Part shown: piece by piece, positions 1-47,248 of the stretch
How the letters are laid out: every line of letters starts with the position of its first letter
Numbering within the stretch: position 1 is the stretch's first letter
Virus record (IMG/VR): IMGVR_UViG_3300013004_003355
Coordinates: 1-47,248 of that record
DNA length: 47,248 bases
Origin: a virus
Direction: 5' to 3' (one strand)
Made by a program: the position numbers and the translations under genes
The notes under the pieces: model-generated
Told to the model about the DNA's origin: nothing
Database searches by the model: none
The model's input: the letters and a program-made list of their open reading frames with translations, nothing else

Positions 1-6
1 CTTAAA

Positions 7-1038
7 ATGCAAAAATTAGCAGGTGTAATTACTGAAGCTCAATACAATCAAAAAAAAAGATTAATTGAGAATCAATTAGAAGAAATATCATTATCTGGAG
101 CTTTAAATAAAGTTAAAGATAAGATAGCAAGTTTACCTGCTTTTGATAAACTTATTAATTCTGTTGTGACTAAAATGTCTGAAAAAGACAAAGAAAACTT
201 TAAAGCTAAATTTAATTTAGCTGAAGCTAAAGGTGCTCCTTCTTTAGAAGATATAATGACTAAAGTAGATGCTATCAACCTAGATAAAGATGCTAAAACT
301 CCTGAAGATTTAAAAGAAGGAGCTGAAGAAACAGTAGACAAAATAGCATACGAAGTTGTAAGATTAGTTAAAAATTTAACTGGTCTAAACCTATTAGCAT
401 TAGGTGGTCTTCCATTTGGATTTGTTATTAACTATTTAATAGATATGAGTCCATGGAGTTTCGGAGCATTCGTAGGCCCAGTTATTAGTTTAGTAGCATC
501 ATTAATAATCCATGGTATATCCAGAAAAATTTTAGGAATATCTCCAGATGATGAACTAATTGGAGAATCTGAAGACCAACAAGAAGCACCAACACCAGAA
601 AAAATAGCAAAAGATATTGCTAATAATATAGATCAATTAAAATCAAATCCTAAATTAAAAGCTATAGCTGATAAGATAGCTGCTGACCCAAAAGCAACAG
701 AAGAATTAAATAAAATATTAGCTAAATTTAATATTTCTTTAAATGAAGGAGATATTGATGTTAATCCTCAAGATGTTTATAAAATAGCTTTAGCTTTTGC
801 TAAAAAAGCAAAAACATTAGGTGAAGAAGAAGGTAATTATGGAGCATTATTTTTAGGTGGTTTATTTGGAGGAGGTGCTTTAGCTCGTTATATAGCTAGT
901 CTTGGAGATATTATAACCCCAGAAATGAAAATGTTAGGATATTCTCCGTCTCATATGACAGCTGCTGTCCTTGGAGGTTTAGCAGCCGCTGCTTTATTAA
1001 TGATAGGCCAGTATATATATGACAATTACAAAAAATAA
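7..1038 (+). CDS. Membrane-segment protein, possible internal head or ejected protein
   Basis: I do not recognise a family. The first visible ATG is at 7, but the frame is open to the window edge, so the true start may lie upstream. The 343 residues contain two hydrophobic pairs, about residues 123-175 (LNLLALGGLPFGFVINYLID and following) and 278-340, separated by a charged Lys/Glu/Ala-rich helical middle; it looks like a protein able to span a membrane. The N-terminus MQKLAGVITEAQ resembles a T4 capsid-targeting peptide ending in an (I/L)xE site for the prohead protease (ITE, then A), and a similar MQRLAGI sits at the C-terminus of the scaffold (15321-16382). I infer, weakly, a protein packed in the head and possibly ejected. 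It is followed by a strong hairpin at 1082-1123. Confidence 0.5.
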   Translation: MQKLAGVITEAQYNQKKRLIENQLEEISLSGALNKVKDKIASLPAFDKLINSVVTKMSEKDKENFKAKFNLAEAKGAPSLEDIMTKVDAINLDKDAKTPEDLKEGAEETVDKIAYEVVRLVKNLTGLNLLALGGLPFGFVINYLIDMSPWSFGAFVGPVISLVASLIIHGISRKILGISPDDELIGESEDQQEAPTPEKIAKDIANNIDQLKSNPKLKAIADKIAADPKATEELNKILAKFNISLNEGDIDVNPQDVYKIALAFAKKAKTLGEEEGNYGALFLGGLFGGGALARYIASLGDIITPEMKMLGYSPSHMTAAVLGGLAAAALLMIGQYIYDNYKK

Positions 1039-1081
1039 ATAACATATAGACAGATTCATAGCCTGTCGATTTAATAAAAAT

Positions 1082-1123
1082 ACTAAGGAGCTGTGGCCCA
1101 CCCAAAAGGTGGGCCACCTTAGT
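1082..1123 (+). terminator. GC-rich hairpin, probable terminator
   Basis: A perfect 10-bp stem GTGGCCCACC (1093-1102) / GGTGGGCCAC (1108-1117) with loop CAAAA is extended by ACTAAG/CTTAGT (1082-1087/1118-1123) across a five-base bulge. It closes the unit ending at 1038. The T-tract after it is poor, and the -33 box of the next promoter begins at its last base. A smaller hairpin GACAG/CTGTC lies at 1049-1067. Confidence 0.6.
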
Positions 1124-1153
1124 TTGGCTTTTAAAATAAATTTATTATATTAA
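1123..1153 (+). promoter_or_regulatory. Bacteroidota-type promoter for FAD oxidoreductase
   Basis: TTTGGCT (1123-1129) and TTATATTAA (1145-1153) are separated by 15 bases. They match the boxes seen five more times in this window and the Bacteroidota -33/-7 consensus. The start codon follows at 1160, so the leader would be very short. Confidence 0.55.
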
Positions 1154-1159
1154 TATTAT

Positions 1160-2440
1160 ATGAATAAGAAAATAGTAATTATAGGTGCGGGAGTAGCGGG
1201 TATAAACGCAGCTACTAAATTAGTCGATAACGGCTACCCAGGTGAATTAATCACCATTATAGACAAAGGAAATGATCCACATAATCGTTTACCTGAAGAG
1301 GTAATGACTGGTATGTTAGGCGCTGGTGGGTGGTCAGATGGTAAATTAACATACCATACTGCTATCGGAGGTGTACTATCAAAGTACTGCGGTGAAGAGA
1401 AAGCAATGGAATTAATGGATCAAGTTATTAGTAACTTTAGACGTTTCCATCCTAAACCAGAAGAAATATTTTGCTCTGACCCACAAGCAGAACCTGATTT
1501 TATTAAACCATATTTTGGATTACGTTTATTCCCAGTATGGCATATTGGTTCAAATTATCTACATGAAATTGCTAAAACATGGTATTCATATTTAATTAAC
1601 AAAGGTGTAAAATTTAAATGGAATACTGAAGTATCAGCCATTGATTTTAAAACTGAGTATATTGATATTAAGGATAGTTTAGAAGTAATATCATATGATG
1701 AATTAATATTTGCAGTAGGTAAATCAGGTATTGACTTTGGTAAAAAATTAGCAGACGAATATAACTTACCAACAGAACCAAAATCAGTACAAATTGGAGT
1801 TCGTTTTGAAGCACCACAAAAATACTTCCAAAAATTAATTGATGTTAGTTATGATTTTAAACTATATCAAAAATTCAATAATGTATCATTACGTTCATTT
1901 TGTACTAACAATAACGCAGCTTATGTAGCGGTAGAAGAAACATATAGTGATATTACTTATAATGGTCATGCTAAAAAAGGTGAAGAATTTAGAAATGATA
2001 TGACTAACTTTGGTATATTAATGGAAATTAAAGGTATTGAAAATCCATTTGAATGGTCAAGAGAAGTAGTAAGTAAATTACAATTTAGAAATATTGGGTT
2101 ATATTATAGTCCATCTCGTACACCATCACAAACATCTGAAGGTGAAAGTATTAATACAGTTCAAGTTGGTAATCTAAACCAATTTAAAGAAGTAATGGGT
2201 GAATATGCTGATTACATTATTAACTTTATTGACCAAATGAATAAAATATTTAAGTTTGGTAATGATTGGGGAATGTATATACCTGAAGTTAAGTATTTAA
2301 GTCCTGAACCATTAGTAGATTATAAAAACTTAGCATTAACTGATTATCCTAATGTGCATTTTGTAGGAGATGCTTTATCTGCTCGTGGAATTACAGTAAG
2401 TGGAGCGCAAGGAATATATGTAGCTGAGTCGCTCTTATAA
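1160..2440 (+). CDS. FAD-dependent oxidoreductase (COG2509-like)
   Basis: A 426-residue flavoprotein. The N-terminus has a Rossmann dinucleotide fold with GAGVAG (Gly9, Gly11, Gly14) followed by an acidic residue after the second strand (ITIIDKG). GAGGWSDGKLTYHT at about residues 53-66 matches the GAGxxSDGKL segment of uncharacterised FAD-dependent dehydrogenases (COG2509). The C-terminus VHFVGDALSARGITVSGAQG is the usual second FAD contact (GD...G.....A...G). Substrate is unknown. It stands alone between a terminator-like hairpin and a terminator, under its own host-type promoter, so it is probably expressed before the structural genes. It is an auxiliary metabolic-type gene for a phage; family is fairly sure, function not. 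Confidence 0.8.
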   Translation: MNKKIVIIGAGVAGINAATKLVDNGYPGELITIIDKGNDPHNRLPEEVMTGMLGAGGWSDGKLTYHTAIGGVLSKYCGEEKAMELMDQVISNFRRFHPKPEEIFCSDPQAEPDFIKPYFGLRLFPVWHIGSNYLHEIAKTWYSYLINKGVKFKWNTEVSAIDFKTEYIDIKDSLEVISYDELIFAVGKSGIDFGKKLADEYNLPTEPKSVQIGVRFEAPQKYFQKLIDVSYDFKLYQKFNNVSLRSFCTNNNAAYVAVEETYSDITYNGHAKKGEEFRNDMTNFGILMEIKGIENPFEWSREVVSKLQFRNIGLYYSPSRTPSQTSEGESINTVQVGNLNQFKEVMGEYADYIINFIDQMNKIFKFGNDWGMYIPEVKYLSPEPLVDYKNLALTDYPNVHFVGDALSARGITVSGAQGIYVAESLL

Positions 2441-2464
2441 AGACTATACATAACATTTGACATG

Positions 2465-2491
2465 AAGGGTTTGGCTTTGCCGGACCCTTTT
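2465..2491 (+). terminator. Intrinsic terminator overlapping a promoter
   Basis: AAGGGTTTGGC (2465-2475), loop TTT, GCCGGACCCTT (2479-2489): an 11-bp stem with two T.G wobbles, followed by TT, G, TT. It ends the oxidoreductase unit. Its left arm contains the TTTGGC box of the next promoter. Confidence 0.7.
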
Positions 2492-2501
2492 GTTATATTT
2501 A
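2470..2501 (+). promoter_or_regulatory. Bacteroidota-type promoter for VWA peptidase gene
   Basis: TTTGGCT (2470-2476), 16 bases, TTATATTTA (2493-2501). This is the best match to TTTG...TAnnTTTG (TATATTTA) in the window. Start codon at 2521. Confidence 0.7.
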
Positions 2502-2520
2502 GCTATAATTATAAATACTT

Positions 2521-3714
2521 ATGGCGAATTTACAAGAAGACCTATCAAGAATAGGCAAACAATTAATGTTTAGTGAACCATTCTACGGTATATTCATGTC
2601 AACTCTTAATAAAGTTGTAAGAAAGGATTTACCTACTGCTGGAGTTTCTAAAAATAACATTAATTATCAACTAGCTATCAATGAGGAATTTTGGAACTCA
2701 TTAGATAATGACAAAAAGAAGATAGGTCTATTAAAACATGAGCTACTTCATATATGTTTTAACCACTTAGAAGATAGAGAGTGGTTTCCTAATCATGAAT
2801 TACATAATATAGCTGCGGATTTAGAAATTAATCAATATCTAACACCAGAGTATTATCCAACAGATGATATTATATTATTATCGTCATTTCCCGAATTAAA
2901 TCTACCTGAGAAAGCTGGTACTAAAGTGTATTATGGATTGTTACAACAAGCATTAGATAAAGGTACAAGTCCATCATTACAAGCATTAATGGATAGTTTA
3001 ACAGGAATGGATGGTGGTTTACACCCAACATGGAAAGAATTTGATGGTATGGGTGAAGCTGATGCCAAATTAGCTAAAGCGCAAATTGAACATCAAATTA
3101 AAGAAATTGTTAATTCACAAAATAATCAAGGTAGAGGATTCATACCTGATGAATTACAAAGTTGGATTGATAATATGTTTGAAGAAACAGAATCTTCATA
3201 TGATTGGAAGTCATATTTTAGACGATTCTGTGGTACATCTTCAAAAACATATACTAAAAAAACAAGACGTAAACTAAATAAACGTTTCCAAGAAAACCCA
3301 GCATTGAAAATCAAAACTAAAAAGAAAATATTAGTAGGAGTTGACACATCAGGTTCAGTTGGTGAAAAAGATTTAATTGAGTTCTTTAATGAAATTAATC
3401 ACATGTATAAAACTGGTGTATCAATTACTGTAGCTGAAGGTGATGCTGATATTCATAATGTATATGAGTATAAAGGAGATGTGCCTGACAAAATAACAGG
3501 TAGAGGTGGTACTGATATGAATCCATTTATTACATATTTTAATAAGCATAGGGAGTTTAACAGCTTAATCATATTAACTGATGGCTATATAGGCGAAAAT
3601 GAAGTTAAGACATTTAAACCAATGATGATGGTTATATGTTCAAATGGTGATGATATAGAAACAGTAAAAGGAAATGGATGGGGCCACACAATCAAGATAA
3701 GTTTGGCTTCTTAA
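2521..3714 (+). CDS. VWA-domain metallopeptidase-like protein (DUF2201/COG3864 type)
   Basis: A 397-residue two-domain protein. The N-terminal half holds a zinc-peptidase signature HELLH (His73, Glu74, His77), followed by the helix NIAADLEINQYL, which supplies acidic candidates for a third ligand. The C-terminal half is a von Willebrand A fold: KILVGVDTSGSVGE has the MIDAS motif DTSGS (Asp275), GRGGTDMNPF has the conserved Thr, and LIILTDGYIGE the last strand. This layout is typical of DUF2201-type predicted metal-dependent peptidases, which are usually encoded next to a MoxR ATPase, as here (gene at 3753). The likely role is an ATPase-coupled protein-remodelling or cleavage system acting in the infected cell; the target is unknown. 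Its last codons (S-L-A-S) contain the -33 box of the next promoter. Confidence 0.82.
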   Translation: MANLQEDLSRIGKQLMFSEPFYGIFMSTLNKVVRKDLPTAGVSKNNINYQLAINEEFWNSLDNDKKKIGLLKHELLHICFNHLEDREWFPNHELHNIAADLEINQYLTPEYYPTDDIILLSSFPELNLPEKAGTKVYYGLLQQALDKGTSPSLQALMDSLTGMDGGLHPTWKEFDGMGEADAKLAKAQIEHQIKEIVNSQNNQGRGFIPDELQSWIDNMFEETESSYDWKSYFRRFCGTSSKTYTKKTRRKLNKRFQENPALKIKTKKKILVGVDTSGSVGEKDLIEFFNEINHMYKTGVSITVAEGDADIHNVYEYKGDVPDKITGRGGTDMNPFITYFNKHREFNSLIILTDGYIGENEVKTFKPMMMVICSNGDDIETVKGNGWGHTIKISLAS

Positions 3715-3733
3715 AATACAAATGTTATATTTA
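3702..3733 (+). promoter_or_regulatory. Bacteroidota-type promoter for MoxR gene
   Basis: TTTGGCT (3702-3708, inside the 3' end of the VWA gene), 16 bases, TTATATTTA (3725-3733). Start codon at 3753, preceded by AAAGGTT. Confidence 0.7.
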
Positions 3734-3752
3734 ATTAAAATAAATAAAGGTT

Positions 3753-4946
3753 ATGGCAAAACAAAAAACAAAACACGCTGAAGTGTCTCTAAACATTAAA
3801 GAGGCAAAACAATTCTTAAAACACATTATAAATAACAATCGTTATTTACAATCGAATGGTAAGTTACCTGTAGCCGTTGAGGTAGTTGGTGACTCTGGTA
3901 TTGGTAAAACATCAACAATTTTACAATTAGCCAAAGAAACAGATCTAAACTTTGTTAAGTTGAACTTAGCTCAAATTGAGGAGCTAGGTGACTTAGTAGG
4001 TTTTCCAATCCGCCAATTTGAAGTATGTAAAACTGATAATGACTGTTTATGGATTGACGAACATGCAGTAGAAGAGTATACTAAACAAGGTTACAAATTT
4101 ACAGGTCTAAATCGTATGAGTTACTGTCCACCTGAATGGATTAGTGGCAAAACTAATGGAGGTATCTTATTATTAGATGACTGGAACCGCGCTGATGTTA
4201 GGTTTATTCAAGCTGTTATGGAGTTAATTGATAGACAACAGTATATTAGTTGGACATTACCTAAAGATTGGCATATTATATTAACAAGTAACCCGGATAA
4301 TGGAGACTATTTAGTTAATAGTATTGATAGTGCTCAAAAAACACGATTCATCTCAGTTAATCTTAAATTTGATATTAATTGTTGGAGTGAGTGGGCTGAA
4401 GATGCTACAATAGATAGTAGATGTATTAACTTCTTACTTAAACATCCAGAATTGGTATCAACTAATACTAACTCAAGAAGTATTACAACATTCTTTAATT
4501 CAATCTCATCATTAAATTCATTTGATAGTGAGTTAGGTTTAATTCAAATGATTGGTGAGGGTAGTGTTGGGCCTGAGTTCACAACTATGTTCACAATGTT
4601 TATTAATAATAAATTAGATAAAATCATCTCACCAGAAACTATTATGACTCATGAAAGTGAGGAGTATGTTTTAAATACTTTAAAAGGTATTATTGGTAAG
4701 GGTGATAAATATAGAGCAGATTTAGCATCAATTTTATCAACTCGTATTGTTAACTTTAGCTCATATTATGCTAAGAATAATAAAGTTGAAAAACCATATA
4801 TTGATCGTTTAGCGTTTTTAATGAATGAAGAGTTGTTTGCTATGGATTTAAAATATAAAATTGTAAAAACAACTTACAATAACAACCCATCAGCTTTTAA
4901 ATCATTAATGTTAAATAAAACTTTAATTCAATTTTTAACTAAGTAA
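3753..4946 (+). CDS. MoxR-type AAA+ ATPase
   Basis: A 397-residue AAA+ protein of the MoxR/AAA_5 type. Walker A is GDSGIGKT (46-53). Walker B is ILLLDDWNRAD (138-148), where MoxR proteins usually have DEINRA, so the catalytic Glu position reads Asp/Trp here. Sensor 1 is LTSNPDN (177-183) and a possible arginine finger is TRFI (197-200). The C-terminal helical part is longer than a bare AAA module. MoxR ATPases work with VWA proteins as chaperones or effector-activating machines, and the upstream gene encodes exactly such a partner. The downstream gene follows after two bases and is probably cotranscribed. Confidence 0.85.
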   Translation: MAKQKTKHAEVSLNIKEAKQFLKHIINNNRYLQSNGKLPVAVEVVGDSGIGKTSTILQLAKETDLNFVKLNLAQIEELGDLVGFPIRQFEVCKTDNDCLWIDEHAVEEYTKQGYKFTGLNRMSYCPPEWISGKTNGGILLLDDWNRADVRFIQAVMELIDRQQYISWTLPKDWHIILTSNPDNGDYLVNSIDSAQKTRFISVNLKFDINCWSEWAEDATIDSRCINFLLKHPELVSTNTNSRSITTFFNSISSLNSFDSELGLIQMIGEGSVGPEFTTMFTMFINNKLDKIISPETIMTHESEEYVLNTLKGIIGKGDKYRADLASILSTRIVNFSSYYAKNNKVEKPYIDRLAFLMNEELFAMDLKYKIVKTTYNNNPSAFKSLMLNKTLIQFLTK

Positions 4947-4948
4947 TT

Positions 4949-6058
4949 ATGAAAAATCAAAATATAGGACATTTAACAACTGTTAATTCTGGTCACCCTC
5001 ACCGCATCGAAATATTTAATGTAGGTTACAATTTAATAGGAGGTATTATACCTGAAGATTATCAAACTAAAATTAAAAATTTCTTAAATGAAATAAAAGA
5101 TAATAAATTAACTGATGACAGTGCAGTATATATTACTCCATTATCTGAGTTACCTTCATATAAACTTAAAAATTATATTGAAGAAAATAAGTTAAATATA
5201 ACTACTGCTCGTAAACTTGAGAAATTAGATACTCTAATTATTAATAAAGAATTTATTGAAAATCATTACCATAATATTACAGTATGGGATAGTCTTACAA
5301 GAACATATTTAACTAATCATATAACTGACTATTTAGTATTTCCAATAAATGTTTTAATAGAAGATCCTAAATTTAAAAAACATATCAATCCAATGAAAAA
5401 TAAATGGAATGATATAACTATAAAAGGAAAAAAACATATTACTCATTATTGTGTATCAATGAATGAATATAATAATATATGTTCTAAAATTCCTGCCTTC
5501 CAAACTATTAAAGATAAAGCTACAATACATAGAGGAATTAGACTTGAAGGATCACACGGTTCTAAAAAAGCATTTGATAGTTTAGAGTTTTATATTAATC
5601 TATTAGATAATGTTAAAAAACATAATTTAAAAGTTGTATTTGATTCAAATGTAAATGAAGATATTAATAAAGGATTAGTTATTGATTTTGATATATTCCA
5701 AAATTTATATGGAATGTTAAAAAGTACTGATACTGGTAATTGGGAGGTAGCAAAAGAAATTATTGCTAACTGTGAGTTTGAAGCATCAAAATCTTATATT
5801 ATAGCTTTATATAATATGTTTATGGATTTGCGTAAAACAAGTCCTAATAAAAATTATAATTTAGTTAAAAAAGTATTAGATACTAAAAAATTAGGCATAA
5901 GAATACAATATAGAGGATATGTTCCGGCATTTGAATCATTGTTAGCACATTTTAGTGATAAATGTCCTGAGTTGATCCCACAATTAATGCCTTGTTTAAT
6001 TTATCGTATAAACGACTTAGCTAAAAAAGAAGTAATTAAAGAGATAACACTTGCCTAA
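4949..6058 (+). CDS. Unknown third protein of the MoxR/VWA operon
   Basis: No family recognised. The 369-residue protein starts two bases after the MoxR stop and has no promoter of its own, so it is almost certainly cotranscribed with the ATPase. It is Lys/Asn/Ile-rich, without signal peptide or clear membrane segment. HPHRIEIFNVGYNLIGGIIP lies near the N-terminus and a helical region with several Cys near the C-terminus (about 345-350). The constant association suggests it is the adaptor, substrate or effector of the ATPase, as in ternary MoxR/VWA systems, but that is inference from context only. A structural role is not excluded. Confidence 0.6.
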   Translation: MKNQNIGHLTTVNSGHPHRIEIFNVGYNLIGGIIPEDYQTKIKNFLNEIKDNKLTDDSAVYITPLSELPSYKLKNYIEENKLNITTARKLEKLDTLIINKEFIENHYHNITVWDSLTRTYLTNHITDYLVFPINVLIEDPKFKKHINPMKNKWNDITIKGKKHITHYCVSMNEYNNICSKIPAFQTIKDKATIHRGIRLEGSHGSKKAFDSLEFYINLLDNVKKHNLKVVFDSNVNEDINKGLVIDFDIFQNLYGMLKSTDTGNWEVAKEIIANCEFEASKSYIIALYNMFMDLRKTSPNKNYNLVKKVLDTKKLGIRIQYRGYVPAFESLLAHFSDKCPELIPQLMPCLIYRINDLAKKEVIKEITLA

Positions 6059-6066
6059 TATTTATA
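6059..6066 (+). promoter_or_regulatory. Late promoter motif TATTTATA
   Basis: TATTTATA follows the stop codon at 6058 and lies 14 bases before the ATG at 6081. No TTTGGCT box lies upstream. Confidence 0.6.
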
Positions 6067-6080
6067 CGTAAACAATATTA

Positions 6081-6563
6081 ATGGCTAAAGTAGTACTTTT
6101 AAGTTGTACCAAATCAAAGACTAAACATGCAGCTCCAGCACAGGAGCTGTATTCTGCTTCTCCAATGTTCCAAAAAACATTAGAATATGGTAAATCACTC
6201 AAACCAGATAAAATGTATATCTTATCTGCTAAACATCATTTAGTTCCTTTAACTAAGAAATTAGAACCTTACGATAAAACTCTTAAGGAAATGCCTAAAG
6301 ATGAGAAAGAAAAATGGGGTGAAGAAACAATTAAACAGATGAAGTCAGCAGGTATTAATCCTGAAAAAGATCAATTTGTATTCTTAACAGGAAGCGAGTA
6401 CATGAAACCATTAGCCAAATACATCCCAGATGGCAATACAGAAAAACCAATGGAAGGTAAACGTTTTGGAGAGCGTTTAAAGTGGTTAAACTCACAAGTA
6501 CAAAAATTAACTGAAGCATTTAAACGTTTAAAAAATCTTATATATGAAAGTCTCAAAAAATAA
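6081..6563 (+). CDS. DUF6884-like protein
   Basis: A 160-residue cytosolic protein. The N-terminus MAKVVLLSCTKSKTKHAAPA, then ELYSASPMFQKTLEYGKSL, and YILSAKHHLVPLTKKLEPYD match the pattern I associate with DUF6884 (SC.K.K...PA.ELY.S..F.K...YA, then LSAKHGLV....PYD). The biochemical activity is not established; a nucleobase/nucleoside-related role has been suggested for such proteins, but I cannot support it from this sequence. It has a late-type promoter, unlike its accessory neighbours, so it may act during DNA packaging or maturation. The next gene starts within its last 20 bases. Confidence 0.65.
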   Translation: MAKVVLLSCTKSKTKHAAPAQELYSASPMFQKTLEYGKSLKPDKMYILSAKHHLVPLTKKLEPYDKTLKEMPKDEKEKWGEETIKQMKSAGINPEKDQFVFLTGSEYMKPLAKYIPDGNTEKPMEGKRFGERLKWLNSQVQKLTEAFKRLKNLIYESLKK

Positions 6564-6783
6564 ATTAAACGAATATATTCAATTATATTTAAACGACTTA
6601 GAAGACTATGGCGACAGTCAAACTGATTTATTAATAGCTGAATCAACATTAAATACATTCAAGTTATTATTAGTTGAATCTAATCAAGATGTTCCAACTA
6701 TATTACGTGAAGCTATAACAAAGTCAGAACATGAACAGCGTGAAGTGTTTGAAGATTTCTTAGATTATCTAGAAAATATATAA
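6544..6783 (+). CDS. Small acidic hypothetical protein
   Basis: A 79-residue protein, probably all helical, with an acidic C-terminal half (EHEQREVFEDFLDYLENI). The ATG lies inside the end of the DUF6884-like gene (20-base overlap, different frame), so translation is probably coupled. Function unknown. The N-terminus MKVSKNKLNEYIQLYLNDLE recalls short helical leaders in other proteins of this phage. A host-type promoter begins seven bases after its stop. Confidence 0.6.
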   Translation: MKVSKNKLNEYIQLYLNDLEDYGDSQTDLLIAESTLNTFKLLLVESNQDVPTILREAITKSEHEQREVFEDFLDYLENI

Positions 6784-6789
6784 CACTTG

Positions 6790-6821
6790 TTTGGCTATTA
6801 GGGATAAAGATGTTATATTTA
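6790..6821 (+). promoter_or_regulatory. Bacteroidota-type promoter for 6839-8175 cluster
   Basis: TTTGGCT (6790-6796), 16 bases, TTATATTTA (6813-6821), start codon at 6839. It is nearly identical in layout to the promoters at 2470 and 3702. Confidence 0.7.
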
Positions 6822-6838
6822 ATAAATAAATTAATAAC

Positions 6839-7093
6839 ATGAAAGAAGTAAAACCATTAGTTGTAGATGAAACATTAAAAACAAAAAAATTCACATCACC
6901 TGACGGCACAGTACGTCATATTAAAGATGGTAAGTTACATAACTGGGAAGGCCCAGCATTAATTACACCAGAAGGTAAAGAAGAATATTATATTAATGGT
7001 GTTCAACATACTAAGGACAGTCATAAAAAAGCTAGAAAAGATGGAGTTGGATTACCATGGTATAAATCAGGTGTAGCTAAACAAAGATTCTAA
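6839..7093 (+). CDS. MORN-like repeat small protein
   Basis: An 84-residue protein with one or two units of the type DGTVRHIKDGKLHNWEGPAL / TPEGKEEYYINGVQH. These match the common phage pattern (DG...W..NGK.HR.DGPA.....G...YY.NG..H), related to MORN-type beta repeats. Function is unknown; such proteins are often found among accessory phage genes. It is first in a three-gene unit; the next ATG follows its stop codon directly (TAAATG). Confidence 0.65.
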   Translation: MKEVKPLVVDETLKTKKFTSPDGTVRHIKDGKLHNWEGPALITPEGKEEYYINGVQHTKDSHKKARKDGVGLPWYKSGVAKQRF

Positions 7094-7648
7094 ATGAAAA
7101 TAGGTTTTATTCTTCCTGGACGAGAGTTTTCAGAAAAATTTATAAACAGTTGGACAAGTACATTAAAATCAATCCCTAAAGAATGGGATTGGTTTCTAGT
7201 TACTGGGTATGTTCCAAATGTATTCTATAATAGACAAGCATTACTTGATAGAGCTAAAATGTTAAGACCAACTCACTATATGTGGATTGATAGTGATCAA
7301 GTATTTAATTTTCAAATGCTTGAAAGACTAATAAATCATAACTTACCTATAGTCTCAGGGATATATAAGAAAACACCAGATATATTTGCTTGCTGTGGGC
7401 TAGATGGTCGAACATTAACTGTTAATGATATTGAAGGACAAACGGATTTAATTGAGGTTAAAGCAAATGGAATGGGTTTTATGTTAGTTAAACGTGAAGT
7501 ACTTGATTATATAGTTGATCCATTTGAACCTATTGATCCTGATCAATGGGAAGATTTTACTTTTCAAGAAAAAGCTAGGCAAAGAGGATTTAAGTCATAT
7601 ATTGATCCTACAATTATAGTAGGACATGAAAAAAAGATAGTATTATGA
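7094..7648 (+). CDS. GT-A glycosyltransferase-like protein
   Basis: A 184-residue protein with the N-terminal strand MKIGFILPGREFS and a metal-binding DxD-type motif in THYMWIDSDQVF (Asp66, Asp68). NHNLPIVSGIYKKTPD and GMGFMLVKREVLD follow, as in short GT-A glycosyltransferases of phages and cell-surface clusters. It is short for the family, with no membrane segment. It could glycosylate phage DNA, a virion protein or a host surface glycan; the sequence does not decide. It directly abuts the MORN-like gene and overlaps the downstream kinase by ATGA, so the three are one operon. Confidence 0.72.
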   Translation: MKIGFILPGREFSEKFINSWTSTLKSIPKEWDWFLVTGYVPNVFYNRQALLDRAKMLRPTHYMWIDSDQVFNFQMLERLINHNLPIVSGIYKKTPDIFACCGLDGRTLTVNDIEGQTDLIEVKANGMGFMLVKREVLDYIVDPFEPIDPDQWEDFTFQEKARQRGFKSYIDPTIIVGHEKKIVL

Positions 7649-8175
7649 AAATAGGATTTTGTGGAACAATGAGTGTAGGTAAATCTACATTAGTAAATGC
7701 ATTAAAGGAATTACCTGAATTTAAAGATTATTATTTTGCTACTGAGCGTAGTAAATATTTACGTGATTTAGGTATTCCATTAAACACTGACAGTACATTA
7801 AAAGGACAAACAATATTCTTAGCTGAACGCTGTTCTGAGTTAATGAGAGAAAATGTTATCACTGATAGAACAATTATTGATGTAATGTCATTTGCTAAAT
7901 GTGCTCAATCAATTAATAGTGATGATAAAATAGCATTTACTAAATATGCTGCCCCATTAATTTGGGAGTATGATTATATATTCTATGTATCACCAGTTGG
8001 AGTTGATATAGAAGATAATGGGGTTAGAGAAACAGATGCTGGTTATCGTAAGTTAATTGACATAACTATTAAAGGTACTATAAGTGAGAATTTAAATCAA
8101 ATTAAAAACTTAGCATTCATATCAGGTACTACTGAAGAAAGAATTAAACAAGTTAAATCTTGTCTAGGTTTTTGA
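7645..8175 (+). CDS. P-loop nucleotide kinase (AAA_28/NadR-like)
   Basis: A 176-residue P-loop protein. MKIGFCGTMSVGKST is a Walker A (Gly7-Ser14), followed by an ATERSKYL segment and a TDRTIIDVMSFA segment at about residues 73-84. These match the ER..YL and DR...D...YA pattern of AAA_28/NadR C-terminal-like kinases. Likely it phosphorylates a nucleoside or a nicotinamide-riboside-type substrate; exact substrate unknown. The stop and start overlap with the glycosyltransferase (ATGA at 7645-7648) indicates translational coupling. Confidence 0.72.
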   Translation: MKIGFCGTMSVGKSTLVNALKELPEFKDYYFATERSKYLRDLGIPLNTDSTLKGQTIFLAERCSELMRENVITDRTIIDVMSFAKCAQSINSDDKIAFTKYAAPLIWEYDYIFYVSPVGVDIEDNGVRETDAGYRKLIDITIKGTISENLNQIKNLAFISGTTEERIKQVKSCLGF

Positions 8176-8183
8176 TATTTATA
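8176..8183 (+). promoter_or_regulatory. Late promoter motif TATTTATA
   Basis: GATATTTATAC starts at the stop codon of the kinase gene; the motif lies 17 bases before the ATG at 8201. Confidence 0.65.
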
Positions 8184-8200
8184 CGCAAAAACTAAACACA

Positions 8201-8707
8201 ATGAAATTATCTGAATTAAAAAAACATATTGAAGAAAATATTGTTGAAATCTTAGGTGAAGTAGATGCTGATAGAACAAGAGGTACTGTTGTTGTAGCTA
8301 AAAATACACCTCCAACAGAACTTAAAAAGCTAACAGCACAAGGAGTTGATGTGGAATTAAAATCAATGGAAGAAGCTAAAGATGAAGATGAAGAAGTAGA
8401 AGATACTTATGGTAAAGAAGATGAAGATGATAAAAAAGACGCTAAAATAGCTAACGCTGAACCAACAAAAGCTGAACTTAAGAAATTAGATAAAGAGTTT
8501 AGTTCAACTAAATTAGCTAAATCATTATCACCTGCTGATAAAGAAAGATTAGACAAGCTAGAGTCAGGTATTAAGAAAAAATTAGCTAACCCAACTAAAG
8601 AAAATATTGAAATTGTTAGACAACTTATCAAGAAGCCAGAAATTAAAAAGTTGTTTAAAGATGGAGGTAAAGATCTTAAAGCATTAATATCTGACGTTAT
8701 CAGATAA
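8201..8707 (+). CDS. Charged protein before terL, candidate small terminase or core protein
   Basis: A 168-residue, highly charged, helical protein: a Leu/Ile/Glu helix at the N-terminus (KLSELKKHIEENIVEILGE), an acidic linker (about 52-80), then Lys-rich helices. No family is certain. Position directly before the large terminase and length near that of T4 gp16 (164 residues) suggest a small terminase. The N-terminal helix with (I/L)xE sites (IEE, LGE) is equally consistent with a prohead core protein processed by gp21. It has a late promoter. A short hairpin CCCTT/AAGGG (8713-8725) lies between it and terL. Confidence 0.55.
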   Translation: MKLSELKKHIEENIVEILGEVDADRTRGTVVVAKNTPPTELKKLTAQGVDVELKSMEEAKDEDEEVEDTYGKEDEDDKKDAKIANAEPTKAELKKLDKEFSSTKLAKSLSPADKERLDKLESGIKKKLANPTKENIEIVRQLIKKPEIKKLFKDGGKDLKALISDVIR

Positions 8708-8731
8708 TACCTCCCTTAATAAGGGTTACTT

Positions 8732-10303
8732 ATGAGTCAAGACATAAAACAAATAATTCGTGAAGAATACCTGAAGTGCGCCTCTAATCCGGCGCACTTT
8801 ATGCGTAAATACTGCTATATTCAACACCCACAACGTGGTAGAGTATTATTTAACCTATACCCATTTCAAGATAAAGTACTTAACTTATGGAAAGATAATC
8901 CATACGATATAATACTTAAATCAAGACAATTAGGTATATCTACTCTAGTAGCAGGTTACTCTTTATGGTTAATGTTATTCCATAAGGATAAAAATATCTT
9001 ATGTATAGCAACTAAACAAGAAACAGCTAAAAACATGGTGACGAAAGTTAAATTCATGTTTGAAAACTTACCTTCTTGGTTAAAAATAACAGCTGAGGAA
9101 AATAATAAATTAACATTACGACTAAGTAATGGCTCCCAGGTTAAAGCAGTATCAGCAGCTGGTGATGCAGGTCGATCTGAAGCAGTTTCTTTGCTGATTA
9201 TAGATGAGGCCGCGTTTATTGATGGTATTGGTGAGATTTGGGCATCTGCTCAACAAACCTTAGCAACAGGTGGTGGAGCAATTGTGTTATCTACCCCATA
9301 TGGTACTGGTAATTGGTTCCATCAAACATGGGTTAAAGCAGAAGCAGGTGAAAACCAATTTTTACCTATTAAATTACCATGGTATGTTCATCCTGAGCGA
9401 GATGAGAATTGGAGGAAACGACAAGATGAATTATTAGGTGATCCTAGAATGGCGGCTCAAGAATGTGACTGTGATTTTAGTACATCTGGTGATGTAGTAT
9501 TTTATCCTGAGTATATAGACTTTATTGCTCAAACTTATATTAAGGATCCCTTGGAGAGGCGCGGAGTCGATCATAACTTATGGATATGGGAACCAGCAGA
9601 TTATAGTCGTAGTTATATAGTTGTAGCAGACGTTGCTCGAGGAGATGGAAAAGATTTCTCAGCATTTCATATTATAGATGTTGAAACAAATACTCAAGTA
9701 GGTGAATATAAAGGACAATTATCACCTAGAGAATTTGGTTATTTGTTAGTAGCAATAGCCACAGAGTATAATGAAGCACTATTAGTTGTTGAAAATGCTA
9801 ATATAGGATGGTCAACAATTGAAGCAGTTCAAGAAAGAGGATATAGAAATTTATACCATTCTCCAAAAACTGAAGCTACAAACGCTGATTCTTATTTAGA
9901 TAAGTATGATGATCCATCAAAAATGACACCTGGATTTACAATGTCTTTAAAAACAAGACCACTTGTAATTAGTAAATTTAGAGAGTATATTGGAGATAAA
10001 AGTGTTATCATACAATCTAAACGATTATTAGAAGAAATGAAAGTGTTTATTTGGAGAAACGGCAGACCAGAAGCACAATCAGGATACAATGATGATTTAG
10101 TTATGAGTTTTGGAACAGCAATGTACATAAGAGACACAGCTCTTAAATTTAAAACACAAGGAATGGATTTAACTCGTGCAATGCTTAGTAACATTACTGT
10201 AGTTAAAACAAACCAACAAGGTATTTACGGAACAACATTCAACAACAATCCATACAAAATGGATTTTGGACATGGATCTGAAGACATTAGTTGGTTATTA
10301 TAA
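8732..10303 (+). CDS. terL: Terminase large subunit (gp17-like)
   Basis: The 523-residue packaging motor and nuclease; T4 gp17 has 610. The ATPase domain has the variant Walker A KSRQLGIST (63-71), the Arg-containing form common in phage terminases, and Walker B LLIIDEAAF (154-162). The coupling motif is VLSTPYGTG (185-193). The RNase H-like nuclease domain begins at about 290 with VVADVARGDGKD (Asp300, Asp308) and ends with SGYNDDLVMSF. It pumps DNA into the prohead through the portal encoded next. A 9-bp perfect inverted repeat lies within codons 15-23. Confidence 0.95.
   Translation: MSQDIKQIIREEYLKCASNPAHFMRKYCYIQHPQRGRVLFNLYPFQDKVLNLWKDNPYDIILKSRQLGISTLVAGYSLWLMLFHKDKNILCIATKQETAKNMVTKVKFMFENLPSWLKITAEENNKLTLRLSNGSQVKAVSAAGDAGRSEAVSLLIIDEAAFIDGIGEIWASAQQTLATGGGAIVLSTPYGTGNWFHQTWVKAEAGENQFLPIKLPWYVHPERDENWRKRQDELLGDPRMAAQECDCDFSTSGDVVFYPEYIDFIAQTYIKDPLERRGVDHNLWIWEPADYSRSYIVVADVARGDGKDFSAFHIIDVETNTQVGEYKGQLSPREFGYLLVAIATEYNEALLVVENANIGWSTIEAVQERGYRNLYHSPKTEATNADSYLDKYDDPSKMTPGFTMSLKTRPLVISKFREYIGDKSVIIQSKRLLEEMKVFIWRNGRPEAQSGYNDDLVMSFGTAMYIRDTALKFKTQGMDLTRAMLSNITVVKTNQQGIYGTTFNNNPYKMDFGHGSEDISWLL
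8774..8799 (+). other. GC-rich inverted repeat within terL 5' end
   Basis: AAGTGCGCC (8774-8782), eight bases, GGCGCACTT (8791-8799): perfect 9-bp arms in a very AT-rich gene, about 45 bases after the start codon. It could form an mRNA hairpin that slows translation or attenuates transcription of terL. Confidence 0.5.
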
Positions 10304-10311
10304 TATTTATA
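10304..10311 (+). promoter_or_regulatory. Late promoter motif TATTTATA
   Basis: TATTTATA directly after the terL stop, 18 bases before the portal ATG at 10330. Confidence 0.65.
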
Positions 10312-10329
10312 TACATAATTTAATATAAA

Positions 10330-12213
10330 ATGGCAGATACAAGTGTATTTACACGACTAAGACGATTATTCTCTACTGATGTTATCATCAGAAATGCTGG
10401 GGGTAACGAACTTAAAGTAATGGATGTTAACAGTATTCAAGCTACTGGAGAATATCAAACTAACTCACTAATAGACCGTTATAGTCGTATTTACTCTAAC
10501 AATAGTACATCACTTTATGGTGCTCAATTAAATCTTAATTGGAAATATCTACGTACTCAAATCTATTCTGATTATGATGCAATGGATACTGACGCTATTA
10601 TCGCGTCTGCTTTGGATATAATCGCGGACGAATGTACCCTTAAGAATGATATGGGTGAAGTACTTCAAATTAAGAGTAGCGACGAAGATATACAAAAAAT
10701 ACTATATAATTTATTCTATGATGTATTAAACATTGAATTTAATTTATGGTCTTGGATTAGACAAATGTGTAAGTATGGTGATTTTTTCTTAAAATTAGAA
10801 ATAGCTGAAAAATTTGGTGTATATAATGTTATACCATATACCGCTTATCATATTGCTCGTGAAGAAAATTACGACCCTAAAAATCCAGCTGAAGTAAGAT
10901 TTGCATTTAGCGCTGATGGATTCTCAGGCGGAACAGGATTTTATGGAGTAACAGGACAAGGTAATTATAGTTCAAATAAACAGGACAATAAGATATACTT
11001 TGACAACTATGAAATGGCTCACTTCAGATTAATTACTGATGTAAACTATTTACCTTATGGTCGTTCTTATTTAGAACCAGCTCGTAAGTTATTTAAACAA
11101 TACATTTTGATGGAAGATGCAATGTTAATCCATCGTATTTGTCGCGCCCCAGAAAAACGTATTTTTTATATTAATGTTGGTTCTATTCCTCCAAATGAAG
11201 TAGAAAACTTCATGCAGAAGACTATCAACACAATGAAGAAAACTCCATTAGTTGATCCTCAAACAGGTGAATATAATTTAAAGTATAACCAACAAAATAT
11301 GTTGGAAGACTTTTACATACCAGTTAGAGGTAATGATTCATCTACTAAGATTGAACCTACTAAAGGTATGGATTATAATGGTATTGAAGACGTAGCGTAC
11401 CTAAGAGACAAGTTATTTGCTGCTTTAAAAGTACCTAAAGCATTTATGGGTTATGAAAAAGACCTAACCGGTAAAGCAACATTAGCAGCAGAAGATATTC
11501 GTTTCGCTCGTACAATTGATCGCATTCAACGTATTATATTATCTGAGTTAAATAAAATAGCATTAGTTCACTTATATACTCAAGGGTATAGAAACGAAGG
11601 TTTAACAAACTTTGAATTAGATTTAACTACTCCTTCTATCATTTATGATCAAGAAAGAATAGCATTAATGAAAGAAAAAGTAGATTTAGCTCGTAATATT
11701 ATTGAAACTAAGATATTACCTACTGATTGGATTTATGATAATGTATTCCACTTAAGTCAAGATCAATTTGATGAATATCGTGATTTAATTGCTGAGGATC
11801 AAAAACGTATCTTTAGAATGAAACAAATTGAAAACGAAGGCAATGACCCATTAGAATCAGGTAAATCATATGGTACACCTCATGATTTAGCCGCGTTATA
11901 TGGTTCAGGTCGTTACAATAGTGGGGTACCTGATGGATATGGTGATGATCTTACTTTAGGTCGCCCTAAAGAAAAAGCATCTACTATTGGTACTCAAGAC
12001 AATTACTTAGGAGTTGATAGATTAGGTAGTAAAGGTATGAAGAAAGGTGATGATACTGGTGAAGATAAATCATTAAGAAATAATTTTAAAGGTGGATCAC
12101 CATTAGCATTAGAAAATCTCCAAAAGAAAACACTACTTGAATCAATGGATAAAAAACTTGTATTTAAAAAAGACGATTCTTCGTTATTAGATGAATCTCA
12201 AATACGAGAATAA
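10330..12213 (+). CDS. Portal protein (gp20-like)
   Basis: The 627-residue head-tail connector (T4 gp20 has 524). Characteristic segments are DAMDTDAIIASALDIIADE, WSWIRQMCKYGDFFLKLEI, LPYGRSYLEPARKLFKQYIL, HRICRAPEKRIFYINVG and the C-terminal wing DKLFAALKVPKAFMGYEKD. The C-terminal 120 residues are Gly/Lys/Asp-rich and probably disordered, which accounts for the extra length. It forms the dodecameric vertex on which the prohead is assembled and through which TerL packages. It is preceded by a late promoter. Confidence 0.93.
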   Translation: MADTSVFTRLRRLFSTDVIIRNAGGNELKVMDVNSIQATGEYQTNSLIDRYSRIYSNNSTSLYGAQLNLNWKYLRTQIYSDYDAMDTDAIIASALDIIADECTLKNDMGEVLQIKSSDEDIQKILYNLFYDVLNIEFNLWSWIRQMCKYGDFFLKLEIAEKFGVYNVIPYTAYHIAREENYDPKNPAEVRFAFSADGFSGGTGFYGVTGQGNYSSNKQDNKIYFDNYEMAHFRLITDVNYLPYGRSYLEPARKLFKQYILMEDAMLIHRICRAPEKRIFYINVGSIPPNEVENFMQKTINTMKKTPLVDPQTGEYNLKYNQQNMLEDFYIPVRGNDSSTKIEPTKGMDYNGIEDVAYLRDKLFAALKVPKAFMGYEKDLTGKATLAAEDIRFARTIDRIQRIILSELNKIALVHLYTQGYRNEGLTNFELDLTTPSIIYDQERIALMKEKVDLARNIIETKILPTDWIYDNVFHLSQDQFDEYRDLIAEDQKRIFRMKQIENEGNDPLESGKSYGTPHDLAALYGSGRYNSGVPDGYGDDLTLGRPKEKASTIGTQDNYLGVDRLGSKGMKKGDDTGEDKSLRNNFKGGSPLALENLQKKTLLESMDKKLVFKKDDSSLLDESQIRE

Positions 12214-12225
12214 CAACTTCATATA

Positions 12226-12233
12226 TATTTATA
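12226..12233 (+). promoter_or_regulatory. Late promoter motif TATTTATA
   Basis: TATTTATA within ATATATATTTATAG, 17 bases before the GTG start at 12251. Confidence 0.6.
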
Positions 12234-12250
12234 GATAAATTATTGCTAAA

Positions 12251-13105
12251 GTGAATATAAAACACTCGAAGTACAAAAATACTGGAATCCTTTTTGAATT
12301 GTTAGTAAGACAAATCACAGCTGATACCTTATCTGGCAAGGAATCACCAGCAACAACAATTCTTAAGAAATACTTTACTAAAACTGAATTAGGTAAAGAA
12401 TACAAGTTATACGAAAATTTCTTTAAGTATACTAACATTAGTGAAGCTAAAGCCAATATGGTTTTAAATACGCTTATTGAAAGTTCAAAACACTTAAATC
12501 GCTCAACTCTTAAGAGACAAAAGTATAATCTTATTAAGGAGATTAAAAATCATTATAATTTAGAGGATTTCTTTAAAATGAAATTACCTAATTATAAAGC
12601 TCAAGCTTCATTATTTACTTTATTAGAAGTATATAATAGTGAAAACTTATCTAATCCAACTCAAATTATTGAGAATAAGACAGCACTTTTAGAATACTTA
12701 ACACAATCTACTATAGATAAAAAAGAAGTTAAAAACAGTATCTTAGAAGAATTTAAACATCAAGATAAAGATATTCGTATATTAACATATCGAGTATTAC
12801 TTGAAAAGTTTAATGATAAGTATGCTGATTTAAATGAAAATCAAAAGAATACTTTAAAAGAATTTATTAACAGTATTGATAGTACTTCAAAATTAAAAGA
12901 ATTCTACAATACTAAAATAAATGAAATTAAAAGTACATTAGGTACTTTAAATAAAAAAATTACTGATAAAGCTATTCAAATTAAAATAAATGAAGTTATA
13001 AACATTCTACCTAGTTTAACTAAGAATGAAAAAGTTAATGATGATCATTTAATTAATCTCTTACAATACTATGCGTTAGTAGAAGAGTTAGAATCAGCAA
13101 AATGA
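12251..13105 (+). CDS. Helical head-region protein, GTG start
   Basis: A 284-residue Lys/Asn/Leu-rich helical protein of unknown family. The start is GTG at 12251: it lies the usual distance after a late promoter and the next in-frame Met is about 70 residues in. NIKHSKYKNTGILFELLVRQ is followed by long amphipathic helices. Position between portal and prohead protease corresponds to the prohead core genes 67/68 of T4, so an assembly-core or head-vertex role is inferred. It overlaps the next gene by ATGA. Confidence 0.6.
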   Translation: MNIKHSKYKNTGILFELLVRQITADTLSGKESPATTILKKYFTKTELGKEYKLYENFFKYTNISEAKANMVLNTLIESSKHLNRSTLKRQKYNLIKEIKNHYNLEDFFKMKLPNYKAQASLFTLLEVYNSENLSNPTQIIENKTALLEYLTQSTIDKKEVKNSILEEFKHQDKDIRILTYRVLLEKFNDKYADLNENQKNTLKEFINSIDSTSKLKEFYNTKINEIKSTLGTLNKKITDKAIQIKINEVINILPSLTKNEKVNDDHLINLLQYYALVEELESAK

Positions 13106-13572
13106 GTAAACGAGATAAAATAAAAGATTTAGTCGTTAAACGCTTAAAAGAAGAAAGCGCTACAGGTACTGGAGCGTCTTTCACAGCTGGTGAAGGAATA
13201 AATTACGCCACACCAGTAGCAGGTAAAGCTAAAAATTACTATTATAAATTAGGCTTTAAACCTGTTAAAACTACAAAACCTAAAAGTTTTGATATAAAAA
13301 AATTATGGGAAGAAGAAACTCCTGAATTTGATGTTGAATCATTTATAGTTTCATTACCAACAGAAGACGAAAAACTAAAAGAATATATAGCAGGACGTTT
13401 AGGTGACTTTAACCTACTATCAGGAAAATTAAAAGAACTTATAACATTAATTAGAGACGCTAAAAAAGAAACAATAGCATCATATAAACAAAATCCTCAA
13501 TATAGAGCAGTATATGGTACTGATTTAGCAGTTTCGTTAGTAGACAATTTGATAAAATTATTTAAAAAATAA
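13102..13572 (+). CDS. Head-region protein with GTGASFTAGEG motif
   Basis: A 156-residue protein. A basic helical N-terminus (SKRDKIKDLVVKRLKEE) precedes SATGTGASFTAGEGINYATP, a Gly/Thr motif that I have seen recurring in structural proteins of marine T4-like phages, then KNYYYKLGFKPVK. Its start overlaps the preceding stop (ATGA). The function is unknown; the position suggests a prohead core or internal protein. Confidence 0.6.
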   Translation: MSKRDKIKDLVVKRLKEESATGTGASFTAGEGINYATPVAGKAKNYYYKLGFKPVKTTKPKSFDIKKLWEEETPEFDVESFIVSLPTEDEKLKEYIAGRLGDFNLLSGKLKELITLIRDAKKETIASYKQNPQYRAVYGTDLAVSLVDNLIKLFKK

Positions 13573-13574
13573 AC

Positions 13575-14510
13575 ATGGAACAAACACTTCAATCACAATA
13601 TAACCTTATTAAAGAAGGTAAAGGTAACAAAGCAGTATTTTTAAAATCTGCTTATCGTTTATTCCCAGACATGTTATCACCTGTTAACACATTCGAGGAT
13701 ACTGTTAAAATTCTTAAAAACAGAAGCATTATCAGTGAAAATGTAGGTGGATTAGTTACAACTGGTAAAAAACAAGATTGGCATGCTATTTTTAATGAGA
13801 ACATGACTGCTCTTAAAGAAGAAAAAGAAGCTAAAGCTGAAGAAAAAGAAACTACTAAAGAAGTTACAGACATGGCTACTCGTGGATATGATTATAAAGA
13901 CGAGAAAAACTATGATAACATATTTGGTCAAGAATTCTTAAAAGGATACTACACTGAAATGAAAGATCCTAAAAACTCTGATAAAAATGTTGAAGAATTA
14001 AAAGCAATTGTAGCTAAAAACTTAGCTAAAGATATTAATTTTTATGTTAAAGATGGTCAATTTGGAATTAAAGGAGTAGGATATACAACTGAAGCACCTG
14101 GGTTAGGTACACCTAAGGAACCTAAAGGTAAATTTAAATCATCAGGATATGGTGACTTAAAAGAATCAGTATTACGTTCTCAAATTCAACTTCTAATTAA
14201 AGAAGTATTAAATGAACTCCCTCCTTTAGAAGCAGGTGAGATGGGAGTATATGAAGGTGAACCAGTATTTATTATAGCTGTGTCTATGCATGCTAAAACA
14301 AATAAAGACGAACCTCAACCATTTTCATACACTATTGAAAAAAATGGTAAAATATACAGAGAAGTTCCTATTAGTGCTGTCACACCAGCATCATTAGCTG
14401 AAGCTGAAGATAAAAAAGAAGATAAAGAAGAAGCTAAAAAGAAAAAAGAAGACCTTAAAAAGTTAGATGCAGAGTGGAAGAAAAAATTAAAAACTGGTGA
14501 TATAGACTAA
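13575..14510 (+). CDS. Head-region protein, possible prohead core component
   Basis: A 311-residue charged protein with a Lys/Glu-rich C-terminal coiled-coil-like tail (EDKKEDKEEAKKKKEDLKKL). The segment SVLRSQIQLLIKEVLNELPP (about 198-217) contains LNE, a candidate site for the T4-type prohead protease ((I/L)xE), and resembles the N-terminal helices of neighbouring proteins. No family recognised. It lies two bases after the previous gene and one base before the protease gene, so the three form a head-assembly operon. Confidence 0.6.
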   Translation: MEQTLQSQYNLIKEGKGNKAVFLKSAYRLFPDMLSPVNTFEDTVKILKNRSIISENVGGLVTTGKKQDWHAIFNENMTALKEEKEAKAEEKETTKEVTDMATRGYDYKDEKNYDNIFGQEFLKGYYTEMKDPKNSDKNVEELKAIVAKNLAKDINFYVKDGQFGIKGVGYTTEAPGLGTPKEPKGKFKSSGYGDLKESVLRSQIQLLIKEVLNELPPLEAGEMGVYEGEPVFIIAVSMHAKTNKDEPQPFSYTIEKNGKIYREVPISAVTPASLAEAEDKKEDKEEAKKKKEDLKKLDAEWKKKLKTGDID

Positions 14511-14511
14511 T

Positions 14512-15120
14512 ATGAAACAAGTATTAATAGAAACCCAATTTTTTACTGCTAAACCTTTAAAATTAGTTGAAGGTACTGTACCAACAAGTAATCCACTTGT
14601 TGAAGGTATCTTAGCTACTTGTGAGGTTAAAAATGGTAACGGTCGTTACTATTCAAGAGAATTGTGGGAACGTGAGATGGATAAATATATGGAAAATGTT
14701 AATGCTAATAGAGCATTAGGTGAATTAGACCACCCAGACTCATCTATTATTAACTTAAAAAATGTATCTCATAATATCAAGAAAATTTGGTGGGACGGAG
14801 ATAATGTAATGGGTGCTATTGAACTATTACCTACACCATCAGGTAATATCTTAAGAGCATTATTTGAAAACAAAATACCAGTAGGTGTATCATCACGTGG
14901 TATGGGTTCATTAAAACAAATGGGTGATTTAATGGAAGTACAAGATGATTTTGAACTATTATGTTGGGATTTTGTATCTACACCTTCTAACCCAGGATCA
15001 TACATGAAAGAAAAAGGTATGATGAATGAATCTAAAAATATCCAACATAACAAATATATTAAAGCAAATTCTATTATCACTGAAATACTTTGTGCTAATG
15101 GAACATGCCCAATATTTTAA
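14512..15120 (+). CDS. Prohead protease (gp21-like)
   Basis: A 202-residue serine protease of the T4 gp21 type (T4 protein 212). KNGNGRYYSRELWE opens the fold. Candidate catalytic residues are His74 (GELDHPD), Ser127 or Ser128 (GVSSRG) and Asp153 (CWDFVSTPS). It cleaves scaffold, core and capsid proteins after (I/L)xE during head maturation. It lies directly upstream of the scaffold and capsid genes, as in T4, but a strong terminator separates them here. Confidence 0.92.
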   Translation: MKQVLIETQFFTAKPLKLVEGTVPTSNPLVEGILATCEVKNGNGRYYSRELWEREMDKYMENVNANRALGELDHPDSSIINLKNVSHNIKKIWWDGDNVMGAIELLPTPSGNILRALFENKIPVGVSSRGMGSLKQMGDLMEVQDDFELLCWDFVSTPSNPGSYMKEKGMMNESKNIQHNKYIKANSIITEILCANGTCPIF

Positions 15121-15148
15121 CCCCTCCTAGAATAGTATTTTAGGACTG

Positions 15149-15179
15149 ATGTCTCTCGAAAGAGAGACATTTCTTTTTT
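15149..15179 (+). terminator. Intrinsic terminator after prohead protease gene
   Basis: ATGTCTCTC (15149-15157), GAAA tetraloop, GAGAGACAT (15162-15170), then TTCTTTTTT. A perfect 9-bp stem with a GNRA loop and a T-tract makes a strong terminator. Confidence 0.88.
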
Positions 15180-15320
15180 ATAAAAGGTGACTTTACATAA
15201 ATCCATATATATGTATGCTCAAATATGCTACCACAATCTACTATGTAGCATCTATTATTAAACAATCTATTACGTTTCTTAATAAACGTATTTCCAAAAC
15301 AATTTAATTGAGGACAAAAA
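15180..15320 (+). promoter_or_regulatory. Structured leader before scaffold/capsid genes
   Basis: This 141-base gene-free stretch follows the terminator. It contains ATGCTAC (15225-15231) / GTAGCAT (15245-15251) and TACGTTT (15271-15277) / AAACGTA (15284-15290), both perfect 7-bp inverted repeats. I find no exact TATTTATA and no TTTGGCT pair. AGGA (15311-15314) lies seven bases before the ATG at 15321 and is one of the better Shine-Dalgarno-like sites here. It is probably an untypical promoter plus 5' UTR for the most highly expressed virion genes. Confidence 0.45.
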
Positions 15321-16382
15321 ATGAACAGAGAAATGCTCAAAGAAGCAATCGCTGAGGCTAAGACCATTAAGGAAACTGCTATCGCGAATGCAAAAGCTGC
15401 TCTTGAAGAAGCATTCACTCCACAACTTACAGCTATGTTTGCTGAAAGATTAAACGAGGAAGATGCTGAAAAAGAGTTAGAAGAAAACTACAGTGTGGAA
15501 GAAGAAGGATTAGAGGAAACTTTTAATCTAGATGAAATCCTAGCTGAGTTAGAAATGACTGACGAAGCTGATGAAACAGTTTCTGAAGATGACATGGGAA
15601 TAGATGAAGATCTAATGCTCGAAGAAATGTCAGATGAAGAAATTGAAGAGTTAGTAATGAAAGTTATTGATGACATGATCCAAACTGGTAAGCTTATGCC
15701 TGGAGAAGGTGAAGAAGAAGAAGGTGAAGAAGACTTAGAGGACGTTGAAGATTTAGACGGTGAAGAAGTTGAAATCGAAGACGAAGAAATTGAACTTGAT
15801 GAACTTTTAAACGAACTTCTTGATGAAGAAAAAGTATCTGAGACATCATTTGCAGATCCTCAAACTTTACAATTAGTAGCCCAAGCCGCAGATTTTTTAA
15901 ACATCAGTAAGGACGCTGTAATGGCAATAGTAGCAGGTTTGCCTGCGACAGTAGCAGCAGCTGGATTCTTAAGAGGTTTATTAAGAGGCAAAAAGGAAGC
16001 TACTAAAGAAGAAGTTGAAAAAACAGCTGACACTAAAGAAATGGAAGAAACTATCGCTGAGTTAAGAAATGAACTAAACGAAGTTAATCTATTAAATGCT
16101 AAGTTACTTTACACTAACAAAATCTTTAAAGCTAAGAATCTTACCGAATCAGAAAAAATAAAGGTTTTAAACACGTTTGACAAAGCAGAAACTGTAAAAG
16201 AAGTTAAATTAGTATTCGAAACATTGACTGAATCTTTCAAAGCAGTAGCTAAGAAAGCACCAATTAAAGAATCACTAGGATCAGCTTCTAGAAGTATCGC
16301 TCCAGCTCAAACAAAACAACCAATTATTGAAGTAAACGATGCATTTGCTCGTATGCAAAGATTAGCTGGTATTAAAAAATAA
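15321..16382 (+). CDS. Prohead scaffold/core protein (gp22-like)
   Basis: A 353-residue acidic protein located as T4 gp22 between protease and capsid. An N-terminal helix (NREMLKEAIAEAKTIKETAI) carries IAE and IKE candidate gp21 sites. Residues 55-175 are dominated by Glu/Asp. A hydrophobic stretch AVMAIVAGLPATVAAAGFL follows at about 200-220, then a coiled coil (EETIAELRNELNEVNLLNAK). The C-terminus is DAFARMQRLAGIKK, similar to the N-terminus of the protein at 7-1038. It forms the internal core around which the capsid assembles and is then degraded. Confidence 0.82.
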   Translation: MNREMLKEAIAEAKTIKETAIANAKAALEEAFTPQLTAMFAERLNEEDAEKELEENYSVEEEGLEETFNLDEILAELEMTDEADETVSEDDMGIDEDLMLEEMSDEEIEELVMKVIDDMIQTGKLMPGEGEEEEGEEDLEDVEDLDGEEVEIEDEEIELDELLNELLDEEKVSETSFADPQTLQLVAQAADFLNISKDAVMAIVAGLPATVAAAGFLRGLLRGKKEATKEEVEKTADTKEMEETIAELRNELNEVNLLNAKLLYTNKIFKAKNLTESEKIKVLNTFDKAETVKEVKLVFETLTESFKAVAKKAPIKESLGSASRSIAPAQTKQPIIEVNDAFARMQRLAGIKK

Positions 16383-16413
16383 AATTAATAAAAACAAAAA
16401 CCCGATTTAAAAA

Positions 16414-18111
16414 ATGGAAACAATTCAATCATTAGTCGAGTCCGCAAATCCATGGAAGTCACTTCAAGGTGACGCTGCTAGATTAGCAAACAAATGGAGC
16501 AAAACCGGCCTTTTGGAAGGTTTAGGCGAAGACGTAAACAAAAACAACATGGCTTTGATGTTGGAAAACCAAGCAAAGCAATTAGTAATTGAAACCTCAC
16601 AAGTTAACGGAGGATCAGCTACATTCACTTCTGGTACATCTGGTGAGAACTGGGCTGGAATCGCATTACCATTAGTACGTAAGGTATTTGGTCAAATCGC
16701 AGCGAAAGAATTCGTTAGCGTTCAACCAATGAACTTACCTTCTGGTCTTGTATTCTTCTTAGATTTCCAATATGGTACTACTAAGAACCCATTCACAAGT
16801 GGTAACTCTTTATATGGTAACCGTAACCCATCTAGCGCTACTCCATTCGCTACAACTGCTGTATCTGGTGGTTTATATGGTGGTGGTCGTTTCGCTTACT
16901 CTACTAACCAATTCTCAGCTTCTTATGCTTTAACTACTGGTTCAAACTTCACTCAATCTTATGCGGCTATTGCTAACTCAGTATGGGCTGCTTTAGGATA
17001 TGATTCTGATTTATCTGCTTCTGTAGCTTCTGGTAACATTTGGAAATTAACATTAGGTACTTTAGGTGCAGTTTCTGCTTCTTTAGATCCAGATGGAGTT
17101 AGAGCATTTACAGTTTCTGGATCAGGTAATACTACAAACTTACTTCCAGCTAATGTATTATCTAACTACACTACTTTTGATGGTACTACTTTAACATTCT
17201 ATTTGACTGGTAGTACTCAAGATCCAGGAGGTGCTATTGCCCCAGTATTATTCTACAACAAGAGAACTACTGACAACACTCGTGGTGACTTTGAAGATAC
17301 AGCTGCTGGAACAACTTCAGTACCTAACTCTTTAAGTAACACTAGTATTGGATCAGCAATTCCTGAGATTAACATCTCTATGCAATCTCAAGCTATTACT
17401 GCTAAGACTAAAAAGTTAAAAGCAGCATGGACTCCAGAATTTGCACAGGATTTAAACGCTTACCAAAACTTGGATGCTGAAGCTGAATTGACTAACATTA
17501 TGAGCGAGTACATCTCTTTAGAGATTGATCTTGAAATCTTAGACATGTTAATCGAGGATGTTCCTTCATCTAACACTGAGTACTGGTCAGCTGTTAACAA
17601 CGTTACTGCTACTGCTACATCTGCTCCAACCGCAAGTTTAGGTTTCTTCAATACTCAAGGTGCTTGGTTCCAAACTCTTGGTACTAAGATTAACAAATTG
17701 AGCAACAAGATTCACCAATTAACTCTTCGTGGTGGTGCTAACTTCTTAGTAGTATCTCCAACTATTTCAACTATCTTAGAGTCAATCCCAGGATTCGCTG
17801 CTAACAGCAATGGCGCTGAAGATATGGAATATGCATTTGGTGTACAAAAAGCTGGTCAATTTAACAGCCGCTTTACTGTTTATAAGAATCCTTACATGAC
17901 AGAAAATACTATCTTAGTAGGTTTCCGTGGTAAGCAGTTCTTAGAGGCAGGTGCTGTATTTGCTCCATATATTCCGTTGATCATGACACCTCTTATCTAC
18001 GATCCAACTACCTTCACTCCACGTAAAGGATTGTTGACTCGTTTCGCTAAGAAGATGTTACGTCCTGAATTCTATGGTAAGATCTACATAGCTGGTTTGA
18101 ACACCCTATAA
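16414..18111 (+). CDS. Major capsid protein (gp23-like)
   Basis: A 565-residue HK97-fold capsid protein (T4 gp23 has 521). N-terminal LANKWSKTGLLEGLGED contains LLE and LGE, candidate sites for removal of the propeptide by the gp21-like protease. KEFVSVQPMNLPSGLVFFLD matches the conserved VQPMN.P.G..F segment, and KMLRPEFYGKIYIAGL is the typical C-terminal end. Residues about 140-310 form a Ser/Thr/Gly-rich insertion unlike the T4 core. Codon use is richer in C-ending codons than neighbours, consistent with high expression. A terminator follows at 18140. Confidence 0.95.
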   Translation: METIQSLVESANPWKSLQGDAARLANKWSKTGLLEGLGEDVNKNNMALMLENQAKQLVIETSQVNGGSATFTSGTSGENWAGIALPLVRKVFGQIAAKEFVSVQPMNLPSGLVFFLDFQYGTTKNPFTSGNSLYGNRNPSSATPFATTAVSGGLYGGGRFAYSTNQFSASYALTTGSNFTQSYAAIANSVWAALGYDSDLSASVASGNIWKLTLGTLGAVSASLDPDGVRAFTVSGSGNTTNLLPANVLSNYTTFDGTTLTFYLTGSTQDPGGAIAPVLFYNKRTTDNTRGDFEDTAAGTTSVPNSLSNTSIGSAIPEINISMQSQAITAKTKKLKAAWTPEFAQDLNAYQNLDAEAELTNIMSEYISLEIDLEILDMLIEDVPSSNTEYWSAVNNVTATATSAPTASLGFFNTQGAWFQTLGTKINKLSNKIHQLTLRGGANFLVVSPTISTILESIPGFAANSNGAEDMEYAFGVQKAGQFNSRFTVYKNPYMTENTILVGFRGKQFLEAGAVFAPYIPLIMTPLIYDPTTFTPRKGLLTRFAKKMLRPEFYGKIYIAGLNTL

Positions 18112-18139
18112 ACTAATCTTAGATAATATCTAACAATTG

Positions 18140-18164
18140 AGCCCAGAGTAATCTGGGCTTTTTT
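18140..18164 (+). terminator. Intrinsic terminator after major capsid gene
   Basis: AGCCCAGA (18140-18147), GTAA loop, TCTGGGCT (18152-18159), then five T. A late promoter starts a few bases further on. Confidence 0.88.
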
Positions 18165-18169
18165 GTTGA

Positions 18170-18177
18170 TATTTATA
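18170..18177 (+). promoter_or_regulatory. Late promoter motif TATTTATA
   Basis: GATATTTATAC just after the capsid terminator, 15 bases before the phoH ATG at 18193. Confidence 0.7.
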
Positions 18178-18192
18178 CACAAATAATAAGTC

Positions 18193-18888
18193 ATGACAGA
18201 TTTCAACCGAAGTGAGGAGGCTAAAAATATCTTTAAAGAAAAAAGAAAGCCTAAAAATCCGATTAGTTTTAAAATACAACTAAACGAAGAACAGAAAGAA
18301 GCAAAGCAAGTCATCTTAGATAATCCTGTCACACTATTAAAAGGTATGGCCGGATCAGGTAAAACATTAGTTGCTTGTCAAGTTGCTTTAGATTTAATGT
18401 TTAGAAAAGACATTGAACGAATCATCATTACCAGACCTACAGTAGCGAAAGAAGAAATAGGTTTCTTACCTGGTGACTTAAAAGAAAAAATGGACCCATG
18501 GTTAGCTCCTATCTATGCTAACTTACATATGTTATATGATAAGACTAAAATAGAAAAAATGGTAGCAGACGGACAAATTGAAATTGTACCATTTGCATTT
18601 ATGAGAGGTAGAACATTTCCTGACGCTGTAGTAATAGTAGATGAATGTCAAAACATTACTCATGGTCAAACAGAAATGATATTAGGTCGCCTTGGTAAAG
18701 GTGGTAAAATGATATTTTGTGGAGACATTACTCAAACAGACTTAAAACAAAAGAAAGATAGTGGTATTGGTTTCTTTACTCGTTTAGAAGCATCTATTAA
18801 AGGAGTAAAAGTAGTAACATTAAAAACAAACCACAGACATGAAATTGTAGAACCTATACTTGGTTTATATGCTGAGTACAGAGATTAG
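18193..18888 (+). CDS. phoH: PhoH-like ATPase
   Basis: A 231-residue PhoH-family P-loop ATPase. Walker A is GMAGSGKT (51-58), ITRPTVAKEEIGFLPGD (79-95) is the family signature, Walker B is VVIVDECQN (146-154), and the later CGDITQTDLK and NHRHEIV complete the helicase-like core. PhoH proteins are frequent in marine and freshwater T4-like phages; their exact role in infection (RNA or nucleotide related) is not settled. It stands between capsid and neck genes, with its own late promoter, so it is expressed with the virion genes. Confidence 0.92.
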   Translation: MTDFNRSEEAKNIFKEKRKPKNPISFKIQLNEEQKEAKQVILDNPVTLLKGMAGSGKTLVACQVALDLMFRKDIERIIITRPTVAKEEIGFLPGDLKEKMDPWLAPIYANLHMLYDKTKIEKMVADGQIEIVPFAFMRGRTFPDAVVIVDECQNITHGQTEMILGRLGKGGKMIFCGDITQTDLKQKKDSGIGFFTRLEASIKGVKVVTLKTNHRHEIVEPILGLYAEYRD

Positions 18889-18889
18889 A

Positions 18890-18897
18890 TATTTATA
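18890..18897 (+). promoter_or_regulatory. Late promoter motif TATTTATA
   Basis: The motif begins at the last base of the phoH stop region; ATG at 18911 is 13 bases downstream. Confidence 0.65.
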
Positions 18898-18910
18898 ACT
18901 AAAACACAAC

Positions 18911-20089
18911 ATGAATATTCCTATATATCCAGGTTCTAGTTCATTTTTTCCTGGTTTAACACCATTCGGATTTTATGACTATGATTATCAATTTCAAACT
19001 GATGCTGATAAAGTAGTTACCTTTGTTGCTCGTCGATTAGGATATCCTATTATGGAAGTTGAACTACAGGATTTAAACTTCTATGCAGCTTTTGAAGAAG
19101 CTATTACTACATATGGTAATGAGATCTACGCTTATCAAGCGATGGACAACATGCTAACACTAGAGGGTGCACCTGCGGATACAAGTGTAAATAACGCGCT
19201 TATTACGCCTAATATGGCTACTATAGTACGTTTATCACAGCAATATGCTGAAGAAGCAGGAGCAGGTGGAAATGTAACTTACTATAGTGGAGCGCTAGCT
19301 TTAACACCTGGAGTCTCAACCTATAATTTAACAGAATGGGCAGTAAGCCAAAGCATATCAGGTGGAATTGAAATTAAAACTGTATTCTATCAAAATTTAC
19401 CTGCAGTTAGTCAAATGTATGCTCCATTTGGAGGATTTGGAGGACTAGGAGGAGTACCAGCAGCTGGTTTATATGGTGGAATGTATGGTGGAGGATATGG
19501 TGGTGGGTACCTAATGATGCCAGTGGCATATGATGCTGCTGTAGTACAAGGTATAGAAATGAGTAACACAATCCGACTTTCAGCTTATACTTTTAATATT
19601 ATTAACAATAAAATCACTGTATTTCCTGTACCATCAATTAATGATACTAGAGATGGATTCTTATGGTTTGAATATATTAAAGTACAAGATAGAATAAATA
19701 ATAGTATTGCTCAACCTGGAGGAAGTGCTAATAATCCTGATTATTTAGTAACAAACCCATCAAATGCTCCATATACTAATCCAACTTATAGTTTAATTAA
19801 TTCTATTGGTCGTCAATGGATATTTGAGTATTGTTTAGCATTATGTAAAGAAATGTTAGGATATGTTAGAGGTAAATACTCTACAGTTCCAATTCCTGAT
19901 CAAAACTTAACTTTAAACCAATCAGACTTACTATCATCAGCTACAGCTGATAAGGCAGCTTTATTAGAAAGATTAAGAGCATATTTAGGAGATATGTCTA
20001 AAAAATCACAATTAGAAAGAAGAGCACAAGAAAGTGATTTTAGAAGACAAGAAATTAACAATGTACCAATGACTATATTTATCGGATAA
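18911..20089 (+). CDS. Neck protein (gp13-like)
   Basis: A 392-residue protein placed as the T4 neck protein gp13 (309 residues). DKVVTFVARRLGYPIMEVEL and FYAAFEEAITTYGNEIYAYQ are typical of head-tail connector proteins of T4-like phages. The middle carries a Gly/Tyr/Met-rich insertion (about 170-205, for example GGMYGGGYGGGY) that accounts for the extra length. DFRRQEINNVPMTIF is at the C-terminus. It probably helps seal the packaged head and dock the tail with the next two gene products; it overlaps the next gene by one base (TAATG). Confidence 0.78.
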   Translation: MNIPIYPGSSSFFPGLTPFGFYDYDYQFQTDADKVVTFVARRLGYPIMEVELQDLNFYAAFEEAITTYGNEIYAYQAMDNMLTLEGAPADTSVNNALITPNMATIVRLSQQYAEEAGAGGNVTYYSGALALTPGVSTYNLTEWAVSQSISGGIEIKTVFYQNLPAVSQMYAPFGGFGGLGGVPAAGLYGGMYGGGYGGGYLMMPVAYDAAVVQGIEMSNTIRLSAYTFNIINNKITVFPVPSINDTRDGFLWFEYIKVQDRINNSIAQPGGSANNPDYLVTNPSNAPYTNPTYSLINSIGRQWIFEYCLALCKEMLGYVRGKYSTVPIPDQNLTLNQSDLLSSATADKAALLERLRAYLGDMSKKSQLERRAQESDFRRQEINNVPMTIFIG

Positions 20090-20598
20090 TGGCACTTTTT
20101 GGCAGCGCAAGAGATATTTCAATGTTTAGAAAAATCAACCGTGAGTTGTTAGGAGACATTATTACCCAACAAGTAGCTATATACAAATATGTTTTAGATA
20201 AAACTAAAGTAAACATGTATGGTGAAGCCTCAGGTGGTAAATTCTTTGATGGTCCGATATTATTAAATGCTTTAATTGAAGTAGCTGATAATACGAGTCC
20301 TACAAGTGAATTTGGTGTTGATTTTGATTGGAGTATTAAAGTAGCATTTTTAAGAGATGATCTAGTAGATGCTAATGTACAGCCTGAAGTAGGTGATGTT
20401 TTCTTATATCAAGAAAGTTATTTTGAGGTAGATAATACAGTCCATACTCAATATTTCGCTGGTAAAGATCCTGATTATCCATACTCTCAAAATCCACTAA
20501 ACCCAAATTTAGAAAATTTTGGGTACAATGTAAGTTTAGTTTGCAGTACCCATTACATAGCAGCAGACCGTGTTAATATTATTAAACAAAGATTATAA
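20089..20598 (+). CDS. Neck protein (gp14-like)
   Basis: A 169-residue protein. YKYVLDKTKVNMYGEASGGK, VKVAFLRDDL-type sequence (IKVAFLRDDLVDANVQPEVG) and DVFLYQESYFEVDNTVHTQY match the neck protein gp14 of T4-like phages, where the same order of motifs (nickel-type GE..., FLRDDL, GD....YYE.......Q) is seen. It acts at the head-tail junction with gp13 and the tail terminator. It is one-base-overlapped on both sides (TAATG), giving tight translational coupling. Confidence 0.75.
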   Translation: MALFGSARDISMFRKINRELLGDIITQQVAIYKYVLDKTKVNMYGEASGGKFFDGPILLNALIEVADNTSPTSEFGVDFDWSIKVAFLRDDLVDANVQPEVGDVFLYQESYFEVDNTVHTQYFAGKDPDYPYSQNPLNPNLENFGYNVSLVCSTHYIAADRVNIIKQRL

Positions 20599-21479
20599 TG
20601 GCTAAGCAAAGAAAAGTAACACCAAAAACACAAAGAGAAATAAGTGAGTCTTTACAAGAACCACTTACACCTGGTGGTATTGGATTTGCTCCTACTGGTA
20701 ATCCTAATGACTCTAATAATGTTAATAGAGCTAATCAAACATCCTTTAAAGATGACACTGTAAAACCATTCTCAGTAGGTTTAGAAGACTTAGACTGGGC
20801 TGTGATGTATTATTTTCAAAATGTTATTAGACCAACAGTTAAACAAAATGATGAACTAATACCAGTTCCTATAATATATGGTTCACCTGAAAAATGGAAA
20901 TCATTCCAAAAAGATGGATATTATAGAGATTTAAATGGTAGAATAATGGCTCCATTGTTAATGTTTAAAAGAAATAATATTGATAAAAATAGAAGTGTAG
21001 CTAATAAATTAGATGCTAATCAACCTAACAATATAGCTATATCAGGTAAAAAATACAGCCAACAAAATGCTTATAGTAAATTTAACATACTAAACGGGAT
21101 TAAACCTGAGCAAACATTATACGCTACAGTTGTACCTGATTATTTAACAGTGACATATGACTGTGCTGTGTTTACTTACTATAATGAGCAATTAAATAAA
21201 ATAATTGAAGCAGTTGAATACGCATCAGATGCATATTGGGGTGATCCTGAACGTTTTAAGTTTAAAACAAATGTAGACTCATTCACATCAACTGTAGAAT
21301 TATCAGATACTGCTGAAAGAATAGTTAAGAGTACTTTTACTCTTAAAATGTTTGGATACATCATACCAGATACAATACAAAAAGATACTTCATTTATAGG
21401 TAAATTTTCTAATAGAAATAAATTAGTAGTGACATCTGAAGTTGTTTCAAACATTAATGATTTACCAAACAATTCATGA
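20598..21479 (+). CDS. Tail terminator / sheath stabiliser (gp15-like)
   Basis: A 293-residue protein matching the gp15 family (T4 272 residues). IPVPIIYGSPEKWKSFQ, YDCAVFTYYNEQLNKIIEAV, YASDAYWGDPERFKFKTNVD and the final FTLKMFGYIIPDTI are the conserved stretches (membrane-free, mixed alpha/beta). It caps the tail tube and sheath after the correct length is reached and provides the docking ring to the neck. It begins immediately at the end of the gp14-like gene. Confidence 0.88.
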   Translation: MAKQRKVTPKTQREISESLQEPLTPGGIGFAPTGNPNDSNNVNRANQTSFKDDTVKPFSVGLEDLDWAVMYYFQNVIRPTVKQNDELIPVPIIYGSPEKWKSFQKDGYYRDLNGRIMAPLLMFKRNNIDKNRSVANKLDANQPNNIAISGKKYSQQNAYSKFNILNGIKPEQTLYATVVPDYLTVTYDCAVFTYYNEQLNKIIEAVEYASDAYWGDPERFKFKTNVDSFTSTVELSDTAERIVKSTFTLKMFGYIIPDTIQKDTSFIGKFSNRNKLVVTSEVVSNINDLPNNS

Positions 21480-21487
21480 TATTTATA
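21480..21487 (+). promoter_or_regulatory. Late promoter motif TATTTATA
   Basis: The motif starts within the gp15 stop region, 13 bases before ATG 21501. Confidence 0.65.
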
Positions 21488-21500
21488 ACAAATTAATTTT

Positions 21501-21752
21501 ATGGAAAATAAAGTTTTAACACAAGAAGAAATTCAATCTTTAAAAACAATTCAAACTAACCAATCAAATTTAGTTCAATCATTAGGGACAATAGAATATA
21601 GTATTCAACTTTTAGAATTAGATAAGCAAACTCTTAAGTTACAACTCCAAAAACAAGTTGAAGAAGAAACAAAAGTAGCTAAAGAACTTCAAGAAAAATA
21701 TGGTAATGGGAATATTGATTTAGAAAAAGGAGAATTTATACCGGTCTTATAA
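21501..21752 (+). CDS. Small coiled-coil protein
   Basis: An 83-residue protein predicted by eye to be one long coiled coil (SLKTIQTNQSNLVQSLGTIE then LLELDKQTLKLQLQKQVEEE) with a short Gly-Asn-Gly C-terminal end. Function unknown. It has its own late promoter and lies between tail terminator and sheath, so a virion or tail-assembly role is likely. Confidence 0.6.
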   Translation: MENKVLTQEEIQSLKTIQTNQSNLVQSLGTIEYSIQLLELDKQTLKLQLQKQVEEETKVAKELQEKYGNGNIDLEKGEFIPVL

Positions 21753-21770
21753 TTTTGACAATTTTTAAGA

Positions 21771-21778
21771 TATTTATA
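21771..21778 (+). promoter_or_regulatory. Late promoter motif TATTTATA
   Basis: AGATATTTATAATAAAA, 25 bases before the sheath ATG at 21804. Confidence 0.65.
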
Positions 21779-21803
21779 ATAAAATCAAACACATAACAAA
21801 AAC

Positions 21804-24002
21804 ATGGCAGAAACTTTAGTATCACCAGGTGTATTAGCAAGAGAGAATGATAGTTCATTTGTTTCTCAAGGCCCAATAACCGCAGGAGCAGCTATTATAG
21901 GTCCAACAGTGAAAGGACCAGTAGAATTACCTACAGCTGTTACTTCATACTCACAGTTTGAGCAAATATTCGGTTCATCATTTCAAAGTGGTAGTCCTGC
22001 TCAAACATATTCTTATTTCACTTCCATAGCAGCTTATAATTACTTTAATAACGGTGGAACATCATTATTAGTAGCTCGCGTAGTGACAGGATCATATACC
22101 TCAGCTACAGCAAGTGCCGCTAACGGTGTAACTGGAGTAGGAGGAAATTATGCTTCAGCTTCATTTACAGTATTAGGCCCATACACAGCTTCTGGAGCCG
22201 GACAAGTTTTTGGTGGAACTATTAAAATAAATGTACCAACAAACATTTCTGGAGAAACTGTTAATTATTGGTTGCAACCATCATGGGGTGGATGGCAAGA
22301 ATATGACGCTGGTTCAAATACTGGATTTGTTAGTATGTCAGCTAATCCATCAATAGATGAATGGGGTGGTAAAATGGCAAACTTCATTAATAGTTCTTCT
22401 ATTAATAGTGTCACAAACGAAGTATATACTTTATTCTCAGCTTCATATAACACAGGTACAGATGTTCTTACTATATGGAGTAGAACTTCAAGTTCATTAT
22501 TAAATGGTACTACTGTTAGATACGGATTTGCTCCATTTAATTACATTTACGCTGGAGCTTCTGATAGTGCTTTCTCAGCAAGTGTAAGCTTAGGAGGTGG
22601 ATATGCTGGAGTATTATCAACTTCATTTACTTTAGAAACTTTATCTGAAGGTATTATAATGAATAGTGATAGTACACAAGACTCAGCTGGAGCATTACTA
22701 AGTGGATCATCAGATAATATCCGATATCAAATTGTTAACTCTAATGCTACTTCAGGAACATTTGATTTATTAATACGTCAAGGTAATGATAACACTTTAG
22801 AGCCAACAGTATTAGAAACATGGACTAATTTATCTTTAGATCCATTCTCTACAAACTATATATCTAAAGTAATAGGAGATCAATACTATACATTACAAAC
22901 TGATAGTGGAACAGGAACAAAATATTTACAATTAACTGGTAATTATCCGAACATATCAAAATATGTGAGAGTAGGTAGTGTTAACTATACAACACCAAAC
23001 TACTTCCAAAATAACGGAACATTCAACCCAGCATATACAGCTTCTTTACCTACTAATGCAAGTGGTGCATTTGGTGGAGCTTTAGGAGATATAAAAGCTG
23101 GAGCTAATTTTTATAATGCTGTTAATGCTAGTAATACTCAAGGTTTAGTAGGAGAAAATTATGATAACATGATTGCTTTATTAGCTAACCAAGATGATTA
23201 CAAGTATAATGTAATATTAACTCCTGGTTTGTATGATGCAGGTTATACTTCTCAAGTAACAAATATTATAACTAATACTCAAAACAGAGGAGATGCTATT
23301 TATGTAATTGACCCAGTAGCTTATGGTGCAGGAAGTGTTACTACAGTTACAGCTCAAGCTGCTACTAGAAATACATCATATGCTGCTGAATACTGGCCAT
23401 GGTGTCAAATTCAAGACCCAGCAACTGGACAAAACGTTTGGGTACCAGCTTCAACATTAATAGGTGGAGTTTATGCTTATAATGATAATGTTTCTGAGCC
23501 ATGGTTCGCACCAGCAGGTATAAACAGAGGTGGATTATCTCAAGTAATTAGAGCTGAAAGACGTTTACCACAAGGTGATAGAGATACTTTATATACTGGA
23601 AAAGTAAACCCAATAGCTACATTCCCAGGAACTGGAGTAGTAGTATACGGACAAAAGACATTACAAACAAGAGCAAGTGCTTTAGATCGTGTAAATGTTC
23701 GTCGTCTATTAATCGCTCTTAAGAACTATATCTCTCAAGTTGCTAATAACTTAGTATTTGAACAAAATACAGCTGCTACAAGAAATAACTTCTTAGCACA
23801 AGTTAACCCATACTTAGAGTCAGTTCAACAAAGACAAGGATTGTATGCTTTCCGAGTAATAATGGATGATAGTAATAATACTCCAACAGTAATTGATCAA
23901 AATCAAATGGTAGGACAAATTTATTTACAACCTACTAAAACTGCTGAATTTATTTACTTAGATTTCAATATTACACCAACTGGAGCAACTTTCCCAGCAT
24001 AA
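21804..24002 (+). CDS. Tail sheath protein (gp18-like)
   Basis: A 732-residue contractile sheath protein (T4 659). The N-terminus VSPGVLARENDSSF and GAAIIGPTVKGPVELPT are standard sheath features. The C-terminal domain has RLPQGDRDTLYTGKVNPIAT, VVYGQKTLQTRASALDRVNV, RRLLIALKNYISQVA and ESVQQRQGLYAFRVIMDDSN, all conserved in gp18 homologues. The middle (about 95-440) is variable and Ser/Ala/Asn-rich, as expected for the exposed domains. It polymerises on the tube protein encoded next. Confidence 0.95.
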   Translation: MAETLVSPGVLARENDSSFVSQGPITAGAAIIGPTVKGPVELPTAVTSYSQFEQIFGSSFQSGSPAQTYSYFTSIAAYNYFNNGGTSLLVARVVTGSYTSATASAANGVTGVGGNYASASFTVLGPYTASGAGQVFGGTIKINVPTNISGETVNYWLQPSWGGWQEYDAGSNTGFVSMSANPSIDEWGGKMANFINSSSINSVTNEVYTLFSASYNTGTDVLTIWSRTSSSLLNGTTVRYGFAPFNYIYAGASDSAFSASVSLGGGYAGVLSTSFTLETLSEGIIMNSDSTQDSAGALLSGSSDNIRYQIVNSNATSGTFDLLIRQGNDNTLEPTVLETWTNLSLDPFSTNYISKVIGDQYYTLQTDSGTGTKYLQLTGNYPNISKYVRVGSVNYTTPNYFQNNGTFNPAYTASLPTNASGAFGGALGDIKAGANFYNAVNASNTQGLVGENYDNMIALLANQDDYKYNVILTPGLYDAGYTSQVTNIITNTQNRGDAIYVIDPVAYGAGSVTTVTAQAATRNTSYAAEYWPWCQIQDPATGQNVWVPASTLIGGVYAYNDNVSEPWFAPAGINRGGLSQVIRAERRLPQGDRDTLYTGKVNPIATFPGTGVVVYGQKTLQTRASALDRVNVRRLLIALKNYISQVANNLVFEQNTAATRNNFLAQVNPYLESVQQRQGLYAFRVIMDDSNNTPTVIDQNQMVGQIYLQPTKTAEFIYLDFNITPTGATFPA

Positions 24003-24018
24003 AGATTAATTATATAGA

Positions 24019-24026
24019 TATTTATA
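24019..24026 (+). promoter_or_regulatory. Late promoter motif TATTTATA
   Basis: AGATATTTATAATAAAT, 14 bases before the tube ATG at 24041. Confidence 0.65.
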
Positions 24027-24040
24027 ATAAATAAAAAGAC

Positions 24041-24529
24041 ATGGCAATATTAGACGCAAACGAAATATTCTTCACAGCCTTTGAACCAAAACAGGCTAAC
24101 AGATTCATCCTTTATATGGATGGTATTCCTAGCTATATAGTTAAAGGAGTAAACGCTGTAACACTGACTCAAGGTGAAGTAACATTGAACCATATTAACG
24201 TATACAGAAAAGTTAAAGGAAAAACAACTTGGGGTAACATTCAAATGACATTATTTGACCCAATTACACCTTCCGGAGCTCAATCAGTAATGGAATGGGT
24301 TCGTTTACATCACGAATCAGTAACAGGTAGAGATGGATACTCTGACTTCTATAAAAAGGATTTAGTACTAGATGTATTAGGACCTGTAGGTGATGTAGTA
24401 AGTGAATGGATTATTAAAGGTGCCCTTATAACTGAAGCTAACTTTGGTGATTATAGTTGGGATACAGAAAACCAAGCAGTGAATATACAATTAACATTGA
24501 CAATGGATTACTGCGTATTAAACTTCTAA
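24041..24529 (+). CDS. Tail tube protein (gp19-like)
   Basis: A 162-residue tube subunit, within one residue of T4 gp19 (163). FTAFEPKQANRFILYMDGIP, WGNIQMTLFDPITPSGAQSV, MEWVRLHHESVTGRDGYSDF and LTLTMDYCVLNF are strongly family-like. It forms the inner tube of the contractile tail. It has its own late promoter and is closed by a strong terminator at 24551, which gives separate high expression from the downstream assembly genes. Confidence 0.95.
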   Translation: MAILDANEIFFTAFEPKQANRFILYMDGIPSYIVKGVNAVTLTQGEVTLNHINVYRKVKGKTTWGNIQMTLFDPITPSGAQSVMEWVRLHHESVTGRDGYSDFYKKDLVLDVLGPVGDVVSEWIIKGALITEANFGDYSWDTENQAVNIQLTLTMDYCVLNF

Positions 24530-24550
24530 TCTCAAAATCATATTTTAAAA

Positions 24551-24583
24551 GAGCTCGCATATTTTGCGAGCTTCTTTTTTTCT
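24551..24583 (+). terminator. Intrinsic terminator after tail tube gene
   Basis: AGCTCGCA (24552-24559), loop TATTT, TGCGAGCT (24565-24572), then TCTTTTTTTTCTT. A perfect 8-bp stem, extended by a G.T pair, with a long T-tract. Confidence 0.88.
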
Positions 24584-24587
24584 TATA

Positions 24588-24595
24588 TATTTATA
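24588..24595 (+). promoter_or_regulatory. Late promoter motif TATTTATA
   Basis: Within TATATATTTATATATG after the tube terminator, 30 bases before the ATG at 24626. Confidence 0.55.
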
Positions 24596-24625
24596 TATGA
24601 TATCAAGTTATAACTAATAAAAGCT

Positions 24626-25357
24626 ATGAGCGAAAATAAATTAAACATTCCAACAGAAGTTGTTGAACTTCCATCATTAGGATTAATCTATCCTGAATCA
24701 TCACCATTATCAAGTGGTAAAATTGAAATGAAATATATGACGGCTAGAGAAGAAGATATTCTTACTAACCAAAACTATATATCAAAAGGAACAGTACTAG
24801 ACAAATTAATGCAATCACTTATAGTCTCAGATATAAATTATGATGAGTTATGTGTTGGTGACAAAAACGCTGTTATGGTAGCTGCCCGTGTATTAGGATA
24901 CGGTAAAGATTACTCAGTAACATATGGTGGTGAACAATATATTATTGACTTATCATTATTAGATAATAAATCATTAGATAAGAAATTATTTAAAAAAGGA
25001 GTAAACGAATTTGATTTTACTTTACCTCATACTAATACTCCTATTACATTTAAACTTTTAACTCATGGTGATGAAAAGAAAATTAGCCAAGAAATCGAAG
25101 GTTTAAAGAAAATCAATAAAGACACCTCACCAGAATTATCTACTCGTTTAAAATACATAATTACATCAGTAAATGGTGATCGTGAATTAAAAACAATTAG
25201 AGAATTTGTTGATAATTACTTATTAGCTCGTGATTCAAGAGCGTTAAGAGAATATATTAGACAAGTTCAACCTGATGTTGATTTAACATTTACTACAAAT
25301 GATGGAGAGGAGGCTATCATTCCAATCAATTTAAACTTTTTTTGGCCTGACATCTGA
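24626..25357 (+). CDS. Baseplate hub/assembly protein (gp26-like)
   Basis: A 243-residue protein. VVELPSLGLIYPESSPLSSG, IEMKYMTAREEDILTNQNYI, VLDKLMQSLIVSDINYDELC and AVMVAARVLGYGKDYSV match the gp26 baseplate-hub family of T4-like phages, where these segments are conserved. It lies between tail tube and tape measure, the standard position of tail-assembly chaperone genes in other tailed phages. The last codons AAC TTT TTT TGG CCT GAC ATC TGA contain a T7 run. The +1 frame that begins just there encodes a gp51-like protein without a usual start codon (25335-25628), so a part of the translation is probably shifted into a longer fusion. Confidence 0.8.
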   Translation: MSENKLNIPTEVVELPSLGLIYPESSPLSSGKIEMKYMTAREEDILTNQNYISKGTVLDKLMQSLIVSDINYDELCVGDKNAVMVAARVLGYGKDYSVTYGGEQYIIDLSLLDNKSLDKKLFKKGVNEFDFTLPHTNTPITFKLLTHGDEKKISQEIEGLKKINKDTSPELSTRLKYIITSVNGDRELKTIREFVDNYLLARDSRALREYIRQVQPDVDLTFTTNDGEEAIIPINLNFFWPDI

Positions 25358-25628
25358 TAACATCTCTGTAGTAAGAGCTAATTTATTTATTCAAATTCAT
25401 GAAATTGTTTTTCATGGTCAAGGTGGATATGATTGGGATACTATATATAACATGCCTTCATGGTTACGTAAGTTTACATTCAATCGAATACAAACTTATT
25501 ATAAAGAACAAAATAACGAACAGAATGAAGATTTAGCATCTCAATCTAAAAAGATAAAAGAAGGTAAAGTTGATTTACCATCTCATTTTAAAGGAAAAAT
25601 AGATAATAAAAAAATAGCCAAGTATTAA
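25335..25628 (+). CDS. gp51-like reading frame, probably made by ribosomal frameshift from gp26
   Basis: The +1 frame relative to gp26 is open from 25335 (after TAA at 25332-25334) to TAA at 25626-25628, 97 codons. Its translation includes ANLFIQIHEIVFHGQGGYDW and TIYNMPSWLRKFTFNRIQTY, which match the T4-family gp51 baseplate-hub assembly protein (IHEI.FHG.GGY....Y.MP.WLR.F). No ATG, GTG or TTG precedes this conserved part; the first ATG (25452) is inside it. A terminator overlaps its stop, which supports a true gene end. Expression is therefore most simply explained by a +1 or -2 shift at the T7 run 25337-25343, giving a fusion of about 335-340 residues. A non-AUG start (CTG 25347, ATC, ATT) or an indel error in the assembly are alternatives. 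Confidence 0.75.
   Translation, partial: TFFGLTSDNISVVRANLFIQIHEIVFHGQGGYDWDTIYNMPSWLRKFTFNRIQTYYKEQNNEQNEDLASQSKKIKEGKVDLPSHFKGKIDNKKIAKY
25337..25343 (+). other. Candidate slippery site (T7) for programmed frameshift
   Basis: Seven T between AAC and GGC: zero frame reads AAC TTT TTT TGG, the shifted frame continues TTT GGC CTG. The overlap of the two open frames is only 25335-25354, so the shift must occur in about 20 bases, and the T run is the only repetitive element there. Confidence 0.6.
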
Positions 25629-25641
25629 AACTTGGCTTTTT
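25616..25641 (+). terminator. Intrinsic terminator at end of gp51-like frame
   Basis: AGCCAAG (25616-25622), loop TATTAAAA, CTTGGCT (25631-25637), then four T, one further T and C. The gp51 stop codon lies in the loop. Confidence 0.75.
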
Positions 25642-25644
25642 CTA

Positions 25645-25652
25645 TATTTATT
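25645..25652 (+). promoter_or_regulatory. Variant late promoter motif TATTTATT
   Basis: CTATATTTATTAC, one mismatch to the TATTTATA motif, 15 bases before the tape-measure ATG at 25668. Confidence 0.45.
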
Positions 25653-25667
25653 ACATATATCTAAATT

Positions 25668-28097
25668 ATGGCTCAAGTATCTCTTAACGAATTAGAAGAA
25701 TTAAAAAAACTATATCAACAGATTGATGCCCTTACAACGCAACAAGCTGAAGCAGAAGCTAACCGAGTTCAACAACTAGGAAATGCTAGCCAGCAATTAG
25801 CTCGATTACGTAAAGAATACAATGACCTTACCTCAGATATTTCAAGATCTTTAGATATATTCAGATCTATAACTCAAGAAATAAGTAAACAGAATTTAGG
25901 TATAAATGAATCTAAAAAAGGATATAATGGGTTATCATCTATAGCTGAGAAAGTCCAAAGTCATCAAAAAGGAATATCTGAATTATCTTCTAAAGATGTT
26001 GCTGAACTTCAGAAAAAAGTTAAACAAGAACAATTAAGATTATCTAATGCTCAAAGTTTATTACAAAATAAAGAGCAAGAGTTAACAATTGAAAAACAAC
26101 AAAAAGAAGCACTTGCTGCTCAACAAGCAGCTGGAATAGCTTATTTACAAAATCTTCAACAAACTGGAAATATATCAAGCAACCAGTTAAATCGATTAAA
26201 TGCTTTAATAAAAGCACAAGATAAAAATAATAAACAAATAGATTCTTTAAATACTAAACTTTTTGATGTTCAAACTGCATTTTCAAATAATGAAGCTATC
26301 ATTAATGAAACAGATGCTGGACTTAGAGATTTAAATTTAACTCTTGAAAGAACTTTTAAACAAGCTCAAAATGTTGAAAAAGCTTTAGGTTTAGGTGGTA
26401 ATGCTGCTAAGGGAATAGAAAAAGCTTTAAACAGTGTAGGTTTAGGTGATTTAGCTAGTAAATTAGGTTTAGACGAGGTTAATAAAAAAATGAAAGAAAC
26501 CGCTGACAGAGTTACTGAAGGTGGGGAGAAAGCAGCTGGTTTTGGAGGTAAAATTAGAGTTTTAGGGGCGGGTATAGCTGAGATGGGTAAACAACTAGCT
26601 AAAGGTCTTTTAGACCCATTAGCTATATTAGGTTTCTTATTAAAAGGATTTTTAGCTCTAGATAAAGCCCAAACTGAATTTACTAGAGAAACAGGACATA
26701 GTATTGATTTTGTCGATACACTAAATACTAGTTTAATATCCTCAGCTGATTATATTAGGGCAGCTACTGAATTAACTAAACAGTTTGGTTTGGCAGCAGA
26801 TGCTATTTTTACAAAAGAAACTCTTCAAGAAGCTACTGAAATGGTAGAATTGATGGGTGTTACTAATGAACAAGCAGGTGAATTAGCTCGATTATCTAAA
26901 ATATCAGGTACTGAATTAAAAGCTAATAATGAAAAAATTATGGCTTCTTATAGTAGTTTTGTTAAATTAAACAAAACAGGTATAAGTGCTAAATCTGTAT
27001 TTAATGATGTCGCTAAAGTATCTAGTACTATAGCTATGTCATTTAAAGGTAACACAGTAGAAATTGCTAAATCAGTAATGGAAGCTAGGAAATTAGGATT
27101 AAGTCTTGAACAAGTTGATAAAGTAGCAGAATCATTACTTAATTTTGAAGATAGTATAGCTGCTGAATTAGAAGCAGAATTATTAACTGGTAAGCAAATT
27201 AATCTAGAACAAGCTAGGTTATATGCATTAAACAACGATATAGCGGGTTTAACCAAGGAAATAGGTAATAACCAGGAAATCATCGCTTCATTCTCTTCAG
27301 GTAATCGTATCCAACAAGAAGCAATAGCTAAGACTTTAGGTATGAGTAGAGAAGAAATGTCTAAAATGATTTATGATTCACAAATAGCTAATGGTTTAAC
27401 AGAAGAACAAGCAGCTAAATTAGCAGATGTATCTTTAGAAGACATGAAACGATTAAGTATACAAGAAAGTATAAATAAATCTATAGAAAAAATGTCTGAA
27501 GCATTAGCTGGTCCTCTATCTATGTTAGCTGAAATGTTAAGTCATAGTACTATCTTGTATGGGATAATGGCAGGGATTGGAATTATTATGGCTAATCAAA
27601 TAGTAGCGAGCACAATAGCGTTTGGAAAAAGTTTAGCTACAGCTATACCTAAATTAACAGCTATATTAGGTTTAGAAAGTGGAATAGCTGCCGCTAAAAT
27701 AGCAGTAAATCCATTTTTATTAGTGGCAGGTGCCGCAGCTGCTATAGGATTAGGAGCTTTAATTAATTCTGCTTCAAAACCAAAAACACCTGGATTAGCA
27801 GAAGGAGGTACTGTATTAAGCGAAGGAGCTATTATGGTAGGAGAAGAAGGACCTGAAATTATGACCGCAAAACCAGGTGCAACTGTCACACCATTAAATT
27901 CATTAAACGCGGCTAAAACTGGAGGAAATGGAGGATCTGATGCAGCTATATTAAATGAAATTAAAAACTTACTACAACAAATAGCATCAACACCTGGTAC
28001 AGTTATGTTAGATGGAACTAAAATAGGAACAGCATTAACTCCGTTTGTAAACCAAACAAACATTCAAACACAAGTTAAAACAGGCGCTAATTTATAA
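25668..28097 (+). CDS. Tail tape measure-like protein
   Basis: A 809-residue protein with long N-terminal coiled coils (about 5-250, Gln/Lys/Leu-rich), hydrophobic stretches (about 305-330 LLDPLAILGFLLKGFLALD and 625-705 with Ala/Ile-rich segments) and a C-terminal GLAEGGTVLSEGAIMVGEEG followed by PEIM, a common end of phage tape measures. Position after the gp26/gp51 pair fits a tape measure, which sets tail length and leaves the tail ahead of the DNA. T4 uses the smaller gp29 (590 residues) for this. By the usual 1.5 angstrom per residue, it would suggest a tail of roughly 120 nm, longer than T4's. Confidence 0.82.
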   Translation: MAQVSLNELEELKKLYQQIDALTTQQAEAEANRVQQLGNASQQLARLRKEYNDLTSDISRSLDIFRSITQEISKQNLGINESKKGYNGLSSIAEKVQSHQKGISELSSKDVAELQKKVKQEQLRLSNAQSLLQNKEQELTIEKQQKEALAAQQAAGIAYLQNLQQTGNISSNQLNRLNALIKAQDKNNKQIDSLNTKLFDVQTAFSNNEAIINETDAGLRDLNLTLERTFKQAQNVEKALGLGGNAAKGIEKALNSVGLGDLASKLGLDEVNKKMKETADRVTEGGEKAAGFGGKIRVLGAGIAEMGKQLAKGLLDPLAILGFLLKGFLALDKAQTEFTRETGHSIDFVDTLNTSLISSADYIRAATELTKQFGLAADAIFTKETLQEATEMVELMGVTNEQAGELARLSKISGTELKANNEKIMASYSSFVKLNKTGISAKSVFNDVAKVSSTIAMSFKGNTVEIAKSVMEARKLGLSLEQVDKVAESLLNFEDSIAAELEAELLTGKQINLEQARLYALNNDIAGLTKEIGNNQEIIASFSSGNRIQQEAIAKTLGMSREEMSKMIYDSQIANGLTEEQAAKLADVSLEDMKRLSIQESINKSIEKMSEALAGPLSMLAEMLSHSTILYGIMAGIGIIMANQIVASTIAFGKSLATAIPKLTAILGLESGIAAAKIAVNPFLLVAGAAAAIGLGALINSASKPKTPGLAEGGTVLSEGAIMVGEEGPEIMTAKPGATVTPLNSLNAAKTGGNGGSDAAILNEIKNLLQQIASTPGTVMLDGTKIGTALTPFVNQTNIQTQVKTGANL

Positions 28098-28105
28098 TAT
28101 TTATA
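28098..28105 (+). promoter_or_regulatory. Late promoter motif TATTTATA
   Basis: AATATTTATAATAAAC right after the tape-measure stop, 23 bases before the ATG at 28129. Confidence 0.65.
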
Positions 28106-28128
28106 ATAAACTTAAAAACTACAAAATC

Positions 28129-28410
28129 ATGGGATTATTAGATTTACTTCAAAACCAAGGATCTACCTTAACAGCTTATGATGGGACTACTCCTAGTATT
28201 AATCCACTAGCTACTCCTCAATCTCAAATGCATACTGGGTATTCAATTAATGGCACTAACGCTAATGTTGTCAATGGATCATATCAAGAGTACTTAGATG
28301 GTACTGCTAACTTTTTACCAACACCATCACAATTAGATTTAAATGGTGCTACCCCAAATATCTCTCCAAGCGGACAAGGGTTACCATATTTGAATAATTT
28401 ACCTGGATAA
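28129..28410 (+). CDS. Small tail/baseplate-region protein
   Basis: A 93-residue Asn/Pro/Gly/Thr-rich protein with little predicted helix, for example LATPQSQMHTGYSING and SPSGQGLPYLNNLPG. No family recognised. It starts MGLLDLLQNQG, echoing the MGLIDLRTDL of the next protein, which overlaps its stop by one base (TAATG). Probably a baseplate component; it is the first gene of a unit reaching at least 36311. Confidence 0.55.
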   Translation: MGLLDLLQNQGSTLTAYDGTTPSINPLATPQSQMHTGYSINGTNANVVNGSYQEYLDGTANFLPTPSQLDLNGATPNISPSGQGLPYLNNLPG

Positions 28411-30605
28411 TGGGATTAATTGATTTAAGAACTGATCTTAAATCTCTCAGATATGGTAATGATCAAAGAGGAGGTGGTTCAAGTAACCAACCTTACATTA
28501 CCACTTCCATACCTGAGGGTTTTGCTCCAACGTCAACAGATTTTTTGTTACGTAATGGATATTTAAACCCTGTTAACTCATTCCAGGATGTAAAAAGATT
28601 ATCTAAATTCTTTACTGATACAAAAACTCCTAATGGTTTATTATTCACTATTAAACAACAATTATTAGAGAGACAAAATCCTAAATTAGTTAATATTAAT
28701 AGAATTTATAATCCATTAGGAACATTAGCTCAAGCTGGTTTAAATTCTTTAGGTTTTCATGTTAATAAACAAGGTTTAAACCCATCAGAACCATCATATT
28801 TTAATGGTGGAACTTATGGTTATTACTACGCTACTAGAGGATTAGGTACAAATCCTCAATCTCAATTTTTACAAGGTGAAGGATATGAAAATAGATTAAC
28901 TATAGCATATACTGCTAAAATAGAAAAAAAACCATTAGGTTCTTTAACTATTAATCCTTTTGGTATAACAAATTTATCTGGGGAAAATATTCTATTATCA
29001 TATTCTGGAGGTCCTAATGCTCCATTAGGATTAGGGATAACTAATATTAGAATTAAAAATCCTACTCGTACTGTAGATTTACCTAAAGATAGAACTACAT
29101 TTAGACTTAAAATAGGTGGAGACAATATTGCTAATAAAAATTATTTAACATATACTGGTAAACCAAATATCAATTGGGTTCTTGATGAGTATAAACTTAA
29201 TATATCTAATCAGGTTATATTTGATTTAGATTTAGAAAATAATCAAGATATATTATTTACAAATAATGTTAGTAATATATTAAATAGAAGCAATGATAAT
29301 GTTGTAAGTACATTATATGCTCCTATATCTGCTAAAGAAAGTACATTAGAAATAAACAGACTAGGATCAGATCCTTCTAAACCAGAATATTATACTCCTA
29401 CTAGTTTAAGAGTTAGTAATTATGGTTACCAAGTATCATCATCTGGAGTAACTGAAGCAGCTATAAATAGATTTAAACTAGTAACAGACAGAAATAGTAC
29501 AACACTCCCACTTGAAAATAGAAATGATCTATACTTTTCAGATGCTAATATAGCAGGTTTTGTTGGAGCTTTTCCAAAGAATGTTGATGAAAGTAATAAT
29601 GTTCGTACTTTTTCAACTACACAATTATTAGACGCTGAGTCTGCTGGAAAATTAAAAGATACAGATTTTGGGACAAATGTTATAGATTTTAGATCAACAA
29701 TTGATGCTAGTTTAGGTGGTGGTAAAATTGTATCTACTAACTATAGTTTTTTTAACAGAGAAAATAAAAGCCAAGACCAAGAAGGATATGGTACTAGTAA
29801 AACCTCATTTAAAGGAAATTATACAGCAGATAGAGGAAGAGTATTAAACCCAAATATAGCTATATCAAATGATCAATTTGAAATAGGTAAAAACGGAGAA
29901 GATATTATAGATTTTAACTTTAGAATACTTAATCCAGCAAACACAGGAAATAATAGATTAATTGATTTTAGAGCATATCTTGAATCATGGAGTGATGGAG
30001 TAAAAGCTGATTATAATCCTGTTAAATACATGGGTAGAGCTGAAAGTTTTTATAAATATGGTGGATTTTCAAGAGATTCTTCTATTGAATTTTTAGTTCC
30101 TGCTTTATCAAGAGGAGATATGATTTCTAATTATCGTAAAGTTAATATGATGATGTGGGCATGTGCTCCTAATTACTCTAGTATAGGATTAATGAGAGGT
30201 AATATTACTGAAGTGTCAATGGGTTCTTATTTTAGAAGTATGCCTTCTATTATTAAAAGTGTAGATGTGGTTGAAATAGATGGAATGGGATGGGATATAA
30301 ATCGAAACCAAGAAGGTAAGGTCATTGACTTCCCAGCAGAATATAAAGATAGTATAGGCTTTCAAGATCCTAAAGATTTTGCACCACCAACAGCTGATGA
30401 TTTTTTTACTGGGCAGTTGCCAAAAGGATTAAAAATAACAGTTCAATTCACTCCACTCCATCAATTCACCCCAGAATATGGTCAAGCATTTATAGGTCAA
30501 AATCAAACATATGCTGGTCCATTATGGAATCAGGAAAGCACAATTAATAGAAGTGTATTCTTTTCTTCTGAAGAAAGAAATTATTTTCAAGCATCACCAA
30601 AATGA
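28410..30605 (+). CDS. Large baseplate-region structural protein
   Basis: A 731-residue protein, family not recognised. It is rich in Asn, Tyr, Gly and beta-prone sequence, with IDFRAYLESWSDGVKADYNP, NYRKVNMMMWACAPNYSSIG and LKITVQFTPLHQFTPEYGQA in the C-terminal third. The last of these resembles the tube-like (gp27/gpD fold) part of hub proteins, but that is weak. It lies between tape measure and hub, co-translated with neighbours (TAATG at start, ATGA at end), so a central baseplate role is inferred. Confidence 0.6.
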   Translation: MGLIDLRTDLKSLRYGNDQRGGGSSNQPYITTSIPEGFAPTSTDFLLRNGYLNPVNSFQDVKRLSKFFTDTKTPNGLLFTIKQQLLERQNPKLVNINRIYNPLGTLAQAGLNSLGFHVNKQGLNPSEPSYFNGGTYGYYYATRGLGTNPQSQFLQGEGYENRLTIAYTAKIEKKPLGSLTINPFGITNLSGENILLSYSGGPNAPLGLGITNIRIKNPTRTVDLPKDRTTFRLKIGGDNIANKNYLTYTGKPNINWVLDEYKLNISNQVIFDLDLENNQDILFTNNVSNILNRSNDNVVSTLYAPISAKESTLEINRLGSDPSKPEYYTPTSLRVSNYGYQVSSSGVTEAAINRFKLVTDRNSTTLPLENRNDLYFSDANIAGFVGAFPKNVDESNNVRTFSTTQLLDAESAGKLKDTDFGTNVIDFRSTIDASLGGGKIVSTNYSFFNRENKSQDQEGYGTSKTSFKGNYTADRGRVLNPNIAISNDQFEIGKNGEDIIDFNFRILNPANTGNNRLIDFRAYLESWSDGVKADYNPVKYMGRAESFYKYGGFSRDSSIEFLVPALSRGDMISNYRKVNMMMWACAPNYSSIGLMRGNITEVSMGSYFRSMPSIIKSVDVVEIDGMGWDINRNQEGKVIDFPAEYKDSIGFQDPKDFAPPTADDFFTGQLPKGLKITVQFTPLHQFTPEYGQAFIGQNQTYAGPLWNQESTINRSVFFSSEERNYFQASPK

Positions 30606-30904
30606 ACCGTTACAAAAGTACTAGAATAATAAATCAACCTGAAACTAATATTAAGTATTATAGAGATACTAAATATCCGGTTATACCTTTATCAATAAAT
30701 GACATTTATGTTATTACAGGTGAAGGAGATAGATATGACAAATTAGCTCAACAATATTATGAAGACAGCAGTTTGTGGTGGGTTATTTCTATAGCAAATG
30801 ATAATTTATCTCAAAATTCTCTATTTCCTCCAATAGGAGCACAAATACGTATACCAGTAAACATAAGTGGAATTATAAATAGTTATAATTTACTAAATCA
30901 ATAA
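30602..30904 (+). CDS. LysM-like baseplate protein (gp53-like)
   Basis: A 100-residue protein with a LysM-type fold. DIYVITGEGDRYDKLAQQYY, then EDSSLWWVISIAND and LFPPIGAQIRIPVN, match the LysM-like pattern (Y.I..GD....LA...Y......W.I...N......PG....IP). T4 baseplate wedge gp53 and small P2-type tail proteins carry the same domain. It overlaps the preceding gene by ATGA and precedes the hub gene by five bases; it probably binds the hub or tube end. Confidence 0.7.
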   Translation: MNRYKSTRIINQPETNIKYYRDTKYPVIPLSINDIYVITGEGDRYDKLAQQYYEDSSLWWVISIANDNLSQNSLFPPIGAQIRIPVNISGIINSYNLLNQ

Positions 30905-30908
30905 GGTT

Positions 30909-33900
30909 ATGGCAACTAGAAGCATTATAGGTCCTGGATTCGAAGATTGGGTTCAAAAGCAAATCTCTGTCCGACAGAATGTAAATAAACTAGATAACAG
31001 AAATAGACAGGAATTAATGTATCAAAATGTTAATACAGCATTTTTACGTCTAACTTCTGGTGTTAATATAGCCACAGGCTTTGATTCTAATAACACTCCA
31101 ACAGGATATGATAATGGAGCTGAAGCCAAGACATATCAATTATTTAATACTCGATTTAATAATCAATTTGCAGCTGGAGTAGGTATTGGTGCTCTTAACT
31201 CAGCTTATGGTTTCCAATCTACACCTGACTACGGATTTGTACCACCCCCAGGTTTAATATCAGCTGATGTTAAATCATTAAATAGAGGTGCACTTCGTGA
31301 TGCTACAATAAACTTAGTATGTCATAGTGCTACTCAATTTGAAATTATAGACCAACTATATCTTAGATTAGGATATTCTATGTTATTAGAGTGGGGTTGG
31401 TCTACTTATTTTGATAACAGTAATAATTACCAAAATGCTACTACTCAAGTAGATGTTGTTAATAAATTTTTAACAACAGGTACTGACCAAAAATCACTTT
31501 TAGAAGAGATCCAAAAACAAAGAGAAGCATCAGATGGAAATTATGATGCAATGTTTGGTTTAGTTAAGAATTTTTCTTGGAATTTAGAAAAAGATGGAAG
31601 CTATAATATTACTTTAAATTTAGTATCAGTAGGAGATATAATAGAGTCTTTAAAAGGAAATGTATCTCATCCTGCTGCTTCACAAACAATTCAAGCACCA
31701 CCAGAAGACGAACCTCCATTACAATATAATGCTGACAAATCTACTTTAAATAGAATATTATTTTATTTATCAAGTAAACTTCCACCAGATACTATATCAA
31801 TAACAGGTGGATGGGCTTCATTCCTTCAAGGAAATCAAACTACAGCTGATGAAATTGGAAAGCTTATTGGTTTAACACCTAACCAACGTAATGATAGACC
31901 AAATAGTCAAGGTGATGTAATAGCATTTATATTCCCACAGTTATTAGGAGTAAAACAAACTAATGCTGGGTATAATGCTCAATATTATATGAAGCTAGGG
32001 CTACTTTTAAGAAGTCTTCAAAACTTTTGTTTATTATATGATACATCTAAACCAGATGATGGAAGTGGAAGTAATGTATCTCCATTATTTAATATAAATT
32101 TCGAGGAAGAAGAAAACTTTATGTTTACTTTTCCAAGACATGGTAGTTTAGATCCTAGAGTATGTTTAATAGATGTTATAAAAGACTTAGATGAAGGTAC
32201 CCCTCCAATTATAAACAATAATAATTCAACAGGAGTTATTATGAGTACCAAAACATATACTTGGAGAGCTATTAATGTACAAATTGGTAATCAAAATCAA
32301 CCTTCTTTTAGTGATCCTAATTGGATATTTTTATCTCCAGATATAGCACCTTCCGCAGGAGTTTTAGGTTTTTTTAAATCAAATCTATTAGGAGAATATT
32401 ATAATGGTGGTATTCTTTTTGATGGAGGACCTGTTATTGATGGTGATAAAAAAGATGCAAAAGTTAAATCATACACTCCTTCCACAACTAATTTACTACA
32501 AATTAATCAATCACCATCACCCGGGGCATCAAATACTGTAGCTACAGTTTATCCACCTTCAACATGGTCACCTGTTTTAATAGCTGGTAGTGATCTTTTA
32601 GTTGATAGATTAAATAGTAATATAAATTCTGTTAGTTTACTAAATGATCTTGTAAATGATGCTAGTGGGATTAGAAGTAGAATAGCTACAACCCCTGTAT
32701 CTTTAGATATAGGTCTTAATCGTGAAGCTATTGTTAAACTTGAAGAAAAAATTGCGTATAATGAACAATTTAGCTATAAAGGAAGTGTCTCTGGTACAGA
32801 ATATACTGATAATAAATTTTGGATAAAAGAAGTAATAGTAACAACTGTCACATATCTTGATGCTAATGCTGGATATAATGATACTAATGTTAACAACAAC
32901 TCAGAAGAAGTTACTTTAGATACTCAAAATAATCTATTTAGTAATATAAGACCAGGTATTAATTATAGAGTTGATAAAGATAACTATCCATTCATTGGTA
33001 GAACAATGAATATGTACGTTAATATGAATTTTATAGCTAAAACGTTAGAACAATTTATTGATGCTAAATATGGAGCTATATCTATGTATGACTTTTTAGA
33101 TAAATTAATGACAGGTATTCAACAAGCTTTAGGTAATGTAAATAACTTTAATATAAGCTATGATGAAGTAACTAATACTTTTAGTATCATAGACGGTACA
33201 TTTATCCCAGGCTTAGATTTATATAAACCAGAAGCTTTTAAAAATAAACCTGTTGAATTTATTACTCATACATTAGATTCAAGTGCTGGTAGTTTTATGA
33301 GAGACGCTACAGTTAAAACTCAATTATCAAATAATTTTGCTACTCAAGTAACTGTTGGAGCTCAAGCTAATGGGAATGTTGTAGGTGAAAATGCTACTGC
33401 TTTAAGTAGATGGAATGTAGGTTTAGTAGATAGAATTATTTTAGAAAAAGATACTAAAAATGGCGCCAAAGGTACTACCACAGCAGATATAGACCAAAAA
33501 TTCTATGTGAATATAGGTCTAGTACAAAACTTATATACAGCTATTAATGACGGAAACATTACAGATCAACAAATAGATGGCTCAAGAGACGCGGCTGTTG
33601 ATTTATTTAAATATGAAACTGGTTTGTATACTAAAGAAGGATTTATACCTGGTATTGGATTTATACCTATTAACGCTGAATTAACAATGGATGGATTAAG
33701 CGGTATGAGAATATATGAATCATATACTGCTGATACTCGATTACTTCCTCCTAAATATAAAGATGCAATCCAATTTATTATAACAGGAGTATCTCATCGT
33801 ATTCAAAATAATGATTGGACCACTACTATAACAAGTATCTCAGGACCTAAATATACTGGAAGAGGATCTACAAAAGCTCTACCAGCTATTAAAACTCATG

Positions 33901-34508
33901 GTTTAAAAACACCTCCAAAAAGATCAGATACTAAAAATGACGGACCTAATGGAGAGTTCCCAATAGGTAATGATAATGTACAAAGTAATGGAACTCCAAG
34001 TGGTAAGCATGAGGAAATAATTTTAAAAGCAATGCAAGCTGCTTTCTCTAAAGGCCAAACTAAAGGACAATGTGCTAGAGGAACTGGAACTATGGCTATA
34101 AATGTTGCTGAAATATTAAAAGGAGCAAAACCTAGAGAAATGAGAAAAGGTGACTCAGGTGGAGTATCAGCTAAAGATTCTGCTCATCATGATAAATTAG
34201 TTAATTTAGGTTGGACAAAATATACATTTACTGGATTAACAAAGGCTCAAGCTATAGATTTAGTTAAAAATGGACCAAAAGATAGTAGTGGAAAAGTAAT
34301 ACCATGGGTAGCTGGAGACGCAGTTTGTTACTGGAATACAGATGGAATAGGATCAAATTTCCACTCTCAATATTACCAAAATAAATTATATACTAAGTAT
34401 AATTGGGCTACTGATAATGATGATAATTACAAAACAGATTTTGTTTATAAGAGTAAAAAAGCTGATAAATGGAATGTTGTAGTACTTAAAATACCTATTT
34501 TAGGATAA
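30909..34508 (+). CDS. Baseplate hub/spike protein with C-terminal cysteine peptidase-like domain
   Basis: A 1199-residue protein, the largest here. The N-terminal part (for example DQLYLRLGYSMLLEWGWSTY) and the region FIITGVSHRIQNNDWTTTIT (about 955-975) are hub-like; the latter is the usual closing strand pair of gp27/gpD-type hub folds. From about 1035 a separate domain follows a flexible linker: KGQTKGQCARGTGTMAINVA supplies a candidate catalytic Cys1055, VAGDAVCYWN resembles the Gly-Asp strand of CHAP/NlpC enzymes, and GSNFHSQYYQN a candidate His1152. I infer a hub that carries its own peptidoglycan hydrolase (amidase or endopeptidase) in place of the T4 gp5 lysozyme. Catalytic assignment is by eye. 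Confidence 0.72.
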   Translation: MATRSIIGPGFEDWVQKQISVRQNVNKLDNRNRQELMYQNVNTAFLRLTSGVNIATGFDSNNTPTGYDNGAEAKTYQLFNTRFNNQFAAGVGIGALNSAYGFQSTPDYGFVPPPGLISADVKSLNRGALRDATINLVCHSATQFEIIDQLYLRLGYSMLLEWGWSTYFDNSNNYQNATTQVDVVNKFLTTGTDQKSLLEEIQKQREASDGNYDAMFGLVKNFSWNLEKDGSYNITLNLVSVGDIIESLKGNVSHPAASQTIQAPPEDEPPLQYNADKSTLNRILFYLSSKLPPDTISITGGWASFLQGNQTTADEIGKLIGLTPNQRNDRPNSQGDVIAFIFPQLLGVKQTNAGYNAQYYMKLGLLLRSLQNFCLLYDTSKPDDGSGSNVSPLFNINFEEEENFMFTFPRHGSLDPRVCLIDVIKDLDEGTPPIINNNNSTGVIMSTKTYTWRAINVQIGNQNQPSFSDPNWIFLSPDIAPSAGVLGFFKSNLLGEYYNGGILFDGGPVIDGDKKDAKVKSYTPSTTNLLQINQSPSPGASNTVATVYPPSTWSPVLIAGSDLLVDRLNSNINSVSLLNDLVNDASGIRSRIATTPVSLDIGLNREAIVKLEEKIAYNEQFSYKGSVSGTEYTDNKFWIKEVIVTTVTYLDANAGYNDTNVNNNSEEVTLDTQNNLFSNIRPGINYRVDKDNYPFIGRTMNMYVNMNFIAKTLEQFIDAKYGAISMYDFLDKLMTGIQQALGNVNNFNISYDEVTNTFSIIDGTFIPGLDLYKPEAFKNKPVEFITHTLDSSAGSFMRDATVKTQLSNNFATQVTVGAQANGNVVGENATALSRWNVGLVDRIILEKDTKNGAKGTTTADIDQKFYVNIGLVQNLYTAINDGNITDQQIDGSRDAAVDLFKYETGLYTKEGFIPGIGFIPINAELTMDGLSGMRIYESYTADTRLLPPKYKDAIQFIITGVSHRIQNNDWTTTITSISGPKYTGRGSTKALPAIKTHGLKTPPKRSDTKNDGPNGEFPIGNDNVQSNGTPSGKHEEIILKAMQAAFSKGQTKGQCARGTGTMAINVAEILKGAKPREMRKGDSGGVSAKDSAHHDKLVNLGWTKYTFTGLTKAQAIDLVKNGPKDSSGKVIPWVAGDAVCYWNTDGIGSNFHSQYYQNKLYTKYNWATDNDDNYKTDFVYKSKKADKWNVVVLKIPILG

Positions 34509-34518
34509 AAAATTTAAG

Positions 34519-35064
34519 ATGGCTTATATACCTAAAAATAAAATAAAATCTAACCAATATTCTAATGGAGAATATGCTTATTTAGATCCTTTTAGACCAA
34601 ATAATCAAGGATTTGAATATTATGGTAATTATTACACTTTATTTAATGGAAAAGCATTTACTGGAAAATTCCCAGGAGATGGAGATAATTTACCTCTTAT
34701 AAAAAGACCTATTGAAGGCCCAACAAATGATTACATACCACCTTCACTTACTACTTCTTCTACCCCACCACTTTATCCAACAGAAAAAGACTATGAGTAT
34801 GGAACTTTTATTAGATATTTTTCTAAAAAAAGAAATGAATATATTTTTGAAGAAATTACACAAGACCAGTACAATACATTAAATGCAAATAAAAATCCTA
34901 GATATTTTGTGTATAAACCATTTTATATTAAATGGATGTTAACTGGTGATATTCAAACTGTGACTAATTTTAATTATTATTCCATAACTAGTACTGAGGT
35001 AAAAGAAAATGTTTATGGATTAAATGAGTTTTTAAAAATGGACTATATCAAATACTATAGATAA
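34519..35064 (+). CDS. Virion-region protein, Tyr-rich
   Basis: A 181-residue protein, unusually rich in Tyr and Asn. MAYIPKNKIKSNQYSNGEYA and GYYTLFNGKAFTG-type sequence (GNYYTLFNGKAFTGKFPGDG) form a pattern seen in hypothetical structural proteins of related environmental phages. No domain recognised. Position between hub and first fibre, with a one-base overlap with the latter, suggests a baseplate-to-fibre connector. Confidence 0.55.
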   Translation: MAYIPKNKIKSNQYSNGEYAYLDPFRPNNQGFEYYGNYYTLFNGKAFTGKFPGDGDNLPLIKRPIEGPTNDYIPPSLTTSSTPPLYPTEKDYEYGTFIRYFSKKRNEYIFEEITQDQYNTLNANKNPRYFVYKPFYIKWMLTGDIQTVTNFNYYSITSTEVKENVYGLNEFLKMDYIKYYR

Positions 35065-36311
35065 TGGCAGAATTTTTTCCTATAGATGTTAATTTCCAAT
35101 CTTACTCAGGATCATTTTCTGGGTCATTTTTTGGTGATGGAAGTGGGATTACAGGTATAAGTGCTTCTTTCTTTTCAGGAAGTGTTACAAATGCTATAAG
35201 TGCTTCTTATGCAGCTAATGGTGGAGTAACTCAATTATTAGCTGGTGCTAATATATCCTTATCGCCAACTAATGGGGTTGGGCAAGTTACAATTAGTTCA
35301 ACAGCTGGTGGAGGAGGATTTAATACAGCAACAGGATCCTATGGATCTTTTTATGACACAACAACTCAAACTAATGTTGCTGGTACTGCTCGCTCAATGT
35401 CTCTTAATACAACAGATATTACAAATGGTGTATCTGTTTCTGGTTCTACAAATCCTTTTAACACATATATTAAAGTAGCAAATGCTGGTGTATATGATAT
35501 ACAATTTTCTGCTCAAGTAGATAAAACAGATAGTGGAACTGATGAGATATGGATATGGATTAGAAAAAATGGATCAAATTTAACATATACAGCAACATCA
35601 GTACAACTCCAAGGAAACGGAGCTCATTATGTCGCAGCGTGGAATTTCTTTGTAAATGCAGCTGCAGGTGATTACTTTCAACTAATGTGGTATTCACCAG
35701 ACGCAAATGTACGTTTACATGCTGAACCAGCATTTGGAGTAGTGCCAGGTATTCCTTCTTTAATAGTAACTGCAAACCGTGTAGACCAATTTTTATCAAA
35801 CACAGGTTCATTCAGTGGATCATTTACAGGCTCATTATTTGGTACTGCAAGTTGGGCTACTAGTGCCGCAACAGCTTCATCAGTGAATGGTGCTACTATT
35901 AATAATACCGCTTGGACTTCATACACCCCAGTTTGGACAGCAGCATCTGTAAATCCTGTAATTGGAAATGGAACAATAACAGGTCAATATAAAGTAATTG
36001 GTAAGACGTGTTTTGTAAGAGGTAATGTAGCAATGGGATCAACTACAACATTTGGCACTGGGGAATGGTATATATCAATGCCATTTACAGCGTCACACGC
36101 AGATGCTATATTAATGACAGCAAATTTACTAGATAATGGAACAGCATGGTACAATGCCACAGTAAATGGAGCACGCGCTGGATTTAATTATAAAACAGCT
36201 ATACAATACCAAGCTGTTGGAGGCACGGCTAATGACATAAACGCAACTCAACCATTTACTTGGGCTAATAGTGATAGATTCCTTTGGAATGGAAGTTTTG
36301 AAATAGCATAA
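35064..36311 (+). CDS. Tail fibre/adhesin with C1q-like domain
   Basis: A 415-residue fibre-type protein. The N-terminal shaft is made of SGSFSGSFFGDGSGITG-type repeats (about 11-75); the middle (about 105-240) has alternating strands such as TYIKVANAGVYDIQFSAQVD and VRLHAEPAFG, like C1q/TNF-type jelly rolls. A second shaft repeat SFTGSLFGTASWATSAATAS (about 253-272) leads to another beta domain. It probably forms trimers at the baseplate or as side fibre and binds host glycans. The same FTGSLFGTASWA unit recurs in the fibres at 37562 and 39865. Confidence 0.75.
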   Translation: MAEFFPIDVNFQSYSGSFSGSFFGDGSGITGISASFFSGSVTNAISASYAANGGVTQLLAGANISLSPTNGVGQVTISSTAGGGGFNTATGSYGSFYDTTTQTNVAGTARSMSLNTTDITNGVSVSGSTNPFNTYIKVANAGVYDIQFSAQVDKTDSGTDEIWIWIRKNGSNLTYTATSVQLQGNGAHYVAAWNFFVNAAAGDYFQLMWYSPDANVRLHAEPAFGVVPGIPSLIVTANRVDQFLSNTGSFSGSFTGSLFGTASWATSAATASSVNGATINNTAWTSYTPVWTAASVNPVIGNGTITGQYKVIGKTCFVRGNVAMGSTTTFGTGEWYISMPFTASHADAILMTANLLDNGTAWYNATVNGARAGFNYKTAIQYQAVGGTANDINATQPFTWANSDRFLWNGSFEIA

Positions 36312-36326
36312 AATAATAAACAATAA

Positions 36327-36334
36327 TATTTATA
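36327..36334 (+). promoter_or_regulatory. Late promoter motif TATTTATA
   Basis: AATATTTATAGCAAAA, 13 bases before the ATG at 36348. Confidence 0.65.
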
Positions 36335-36347
36335 GCAAAATACTACT

Positions 36348-36737
36348 ATGTCAGCAGGAAGATATTCATTTACAATAGAACAAGGAACTACATTCCAATT
36401 AGAACTAATATATAAGGATAGCAACCAAACCCCAGTTGATTTAACTGGGTATAGTGGGCGAATGCAATTACGCCCTACAGTAGATTCTAATACTATTTAT
36501 CTTACATTATCTAGCTCTTTAAATGCTGATGGTACTGGCCTAAATTTTAGCGGTAGCAGTGGAACTAATCCACCATCATCTGGCTCTATCGGAATATATA
36601 TAGCTTCATGTACCTCGTCATTACTCAACTTTACTAACGCTTATTACGACTTAGAAATATATTCTGGTAGTAACTGCCCATATACTGTAAGATTAATTGA
36701 AGGACAAGTTCAACTTTCTAAAGAAGTAACTAGATGA
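36348..36737 (+). CDS. Small beta-rich baseplate/fibre protein
   Basis: A 129-residue protein. SFTIEQGTTFQLELIYKDSN and PVDLTGYSGRMQLRPTVDSN followed by YDLEIYSG and VRLIEGQVQLSKEVTR form the Ig-like beta pattern typical of small fibre-associated phage proteins (upper-baseplate type). It overlaps the collagen-like gene by ATGA and probably anchors the short fibre to the virion. Confidence 0.65.
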   Translation: MSAGRYSFTIEQGTTFQLELIYKDSNQTPVDLTGYSGRMQLRPTVDSNTIYLTLSSSLNADGTGLNFSGSSGTNPPSSGSIGIYIASCTSSLLNFTNAYYDLEIYSGSNCPYTVRLIEGQVQLSKEVTR

Positions 36738-36949
36738 GAGTTATAGAAGTAGTAACTCAAGGTCCTATAGGTCCTCAAGGTCCTGCTGGTCCTGTAGCTA
36801 CAGGATCATTATCCTTATCTAATGTCTTAACTTTAATCCCACAACATCCTTTACCAGCAGGAGTAGCCACAGGATCATTTGCCGTATCATCAAGTATACC
36901 TTCAAAACCTTATTTCTTTGATGGAACAAGTTGGAATGCTCTTTATTGA
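36734..36949 (+). CDS. Short collagen-like protein
   Basis: A 71-residue protein: a short leader MRVIEVVTQ, then GPIGPQGPAGP (collagen Gly-X-Y triplets), then about 45 residues that end SKPYFFDGTSWNALY, resembling the small trimeric heads found at the end of collagen-like phage proteins. Start overlaps the preceding stop (ATGA). Likely a trimeric short fibre. Confidence 0.6.
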   Translation: MRVIEVVTQGPIGPQGPAGPVATGSLSLSNVLTLIPQHPLPAGVATGSFAVSSSIPSKPYFFDGTSWNALY

Positions 36950-36957
36950 TATTTATA
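36950..36957 (+). promoter_or_regulatory. Late promoter motif TATTTATA
   Basis: The motif begins at the stop of the collagen-like gene, 26 bases before ATG 36984. Confidence 0.65.
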
Positions 36958-36983
36958 ATAAATCTAACACGTGGTAAAGTTTC

Positions 36984-37514
36984 ATGAGTAACACAGTAAA
37001 AGATAATTCTTCATTTAATTATATAACAGTTATTCCTGAATCTGGGAATAACATTACTGTCACTCAACCTCTTGTTAATGTAATTGAAATAGCTACAGTA
37101 GGACCACAAGGACCAGCAGGACCTCCTGGAACAGGAAGTAGTGGTCCGTTTGTAGATTTTGGTTCATATTGGGGAGCAACTGATAATTTACAAGTCACAG
37201 GTTCATTTAATACAACTGGGTCTGTTTTATTTGTAAGTACTAATTCTAGTATAGTATCTAATCCTGCTTTTGCAAGTAATGATTTCTTTTTAGTAAGAAA
37301 CTTAATTACTACTTTTGTAATAAATGATGGAATACAAATCACATCATCAGCAAATAATCCTATACAAGTATTAGGTACTAATAATAATAATTTATTACAA
37401 GTATCACAAAGTGGATTAATAATATTTTCTACATCATCAACAACTCCTTCAGGTGTTGCACCTAATGGAGGTATTTTATTTACTTCAACAAACTTTTTTG
37501 TAGGAATAGATTAA
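36984..37514 (+). CDS. Collagen-like fibre protein
   Basis: A 176-residue protein. A leader ending in VNVIEIATVGPQGPAGPPG resembles MRVIEVVTQGPIGPQGPAGP of the previous gene, so the two share a VIE.(A/V)T.GP(Q/I)GP(A/Q)GP module and are probably paralogous. The C-terminal 120 residues are beta-prone and Asn/Ser-rich (TSTNFFVGID at the end), as in trimeric adhesin tips. Confidence 0.6.
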   Translation: MSNTVKDNSSFNYITVIPESGNNITVTQPLVNVIEIATVGPQGPAGPPGTGSSGPFVDFGSYWGATDNLQVTGSFNTTGSVLFVSTNSSIVSNPAFASNDFFLVRNLITTFVINDGIQITSSANNPIQVLGTNNNNLLQVSQSGLIIFSTSSTTPSGVAPNGGILFTSTNFFVGID

Positions 37515-37532
37515 TCTAGTATCTTTTATATA

Positions 37533-37540
37533 TATTTATA
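37533..37540 (+). promoter_or_regulatory. Late promoter motif TATTTATA
   Basis: TATATATTTATAACAAAAC, 21 bases before the ATG at 37562. Confidence 0.65.
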
Positions 37541-37561
37541 ACAAAACAAAAAACATAAAAA

Positions 37562-39289
37562 ATGGCAACTTGGAAGAAAGTCATAGTCTCCGGATCAAAC
37601 GCGGAGCTTAATCAAATAACAGCTAGTGGTGGAGTTAATGCTACATTACCTAGTGCACAGCAAGCTAATTTTGTATCATACAACCCATCAACAGGTCAAT
37701 TAGGATATTTTGGTACTGGCTCTCTTACAGCTGCAACCGCATCTTATGTTACTGCTTCTGGTGTTGCTGGTCCATTTGGAGCAAATAGTATTTTAACTGC
37801 TTCATATGCTACAACAGCATCATTTGTAACACAAGCAGTAAGTGCTTCGTTTGCAACATTAGCCCAAACTGCTAATACTGCATCTTATGTATTACAAGCA
37901 GTAAGTGCTTCATTTGCTACAAATGCTTCTCAATTAAATGGTCAAGCAGCTTCTTTTTATCAAAACGCATCTAATATCAATGCAGGTACTTTAGGAAATT
38001 CTTTCCTACCAGCTGCAATTAGTGTTACATCAGTTTCAGCTTCATTTACCGGTTCATTAACAGGTGCTTTAACTGGGACTGCTTCTTTTGCAACAAGTGC
38101 TTCTCAAGCCACAACAGCAACAAATGCTGTAAATACAGCTGTAACTGATACAACTACAGGAACAGGCCCTTATTATGTAACATTTGTTGATGGTACTACA
38201 GGAAATAGAGCACAATTAGTTGACTCAGCAGGATTAACATTTAATGCTACAACAAACACATTATCTACAACTGCCTCTCAAGCTATAACAGCTTCTTACG
38301 CCTCAGCAGGAGTAGTATCAGCTAATTTAACTCAAGGTACAGGTGTAACTGCTTTCACTTATAATGGTGGAACAGCTCAAACTGTAGCTGTAAGTGGAGC
38401 ATCAGCATTAAGTACTAATGCTATCACTAAATGGACTGGAGCTGCATTTGCTAACTCAAGTTTAACAGATAATGGTACAACAATTACAGGTGCTACCTCT
38501 ATTCAATTAACAGGAGCTTCTTCAGCATTAACAGGTTCATTTACTGGATCTCATTTTGGTCCATTAACTGGAACAGCTTCATTTGCCACATCAGCTTCTT
38601 CAGCTATATCAGCTTCTTATGTATTACAGGCTGTTAGTGCCTCATTCGCTACTTTAGCCCAAACTGCTAACACAGCTTCATTTGTTGTAACAGCTCAAAC
38701 TGCAAGTTATGTGTTACAAGCAGTAAGTGCTTCATTCGCAACATTAGCACAAACTGCTAACTCAGCGTCTAATATTACAAATGCTATTACTAATGCCGCT
38801 GATAATAGATTATTAACAGCAAACGTTGGTGGTACTATTAATGGTGAATCTAACTTAACATTTGATGGTACTACATTATCTGTAACTGGTAATGCTACAT
38901 TAACAGGTAACTTAACAGTAGCGGGAACAGCATCGTTTACAAACACTGATAACTTAAACATTAGAGATAAATTTATCTTAATTAATAGTGGATCAGCAAC
39001 ATTATCAGACTCAGGTTGGATAACACAATACAACGCGGCAGGATCTGGATCAGCATTTTACTTAGATGCAGGTACAGGTACTGATCATGGCCCATATGGT
39101 CGTTTCGCTGTAGCATTTGATACATTAGGAACCACAACTGCACCAACAGTTAGTGAGTATGTAGTAACAGCAAAAATCAACCAAGCTTCAAACCCATCAA
39201 ATGCTGTTCCTCCAACATGGGGTACAGGATCAAATGGATCTGGTAATATGTGGATTACAAATGCTGGGGATATTTTCATTTACGGATAA
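37562..39289 (+). CDS. Tail fibre with ASYVLQAVSASFATLAQTAN repeats
   Basis: A 575-residue fibre. It begins MATWKKVIVSGSNAELNQITAS, the same anchor as the fibre at 39865 (WKKVVVSGSNAILNSVTAS). A Ser/Ala/Thr-rich shaft follows with SASFATLAQTANTASYV repeats (about 85-130 and 345-400) and FTGSLTGALTGTASFATSA units. The C-terminal part (about 450-575, TNTDNLNIRDKFILINSGSA and MWITNAGDIFIYG) is a conserved beta tip. Probably a trimeric receptor-binding fibre or whisker. The start follows a late promoter. Confidence 0.75.
   Translation: MATWKKVIVSGSNAELNQITASGGVNATLPSAQQANFVSYNPSTGQLGYFGTGSLTAATASYVTASGVAGPFGANSILTASYATTASFVTQAVSASFATLAQTANTASYVLQAVSASFATNASQLNGQAASFYQNASNINAGTLGNSFLPAAISVTSVSASFTGSLTGALTGTASFATSASQATTATNAVNTAVTDTTTGTGPYYVTFVDGTTGNRAQLVDSAGLTFNATTNTLSTTASQAITASYASAGVVSANLTQGTGVTAFTYNGGTAQTVAVSGASALSTNAITKWTGAAFANSSLTDNGTTITGATSIQLTGASSALTGSFTGSHFGPLTGTASFATSASSAISASYVLQAVSASFATLAQTANTASFVVTAQTASYVLQAVSASFATLAQTANSASNITNAITNAADNRLLTANVGGTINGESNLTFDGTTLSVTGNATLTGNLTVAGTASFTNTDNLNIRDKFILINSGSATLSDSGWITQYNAAGSGSAFYLDAGTGTDHGPYGRFAVAFDTLGTTTAPTVSEYVVTAKINQASNPSNAVPPTWGTGSNGSGNMWITNAGDIFIYG
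37830..38770 (+). repeat. Direct repeats in fibre shaft
   Basis: A unit of about 45-60 bases that encodes LQAVSASFATLAQTAN is present near 37835-37870, 37892-37920 (partial), 38628-38680 and 38717-38765. The bases differ mainly at third positions, so the copies are of mixed age. Such tracts favour recombination within and between fibre genes. Confidence 0.6.
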
Positions 39290-39307
39290 TAAAAAACTAG
39301 AAAAGTT

Positions 39308-39505
39308 ATGTCAATGCTCGACGATCTCAGAAATAAGTTTCAACCAACAGAAAAACAGGTTGATACTAACCAACTAAGCCAACAAGAATTAGAATACTTG
39401 CTTACCCTCTTAAAAAATGTAAATTTAAGAGGGGAGCATGTTGAAATGTTCTACGAATTAGTTTTGAAACTACAAAAACAATATTTAGATTATCCATCTA
39501 AATAA
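39308..39505 (+). CDS. Small helical protein A of a paralogous pair
   Basis: A 65-residue protein, DTNQLSQQELEYLLTLLKNV then LRGEHVEMFYELVLKLQKQY. It aligns by eye with the next protein (FSFNELQFLRQSLDLVTIKG, FLASLQIKIETEL): EL.(Y/F)L...L..V...G......(F/L)..L..K. Function unknown; it lies between two fibre genes and may be a fibre-assembly chaperone or a small virion component. ATG is preceded by GAAAAGTT. Confidence 0.55.
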   Translation: MSMLDDLRNKFQPTEKQVDTNQLSQQELEYLLTLLKNVNLRGEHVEMFYELVLKLQKQYLDYPSK

Positions 39506-39523
39506 TAATAAAAATAAAAAGTT

Positions 39524-39772
39524 ATGGATTTATTCGCGGTAGATTTTAGTTTTAACGAACTACAATTCCTTAGACAATCATTAGATTTAGTAACAATTAA
39601 AGGTACAGATGCTAAATTCTTAGCTAGTCTTCAAATTAAAATTGAGACTGAACTAGCAGAGATCCAGCGGATGTTAACTCAACAAGATGTTGAGAAACAA
39701 GCTGCACTTCAGGAGATTATTGAAAGAGAAGAGAAGAAAGCTAAAAAACAGTCATCCAATATTCCTTCGTAA
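39524..39772 (+). CDS. Small helical protein B of a paralogous pair
   Basis: An 82-residue protein whose N-terminal 50 residues resemble the protein at 39308-39505, followed by a charged coiled-coil tail (QEIIEREEKKAKKQ). Function unknown. It begins 18 bases after its paralogue, and a late promoter starts at its stop codon. Confidence 0.55.
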   Translation: MDLFAVDFSFNELQFLRQSLDLVTIKGTDAKFLASLQIKIETELAEIQRMLTQQDVEKQAALQEIIEREEKKAKKQSSNIPS

Positions 39773-39780
39773 TATTTATA
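39773..39780 (+). promoter_or_regulatory. Late promoter motif TATTTATA with long leader
   Basis: AATATTTATAATAAAC, but the next credible ATG is at 39865, 84 bases downstream, much longer than the 13-30 bases at other sites. The leader contains a two-codon ATG GCA TAA (39821) and the inverted repeat ATACAT/ATGTAT around 39817-39835. Confidence 0.6.
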
Positions 39781-39864
39781 ATAAACATCTGTTGTTGGCC
39801 GTAAGGAAGTAGGCATATACATGGCATAAATGTATGTATCTAACCACAACATTATAATATTACT

Positions 39865-42800
39865 ATGCCAAACTGGAAAAAAGTCGTTGTATCTGGCTCA
39901 AACGCCATATTAAATTCTGTCACAGCCTCATTTACAGGTTCATTAACTGGTGCTTTAATAGGTACAGCATCTTGGGCAACTAACGCTACAAACGCTGTAG
40001 TAACTGTAACAACAGCAAACTCTGACATGTATCTTGGTTTGGCTTCTACGACAGGAGTTACGGGTATATTAGCAGATACTTCAGGTATTACCTACAATCC
40101 TAGCACTAATACGTTAGGAGGAGCATATACTTCAACCGGTACTCATAAAGGAACTTTTCAAGTAAATTCAATCAATACGGCAGGAACCTACTATCCAGTA
40201 TTTGCTGGTGGCGCAGGCGATACTATACTATATGCAGATGGCGATGCTACTTTTAATTACAATCCAGGTGGAAATTTATTGAGTGTAGGGGCTGTTAGCG
40301 CCACTTCACTCACGGGATCGCATCTAGGAAACACAGTTGGGACAGCATCATGGGCTACTAATTCTTCTACTGCTTCTTTTGTTAACACACTAAACCAAAA
40401 TGTATTAATTACAGGTAGTGTTACTATAGGATCAAGTAGTTTAGGACCAAGTGAAAATACATTAACTCTAGGAGCACGTGATAGTGTAAATGAAGGAGGT
40501 CAAATAGGATTTAATGCTCCTGGTGGGACTTACACATCCGCTTCATTTATCGATCTTTATCAAAACAGAATTAGAATACTCAAAGGTACAAACGCTAGTA
40601 GTACTGGTGAAGTTATTACTTGGAATCTTGGTACCCTTCAAATGGTGTTACCTGCATATACTAATGCATCATCATTCCCAGGAACAGCCACAGCAAACTT
40701 AGCAGTTGACTCAAGTGGTAATGTAATAACAGTATCTACAGCAGGTGGAGCAGCATTCCCATTTACCGGCTCCGCTCTAATAACAGGTAGTTTAGGAGTT
40801 ACAGGCTCAACTTCAATACAAGGAACACTTAATCAAGGATCAGCTTCAATTGCATCAGGATTATTCTCTCATGTACAAGGACTATTAACTACAGCATCAG
40901 GAATCTATTCACATGCTGAAGGAGATAGTACACACACATCTGGATCGTATTCACATGCAGAAGGATCTCTTAGTCGAGCATTTGGAAACTATTCACACGC
41001 AGAAGGTAGTAATTCATTAGCTGAAGGTAATTATTCACACGCAGAAGGTACTAGTTTAGCAATTGGAGATGTTTCACACGCAGAAGGAGTAGGAATAGCA
41101 GTTGGAGACTATTCACACGCTGAAGGAACAGGAACAACATCTGGATCGTATTCACACGCTGAAGGTAATGGTACAATAACATCTGGATCCTACTCTCACG
41201 CAGAAGGTAGTACTACTAATGCAATTGGAAATAGTTCACACGCGGAAGGTTCAAGTACCAAAACAGGAATTACAACTGCATACGCATCAACTGTATCTTC
41301 TGGAGTTGTAACTTTAAACTCTACATATGGTGATGTAAGCCTAGAGTTTGCAACTGATAATAACTTATTATTATACGATACTCCATTTGATGCTATTTAT
41401 GGAACATCCACTTTTATTATAAGTCAATCTTATTTTTCATCTCCAAACACAATTGTAGAATTAGTTGATACAAGTGTAACTACTACAACAGCATATGTAG
41501 GTAGTTTAAATTATGGAGTAAGCGGCTGGATCGGCGATTCAACTATACCTGGAGATTATTCACACGCAGAAGGAAATACTAGCGCAGCAGTTGGAGGATC
41601 TTCACATGCAGAAGGTCGAGAAACAATAGCAGTAGGAGCATCTTCACATGCTGAAGGACGTGGTACTAATGCAATTGGAGGTGGTTCACACGCAGAAGGT
41701 TATCTTACAATAGCAGTTGGAGGATTTTCACACGCAGAAGGTGTTGAAACTCAAGCAATTGGAGATGTTTCACACGCAGAAGGAGAAGGTACAATAGCAT
41801 CTGGATTTGCTTCACACGCTGAAGGTGCAGAAACTAAAGCAATTGGACCATATTCACATGCAGAAGGTCGAAGGACATCAGCATCTGGAGACTGGTCACA
41901 CGCTGAAGGTGCTAATACTAAAGCCCTTGGAACCTGGTCACACGCAGAAGGATTAGGTACAGTAGCATCAGGCTCATATCAACACGTCCAAGGACAATAT
42001 AACATATCTTCATCAGCAGAAAGTGCATTTATTATAGGAAATGGAATTAATGATGCTAACCGATCAAACTTAGTCTTTGCCTCTGGTTCACAATTTCAAA
42101 TTACTGGTTCTGCTTTAATAACAGGTAGTTTAGGGGTAACTGGATCATTTAACCAAGGTTCAGCCTCATTAGCATCAGGTTTATTCTCTCATGTACAAGG
42201 ATTAGCCAACACAGCATCAGGAATTTATTCTCATGCAGAAGGAAATAGTACACACGCATCTGGATCATATTCACACGCTGAAGGATTAGGTACAATAGCA
42301 TCTGGATCATGGTCACACGCTGAAGGTCGAAGTGCAATATCAATTGGAGCATTTTCACACGCAGAAGGTCGAGATACAGTAGCATCTGGATCCAATTCGC
42401 ATGCAGAAGGTAATAATACACAAGCAATTGGAGACAATTCACATGCAGAAGGTGCCGCTACTCAAGCAATTGGACAAGGATCTCATGCTGAAGGATTTAA
42501 TACAGTAGCATCAGGCTCATATCAACACGTCCAAGGTCAATATAACCTATTCTCATCAGCAGAAAGTGCATTTATTATAGGAAATGGAACTAGTGGCGCT
42601 GCTAGATCAAATCTAGTCTTTGCCTCTGGTTCACAATTCCAAATTACAGGCTCATTAAGAGTAAGTGGTAGTATTACTGGTTCATTATTTGGAACAGCAT
42701 CATGGGCACAAAGCGCTTCAAATGCTATTATAGCAATAGATGCAACATCAGCAGAAGCAGCTAAAACTGTACGAACAATATCAAGTAGTGTAAATGCTGT

Positions 42801-43356
42801 TTTTTATCCTACATTTGTAGATTCTAATAACACACCAGCATCAAATGAAGCTTTATACACCTCAGATAGAATAACTTTTAATCCTGGAGGGCAAGTTTTA
42901 AATGTCCGAGGACTTTCTGCACAAAATATCCAAGTCACAAGTTCATTAACTGTTAGCGGTTCATTAATATTTACACCACCAACATCTCCTGCATTTAATG
43001 GTGAAATAGTAAGATTTGGAGCAGGTACACTAACAACAGGACAACTATACTTTCTTAGTTCATCTGGTACATGGTCACTTGCAAATGCTAATTCAACAGG
43101 TAGTAGTACAGGTATGTTAGGTATAGCAGTTGGCTCATCACCAACAACACAAGGATTATTAGTTAGAGGATATGCGGCTAGTTCTTCATATACAACAGCA
43201 ACTGGATCAATTTTGTATGTTGCTACTTCATCTGGTTTAATAACAGCAACACCACCTTCTTCATCAAACCATGTAGTTAGAGTTATTGGGTATAAAACAA
43301 CTTTATCAGACACAATTTATTTCACACCAGACCCAACTTGGGTAACATTAGCATAA
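39865..43356 (+). CDS. Large fibre/adhesin with SHAEG beta-roll repeats
   Basis: A 1163-residue protein. The N-terminal anchor PNWKKVVVSGSNAILNSVTA is shared with the fibre at 37562. From about residue 330 to 895 it has 26 copies, counted by eye, of SHAEG, spaced 13-16 residues, with Gly and Thr/Ala at fixed positions, as in the YadA/Hia-type left-handed beta roll of trimeric adhesins. The roll is in two modules, each opening with FSHVQG and closing with YQHVQGQYN then SSAESAFIIGNG. The first module is interrupted by a domain of about 90 residues (about 468-565). The C-terminal part (about 1035-1163) is a beta tip (GEIVRFGAGTLTTGQLYFLS). It is a probable trimeric receptor-binding fibre; no late TATTTATA lies between it and the next gene. 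Confidence 0.82.
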   Translation: MPNWKKVVVSGSNAILNSVTASFTGSLTGALIGTASWATNATNAVVTVTTANSDMYLGLASTTGVTGILADTSGITYNPSTNTLGGAYTSTGTHKGTFQVNSINTAGTYYPVFAGGAGDTILYADGDATFNYNPGGNLLSVGAVSATSLTGSHLGNTVGTASWATNSSTASFVNTLNQNVLITGSVTIGSSSLGPSENTLTLGARDSVNEGGQIGFNAPGGTYTSASFIDLYQNRIRILKGTNASSTGEVITWNLGTLQMVLPAYTNASSFPGTATANLAVDSSGNVITVSTAGGAAFPFTGSALITGSLGVTGSTSIQGTLNQGSASIASGLFSHVQGLLTTASGIYSHAEGDSTHTSGSYSHAEGSLSRAFGNYSHAEGSNSLAEGNYSHAEGTSLAIGDVSHAEGVGIAVGDYSHAEGTGTTSGSYSHAEGNGTITSGSYSHAEGSTTNAIGNSSHAEGSSTKTGITTAYASTVSSGVVTLNSTYGDVSLEFATDNNLLLYDTPFDAIYGTSTFIISQSYFSSPNTIVELVDTSVTTTTAYVGSLNYGVSGWIGDSTIPGDYSHAEGNTSAAVGGSSHAEGRETIAVGASSHAEGRGTNAIGGGSHAEGYLTIAVGGFSHAEGVETQAIGDVSHAEGEGTIASGFASHAEGAETKAIGPYSHAEGRRTSASGDWSHAEGANTKALGTWSHAEGLGTVASGSYQHVQGQYNISSSAESAFIIGNGINDANRSNLVFASGSQFQITGSALITGSLGVTGSFNQGSASLASGLFSHVQGLANTASGIYSHAEGNSTHASGSYSHAEGLGTIASGSWSHAEGRSAISIGAFSHAEGRDTVASGSNSHAEGNNTQAIGDNSHAEGAATQAIGQGSHAEGFNTVASGSYQHVQGQYNLFSSAESAFIIGNGTSGAARSNLVFASGSQFQITGSLRVSGSITGSLFGTASWAQSASNAIIAIDATSAEAAKTVRTISSSVNAVFYPTFVDSNNTPASNEALYTSDRITFNPGGQVLNVRGLSAQNIQVTSSLTVSGSLIFTPPTSPAFNGEIVRFGAGTLTTGQLYFLSSSGTWSLANANSTGSSTGMLGIAVGSSPTTQGLLVRGYAASSSYTTATGSILYVATSSGLITATPPSSSNHVVRVIGYKTTLSDTIYFTPDPTWVTLA
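40861..42545 (+). repeat. SHAEG-encoding repeat array, duplicated module
   Basis: Repeats of about 42-48 bases, core TTCACACGCAGAAGG or close variants, in three blocks: about 40861-41266, 41556-41990 and 42180-42545. The flanks of the first and last block are also duplicated: about 40790-40925 resembles 42115-42245 (AATAACAGGTAGTTTAGG to the ACACACATCTGGATC/ACACGCATCTGGATC end), and ATCAACACGTCCAAGG recurs at about 41980 and 42522. The array arose by internal duplication and keeps its reading frame throughout. Confidence 0.8.
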
Positions 43357-43357
43357 T

Positions 43358-44185
43358 ATGGGAATACAGATTCTAAATAAAGACGTAAGTGTTATTTCTA
43401 ATGTTATGGTAACACCAAAAGCAAGTATTGGTAGTATATTTGGTACAACTGGTTGGGCAAGTGGAGGTGGATTTGCACCTGGAGATTTTGCTTTTAATGA
43501 TGGGAATATTGATTACACAACAAATACTGTGACTTTTACTAAAAGTGGTAGGTTGTATATTGAAGGTGTTGCTGATGGTGAACAGGAATCACAAGGTTAT
43601 CTAAATGGTCAACAAATGTTTTTCTATTCAATATCTGCAAGTGCAATAGCAAACCCAAATCAATTTAACGACTTGAATGGTGCTTATAATGACTTATTTT
43701 ATTTTGGAAGATATGGAGTATTTGATGTAAGTATTGGTAATACTATGTATTTTATTAACTTTGGTGCAGGTAGTCCTTTTGATTCTTCTGTGGGTACTGC
43801 AACCTTTAGAATTAATAGTTTTACAGGAACACTTATTGATAGTTTTACAGCAACTAAGGTTGGAGGTTGTTATCTTACAACAGCAACAGTTCAGTTTAAA
43901 GGATTGTTAGATGACGGTCCTGAGTTAACGGCAATGAGAACATTGAGAGAGCATTACAGAGGTGACGTGTATTACGATGATTTGATTGCAGAGTATTACC
44001 AAAATGCAGGATTAATTATTCAAGGAATTGAGAACAGCTTAGATCCAAGTGTTGACTACGAATTTATTTATCAAAGTGTTCTAAAAGTTAAAGACTACGT
44101 AGACCAATCTATGTGGATAGAGGGGTGGAATGAATATTACGAAACCTATTTAACTTTAAAAGCCAAATATATTATAAATGTTTAA
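43358..44185 (+). CDS. Fibre-associated protein with C-terminal CYLTTA domain
   Basis: A 275-residue protein starting one base after the SHAEG fibre stop. The N-terminal 165 residues are beta-rich (YTTNTVTFTKSGRLYIEGVA, NTMYFINFGAG). The C-terminal 100 residues begin GGCYLTTATVQFKGLLDDGP, then ELTAMRTLREHYRGDVYYDD and IAEYYQNAGLIIQGIENS. These match the CFIATA...EL..LR.FRD......G.....YY..AP.I pattern found at the C-terminus of many surface and phage proteins. Likely a tip or accessory adhesin cotranscribed with the fibre; function of the CYLTTA module is not known. Confidence 0.7.
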   Translation: MGIQILNKDVSVISNVMVTPKASIGSIFGTTGWASGGGFAPGDFAFNDGNIDYTTNTVTFTKSGRLYIEGVADGEQESQGYLNGQQMFFYSISASAIANPNQFNDLNGAYNDLFYFGRYGVFDVSIGNTMYFINFGAGSPFDSSVGTATFRINSFTGTLIDSFTATKVGGCYLTTATVQFKGLLDDGPELTAMRTLREHYRGDVYYDDLIAEYYQNAGLIIQGIENSLDPSVDYEFIYQSVLKVKDYVDQSMWIEGWNEYYETYLTLKAKYIINV

Positions 44186-44206
44186 TGTTTATACACTTTA
44201 ATAAAA

Positions 44207-44237
44207 CTTGGCTTATAAAATCTTTATTATTATATTA
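44207..44237 (+). promoter_or_regulatory. Bacteroidota-type promoter for polymerase-like gene
   Basis: CTTGGCT (44207-44213), 16 bases, TTATATTA (44230-44237), start codon at 44254 preceded by AAAGGTT. A degenerate late-like box TGTTTATA lies further upstream (44186-44193). Confidence 0.6.
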
Positions 44238-44253
44238 TTAGAAAATAAAGGTT

Positions 44254-45531
44254 ATGTATTGGTTAGTAGAAACTAAAGATCAATTAAGAGAATTTTTTAA
44301 TCAGGACTATAAAGAAGTCTTTGTTGAGATTATTCCTTATCATAACCATATTCATCCTGCTTTAAATGATGTATGTTTAGTCTATATTAGACCAACTTAT
44401 GATTCTAAAGGATATATGTTTTGTATTGACCACAGTGAAACAATGTCACTTGGAAAAACATATCTTGAAAAATTATTAAAACATATAGACACAGTTTATG
44501 TTAGGGATAAAAAATCATTTCTATACTACTTTCAATTAAATAAAGTAACAGATATTTCTTCTATTAAACATATAGAAACACCATCTGAACCTGTATTTGA
44601 TATTTTTTATAGGAAACATCCTAATAAAACAGATATTAATAAAATAATTCCTATAGTTAAGCATTATGAGGTTTGTGAGAATATTTATACTCAACTCCAA
44701 CAAATTATATTGGACCCAAAACCAGAATATGTTAAATTTTATAATAAAGGTGCTTTAGCATTTTTTGGAATTGAAAAGAATGGAATTAAAATTAATGAAG
44801 ACAAGTTTTATAAATACTATGAACCAAATAATAGCTTATACTCGATACACGATAGTAGGGTGTTTACTCAATATAACCTTAATACTACAACCAGACGCCC
44901 ATCCAATGCATTTAATAGCATTAACTTCGCTGCTCTAAAGAAAGACAACCACTCAAGAGCAAGCTTTATACCACAAAACAATGAATTTCTTGAAATTGAT
45001 ATTTCTGCATACCATCCGACTTTGGCTGGACAACTGGTTTCTCATGAATTTAGTAACCCTGATATTCACGCTGATTTTGCTAGCATGTATGGCGTAGACT
45101 ACGCTAAAGCAAAAGAACTAACATTTAAGCAGTTATATGGAGGAGTATTTGAAGAATACAAATCACTTCCATTTTTCCAAAAAATTCAAACATATGTTCA
45201 AAAACAATGGAAATTGTTTAATGAACAAGGCTTTATTAACGCCCCTATATCAGGTTATATGTTTAAAAAGGATTCATTAGAGAATATGAATCCACAAAAA
45301 TTATTCAATTATATTTTACAAAACCTAGAAACATCTACAAACATAAGTATACTACTTAAGATTCATAAGATATTAACAGGTAAAAATACTAAAATAGTTT
45401 TATACACATATGACTCATTTCTACTTGATTGGGATGAAGATGAAGAGCAAGAATTAGAACAGATCAAAAATATATTTAAGGAAATGAAGTTATCAATAAA
45501 AATTAATGGAGGGAAGAATTATGACTTTTAA
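44254..45531 (+). CDS. Compact family A DNA polymerase-like protein
   Basis: A 425-residue protein with the ordered signatures of family A polymerases. GALAFFGIEKNGIKINEDKF resembles the LA.LE..GI.ID segment before the fingers. NTTTRRPSNAFNSINFAAL is like the TGRLSS..PNLQNI motif. Motif A is EIDISAYHPTLAGQLVSHE (catalytic Asp249; the steric-gate Glu reads His). Motif B is AKAKELTFKQLYGG (Lys287, Phe291, Tyr295; the upstream Arg reads Tyr). Motif C is YTYDSFLLDW (Asp387; the next acidic residue reads Ser). The N-terminal 100 residues look like a 3'-5' exonuclease fold without its acidic residues. It lies with gp32 and uvsX under a host-type promoter, so replication or repair is the likely job. 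It is smaller than PolA (about 600 residues even for the Klenow part) and may have changed activity. Confidence 0.75.
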   Translation: MYWLVETKDQLREFFNQDYKEVFVEIIPYHNHIHPALNDVCLVYIRPTYDSKGYMFCIDHSETMSLGKTYLEKLLKHIDTVYVRDKKSFLYYFQLNKVTDISSIKHIETPSEPVFDIFYRKHPNKTDINKIIPIVKHYEVCENIYTQLQQIILDPKPEYVKFYNKGALAFFGIEKNGIKINEDKFYKYYEPNNSLYSIHDSRVFTQYNLNTTTRRPSNAFNSINFAALKKDNHSRASFIPQNNEFLEIDISAYHPTLAGQLVSHEFSNPDIHADFASMYGVDYAKAKELTFKQLYGGVFEEYKSLPFFQKIQTYVQKQWKLFNEQGFINAPISGYMFKKDSLENMNPQKLFNYILQNLETSTNISILLKIHKILTGKNTKIVLYTYDSFLLDWDEDEEQELEQIKNIFKEMKLSIKINGGKNYDF

Positions 45532-45964
45532 ATCAAACTATGATATGTATGACGCGAACAACGCTAATATTAAGGATTTGAATAATAAGTTATTTTGCAC
45601 ATTCACAAGTGGTGAGGAATTAGATGAGTTGGTAAGTGAATTATCTACTGTCTACACTATCATGTACAACAAAATGTTTGTGTTATTTGTTAAAAGCACA
45701 AATGAATATGTTATCACATATAATGTCGATCAAGGTAATGTAAATTCAATCCCCGAGAATACAATTCTAGTTCATCGTAAAAAAGAAACCAATACACTTT
45801 ATACTATAAACGCTCTAAATGAACTTATTAAAAAGTTGAATGGAGGAGTAGTTGATATGGCTTATAGAGTAAATTGGCCTCACTATAAAAATAGTATATT
45901 ATTAACCCAACATAATGAATTAAAACAATTGAATACAAAGGTATTCAAGATCATTGAATTATAA
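45521..45964 (+). CDS. Hypothetical protein between polymerase and gp32
   Basis: A 147-residue protein of unknown family. I choose ATG 45521 because GGAGGG (45508-45513) lies seven bases before it, the clearest Shine-Dalgarno-like site in the window; the in-frame ATG at 45506 would add five residues. It overlaps the polymerase gene by 11 bases. Strand-rich sequence (YTIMYNKMFVLFVKSTNEYV) and NELIKKLNGGVVDMAYRVNW are visible; no catalytic motif. Context suggests an accessory replication or transcription protein. Confidence 0.6.
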   Translation: MTFKSNYDMYDANNANIKDLNNKLFCTFTSGEELDELVSELSTVYTIMYNKMFVLFVKSTNEYVITYNVDQGNVNSIPENTILVHRKKETNTLYTINALNELIKKLNGGVVDMAYRVNWPHYKNSILLTQHNELKQLNTKVFKIIEL

Positions 45965-46024
45965 GGTACGTAACGTTAAAGAAACACTACGAGAAAAGGC
46001 ATTTTAAAAGCTTGTATTAGCTAA

Positions 46025-46056
46025 CTTGGCCTATTAATAAAAATGTAGTATATTAA
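46025..46056 (+). promoter_or_regulatory. Bacteroidota-type promoter for gp32/uvsX
   Basis: CTTGGCC (46025-46031), 16 bases, GTATATTAA (46048-46056). It is the weakest match of the six but keeps the spacing. ATG at 46084 follows AAACCAAATAAAA. Nothing else is seen in 45965-46083. Confidence 0.55.
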
Positions 46057-46083
46057 ATAGTAACAATTTAAAACCAAATAAAA

Positions 46084-46932
46084 ATGGACATCAATGCGAT
46101 TAAACAGAGATTAAGCTCTCTACAGTCATCAGGCGCCAAGAAAGAAAAGGTTGACTATTCCAAGTATTATTGGAAGCCTAAAGCCGAAGGTAAGTATCAA
46201 ATCCGAGTGGTACCTTCAGTATTAAACAAGAGTAACCCATTTCAAGAAGTGTTCGTACACTACGGGTTCTCAAAATTCCCAATTTATGCTCTAACCAACT
46301 GGGGTGAAAAAGATCCAATTGTTGAGTTTGCAAAATCACTTCGTACTACACAAGAAAAAGAAAACTGGCAATTGGCTAAGAAATTAGATCCAAAAATGAG
46401 AGTTTTTGCTCCTGTAGTTGTTCGTGGTGAAGAAGAAAAAGGTGTTCGCCTTTGGGAGTTCGGAAAAGAAATCTATATGCAATTATTAGGTATTGCTGAG
46501 GATGAGGATTATGGAGATTTCACTGACATCAACGAAGGACGTGACTTTACAGTTGATGTAGTAACAGGTGATATTGGTGGTCGTCAAGGATTGAAATCAT
46601 CAATTCGTGTTAAACCTAAAACGTCACCACTAGGTTCTGATAAAGAAACTATCAAAATGTGGTTAACTGAGCAACCAAATGTTCTTGAGTTACAACGCAA
46701 AACTGCGTTTGATGATCTTAAAACTATTTTAGCTAATTTCTTAAACCCAGAAGTTGAAGAAACAGTAGCAGTTGAAGTAGATGAAGATGAAGATCCGATC
46801 ATTGCTAAAGCACAAGAAGAGCCTAAAACAAACTATAGTTTGAAGGCAGCACCAGTAGCTAAAGTATCTAAAGCGGATAAGTTCGACGCTTTGTTTGACG
46901 ACGAAGAAGAAGGCGAAGGCTCACCATTCTAA
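46084..46932 (+). CDS. Single-stranded DNA-binding protein (gp32-like)
   Basis: A 282-residue protein (T4 gp32 301). A basic N-terminus with KQRLSSLQ is the cooperativity region; YSKYYWKPKAEGKYQIRVVP and FVHYGFSKFPIYALTNWGEK begin the OB fold; LWEFGKEIYMQLLGIAEDED and KSSIRVKPKTSPLG continue it. The C-terminus is acidic (FDALFDDEEEGEGSPF), as in T4 gp32. The protein contains no cysteine, so the zinc-binding site of T4 gp32 (His and three Cys) is absent. It coats ssDNA and serves replication and recombination with UvsX, whose gene follows. Confidence 0.9.
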   Translation: MDINAIKQRLSSLQSSGAKKEKVDYSKYYWKPKAEGKYQIRVVPSVLNKSNPFQEVFVHYGFSKFPIYALTNWGEKDPIVEFAKSLRTTQEKENWQLAKKLDPKMRVFAPVVVRGEEEKGVRLWEFGKEIYMQLLGIAEDEDYGDFTDINEGRDFTVDVVTGDIGGRQGLKSSIRVKPKTSPLGSDKETIKMWLTEQPNVLELQRKTAFDDLKTILANFLNPEVEETVAVEVDEDEDPIIAKAQEEPKTNYSLKAAPVAKVSKADKFDALFDDEEEGEGSPF

Positions 46933-46948
46933 ATAAATAAAAACTTAT

Positions 46949-47248
46949 ATGGCCAAAAAGAAAGAATCTTTAATGACAGCGGTCTCTGCTGAAATGAAAG
47001 CTAGTTTTAATCTAGATAAATTTAAAGAAAAAAAACTACTTAACACAACTGTTAAGTTTAAAGAACAAAGATGGATTCCATTTTCTGAAGCATTACAAGA
47101 TTCAACTTCACTTCCGGGTGCAGCAGTAGGACATATTAATCTCTTAAGAGGACACAGTAACACAGGTAAAACAACAGCATTACTTGAGTTGGCAATTAAT
47201 GCCCAGAAAATGGGCATTTTGCCTGTGTTTATTATTACAGAGATGAAA
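46949..47248 (+). CDS. uvsX: RecA-like recombinase UvsX, truncated by window end
   Basis: The first 100 residues are visible. GHINLLRGHSNTGKTTALLE contains Walker A GHSNTGKT (68-75), and the preceding LPGAAVGHINLLRG is the usual core entry of UvsX (in T4, ...G.....GPSKSFKS-type loop). Length beyond is unknown because the frame runs to the window edge. It pairs with gp32 in strand exchange and recombination-dependent replication. It starts 17 bases after the gp32 stop and probably shares its promoter. Confidence 0.88.
   Translation, partial: MAKKKESLMTAVSAEMKASFNLDKFKEKKLLNTTVKFKEQRWIPFSEALQDSTSLPGAAVGHINLLRGHSNTGKTTALLELAINAQKMGILPVFIITEMK

Follow-up and report, generated by a model that had tools for sequence, protein, structure and literature searches.

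Tailed phages use −1, −2 or +1 frameshifts to make their tail chaperones, T4 having been the exception (Atkins et al. 2016, PMC5009743). The lambda gpG/gpGT pair (−1), phage Mu (−2) and HSTV-2, whose tail chaperone very likely uses +1, all produce a short and an extended chaperone from one gene pair placed before the tape measure gene (PMC5009743). A gp26-like/gp51-like pair was found in the position of such gpG/gpGT-type pairs, flanked by a tail tube gene and a tape-measure-like gene, in the window, i.e. the whole 47 kb IMG/VR record analyzed here (47,248 nt), which is the sequence of a virus of bacteria. No sequence relation of the window pair to the lambda, Mu or HSTV-2 proteins was found, the PDB sequence search with the TAC parts returning nothing. 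The window also differs from these systems in having a +1 site of the form UUU UUU UGG within a T4-type family that has −1 sister groups.

The study by Vladimirov, Gautam and Davidson (2022, Virology 566:9-15) dealt with T4-like phages and identified their TAC genes; frameshifting is reportedly conserved in several T4-like groups, with T4 itself said to use genes 26 and 51. In the passages that cite this study, some T4-like phages are described as carrying a fused gene alongside a short one (PMC10885494, citing Vladimirov et al. 2022), and poly-T −1 signals are described in T4-like TAC-N genes (PMC12846349, citing Vladimirov et al. 2022). The principle of frameshifted tail chaperones is already published, also for T4-like phages. 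The +1 direction in T4-type chaperones looks new: no report of it was found in a literature search lacking most subscription journals, and priority is uncertain.

In the window, a tail tube protein gene (24041..24529, + strand; phrog_4542, E=7.4e-22) is followed on the same strand by the gp26-like gene encoding the short chaperone form TAC-N (24626..25357; 243 aa plus stop; phrog_150, E=1.3e-8), by an open +1 frame encoding the gp51-like C-terminal domain TAC-C (25335..25628), and by a probable tape measure gene (25668..28097). The latter was assigned mainly by position, together with its length, its match to phrog_167 being weak (E=0.098), and it occupies the same slot as the annotated tape measure genes of related phage records. 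Terminator-like hairpins lie between the tube gene and gp26 (24551..24573, +) and over the TAC-C stop codon (25616..25637, +), where a terminator had already been noticed in the preliminary description of this DNA, so that the gene pair forms one unit. Matches of the window's terminase, portal and major head proteins to phrog_2, phrog_213 and phrog_138, respectively, are consistent with a T4-type phage. The closest isolate is Flavobacterium phage immuto (65% identity for gp26), which makes a Bacteroidetes host likely. Two ORFs located 3′ of the tape measure gene (28129-28410 and 28410-30605) had no PHROG or Pfam match; in T4-type phages, hub and tube-cap proteins are encoded at this place. Positions 39865-43356 encode a repetitive protein of 1163 aa, matched by phrog_25468 in six stretches.

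The gp26-like gene ends with AAC TTT TTT TGG CCT GAC ATC TGA, its product terminating in ..LNFFWPDI*. The slip site TTT TTT TGG (25337..25345, +) contains a run of seven T (25337-25343), as previously described, but the overlap between the two frames is not limited to this run and spans 23 nt (25335-25357). Relative to gp26, TAC-C is in the +1 (equivalently −2) frame. A TAA stop in that frame closely precedes the slip site (25332..25334, +) and bars translation of TAC-C from farther upstream. The reported lack of ATG, GTG or TTG ahead of the conserved part of TAC-C was borne out, the first ATG of the frame being at 25452, within the conserved part, with none of the three codons before it. In the window, slipping by −1 would lead to a TGA after TTG GCC, and therefore cannot make TAC-C. 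The two reading frames, the absence of a start codon, the conservation of the slip site and the homology detailed below are read directly from the sequences.

The locus very probably directs a programmed +1 frameshift whose products are TAC-N (gp26) and, as a longer fusion, TAC-NC, and it is close to certain that a programmed frameshift of some kind occurs there. The occurrence of the shift, its +1 direction, its rate and the chaperone role are inferred. Most ribosomes would read gp26 to the TGA at 25355, giving TAC-N, while a fraction would stall with UUU-bound tRNA-Phe in the P site, the next codon being still unfilled. The P-site tRNA would then re-pair one base forward and continue in the +1 frame, joining the segment at about 25338-25628 to gp26 in a predicted fusion of 333 aa. 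UUU is among the most +1-shift-prone P-site codons, after CUU (PMC10885494), which fits the slip site of the window. By analogy with lambda gpG/gpGT, TAC-N and TAC-NC may act as chaperones, many copies of the former and a few of the latter binding the tape measure protein, with the C domain of TAC-NC recruiting tube subunits.

The identity of the two domains was established by profile comparison. When searched in phage records, phrog_150 proved to be composed of an N domain (positions 1-234) and a C domain (positions 227-282). T4 gp26 matched positions 10-236 and T4 gp51 positions 3-281, i.e. the whole TAC-NC profile, and in cyanophages the two pieces are found in two frames. These extents equate T4 gp26 with the short form (TAC-N) and T4 gp51 with the long form (TAC-NC), leaving the window's gp51-like ORF as a C domain alone. 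The preliminary description had presented gp26 and gp51 as the T4-type counterparts of the lambda G and GT chaperones, which is already in the literature; the ORF, however, corresponds only to the C-terminal domain of T4 gp51. In T4, genes 26 and 51 are separate, on opposite strands and without frameshift.

Both TAC-N and TAC-C of the window are homologous to the T4-type TAC family (phrog_150; gp26/gp51). A profile built from 195 TAC-C sequences of the window's relatives matched the canonical C domains of P-SSM2, S-PM2 and HTVC008M (E about 1e-5), and profile-profile comparison of TAC-C with the canonical C domain using hhalign gave P=5.8e-8, both values being approximate because of the small databases. 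Members of the family also weakly matched a PHROG named tail assembly chaperone (12 of 29, best E=0.0063) and phrog_634, baseplate hub assembly catalyst. In Pfam, neither the gp26-like nor the gp51-like part had a match above cut-offs. TAC-N and TAC-C were folded as separate models, the AF2 model of TAC-N having a pLDDT of 91.8 and that of TAC-C being of low confidence (pLDDT 66). The predicted TAC-N fold matched predicted T4-type hub proteins, including those of SP-15 and CP220 and, weakly, Aeromonas phage 25 gp26. Nothing significant was returned by the PDB fold search; in the comparison with the HK97 gp13-like fold, 2ob9 came at rank 10 and was not significant (E=1.6; TM 0.48 by target length). 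Campylobacter phage CP81 has three distinct weak matches to phrog_150 on one strand within about 1.1 kb, which may represent duplicated or split chaperone genes.

The alignment of related loci proposed in the preliminary description showed that the frame relation and the slip site are kept. In the first relatives, TAC-C was in the +1 frame over TTTTTTTGGCC in 80 of 80 cases. The analysis was extended to 263 loci, comprising relatives from the scans and phage records, each with a complete gp26 stop, and scored by running the TAC-C profile in three frames; TAC-C was in the +1 frame at 261 of them, these loci not being independent samples owing to the shared ancestry of the phages. Eleven more loci came from a subsequent scan and were all +1; they included nine new loci near L208 and L309 as well as one MAG contig. 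Scans with the gp26 of RM378 and of SP-15 each found only themselves. One jumbo phage (L302) was set aside, its weak C-domain match lying in the other frame with an overlapping ATG.

The slip motif is almost invariant in relatives. TTT TTT TGG was found in 165 unique genes, TTT CTT TGG in 31 and TTC TTT TGG in 13, followed by TTT CTA TGG (4), CTT TTT TGG (3) and TTT TTT TAC (3), with TTT CTT TAC and TTT CTA TTC found once each. The site is also kept in Flavobacterium, Microcystis, Rhodothermus (RM378; TTT TTT TGG), Bacillus (SP-15; TTT TTT CAC) and Listeria phages, the LIS04 record having TTT TTT AGT. Homopolymer errors are common, and the two frames could in principle be a single ORF split by a sequencing error or by gene decay. 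This reading is refuted in practice by the conservation of the same frame relation at 261 of 263 loci, in an isolate genome and in distant relatives, and by purifying selection on TAC-C 3′ of the gp26 stop (median dN/dS of 0.20 over 395 pairs). The agreement of many independent contigs with the isolate genome likewise answers the concern over a miscounted T run. Taken with the near-invariant motif, the two frame counts and this dN/dS indicate that the arrangement is not due to chance.

The homopolymer at the gp26/TAC-C junction would also be compatible with slippage of the RNA polymerase on the T run, producing mixed transcripts that encode both forms, but seven T are short for such slippage. 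Moreover, the clades in which the run is broken (TTTCTTT, TTTCTAT and TTCTTTT) retain the same frame relation, and a homopolymer-based slippage of transcripts does not fit these broken runs; this origin of the two forms is considered highly improbable.

TAC-C could instead be made as a separate protein, either from a non-AUG start or by re-initiation after the gp26 stop. Possible starts in the +1 frame do exist in many relatives, with a TTG located 11 nt before the site at 83 of 204 unique junctions and some ATG at 74 of 204, and TAC-C has its own ATG in L208 and L214. However, no ATG was found before the conserved core at 130 of the 204 junctions, and at 59 of 204, window included, there was no usual start codon of any kind (ATG, GTG or TTG). 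Conservation of the +1-frame peptide begins at the slip, with F2, G3, L4 and T5 each conserved in at least 90% of sequences (alignment of 29 relatives), although this stretch shares bases with gp26. The slip site is kept where no start exists and lost where a start is present, and separate translation of TAC-C is considered very unlikely.

L208 (1501-2600) and L214 (1501-2511) are the two loci that are not in the +1 relation. In these sister loci, the T run is replaced by TTC TTG TAT or TTC CTT TGG and TAC-C begins at its own ATG right after the gp26 stop, so that loss of the slip site accompanies gain of a start codon. The preliminary description had named relatives with a separate start as evidence against a frameshift, and such relatives do exist; but because their slip run is lost and they are nested in the frameshifting TTT CTT TGG clade, they are read as a secondary loss of frameshifting.

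The preliminary description left the direction between +1 and −2, and the relatives favor +1. A −2 shift as in phage Mu would take the P-site tRNA back by two bases within the T run and lengthen the fusion by one residue. Such shifts are known in tail chaperones (PMC5009743), and the T7 form of the window taken alone would permit one (UUU to UUU). Each unique junction was examined for the ability of the P-site tRNA to pair with a cognate codon after a +1 or −2 move. Re-pairing was possible at all 204 junctions for +1, compared to 161 of 204 for −2, in a test that is lenient, as any cognate codon in the overlap counts, and whose force lies in the aligned motif. Cognate −2 re-pairing was absent at the other 43 of 204 junctions, including the whole TTC TTT TGG, TTT CTT TGG and TTT CTA TGG clades, which fail −2 at the aligned motif (in TTT CTT TGG, only a first-position G-U pair would form). 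A −2 shift is therefore an unlikely alternative to the +1 shift, though less so than slippage of the polymerase or separate translation.

Codon usage at the site was also skewed in a way that fits +1, in counts that again come from phages of shared ancestry. The second slip codon, when encoding Phe, was TTT in 184 of 184 cases and never TTC (0/184), although TTC accounted for 402 of 1992 Phe codons in the rest of the genes, and the first slip codon was TTC only in the clade where the second is TTT. The Pro codon after the site was CCT in 219 of 221 cases, compared to 826 of 2192 elsewhere.

In the bacterial prfB gene (RF2), the +1 frameshift takes place at CUU UGA C. The P-site tRNA moves forward on CUU in prfB and would do so on CUU or UUU here, and the CTT TGG site of the immuto clade is one base from CTT TGA. 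The A-site codon, however, is UGG or UAC rather than a stop, there is no Shine-Dalgarno sequence 3 nt upstream, and no autoregulation applies. The sole AGGAGG (25308-25313) precedes the slip site by 23 nt, more than prfB-type spacing allows, and no conserved RNA structure was found downstream of the site (mean z of −0.48 and −0.74, compared to −1.26 for the control region), so that no frameshift stimulator was identified. An Rfam search gave only sub-threshold chance matches.

The canonical T4-like TAC genes share with the window homologous N and C domains, an overlap at the gp26 end and a Phe-Phe site near the 0-frame stop, but their C domain lies in the −1 frame. This was the case in 15 of 15 canonical T4-like or Ackermann-type records tested, mostly at TTT TTY (P-SSM2, S-PM2, HTVC008M, Cr30, phiM12, phiW-14, S-CAM22, Syn1, Melnitz-3, S-CRM01, Desulfovibrio 7757, Vibrio D531, Vibrio 207E48.1, Aeromonas phiA8-29 and Rhizobium RHph_I1_9), the C-domain profile match being weak in phiW-14, D531, 207E48.1 and phiA8-29. 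Within this group (L098, L099, L101, L102, L104), an ATG in the C-domain frame often lies a few bases or less after the gp26 stop, so that the C domain may be made as a separate product there as well.

In the TAC-N tree, which is unrooted, the −1 group, together with T4 and KVP40, was split with 100/99 support from a +1 group containing SP-15, LIS04, RM378, the jumbo phage LR756508 and the window's relatives. As RM378 and T4 gp51 have long branches and the tree is unrooted, a single switch of direction, from either state to the other, is the simplest reading. On balance, it appears probable that the direction of frameshifting changed once, deep in the T4-type chaperone tree, with retention of the Phe-Phe site, and that the +1 signal UUU UUU UGG is stand-alone, needing no stop codon, RNA structure or nearby Shine-Dalgarno sequence to work.

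The locus thereby adds to the frameshifting tail chaperones a large and widespread T4-type clade of hundreds of metagenome contigs, which also spans Flavobacterium, Microcystis, Rhodothermus, Bacillus and Listeria phages. Opposite slip directions in sister clades, together with the split genes of T4, offer a natural series for studying the evolution of frameshift direction, and the +1 site, being short and having no obvious helper element, is directly testable in a reporter. The comparison also corrects the annotation of the C domain in three public records. Those of immuto and SP-15 start it wrongly, listing a portion of it as a short hypothetical protein with an internal start, and that of LIS04 leaves it out.

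Follow-up and report, generated by a model that had tools for sequence, protein, structure and literature searches.

Background

In phage lambda, the G and GT proteins bind the tape measure protein, and the T part recruits the tube protein (PMC5009743). The T4 proteins gp26 and gp51 are hub assembly chaperones, gp51 being essential and not found in the particle (PMC3004832), and in the open-access literature we found no earlier report of a gp26/gp51 frameshift. A sequence-only reading of the virus record analyzed here, called the window (the whole stretch of 47,248 bases, 32% G+C), had proposed gp26 and gp51 as the counterpart of G and GT in T4-type phages, made at this locus as gp26 and a gp26-gp51 fusion. 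That proposal has survived every sequence test we made, and we describe below how the locus compares with its relatives.

Organization of the locus

The genes of interest in the window follow the order sheath, tube, ORF1, ORF2 and probable tape measure (Table 1), and a tape measure protein is annotated at the equivalent place in the phages immuto, SP-15 and LIS04. ORF2 lies in the +1 (equivalently −2) frame relative to ORF1, and its frame is open from position 25335 to a stop codon at 25626-25628 (97 codons), with a TAA at 25332-25334 closing it just 5′ of a run of seven T (25337-25343). As the sequence-only reading had noted, there is no ATG, GTG or TTG before the conserved part: none occurs in the first 39 codons, and the first is the 40th codon (index 39), already within the conserved region. 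Of the plus-strand stretches in the window that stay open for 60 or more codons, ORF2 alone has no start in its first 30. In its own frame, ORF1 ends with AAC TTT TTT TGG CCT GAC ATC TGA; the two genes do overlap in different frames as had been described, although over 23 nt (25335-25357) and not over the T run alone. Because further runs of seven T begin at 24575, 29747, 30401 and 32369 in the window, the run by itself is unremarkable. A read error in its length, which had been a concern, is excluded in practice, since TTTTTTTGG recurs unchanged in independent contigs at about 70-92% ORF1 protein identity.

Table 1. Positions of the ORF1/ORF2 features and neighboring genes in the window
Feature	Position	Strand	Remarks
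Tail sheath protein	21804..24002	+	phrog_23, E 4e-75
Tail tube protein	24041..24529	+	phrog_4542, E 7e-22
Terminator-like hairpin, 3′ of tail tube gene and 5′ of ORF1	24551..24573	+	
ORF1, gp26-like (G-like)	24626..25357	+	243 aa, ATG start; phrog_150 (baseplate hub), E 1.3e-8
Predicted +1 fusion (GT-like), 333 aa	24626..25628	+	Conceptual translation; aligns with positions 7-264 of 282 in phrog_150
Slip site, TTT TTT TGG in the ORF1 frame	25337..25345	+	Unchanged in 80 close relatives
ORF2 (gp51-like, T-like), as read after the slip: GLTSDNISVVRANLFIQIHEIVFHGQGGYDWDTIYNMPSWLRKFTFNRI...	25344..25628	+	183 loci with the same frame
Terminator-like hairpin covering the ORF2 stop codon	25616..25637	+	
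Probable tape measure protein, 809 aa	25668..28097	+	Position and size; direct PHROG match only at E 0.098

The terminator previously placed at the ORF2 stop codon is a real hairpin, and with hairpins both 5′ of ORF1 and over this stop codon, the ORF1/ORF2 pair seems to form a separate transcription unit. No enrichment of the late-promoter-like motif TATATTTAT was found. The assertion that ORF2 carries strong family sequence is supported by its tblastn relatives and by the profile comparisons described below, although ORF2 alone has no significant direct match to a Pfam or PHROGs family; the window's ORF1 protein likewise did not match Pfam PF12322 at E ≤ 0.1. Elsewhere in the window, positions 30395-30410 (GAT GAT TTT TTT ACT) place T_TTT_TTT in −1 slippery phase within a 731-aa ORF (28410-30605), away from gene ends. 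Neither this ORF nor the one at 28129-28410, both 3′ of the tape measure gene, matched a PHROGs or Pfam family.

Conservation of the +1 arrangement among relatives

A first scan of IMG/VR yielded 80 loci encoding relatives of ORF1, and in all 81 sequences (these loci plus the window) ORF2 was in the +1 frame and TTTTTTTGGCC was present. The total set of +1 loci, drawn from IMG/VR contigs and named phages, came to 183, with identity down to about 26%; as IMG/VR loci are not independent of each other, this and the other locus counts do not equal counts of evolutionary events. Alignment for frame relation and T run, as had been suggested, showed the same +1 frame and the same Phe-Phe codons throughout the 183. 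Among the named members are Flavobacterium phage immuto, Microcystis phage Mel-JY01, Bacillus phage SP-15, Rhodothermus phage RM378, Listeria phage LIS04 and Streptococcus phage GXN1.

Many relatives have some ATG or TTG upstream in the ORF2 frame; in 33 of 93 non-redundant loci there is no ATG, GTG or TTG ahead of ORF2 residue 5, and in 16 the frame is closed at most 12 nt from the slip. Codon usage was compared across 59 conserved columns of ORF1, where synonymous conservation was greatest at Phe239, Pro241 and Phe238. The highest-ranking of these, Phe239, is TTT in every one of 91 non-redundant sequences, and its third T is dispensable for coding Phe in the ORF1 frame and required for re-pairing in the +1 frame. 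Double coding accounts for part of the conservation of Pro241, the T of which also serves as the middle base of an ORF2 Leu codon. For Phe238, which is TTT in 87 of 90 sequences, conservation exceeds what a +1 slip confined to the second codon would need, and this counts against our best explanation.

Relatives with a separate ORF2 start, which the sequence-only reading had set against a frameshift, do exist but are rare. At two loci (L182 and L187), ORF2 lies just 3′ of the ORF1 stop codon as a separate gene in a different frame. It has an ATG and gains about 28 N-terminal residues, and the slip codons differ (TTC TTG TAT and TTC CTT TGG CCA); a free form of the ORF2 protein can thus be viable. 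At one further locus (L026:3717-3805), a TGA replaces the conserved TGG inside ORF2 (GYD*ATVYNMP), which could reflect recoding, a defective copy or an error in the reads.

A position between the tube and tape measure genes, as in the window, was not found in RM378 or in the Rak2-like relatives described below. The RM378 cassette (L085) adjoins an oppositely oriented tail tube gene, and gene order is not conserved there. In deposited genomes, ORF2 appears as a short separate gene of 111 bp in immuto, 120 bp in SP-15, 210 bp in 121Q and 174 bp in S-PM2 (L081, L084, L200 and L211), and is unannotated in LIS04 (L086). Across the named phage genomes inspected, ORF2 is absent, mis-started or annotated separately, so the fusion is missing from those annotations.

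Predicted slip site and direction of the shift

The most frequent slip site by far was TTT TTT TGG CC (156 loci), followed by TTC TTT TGG (14) and CTT TTT TGG (3), with two loci each for TTT TTT CAC (SP-15 and an IMG/VR copy), TTT TTT TGG AA (RM378 and a copy) and TTT TTT TAC, and single occurrences of TTT CTT TGG (immuto), TTC TTT CGT (GXN1), TTT TTT AGT (LIS04) and AAC TTT CTA (LR756508). With a +1 slip at the second codon, re-pairing is good at all of these sites except that of LIS04, where the Phe tRNA would land on UUA and a slip at the first UUU (or some other route) would work; at the LR756508 site, the single UUU would slip onto UUC.

The direction of the shift had been left as either +1 or −2, and the variants favor the first of these. 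A −2 ribosomal frameshift on the T run would add one extra Phe, as in phage Mu, for which such a shift is known (review PMC5009743); on seven T, the Phe tRNA could move back by two bases and still pair, and TTT is almost universal as the first Phe codon. However, in the 14 relatives with TTC TTT TGG, in immuto (TTT CTT TGG) and in GXN1 (TTC TTT CGT), the codon reached by moving back (UCU or UUC) mismatches the Phe or Leu tRNA, whereas +1 re-pairing works. Because these variants re-pair in the +1 direction only, we prefer +1 and consider a −2 shift improbable.

The same variants bear on whether the frames might be joined in the transcript. RNA polymerase slippage on the seven T would produce mRNAs with six or nine U, and homopolymer runs can cause such slips (review PMC5009743). 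Yet relatives keep the frames where the longest T run is only three (TTTCTTTGG) or four (TTCTTTTGG), and slippage of this kind would leave the codon phase and the TGG unconstrained. As T runs of only three or four retain the arrangement, we regard transcriptional slippage as almost certainly the wrong explanation.

A search for stimulatory signals of a ribosomal +1 shift found no stimulator: predicted RNA structure downstream of the site had a mean z of −0.46, equal to that of control regions, with none conserved, and there was no enrichment of Shine-Dalgarno-like sequences upstream. Some tailed-phage frameshifts apparently need no stimulators (review PMC5009743). Judged on sequence evidence, ORF2 is very probably expressed through a +1 frameshift at the Phe-Phe pair, with one gene giving two proteins.

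Relatives with ORF2 in the −1 frame

Rak2-like jumbo phages, and likewise the uncultured phage LR756511, have ORF2 in the −1 frame, with U_UUU_UUC at the same Phe-Phe. Other −1 phages were Atu_ph07, PA5oct, 121Q, Vibrio 2.275.O, SCTP-2, GAP32, Munch, XbC2 and RAS14, the site in the last being UUUUUUU. Cyanophage-type loci were uniform, with U_UUU_UUC and a −1 ORF2 in 81 out of 81. In S-PM2, a T4-like cyanophage, the sequence at the site is TCT TTT TTC GCA TAA, and phrog_150 matches at positions 5-234 in one frame and at 227-281 (E 1.4e-8) in the overlapping −1 frame. The S-PM2 ORF2, annotated as a separate 57-aa ‘gp51’, also has a match (E 3e-5) to the full-length gp51 from the T4-type phage IME13, at residues 179-247.

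Relation to T4 gp26 and gp51

Both T4 proteins match PF12322 (E 8.8e-64 for gp26 and 3.9e-52 for gp51) and phrog_150, in which gp26 ends at position 235 and gp51 at 280. In most frameshift-type phages, ORF1 ends near 233-236 of phrog_150 (range 222-247), with shorter matches for the window and immuto; E-values for the relatives ranged from 1e-12 to 1e-36 and that for immuto was 4e-10, and PF12322 is annotated on the Vibrio phage 2.275.O relative. A plain HMM search with a profile of window-like sequences gave nothing above shuffles against T4 gp26 and gp51, and the match required a diverse profile that included Rak2-like members. With this diverse fusion profile, hhalign scored gp26 at 94 (permutation maximum 27) and gp51 at 65 (24). 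The ORF2 profile scored best on the C-terminal piece of gp51 (22.95, against a maximum of 15.4 in 150 column permutations), and other pieces were lower.

The family is present in two copies in each of seven T4-type (Straboviridae) genomes and in one copy in each of 17 frameshift-type genomes. Within the T4-type pairs, one protein ends near position 236 of the profile (near 250 in 44RR) and the other at 281-282. T4 gp26 still ends with GLKEFFELL, and its codons TTC TTT GAG no longer hold the −1 heptamer. In Enterobacter phage EC-F2 (L197:1501-2791), gp51 and gp26 follow gp54 as a tandem pair on a single strand, unlike the divergent order in T4. On these sequence comparisons, T4 gp26 and gp51 are paralogs, with gp26 ending at the slip position and gp51 consisting of a gp26-like part plus an ORF2-like domain. 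The idea that a T4-type tail would be covered by the G/GT frameshift therefore stands for phages like that of the window, but not for T4 itself, where gp26 and gp51 are separate genes.

These comparisons also bear on whether ORF2 could be made as a separate protein, by re-initiation or from a non-AUG start near the ORF1 stop codon, with no fusion at all. Overlapping genes are commonly coupled in translation, initiation at AUU has reportedly been seen for T4 gene 26, ORF2 is free and has an ATG in L182 and L187, and the S-PM2 gp51 carries its own annotation. Such a route would, however, leave unexplained the invariant slippery codons, the fixed frame relation and the canonical −1 heptamers of relatives, as well as the continuous phrog_150 match across the S-PM2 junction and the nature of T4 gp51 as a full-length G+T fusion, and we judge it very unlikely.

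Taken with a +1 frameshift in the window, it appears likely that the G/GT gene of T4-type phages has its slip fixed at one Phe-Phe pair, with the direction switching between −1 (U_UUU_UUC) and +1 (YUU_U) by lineage and with a duplication into gp26 (G) and gp51 (GT) in T4 proper, which would resolve the T4 ‘exception’. If this is true, that exception vanishes, and gp26 and gp51 become the G and GT of T4-type tails, with roles that can be tested directly. It would also mean that, at one position of a homologous gene, a single problem has been solved in three ways: by −1 frameshifting, by +1 frameshifting and by gene duplication.

Predicted structures

The halves encoded by ORF1 and ORF2 were folded separately with AF2. 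The ORF1 model (pLDDT 93.8) had 46 matches in BFVD at E ≤ 1e-3, mostly to T4-type baseplate hub or hub assembly proteins or to unnamed ones, and a Foldseek search of the PDB gave no significant match. When compared with 770 PDB chains, the best two were tail assembly chaperones, both weak matches of low Z that covered different parts of the model: YqbN (3klu; Z 5.8, rmsd 5.3, 89 aligned) and HK97 gp13 (2ob9; Z 4.7, rmsd 4.0, 92 aligned). For the AF2 model of Bg_9562, which has been assigned to the tail assembly chaperones, DALI Z values against the same structures were 4.4-4.5 (PMC9603447). The fold likeness of the ORF1 model to tail assembly chaperones would thus count as weak support and no proof. 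The ORF2 model was mostly helical (pLDDT 78) and gave no fold match.

Proposed mechanism and function

Most ribosomes would terminate at 25355-25357 and release the gp26-like (G-like) protein. In a minority, the Phe tRNA would sit in the P site on UUU at 25340-25342 with UGG waiting in the A site, and would move +1 onto UUU at 25341-25343, leaving GGC at 25344 as the next codon. The slip would give the fusion its C-terminal helical ORF2 domain. Both the occurrence of slippage and its efficiency are what we infer from sequence. In immuto, the expected junction peptide would be ...DIPIGVSFLGLTPEYR for a slip at CUU or ...SFFGLTPEYR for a slip at the first UUU. The two proteins would act as tape-measure chaperones in tail assembly, like lambda G and GT, a role that is most likely by analogy, given their position, mode of expression and homology to gp26 and gp51.

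Comparison with known systems

Like lambda G/GT and its counterparts in P2, Mu and HK97, the window has a gene pair between the tail tube and tape measure genes in which a start-less second ORF overlaps the first in another frame at a slippery site, for a short and an extended product. The shift is −1 in lambda and P2 and −2 in Mu and would be +1 in the window, and the likeness is one of arrangement. In the prfB and Listeria phage PSA frameshifts, as proposed for the window, the P-site tRNA slips +1, and the immuto variant CUU U matches the prfB shift codon; in contrast to these two systems, the A site of the window and its relatives is UGG or another sense codon and not a stop codon, and the window has no Shine-Dalgarno signal. 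The gp26 and short ‘gp51’ of cyanophage S-PM2 resemble the window in having two ORFs that overlap at the same Phe-Phe, and differ in the −1 frame, the U_UUU_UUC site and the annotation as separate genes. T4 gp26 and gp51, unlike the single copy in the window, are encoded by two genes that diverge from each other across 50 bp, and no frameshift is involved. The finding is a probable +1 version of the known G/GT frameshift, in a T4-type gp26/gp51 gene.
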